In this document: positions 1-8,122 of the stretch, piece by piece
How positions within the stretch are numbered: position 1 is the first letter of the stretch
Layout: every line of letters starts with the position of its first letter
Origin: Chloroflexota bacterium
GTDB taxonomy: Bacteria; Chloroflexota; Anaerolineae; VGOG01
DNA: 8,122 bases
Assembly: GCA_030615705.1 (NCBI GenBank)
Contig: JAUWYT010000056.1
Coordinates: forward strand, 1-8,122
Direction: 5' to 3'
Notes under the pieces: generated by a model
The model's input: only the letters and a program-made list of their open reading frames with translations
Databases searched by the model: none
What the model was told of the DNA's origin: nothing
Made by a program: the position numbers and the translations under genes

Positions 1-29
1 AAAAAATGGCCGGTGAGAAACTGATTACG

Positions 30-206
30 TCCTGCGCGGGAAGAAATCCCCGCGCTGAAAGAGCAAAGCCCCCCTTCGGCGGGCTCCCCTCGACTGCGCT
101 CGGGACAGGCAGGGCATTGCTGCGGGGCTGGATTTTAGCCCGTAGGGCTTCGCTCTTTCAGGCGTTCGGCCGAGCTCAGGCCGAGGCCCGGAGGTTCACC
201 TCCGGG
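30..206. repeat. Cluster of nested hairpins (palindromic intergenic repeat)
   Basis: Several inverted repeats are packed here. 34-40 pairs with 49-55 (GCGCGGG/CCCGCGC). 55-70 pairs with 146-161 (16 positions, one mismatch), enclosing smaller hairpins such as GGGCT/AGCCC near 126-142. 167-171 pairs with 179-183 (CGGCC/GGCCG). 187-194 pairs perfectly with 199-206 (CCCGGAGG/CCTCCGGG, loop TTCA). I see no convincing gene: the open frame at 6-209 only reads through these palindromes. This could be a REP-like interspersed repeat or a structured RNA. I favour the repeat because similar hairpin mosaics are common between genes in Chloroflexota-like genomes, which is recollection and not a search result. 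Confidence 0.5.
86..109. repeat. Short interspersed repeat motif (TCGACTGCGCTCGGGACAGG type)
   Basis: This stretch resembles a short motif of the form TTCGACTGCGCTCAGGACAGG that recurs between genes in many bacterial and metagenomic genomes. It sits inside the hairpin cluster. A related form, ending GTCGAAGGGC, occurs at the other end of the window near 7671-7693. The function is unknown. The identification rests on recollection of the motif and was not searched. Confidence 0.35.
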
Positions 207-273
207 TGATGCCACATAGCCATCCGCCGCGTAGGGGCGGCCCTCTGTCGCCGCTCTGGCTGGCAAAGTTGCC

Positions 274-302
274 TTGACGAGGGAACACAACCGTGTTATC
301 AT
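274..302 (+). promoter_or_regulatory. Sigma70-type promoter for the GNAT gene
   Basis: A -35 box TTGACG (274-279) is followed after exactly 17 bases by a -10 box TATCAT (297-302). The -10 box is preceded by TGT, which gives an extended -10 character. Both hexamers match the consensus at five of six positions. Transcription would begin near 309, leaving a very short leader that consists mostly of the ribosome binding site before the ATG at 326. Confidence 0.6.
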
Positions 303-325
303 TTCTCGGAGAGGGGCAATGTTAG

Positions 326-1165
326 ATGAAAGTCAAGGTCAGGCAAGCCGCAATAGCCGATGAGAAAAGTATGGTGCGGCTAATAGAGGAGGCCAGTCGG
401 GTCTACCTACGCTTCAAGCTGGAGGACTTGAAGGACTGTTTGGGCGCTCGGCCCTTTCTATTGGCTTACGCCAGAGAGCAGCTCCTGGGCTTCATGTTCT
501 GGGGCCTGCGCCGTCCTCCTTTGGCCCGCCTGCGAGGCGCTGGCCTGGCCAACGGATGGCCCGTATCCAACTACTTGCAGGCTCTCTTGCCTCCCAGCCT
601 TGAATTGTTGCGTGCCCAGGGTGCAACAACCTTGACCTATGTCGGGAGCGAGGAGTGGCTGACCTTACCTTTACAAGACCACGGCTTTGTCGTTGACAAC
701 ATCATCGTGGCCTACGCCAAGAGTGATTGGGTCGTGCCCTCTCGGGGCAATCAGGAGGTGTTCGTGCGGCCGGCACAACCCCAGGATTCCCCAGCGTTAG
801 TCGCTCTAGACCGGGCGGCATTTGACCGGTTATGGCAGAACACAGCCCAGATCTTCAGGGACGTATTAGCCAATTACCCCTACTTTGTCGTCGCTGAGCT
901 GGATGGCGTAGTGGTCGGCTATCAGTTCAGTAGCCTAATTGAGGGTCGGGGGTATCTGGCCCGAGTTGCCGTGCACCCTGATCATCAGGGGCGGGGCATT
1001 GGGGTGCGGCTAATGGCCGAGGCCATCGCTTTCTTCAAAGGGGAAGCAGCCAGAGTCATCACTCTGAACAGCCAAAAGGACAATCAAGCCTCGCAACGAT
1101 TGTATCGCTGGTTTGGATTCAGGCTGATTGGGGAGGAGGCATTGGTGTTGCGCAGGTGTCTTTAA
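326..1165 (+). CDS. GNAT family N-acetyltransferase, probably tandem GNAT
   Basis: This 279-residue protein is a predicted cytoplasmic acyltransferase using acetyl-CoA. The substrate cannot be read from the sequence. The C-terminal half (about 147-279) is a clear GNAT domain. Motif A is RVAVHPDHQGRGIG (213-226), with the pyrophosphate-binding Q221-x-x-G-x-G. Motif B follows with N253 and the LYRWFGF segment (259-265). The N-terminal half (about 1-135) also begins like a GNAT domain (VRQAAIADEKSMVRLIEEA) and ends with a GF-x(5)-AY strand. It lacks a recognisable acetyl-CoA loop, so it is probably a degenerate second GNAT fold. That would fit the length, which is roughly double a single domain. 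The ATG at 326 is preceded by GGAGAGGGG (308-316) at good spacing. An ATG at 319 lies in another frame that stops after 14 codons. The gene has its own promoter and is separated from the exporter operon by a second promoter, so a functional link is not implied. Confidence 0.9.
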   Translation: MKVKVRQAAIADEKSMVRLIEEASRVYLRFKLEDLKDCLGARPFLLAYAREQLLGFMFWGLRRPPLARLRGAGLANGWPVSNYLQALLPPSLELLRAQGATTLTYVGSEEWLTLPLQDHGFVVDNIIVAYAKSDWVVPSRGNQEVFVRPAQPQDSPALVALDRAAFDRLWQNTAQIFRDVLANYPYFVVAELDGVVVGYQFSSLIEGRGYLARVAVHPDHQGRGIGVRLMAEAIAFFKGEAARVITLNSQKDNQASQRLYRWFGFRLIGEEALVLRRCL

Positions 1166-1171
1166 TATATG

Positions 1172-1218
1172 ACTTTCGTCACGGATCCGGAACTGACCGA
1201 TGGCACTTTCGCGGACGG
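1172..1218 (+). promoter_or_regulatory. Direct repeats, possible regulator binding site
   Basis: ACTTTCG occurs at 1172-1178 and 1205-1211. Each copy is followed by ACGG (1181-1184 and 1215-1218). The two copies are 33 bases apart, about three helical turns. The downstream copy covers the -35 position of the promoter at 1227-1235, which has no good -35 box of its own. This arrangement would suit an activator, perhaps the NarL-type regulator at 6909-7595. The repeats are seen directly and the role is inferred. Confidence 0.3.
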
Positions 1219-1226
1219 CCGTTTTC

Positions 1227-1235
1227 TGGTAAAAT
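1227..1235 (+). promoter_or_regulatory. Extended -10 promoter for the exporter operon
   Basis: TGGTAAAAT forms an extended -10 element: TG at 1227-1228, and TAAAAT at 1230-1235 matching TATAAT at five of six positions. No convincing -35 hexamer lies 16-18 bases upstream, which fits either an extended -10 promoter or one that depends on an activator. Transcription would begin near 1242, just ahead of the ribosome binding site at 1247-1256. Confidence 0.45.
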
Positions 1236-1262
1236 AGAGGCACAACGAAGGGAGGGATGCAA

Positions 1263-3002
1263 GTGGAGCCTAAAAAGAAAAGCAAGCGTACTCGCTGGAT
1301 TATCTTAGCTGCAGTGGCCGTGGTGGTTGTAGCAGCCGTTGTCTGGTTCGTCAATGAACGTCCCTTGGCACAGTTACAGCAACGCCCTGCCTCGGCGGCT
1401 AATCCGGAATTGGACCAGACCGTTACCGCTTTCATCGGCGACCTCTCCGCCGGGGCGACGGCCAGCGGCCGACTGCTCCCCCAGCGGGAAGCCCACCTGG
1501 CGTTAGCGATCGCTGGCCAGGTGGAAGAGGTCTACGTCCAGGTCGGCGACGAGGTACAGGCTAGCGATGTCCTGATCCAGTTGGAGTCCGGCAGCCTGCA
1601 GCGGGCGGCCCGCTCGGCGGAACAGAGCCTTGCCATCCAGGAAGCAAACCTGGCCGAACTGCGGCAAGGGGCTTCCGAGGAAGAGATAGCGGTCGCTGAA
1701 GCGACGCTAGACAGCGCTAAAGCCAGCATCGCCAACGCCCAGGCAGGGCTGACCAGCGCTCACAGTGCCCTGACCAAGGCCGAGCTCTCCCGTGACGCGC
1801 TGGCCGACGCCGACGTTACCGCGGAGGCGAACCTCAAGAGTGCGCAGGCCTCGTTAAGCAGCGCCCAGGCGCAGTTGGCCGCGCTGCTGGAGGGCGCCGA
1901 CGCCGAGACGGTGGAGCAGGCTCGCTTGAATTGGGAGCAGGCCAAGAACAGCCTGTGGAACGCCCAATTAGAACGAGATGCGGTGAAAGGCCGGCCGGGG
2001 ACTCCCCGATACGTTAGCACCCAAATGGAGATCGCGGTGGCCAACGCCGAGATCGCTGTCCGCGTGGCCGAGATCAGCTATTTGCAAGCCCAGGAGGGCG
2101 CGACAGAGGAGGCCATCACCTCGGCCAGGGCGACAGTGGCGTCGGCAGAGGCAGGGGTGACCAACGCCCAGGCACAGTTGGATGACGTAGACGATCAGAT
2201 CGCCCAGGCCGAGGCTGCCGTAGTCCAGGCAGAAGCTACGGTGGCGCAGGCCGAAGCAGGTGTGTTGCAAGCCGAGGCCGCAGTGGCCCAGGCGGAGGCC
2301 AACCTGGCGATCCTGCTTGCTGGCCCATCGGACGAAAAGATAGGCATTGCCAAGGCCCAGGTGGCGCAGGCGCGAATCGCCCTGGAAGATGCCCAGGGCA
2401 ACCTGGCCAAAGCCACGCTGGTGGCTCCCTTTGACGGTGTGGTGACAGACGTGTACGTCGCGGTCGGCGAATGGGCCAACGGGCTGGCAGTAGACCTGAT
2501 GGACACGGGTAGCCTGGAAGTGGTGCTGGACGTGGACGAGATAGACATCGGCGGCCTGGCGGTCGGACAACAGGCCGTCGTCACCCTGGAAACCTGGCCG
2601 GATGAAGAACTGACCGGAGAACTGGTCTCTATCGCTCCCAAAGCCAGGAGTGGCACCGAAATCGTGACTTACCAGGTCCATCTGAGCCTGGATACCGGTG
2701 AGCTGCCCATTCGCTCCGGCATGACGGCCAACGCCGAATTGGTCACCGCCAAACGGGAAAACGTGATCCTGGTCCCCAACCGGGCCATCACCGCCGACCG
2801 CCAGGCGGGCAAGTACTACGTCAACCTGGTTCAGGGCGACACAATTGTAAAGACGGAGGTCACGATAGGCCTGCGCGACAACAAAAATACCGAGATCACC
2901 AGCGGCCTGCAAGAGGGTGATAAACTGGCCATTGGTGAGGTTAGCGAAGTGTTGGACTTCACACAGGGGCCGCCAAGAGGCATGAGGGGGCTGGGTCATT
3001 GA
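1263..3002 (+). CDS. MacA/HlyD-like efflux periplasmic-adaptor-type subunit
   Basis: This is a membrane-fusion/adaptor subunit of an ABC exporter. Numbering here runs from the ATG at 1257. A basic N-terminus is followed by one transmembrane helix (about 14-32). Next come the first half of a lipoyl-like domain (about 80-112, [14 protein letters not shown]), a very long Ala/Gln/Glu-rich alpha-helical hairpin (about 113-383), the second lipoyl half ([20 protein letters not shown], about 388-407), and beta-barrel and membrane-proximal domains to the end. Residues 317-351 are five tandem heptads ([35 protein letters not shown]). At about 580 residues it is far longer than typical MacA (about 370), the excess lying in the hairpin. 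I chose the GTG at 1263 because GGAGGG (1251-1256) directly abuts the ATG at 1257 with no spacing but lies six bases before the GTG. The ATG remains possible and adds two residues. The gene overlaps the ATPase gene by four bases. Confidence 0.9.
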
Positions 3003-3682
3003 TCGAACTCACCGAGATTACCAAAGAGTACCAGATGGGAACGCAGACGGTTCACGCCCTGCGCGGGGTGGACTTGACTATCCAGGAAGGTGAGTTTGTG
3101 GCCATTATGGGCCCGTCCGGGTCCGGCAAGAGCACGCTGATGAACATGATTGGTTGCCTGGATCAACCCACCAGCGGCACGTACAAGCTGGACGGCATGG
3201 ACGTGAGTCAGATGAGCGACGACGACCTGGCTCGGGTGCGCAACAAGCGAATTGGGTTTGTCTTTCAGATCTACAACTTGTTGCCTCGCACGCCGGCCAT
3301 CAAGCAGGTGGGGTTGCCGCTGATGTATGCTGGTTATGGCCGGCGGGAACGGCGCCAACGGGCAGAGGAGGCACTGCGCGCGGTGGGCTTGGGAGACCGG
3401 ATCGACCACCGGCCGGACGAACTCTCGGGCGGAGAGCAACAGCGCGTGGCCATCGCCCGCGCCCTGGCAGTCTCTCCCAGCATCATCCTGGCCGACGAAC
3501 CTACCGGCAACCTGGACACGGCCTCGGGAGAAGAGATCCTGGACATCTTTGACGATTTGAACTCACGCGGCATCACCATGGTCATCGTCACCCACGATCC
3601 GGAAGTAGCCGAACGCGTCCGGCGGACGGTATATCTCAGAGATGGGCTGATCGAGAGTGATAAAAACAATGGGCATAAATGA
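2999..3682 (+). CDS. ABC transporter ATPase, MacB/LolD type
   Basis: This 227-residue protein is the cytoplasmic nucleotide-binding subunit that powers the exporter formed with the adjacent adaptor and permease. All ATPase motifs are intact: Walker [10 protein letters not shown] (38-46), Q-loop Q90, signature LSGGEQQR (142-149), Walker B IILADE (162-167) with catalytic E167, D-loop NLD (171-173), and switch histidine H199 in VTHD. The length and the NLLPR and LPLMYAG segments are typical of the MacB/LolD/FtsE group. Translation starts at TTG (2999-3001), which overlaps the adaptor stop codon TGA (3000-3002). GAGGGGG at 2984-2990 gives a ribosome binding site eight bases upstream. The overlap indicates translational coupling. 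It is a separate polypeptide from the permease, unlike the fused E. coli MacB. Confidence 0.96.
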
Positions 3683-3691
3683 GGGGGAAAC

Positions 3692-4915
3692 ATGAATCTG
3701 ACGGAAAGCCTTTTGACCGCCTTTGACAGCCTGCTGACCAACAAAATGCGTGCCGTACTGACCATGCTGGGCGTCATCATCGGCGTGGCTGCCGTGATCG
3801 CGCTGCTCGCCATCGGCAACGGCGTCAGTGCCTCCATCGAAAGCGAGATTCAAGCTATCGGTTCAAACCTGATTACGATAATGACGGATCAGGACAACAG
3901 CGATGGCTATCAGACCTTGAGCATGAGGGACGTAGAGATGATAGCGGATCCGTTCTACGCTCCGGCGGTGAAGGAAGTGGCAGCCGAGGTACGAGGCAAC
4001 CAGCAGGTGCTCCATAGCGGCCGGGATACCCTCGTCACCGTCGCCGGCGTCACCGCTAACTATTTTGGTGTTCGCAACCTGACCCTGGAATTGGGAGGTG
4101 GGCTGACGGAGAACGACGTGGATGCCAAAGCCAGGGTAGCCGTCCTGGGGGCCAACGTCGCAGACGATTTGTTCCCCGATGATGAATTCCCCATTGGCAA
4201 TGTCGTGAAAATCAGGGGTGTTCAGTACGAGGTGGTTGGCGTCCTGGCGAGCAAGGGCGGGATGGGGTTTATGAGTGAGGACGATCAGGTCTTTATGCCC
4301 CTCACGACAGCGCAGAGCCGGCTCTATCCCGTTCGCACCCGCAGCGGCGATCGGGCGGTGCATGCCATATATGGCCAGGCGCAGAGAGAAGAATTGATGG
4401 ACGATGCAACTGCGCAGATCAAAAAAGTGCTGCGCGAAAGTCATGACATCGCTTACCAGGCTGACGATGATTTCATCATCCTCAGCCAGACCGATATTCT
4501 GGCTGCGCTCGACGTCATCACCGGCGCCATCACCCTGTTCCTGGGAGCCATTGCTGGCATCTCGCTGGTGGTGGGCGGGATCGGGATCATGAACATCATG
4601 CTGGTGAGTGTGACGGAGCGGACGCGGGAGATCGGCATTCGCAAAGCAGTGGGCGCGCTCAAACGGGATATTCTGACCCAATTCTTGATCGAGTCGCTGG
4701 TGATGAGCCTGATAGGTGGCTTGCTGGGCATCGTCTTAGGGGTCATCACCTCCACTCTGATCGGCAACCTGTCCACCGATCTGACCCCCGTGGTGGACGT
4801 CGACACGGTGCTGATGGCCTCTGGCTTTGCCGCCGCCGTCGGGCTTGTCTTTGGCATCTATCCGGCCTGGCGAGCGGCCAGCCTGCGGCCCATTGAGGCG
4901 CTGCGGTATGAATAG
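3692..4915 (+). CDS. ABC transporter permease, MacB/FtsX type
   Basis: This 407-residue inner-membrane permease is the partner of the preceding ATPase. Its architecture is that of the MacB family. It has one N-terminal transmembrane helix (about 20-42, after NKMRAVLTMLGVIIG), a large extracytoplasmic MacB-type core domain (about 43-270), then three C-terminal helices (about 276-304, 332-356, 371-390) forming the FtsX domain. Family signatures are GGIGIMNIMLVSVTERTREI (295-314) and the C-terminal GIYPAWRAASLRPIEALRYE (388-407). MacB-type transporters work by mechanotransmission to export peptides, lipids or toxins from the extracytoplasmic side. The actual substrate here is unknown. The ribosome binding site GAGGGGG (3681-3687) overlaps the end of the ATPase gene, and the two genes are nine bases apart. 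Confidence 0.95.
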   Translation: MNLTESLLTAFDSLLTNKMRAVLTMLGVIIGVAAVIALLAIGNGVSASIESEIQAIGSNLITIMTDQDNSDGYQTLSMRDVEMIADPFYAPAVKEVAAEVRGNQQVLHSGRDTLVTVAGVTANYFGVRNLTLELGGGLTENDVDAKARVAVLGANVADDLFPDDEFPIGNVVKIRGVQYEVVGVLASKGGMGFMSEDDQVFMPLTTAQSRLYPVRTRSGDRAVHAIYGQAQREELMDDATAQIKKVLRESHDIAYQADDDFIILSQTDILAALDVITGAITLFLGAIAGISLVVGGIGIMNIMLVSVTERTREIGIRKAVGALKRDILTQFLIESLVMSLIGGLLGIVLGVITSTLIGNLSTDLTPVVDVDTVLMASGFAAAVGLVFGIYPAWRAASLRPIEALRYE

Positions 4916-4932
4916 TCGCTGAAAGAATCAAA

Positions 4933-5577
4933 ATGGGGACAATCATGACCAAACCAAATCAGAGTCTTAAGAGTCAGAGAGCCTGGCAGAGGCGCTACGA
5001 GCCTCTCGCGCCAAAAGTGGGAGACGTGGCTCCCGATTTCGAACTGCGCGACGTGAACGGCGAGAACGCGGTGCGTCTCTCGGACTTCAGGGGTAAAAAA
5101 CCGGTGGCTCTGGTCTTCGGGAGCTTCACCTGACCGCCCTTTGTCAAGGGGGCCGTGAGCCTCCGTGACTTGTACACTCAGTACAACGAGCGCGTGCAGT
5201 TCCTGGTCATTTACATTCGTGAGGCGCATCCGGAGGACGGATGGTCCCTCGGCAAGCTCAGCAGGTTGGGTAAACTCCCAGGTAAACTCGGTGGGCTTGC
5301 TGGGCACGTCAAGCAGGGGATCTACGACCCCCAGACCATCGAGGAGCGCAGGAAGGTCGCGGGGATGTGCGAGACAGCGCTGCAATATGGCATACGGACT
5401 TACGTGGACGAGATGGACGACGAGGTCATGACGGCCTACGCTGCCATGCCCGACCGGTTGTACCTCATCGGGCTGGATGGACGCGTGGTCTACGCCGGCG
5501 GTCAGGGGCCATTTGGGTTCAAGCCGGCAGAGCTAAAAGAGGCCATTGATGCTTATCTGAGCCAGGAAAAGGGGTAA
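4933..5577 (+). CDS. Deiodinase-family selenoprotein with in-frame TGA (Sec)
   Basis: This is one thioredoxin-fold gene of 214 residues, read through the TGA at 5131-5133 as selenocysteine 67. The sequence around it is GSFT-Sec-PPF, matching the GSCT-Sec-PPF active site of iodothyronine deiodinases. The N-terminal part (VGDVAPDFELRDVNG) is redoxin-like. YIREAHPEDGW (94-104) matches the deiodinase YIEEAHASDGW motif. Its E97 and H99 lie 30 and 32 residues after Sec, as do Glu200 and His202 after Sec170 in mammalian DIO3 (recalled). PDRLYLIGLDGRVVYAGGQG and a final ELKEAI helix complete the family pattern. There is no signal peptide or membrane anchor, so it is likely cytoplasmic. The cysteine two residues before Sec in many deiodinases is Phe65 here, and the only cysteine is C146. 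ATG 4945 is an alternative start. Both candidate ribosome binding sites are weak. The gene starts 17 bases after the permease stop and ends nine bases before the kinase. The reaction is unproven: reductive dehalogenation or a peroxide/thiol redox role are both possible. Standard annotation would wrongly split it at 5133 and 5155. Confidence 0.93.
5131..5169 (+). promoter_or_regulatory. Candidate bacterial SECIS element
   Basis: A hairpin follows the TGA within the coding sequence. The lower stem GUCA (5143-5146) pairs with UGAC (5166-5169). An A-G mismatch (5147/5165) follows. The upper stem GGGGGC (5148-5153) pairs with GCCUCC (5159-5164), including one G-U pair. The apical loop is CGUGA (5154-5158). 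The loop's second base, G5155, is 22 bases after the TGA. This fits the known bacterial SECIS rule of a G in the first two loop positions and a loop about 16-37 bases downstream. The GU in the loop recalls the E. coli fdhF contact with SelB, but there is no bulged U as in E. coli. A weaker competing hairpin (5137-5141 with 5146-5150) is also possible. Confidence 0.7.
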
Positions 5578-5586
5578 AGGTTCTCT

Positions 5587-6840
5587 ATGGAACAGCCATT
5601 GGCTGTGCGCGAGGCGCTGCGCATCTTTCGCCTGACACTGATCGTCAAGATAGCTTTCCTTAGCCTGGGCTTACTGGTGGCACTGGGGTTGGGAACATCA
5701 GCCCACTTGGCAATCCTGCTGCGCGCAGCCCCCACACTGCTGCTGGCCCTGCTGGTGCTGCCTCCCTGGCTGGAGCAGGCTCTGGGTCAGCGATTCCTGG
5801 CCCTGGCCCTGTGCCTGGACGTGCTCATTGAGAGCCTGCTATCAGTCCCCTTCTTTTTCGAGCGGCGGTTTTTCTGGCTCGAACACCTGGACTTGCCAGG
5901 GCCAGTGGGCCGTCACCTGATGGAAGCACCGCTGACGGAGCCCTTCTTTTTCTTGCTCATCCCCCTGGTGTTGCTGGCCTGGGGCTATGGCCGGCGGGGC
6001 GCTGTGTGGGGGAGCACCTGGGCCACGATTCTACACCTGGGCACCGGCTGTTGGGCATTGCAGCAGGACATCCTCGCTCGAGCCTTTTTCATGGGGGCGC
6101 TATCCCGCATTGCCCTGCTGTACCTGGTGCCCCTCATCGTCAGTATCCTGGCCCAGCGAGAGCGGCAGCAGCACGCCGAACTGGAAGCCGCCCACCAACG
6201 CCTGCGCCGCCATGCTGCCACCGTGGAGCAGTTGGCCGTCAGCCGCGAGCGGAACCGACTGGCCCGCGACCTGCACGACACGCTGGCCCATTCCCTGACC
6301 GCGTTGACTGTGCAACTGGAGGCGCTCCGCACCCTGATGGCCCACGATCCCGCCGTGGCCCAGGACGCCCTGAACGAGGTCTCGGCCCTGGCCCGAAACG
6401 GGCTGCAGGAGTCACGGCAGGCCATCCAGGCCCTGCGCACCGATCCCTTGAAGACGCTGGGCCTGGTCGGCGCGCTGCGGGGCACCCTCCAGGCTTTCCA
6501 GGCGCGGACCGGCGTGCAGGCTGACCTTAGCATAGCTGGCCAGGAGCCCGACCTGACGGATGAAGAAGTCCAGGCACTCTTCCGCATCGCCGAGGAGGCG
6601 CTGACCAACGTGGAGCGTCACGCCGCCGCCCAACAGGTGACCGTGCGCCTGGCCTTTGGCAACGACCGGATTGACCTGGTGGTCCGGGACGATGGTGTGG
6701 GCTTTGATCCCGCTGCCGTAGACCCTGACCGCTACGGCCTGACCGGGATACAAGAACGGGCGGCGATGATCGGGGCGACGCTTAAGGTGAGAGGCCGTCC
6801 TGGTGGCGGGACAGAGGTTCGGTGTTCGTTAGAAAGCTGA
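5587..6840 (+). CDS. Membrane sensor histidine kinase, HisKA_3 (NarL/DesK type)
   Basis: This 417-residue sensor kinase probably phosphorylates the regulator at 6909-7595. The N-terminus has about six hydrophobic segments (roughly 17-36, 40-60, 70-92, 118-135, 138-157, 165-189) with short loops. It probably senses something in or at the membrane, and there is no large extracytoplasmic domain. A short coiled coil (about 190-220) leads to the dimerisation/phosphoacceptor region SRERNRLARDLHDTLAHSL, with phosphoacceptor H230 in the HisKA_3 motif RDLHDTLAHSL. The HATPase domain carries the N-box EEALTNVERHA (336-346, N341), the G1 box DDGVGFD (368-374), the G2 region YGLTGIQERA (383-392) and GGGTEV (406-411). 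All catalytic motifs look intact. It begins nine bases after the selenoprotein gene, with AAGG (5577-5580) as the ribosome binding site. It is therefore likely cotranscribed with the exporter and selenoprotein. Confidence 0.95.
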   Translation: MEQPLAVREALRIFRLTLIVKIAFLSLGLLVALGLGTSAHLAILLRAAPTLLLALLVLPPWLEQALGQRFLALALCLDVLIESLLSVPFFFERRFFWLEHLDLPGPVGRHLMEAPLTEPFFFLLIPLVLLAWGYGRRGAVWGSTWATILHLGTGCWALQQDILARAFFMGALSRIALLYLVPLIVSILAQRERQQHAELEAAHQRLRRHAATVEQLAVSRERNRLARDLHDTLAHSLTALTVQLEALRTLMAHDPAVAQDALNEVSALARNGLQESRQAIQALRTDPLKTLGLVGALRGTLQAFQARTGVQADLSIAGQEPDLTDEEVQALFRIAEEALTNVERHAAAQQVTVRLAFGNDRIDLVVRDDGVGFDPAAVDPDRYGLTGIQERAAMIGATLKVRGRPGGGTEVRCSLES

Positions 6841-6848
6841 CCATTGCC

Positions 6849-6881
6849 AGACTTCGGAAGTTTCTGAAACTTCCGAAGTCT
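6849..6881. repeat. Perfect palindrome between kinase and regulator genes
   Basis: AGACTTCGGAAGTTTC (6849-6864) and its exact reverse complement (6866-6881) flank a single base, so a hairpin would have about 15 pairs and a minimal loop. It fills most of the 68-base gap. No T-run follows, so it is not a standard intrinsic terminator. It could be a REP-like repeat, or an mRNA processing or attenuation hairpin that lowers regulator expression relative to the kinase. Confidence 0.75.
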
Positions 6882-6908
6882 TGGGTTCTGTTGAAAAGGT
6901 GACGTGTA

Positions 6909-7595
6909 GTGAGTGCGATCCGGGTTCTCCTCGTAGACGACCAGGAGATCGTCCGCCAGGGGCTGACGACGATCCTCAAGTACGTGCCAGGGATCGAGGT
7001 GGTGGGTCAGGCCGGCGACGGGAAAGAGGCGGTGGCCCTGGCCCGCGCTCTCCGGCCCGATGTAGTGCTCATGGACCTGAAGATGCCTCGGCTGGGAGGC
7101 ATCCCGGCCACGCGGCACATCTGCGCGGAACTGCCCGCTACCCAGGTGATCATCCTTACTACGTACGATACCGACGATCTGGTCTTCGAGGGAATCAAAG
7201 CTGGGGCCAAGGGCTACCTGCTCAAGGACGCTACCGGCGAGACGCTGGTAGAGGCTATCCGGGGCGTGGTGCGGGGAGAATCGCGGGTTGATCACGGCGT
7301 GGCGCGCAAAGTGCTGAACGAGTTCCAGCGATTGGCGGCTCAGGCACCGGCCCGCCCCGCCGCCCGGTCGGCGCAGGACGAGCCCATCATCGAACCCCTC
7401 ACCCCCCGCGAGGAGGATGTGCTCCACCTGCTGGTTGAGGGGTTATCGAACAAGGAGATCGGTGCCCGGCTGCACCTGACCGAGGGCACCATCAAGAATT
7501 ACGTCAGCACCATCATCGCCAAGCTCCAGGCCAACGACCGGACGCATGCTGTGGTCACCGCCCTGCGGCACGGTCTGGTGGATCTGGGTAACTAA
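6909..7595 (+). CDS. NarL/FixJ-family response regulator
   Basis: This 228-residue two-component response regulator is the probable partner of the preceding HisKA_3 kinase. The receiver domain (about 4-120) has the acidic pair D10-D11, phosphoacceptor D56 in VVLMDLKMP, conserved T84 in the LTTY segment, and K106 in GYLLKDA. An Ala/Pro/Arg-rich linker (about 143-160) joins a LuxR-type helix-turn-helix domain (about 163-223), with LTPREEDVLHLLVEGLSNKE and the recognition-helix region LTEGTIKNYVSTIIAKL. Phosphorylation is expected to promote dimerisation and DNA binding. Translation starts at GTG 6909, with AAAGGTG (6895-6900 region) about eight bases upstream. Plausible targets are the repeats at 1172-1218 ahead of the exporter operon, which would make the system autoregulatory. 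That link is inferred. Confidence 0.96.
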   Translation: MSAIRVLLVDDQEIVRQGLTTILKYVPGIEVVGQAGDGKEAVALARALRPDVVLMDLKMPRLGGIPATRHICAELPATQVIILTTYDTDDLVFEGIKAGAKGYLLKDATGETLVEAIRGVVRGESRVDHGVARKVLNEFQRLAAQAPARPAARSAQDEPIIEPLTPREEDVLHLLVEGLSNKEIGARLHLTEGTIKNYVSTIIAKLQANDRTHAVVTALRHGLVDLGN

Positions 7596-7629
7596 CAGGA
7601 CTTTCTCCGATCCCCTTGTGGGGGAAAAC

Positions 7630-7668
7630 GAAGGCCACGAAAGCATTTCTCGACTTTCGTGGCCTTTC
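7630..7668. terminator. Terminator-like hairpin after the regulator gene
   Basis: AAGGCCACGAAAG (7631-7643) pairs perfectly with CTTTCGTGGCCTT (7654-7666) around a 10-base loop. The stem can extend by two more pairs with a one-base bulge. It starts 35 bases after the regulator stop codon. The T-tract afterwards is weak (TTTCGCTT), so it may act as an inefficient, possibly bidirectional, terminator or as an mRNA 3'-end stabiliser. A small TCCCC/GGGGA hairpin (7611-7625) precedes it. Confidence 0.6.
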
Positions 7669-7670
7669 GC

Positions 7671-7693
7671 TTGCCCTGAGCCCGTCGAAGGGC
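7671..7693. repeat. Short interspersed repeat motif (CCTGAGCCCGTCGAAGG type)
   Basis: This stretch matches the widespread intergenic motif usually seen as CTTCGACAGGCTCAGGGCAAG on the other strand. Its ends GCCCT (7673-7677) and AGGGC (7689-7693) are complementary. It lies next to the terminator-like hairpin in non-coding DNA. The function is unknown, and recognition is from memory of the motif. Confidence 0.45.
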
Positions 7694-7740
7694 GCGTTTC
7701 GCGATTCAAACCTACCCTATCGTCCCTGACGGGTGGGGAA

Positions 7741-7846
7741 AATGACCCACAACGACCGTCGTATCTGCTTCAAGTCTGCCTCTCCACTACGCCAATCTAC
7801 CCCTCCGTCAACAACCCTCCCGCAGGTTTGGAACCTGCGGGAGGGT
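7741..7846. repeat. Left copy of a 106-bp perfect inverted repeat
   Basis: All 106 bases are the exact reverse complement of 8013-8118. Outside the perfect part, one mismatch (7740/8119) is followed by three more matching bases (7737-7739 with 8120-8122), so the repeat probably continues beyond the window. The inner end carries its own palindrome: 7812-7828 pairs with 7832-7848 around TGG (CCCTCCCGCAGGTT and its complement). It looks like one arm of a MITE-like element, or one of two copies of an interspersed repeat in opposite orientation. No transposase is present. Confidence 0.85.
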
Positions 7847-7852
7847 TGCGAC

Positions 7853-7933
7853 CGGGAGATTGATGCGCTGGTGTATGGGTTGTATGGGCTGACGGAGGAC
7901 GAGACTAGGGTGGTGGAGGGTTTGGATCACTGA
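7853..7933 (+). pseudogene. Remnant of a gene 3' end, Eco57I/type IIG methylase-like tail
   Basis: About 26 codons read REIDALVYGLYGLTEDETRVV and then EGLDH and a TGA stop (7931-7933). The pattern IDxLVYxLYGLTxxExxxVE is a familiar C-terminal tail of Eco57I-like/type IIG restriction-methyltransferase proteins, from family knowledge and not a search. The frame is open upstream to about 7733, but that part is the inverted-repeat arm. The rest of the gene is missing, and the piece is trapped between the two repeat copies. It is most likely a decayed tail of a gene disrupted by repeat insertion. Confidence 0.45.
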
Positions 7934-7972
7934 GGCGCTGAGGGGAGTGATCACACTGAAGGGGCTTCAGTG
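7925..7972. repeat. Two small hairpins in the spacer between the inverted repeats
   Basis: GATCACT (7925-7931) pairs with AGTGATC (7946-7952). CACTGAAG (7954-7961) pairs perfectly with CTTCAGTG (7965-7972) around GGG. The first overlaps the stop codon of the gene-tail remnant and may be its old terminator. No T-tract follows. I see no gene in the rest of the spacer to 8012. Confidence 0.55.
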
Positions 7973-8012
7973 GTTCAGCGGACGTGCAGATAGACGCGCT
8001 GATGTCTGCCTG

Positions 8013-8118
8013 ACCCTCCCGCAGGTTCCAAACCTGCGGGAGGGTTGTTGACGGAGGGGTAGATTGGCGTAGTGGAGAGGCAGACTTGAAGCAGATACGA
8101 CGGTCGTTGTGGGTCATT
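8013..8118. repeat. Right copy of a 106-bp perfect inverted repeat
   Basis: This is the exact reverse complement of 7741-7846, with a spacer of 166 bases (7847-8012) between the copies. It carries the same internal palindrome (8014-8027 with 8031-8044, loop CCA). Open frames across it on the minus strand mirror those across the left copy, which shows that they are a product of the repeat and not genes. Confidence 0.85.
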
Positions 8119-8122
8119 GTCC

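Follow-up and report, generated by a model that had tools for sequence, protein, structure and literature searches.

An in-frame UGA in a deiodinase-like gene of a Chloroflexota bacterium is predicted to encode selenocysteine

A TGA codon occupies the catalytic position of the T4_deiodinase domain (PF00837) encoded by a gene at 4945..5577 on the forward strand of the window, by which we mean the whole stretch of 8,122 nucleotides from a Chloroflexota bacterium that was analysed here. We predict that this codon is read as selenocysteine (Sec), helped by a hairpin at 5143-5169, and that one protein of 210 residues is thereby produced; we place the probability of this reading at about 0.87. The insertion of Sec at the UGA is predicted with high confidence, and thiol-dependent reduction is proposed as the function with low confidence. 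We consider the gene to be a new, well-supported member of a known family of bacterial deiodinase-like selenoproteins, which is often mis-annotated.

The reading frame and the deiodinase domain

The frame 4933-5577 (+) comprises 214 residues and contains a single internal stop, the TGA at 5131..5133 (the predicted Sec codon), ahead of its terminal stop TAA at 5575-5577. Re-reading of the frame bore out the description in an earlier note on this DNA, according to which two in-frame pieces are parted solely by this TGA. The joined translation has the motif order given in that note: GSFT-U-PPF, then YIREAHPEDGW (5212..5244), which begins the deiodinase-specific loop, then PDRLYLIGLDGRVVYAG. The note had also proposed a single protein of 214 residues; the read-through frame stands, and the length is probably shorter. 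ATG 4945 is the likelier start because GGGGA at 4935..4939, a candidate ribosome-binding site found by reading the sequence, lies 5 nt upstream of it and because the N-termini of some relatives (e.g., P0004) coincide with it. From this start the read-through product would have 210 residues, and the UGA would be codon 63 (67 when counted from 4933). Residues are numbered from 4933 below unless stated otherwise. In a comparison with nine relatives, more than half of the differences fall at codon position 3 on both sides of the UGA.

The joined protein matches the Pfam model PF00837 over residues 27-206 with 104.5 bits against a cut-off of 27, and AhpC-TSA and Redoxin match its first part more weakly. 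The model NF038285 ('deiodinase family protein') gives 195.5 bits, which is under its cut-off of 250; model positions 176-340 are matched, and the first 175 positions of the model are unmatched by the protein. Each half of the protein alone also matches NF038285, and both halves do so in one common register. Because of this shared register and the PF00837 score, the joined frame is far beyond chance. Among solved structures, the best sequence matches are to mouse DIO3 (5.1e-23) and DIO2 (1.9e-16), with both alignments running through the active-site motif, and the modelled fold is likewise nearest to these two, with pLDDT below 50 in the loop of residues 103-127.

The Ser/Thr/Tyr/Glu/His/Trp active-site network of animal deiodinases is kept in the bacterial protein. 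Among 56 aligned rows, Tyr94 and Glu97 are conserved in all, Ser64, Thr66 and His99 in 55 each, and Trp104 in 52. Tyr94, Glu97, His99 and Trp104 align with Tyr157, Glu160, His162 and Trp167 of Dio2, whose active-site residues are assigned roles in the accessible part of PMC11592359. For the second loop histidine (Dio2 His182), the window protein has His125, which lies in the poorly modelled loop and is unconserved among relatives, and positions 132-136 are rarely His across the aligned relatives. Moreover, Cys146 (codon 5368..5370; Cys142 when counted from 4945) is conserved in 50 of 56 aligned proteins and may be a resolving cysteine. By reading, the stretch ahead of the domain has 22 to 26 residues, most of them polar, and no N-terminal transmembrane segment was seen in it; the protein is therefore likely to be cytosolic. 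Sequence, domain and modelled fold all support placing the protein with the deiodinases. The assignment in the earlier note to the iodothyronine deiodinase family thus holds in these respects, but the membrane anchor of the animal type is absent, and we therefore prefer the name 'deiodinase-like'.

The UGA column, the hairpin and the selenocysteine machinery

We scanned 298 genomes from the same class, and 147 of them gave some match, mostly weak matches to other redoxins. Eleven genomes, the window's included, contain a strong full-length match (E 1e-22 or better), and each of these frames has exactly one internal stop, which is TGA. A twelfth match (L023, G294:C231) is decayed, with its active-site stretch lost and an in-frame TAG; genome G294 has a tRNA-Sec but is not among the genomes with SelB. 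A scan of genome contigs with the alignment of the 11 sequences yielded 140 relatives; 80 were retained, and 79 of these cover the catalytic column. Viral contigs gave no relative. At this column TGA occurs in 71 loci, Cys in eight (six TGC and two TGT) and TGG in none, which is the pattern of Sec or Cys that the earlier note had proposed to look for in homologs. The 71 TGA loci consist of 70 read directly and L097, which reads TTG in its best frame, although only through a one-base frame slip just after a TGA. Since one of the two search patterns included Cys codons, any bias of the scan would be towards Cys. The two scans overlap (e.g., L062 is the G243:C232 contig), and their counts are not additive. 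The frame continues for 104 to 442 codons beyond the column in the 78 loci followed, and 34 of the 70 relatives with TGA at the column also have TGA as their own final stop.

Certain weak matches in the class (L029, L032, L035 and others) are redoxin-like proteins with an in-frame TGA after an active-site Thr or Met. Such proteins recur in the class, and one form, GSFT-U-PITIGS, is near the deiodinase family. A search by PF00578 for a second selenoprotein in the window's own genome returned only the gene of the window.

The family appears differently in the protein database, where 1661 homologs were found, 120 were listed, and 30 of the listed were examined. Sec is annotated in none of these 30. 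Twenty are full-length, come from contigs under 2.8 kb (P0003-P0032 range) and all have Trp at the column, and the other ten are C-terminal pieces beginning after the UGA. Among the pieces is P0002, a 140-residue entry, 97% identical, with the same start as the false gene from GTG 5155 that the earlier note had foreseen. That note had also counted homologs with neither Cys nor Sec at the column as evidence against Sec. The 20 Trp entries would seem to be such homologs; yet, because TGG occurs in none of the 79 genome loci and the contigs concerned are under 2.8 kb, their Trp is most likely a UGA mistranslated by code 4. Code 4 is the fallback of some gene finders, and Trp at this column on short contigs looks like a systematic database error.

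Downstream of the UGA we predict a bSECIS-type hairpin at 5143..5169 (+). In the predicted fold, its lower stem is formed by 5143-5146/5166-5169, its upper stem by 5148-5153/5159-5164, and its apical loop, CGUGA, lies at 5154-5158 and starts 20 nt after the UGA; this loop provides the G in a small apical loop just after the UGA that is the criterion for a bSECIS element. Compared with dinucleotide shuffles, the single sequence of the window folds only weakly better (z -0.8 to -1.7) and is unremarkable. A synonymous-codon test was applied to nt 17-37 after the UGA in 71 Sec genes (the window and 70 loci, with L097 left out). This segment folds better than its synonymous versions in 67 of the 71 genes (mean z -2.37; p<=0.05 in 43), and in the window alone z is -2.35 (p 0.040); as the relatives are not independent, these and the following hairpin figures describe a pattern and are not exact probabilities. 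Two segments further downstream in the Sec genes give z of -0.10 and -0.14. In the eight Cys genes the same test gives a mean z of -0.39, with six of eight below zero and none at p<=0.05, and hence no clear excess of hairpin folding. The hairpin is selected beyond codon choice in the Sec genes.

Covariation in the upper stem points in the same direction. Among the 31 sequences most similar to that of the window, picked without regard to folding, the upper stem is paired in 91.4% of cells, compared with 28-59% when it is slid. Pair 22-30 alternates between AU (21), GC (7) and GU (3), position 30 being mostly a synonymous third position, whereas 15 of the 31 sequences lack the outermost pair, 18-34. 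A stem one register away is paired in 94.8% of cells in 16 Planctomycetota-type sequences, a value that is biased upwards because 14 of the 16 were picked as best in that register. The best registers of the 71 Sec genes fall into three main classes (37, 14 and 12), with eight genes elsewhere, and the bSECIS geometry seems to vary within the family. Planctomycetota members (L111, L118, L123, L117, L119 and others) have the hairpin in other registers, with the loop GGUC or with GGC/GGU nearer the UGA. In a simple scan for perfect stems, which is less clear, the best loop lies 16-37 nt downstream of the UGA in 56 of the 71 Sec genes and likewise in five of eight Cys genes, and in the window the scan favours another hairpin, 9 nt after the UGA. 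Rfam models run over the window returned nothing at gathering score.

The draft genome that contains the window amounts to 1.9 Mb in 322 contigs and is 79.6% complete. The earlier note had proposed a search of the source genome for selA, selB, selC and selD, and the outcome was mixed. SelA is encoded (511.8 bits), in a gene truncated by the contig end. SelB (best match 106.3 bits, cut-off 242), SelD (best match 79.7, cut-off 125) and tRNA-Sec (selC) were not found in this 79.6% complete assembly. The tRNA-Sec search gave 13 matches, one of them above the Rfam cut-off (49.5 vs 47); ARAGORN identifies this one as a tRNA-Ser with anticodon TGA. The eight matches that were retrieved all turned out to be tRNAs for Ser, Arg, Leu or Asp, and the other five score 29-31 bits. 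These absences are most simply explained as missing sequence. We also considered, and rejected, that the genes are missing because selA is located beside selB; selA was not seen within about 1.5 kb at 12 SelB loci and 10 tRNA-Sec loci of relatives, and the three absences therefore need not go back to the loss of a single stretch.

Related genomes are better equipped. Two genomes of the same family (3.4 and 4.3 Mb) both encode SelB and a SelD with an in-frame TGA, and one of them has a tRNA-Sec. Ten other genomes of the class carry the deiodinase gene with TGA; SelB was found in nine (not G188), tRNA-Sec in eight (not G188 or G095) and SelD in nine (not G084). The 10 tRNA-Sec genes from the 13 genomes searched all have a TCA anticodon. 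In every one of the 11 genomes where SelD was found (12 searched; L143-L151, L153 and L154), its gene has an in-frame TGA, and it is in two pieces in G243 and incomplete in G047. SelD is probably itself a selenoprotein in this class. Because SelB is found in 239 of the 298 class genomes, its co-occurrence with the gene is a background expectation and weak evidence. Taken together, TGA in 71 and Cys in eight of the 79 loci, the covarying hairpin, and selA in the window's own genome with tRNA-Sec, selB and selD in most of the relatives searched support the reading of the TGA as Sec that the earlier note had put forward.

Gene neighbourhood, proposed function and alternative readings

The gene lies on the same strand as its neighbours, which were identified with Pfam. 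A GNAT acetyltransferase gene (PF00583) at 326-1165 stands upstream of macA (1257-3002, +), which is followed by genes for the MacB ATPase (2999-3682, +) and the MacB permease (3692-4915, +). The selenoprotein gene begins 29 nt after the permease gene (17 nt if it starts at ATG 4933) and ends 9 nt before a histidine kinase gene (5587-6840, +), which is followed by a gene for a LuxR-type response regulator (6909-7595, +). Near-identical inverted copies at about 7741-7849 and 8012-8120, at the contig end, noticed by reading and marked by one short peptide that recurs on both strands, are likely to be a repeat that stopped the assembly. Judged by spacing, the macA/macB genes and the selenoprotein gene may form one operon.

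The MacAB and two-component neighbours do not travel with the selenoprotein gene and are not functionally tied to it. Among 80 loci of relatives, with flanks of up to 5 kb and many shorter, five weakly match neighbours in the window (four the MacB ATPase and one the regulator), and neither MacA nor the histidine kinase was found. The 33 close loci have 54 flanking genes, 37 of them on the same strand; 36 were run in Pfam (the large L090 gene was left out), and the commonest family, PF01553, occurs four times. The neighbours gave no lead to the function. Conversely, 24 other permease matches that we fetched are accompanied by the MacB ATPase in every case and by a detected MacA in 23, and none has the selenoprotein gene beside it, with about 1.5 kb visible downstream in 21, about 0.5 kb in L168 and none in L172 and L173 (contig end). 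The selenoprotein gene looks inserted between permease and kinase because in L171 the kinase and regulator follow the permease directly. The gene is absent from both of the same-family genomes. In a tree of 79 proteins, rooted at the midpoint for drawing only, the window protein belongs to a clade of 37 rows (support 100/99), all of them Sec forms and most from Chloroflexota, among which Poribacteria, Latescibacterota and others are interspersed; the Cys form requires six changes. This fits a spread of the single gene between lineages, and bins with foreign contigs could add to the mixing.

We propose that SelA would convert Ser-tRNA-Sec to Sec-tRNA-Sec and that SelB would bind the hairpin and bring Sec-tRNA-Sec to the UGA. 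The product is likely to be an enzyme with the peroxiredoxin/deiodinase fold that carries out thiol-dependent redox chemistry. Its substrate, oxidised or halogenated, would be attacked by the selenolate of residue 63 (from 4945) with the help of the conserved active-site network of the deiodinases (Ser, Thr, Tyr, Glu, His and Trp), and thiols would then regenerate the selenolate, perhaps via the conserved Cys142. Thyroid hormone is not expected to be the substrate; rather than an iodinated phenol, it is more likely to be a peroxide, a disulfide or another small oxidant.

At first sight a TGA within a frame suggests a nonsense mutation or a sequencing error in a decayed gene, and decay does occur in this family, as the G294 copy without its active-site stretch demonstrates. 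Decay is out for the copy in the window, and the explanation as a whole is very improbable, because the same codon recurs at the same position in many assemblies and phyla, the frame stays open for long distances past it, and substitutions still concentrate at the third codon position after the UGA. Even less credible is a reassignment of UGA to tryptophan (or glycine) in this organism, for which the Trp in all 20 full-length database homologs could be cited. In the 79 genome loci Cys and never TGG alternates with TGA, which also disposes of a genuine Trp at the catalytic column, and the Trp entries are what code 4 on short contigs would produce. General reassignment is out since UGA is the own stop of 34 of the 70 TGA-bearing relatives, and TGA also closes three other genes of the window (3000-3002, 3680-3682 and 6838-6840), as the earlier note had argued. 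It is unlikely, albeit less so than either of these, that the UGA mostly terminates translation, leaving a short redoxin fragment and the 140-residue fragment that starts at GTG 5155 as separate products, or that it acts as a selenium-dependent switch. Partial termination is usual at Sec codons, and P0002 lists the second piece as a gene. However, the catalytic residue belongs to neither piece, the first ending immediately ahead of it, so that neither is a whole domain, and the hairpin is under selection beyond codon choice.

A further alternative concerns the substrate and is compatible with Sec decoding. The protein could be a true reductive dehalogenase of iodinated or brominated aromatics, given that DIO3 and DIO2 are nearest by both fold and sequence and that Ser64, Thr66, Tyr94, Glu97, His99 and Trp104 are all kept; we regard this as possible but doubtful. 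A wider version, which we hold to be more doubtful again, is that a hidden, large and mostly Sec-encoding family spreads as single genes through Chloroflexota, Planctomycetota and other phyla, that its members, as soluble enzymes, reductively dehalogenate iodinated or brominated compounds found in nature, and that the animal thyroid enzymes descend from that chemistry. If this were true, a near-full deiodinase active-site network would exist without a membrane anchor and would have been concealed by split gene calls and false Trp. The reading that we prefer is the Sec-containing, thiol-dependent redox enzyme described above.

Comparison with known deiodinase-like proteins

The earlier note had called deiodinase-like selenoproteins rarely described in bacteria. 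The family is not new, since both Sec and Cys forms were in print in 2005 and 2008, according to the parts of PMC1088965 and PMC2398784 at hand. The first of these reports bacterial deiodinase-like sequences with a bacterial SECIS and suggests a redox role; by its table rows, as available, the Sargasso Sea contains four Sec and six Cys forms. In the corresponding table rows of the second, the Global Ocean Sampling data contain 22 Sec and 21 Cys forms, and the table gives no motif. The available parts of PMC9312934 and PMC13188914 list a bacterial deiodinase-like family with a UxxC motif, that of PMC9402790 describes a deiodinase-like fusion with EF-hands, and that of PMC4959059 records, as annotation, Sec in formate dehydrogenases of single-cell genomes of Anaerolineales. 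The main text of PMC4807772, on selenoproteins of Planctomycetes, does not mention deiodinase, and no title on the bacterial deiodinase-like family appeared among those listed for deiodinase with Chloroflex* or Planctomycetes.

What the present case contributes is a genome-anchored bacterial relative of the thyroid-hormone deiodinases in which codon, SECIS and fold evidence come together. It also documents the mis-annotation of the family, with Trp in two-thirds (20) and C-terminal pieces in one-third (10) of the 30 homologs examined. Being soluble, the bacterial members should be expressed more easily than the membrane enzymes, and they could reveal the chemistry of the deiodinase active site before thyroid hormone.

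Peroxiredoxins are the more distant comparison. AhpE and BCP (1xxu and 3drn) score lower than DIO3 and DIO2, and to our knowledge they are without the deiodinase-specific loop. The closer comparison is with the deiodinase-like selenoproteins of the Sargasso Sea and Global Ocean Sampling, which, as far as the accessible parts of those reports go, share with the window gene the PF00837 domain, a catalytic Sec or Cys and a bacterial SECIS after the UGA. Those proteins are metagenomic with no assigned species, whereas the window gene belongs to a binned genome. The UxxC motif given in the available parts of the two reviews is absent from the window protein, which has U-P-P-F; the sources disagree on the motif, and it is doubtful as a defining feature. 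With mouse DIO3 and DIO2 (PDB 4tr3 and 9h48), the window protein shares GSxT-U-PPF, the loop start YIxEAHPxDGW and the fold. It differs in the residue before Thr, which is Phe in the window, whereas DIO3 has GSCT and DIO2 has GSAT. Cys146 aligns with Leu in DIO3 and with Cys in DIO2 beside an 8-residue gap, and thus has no clear counterpart. Finally, the SECIS of the window gene is of the bacterial type, whereas that of the animal deiodinases is eukaryotic, and only the animal enzymes have a membrane anchor.
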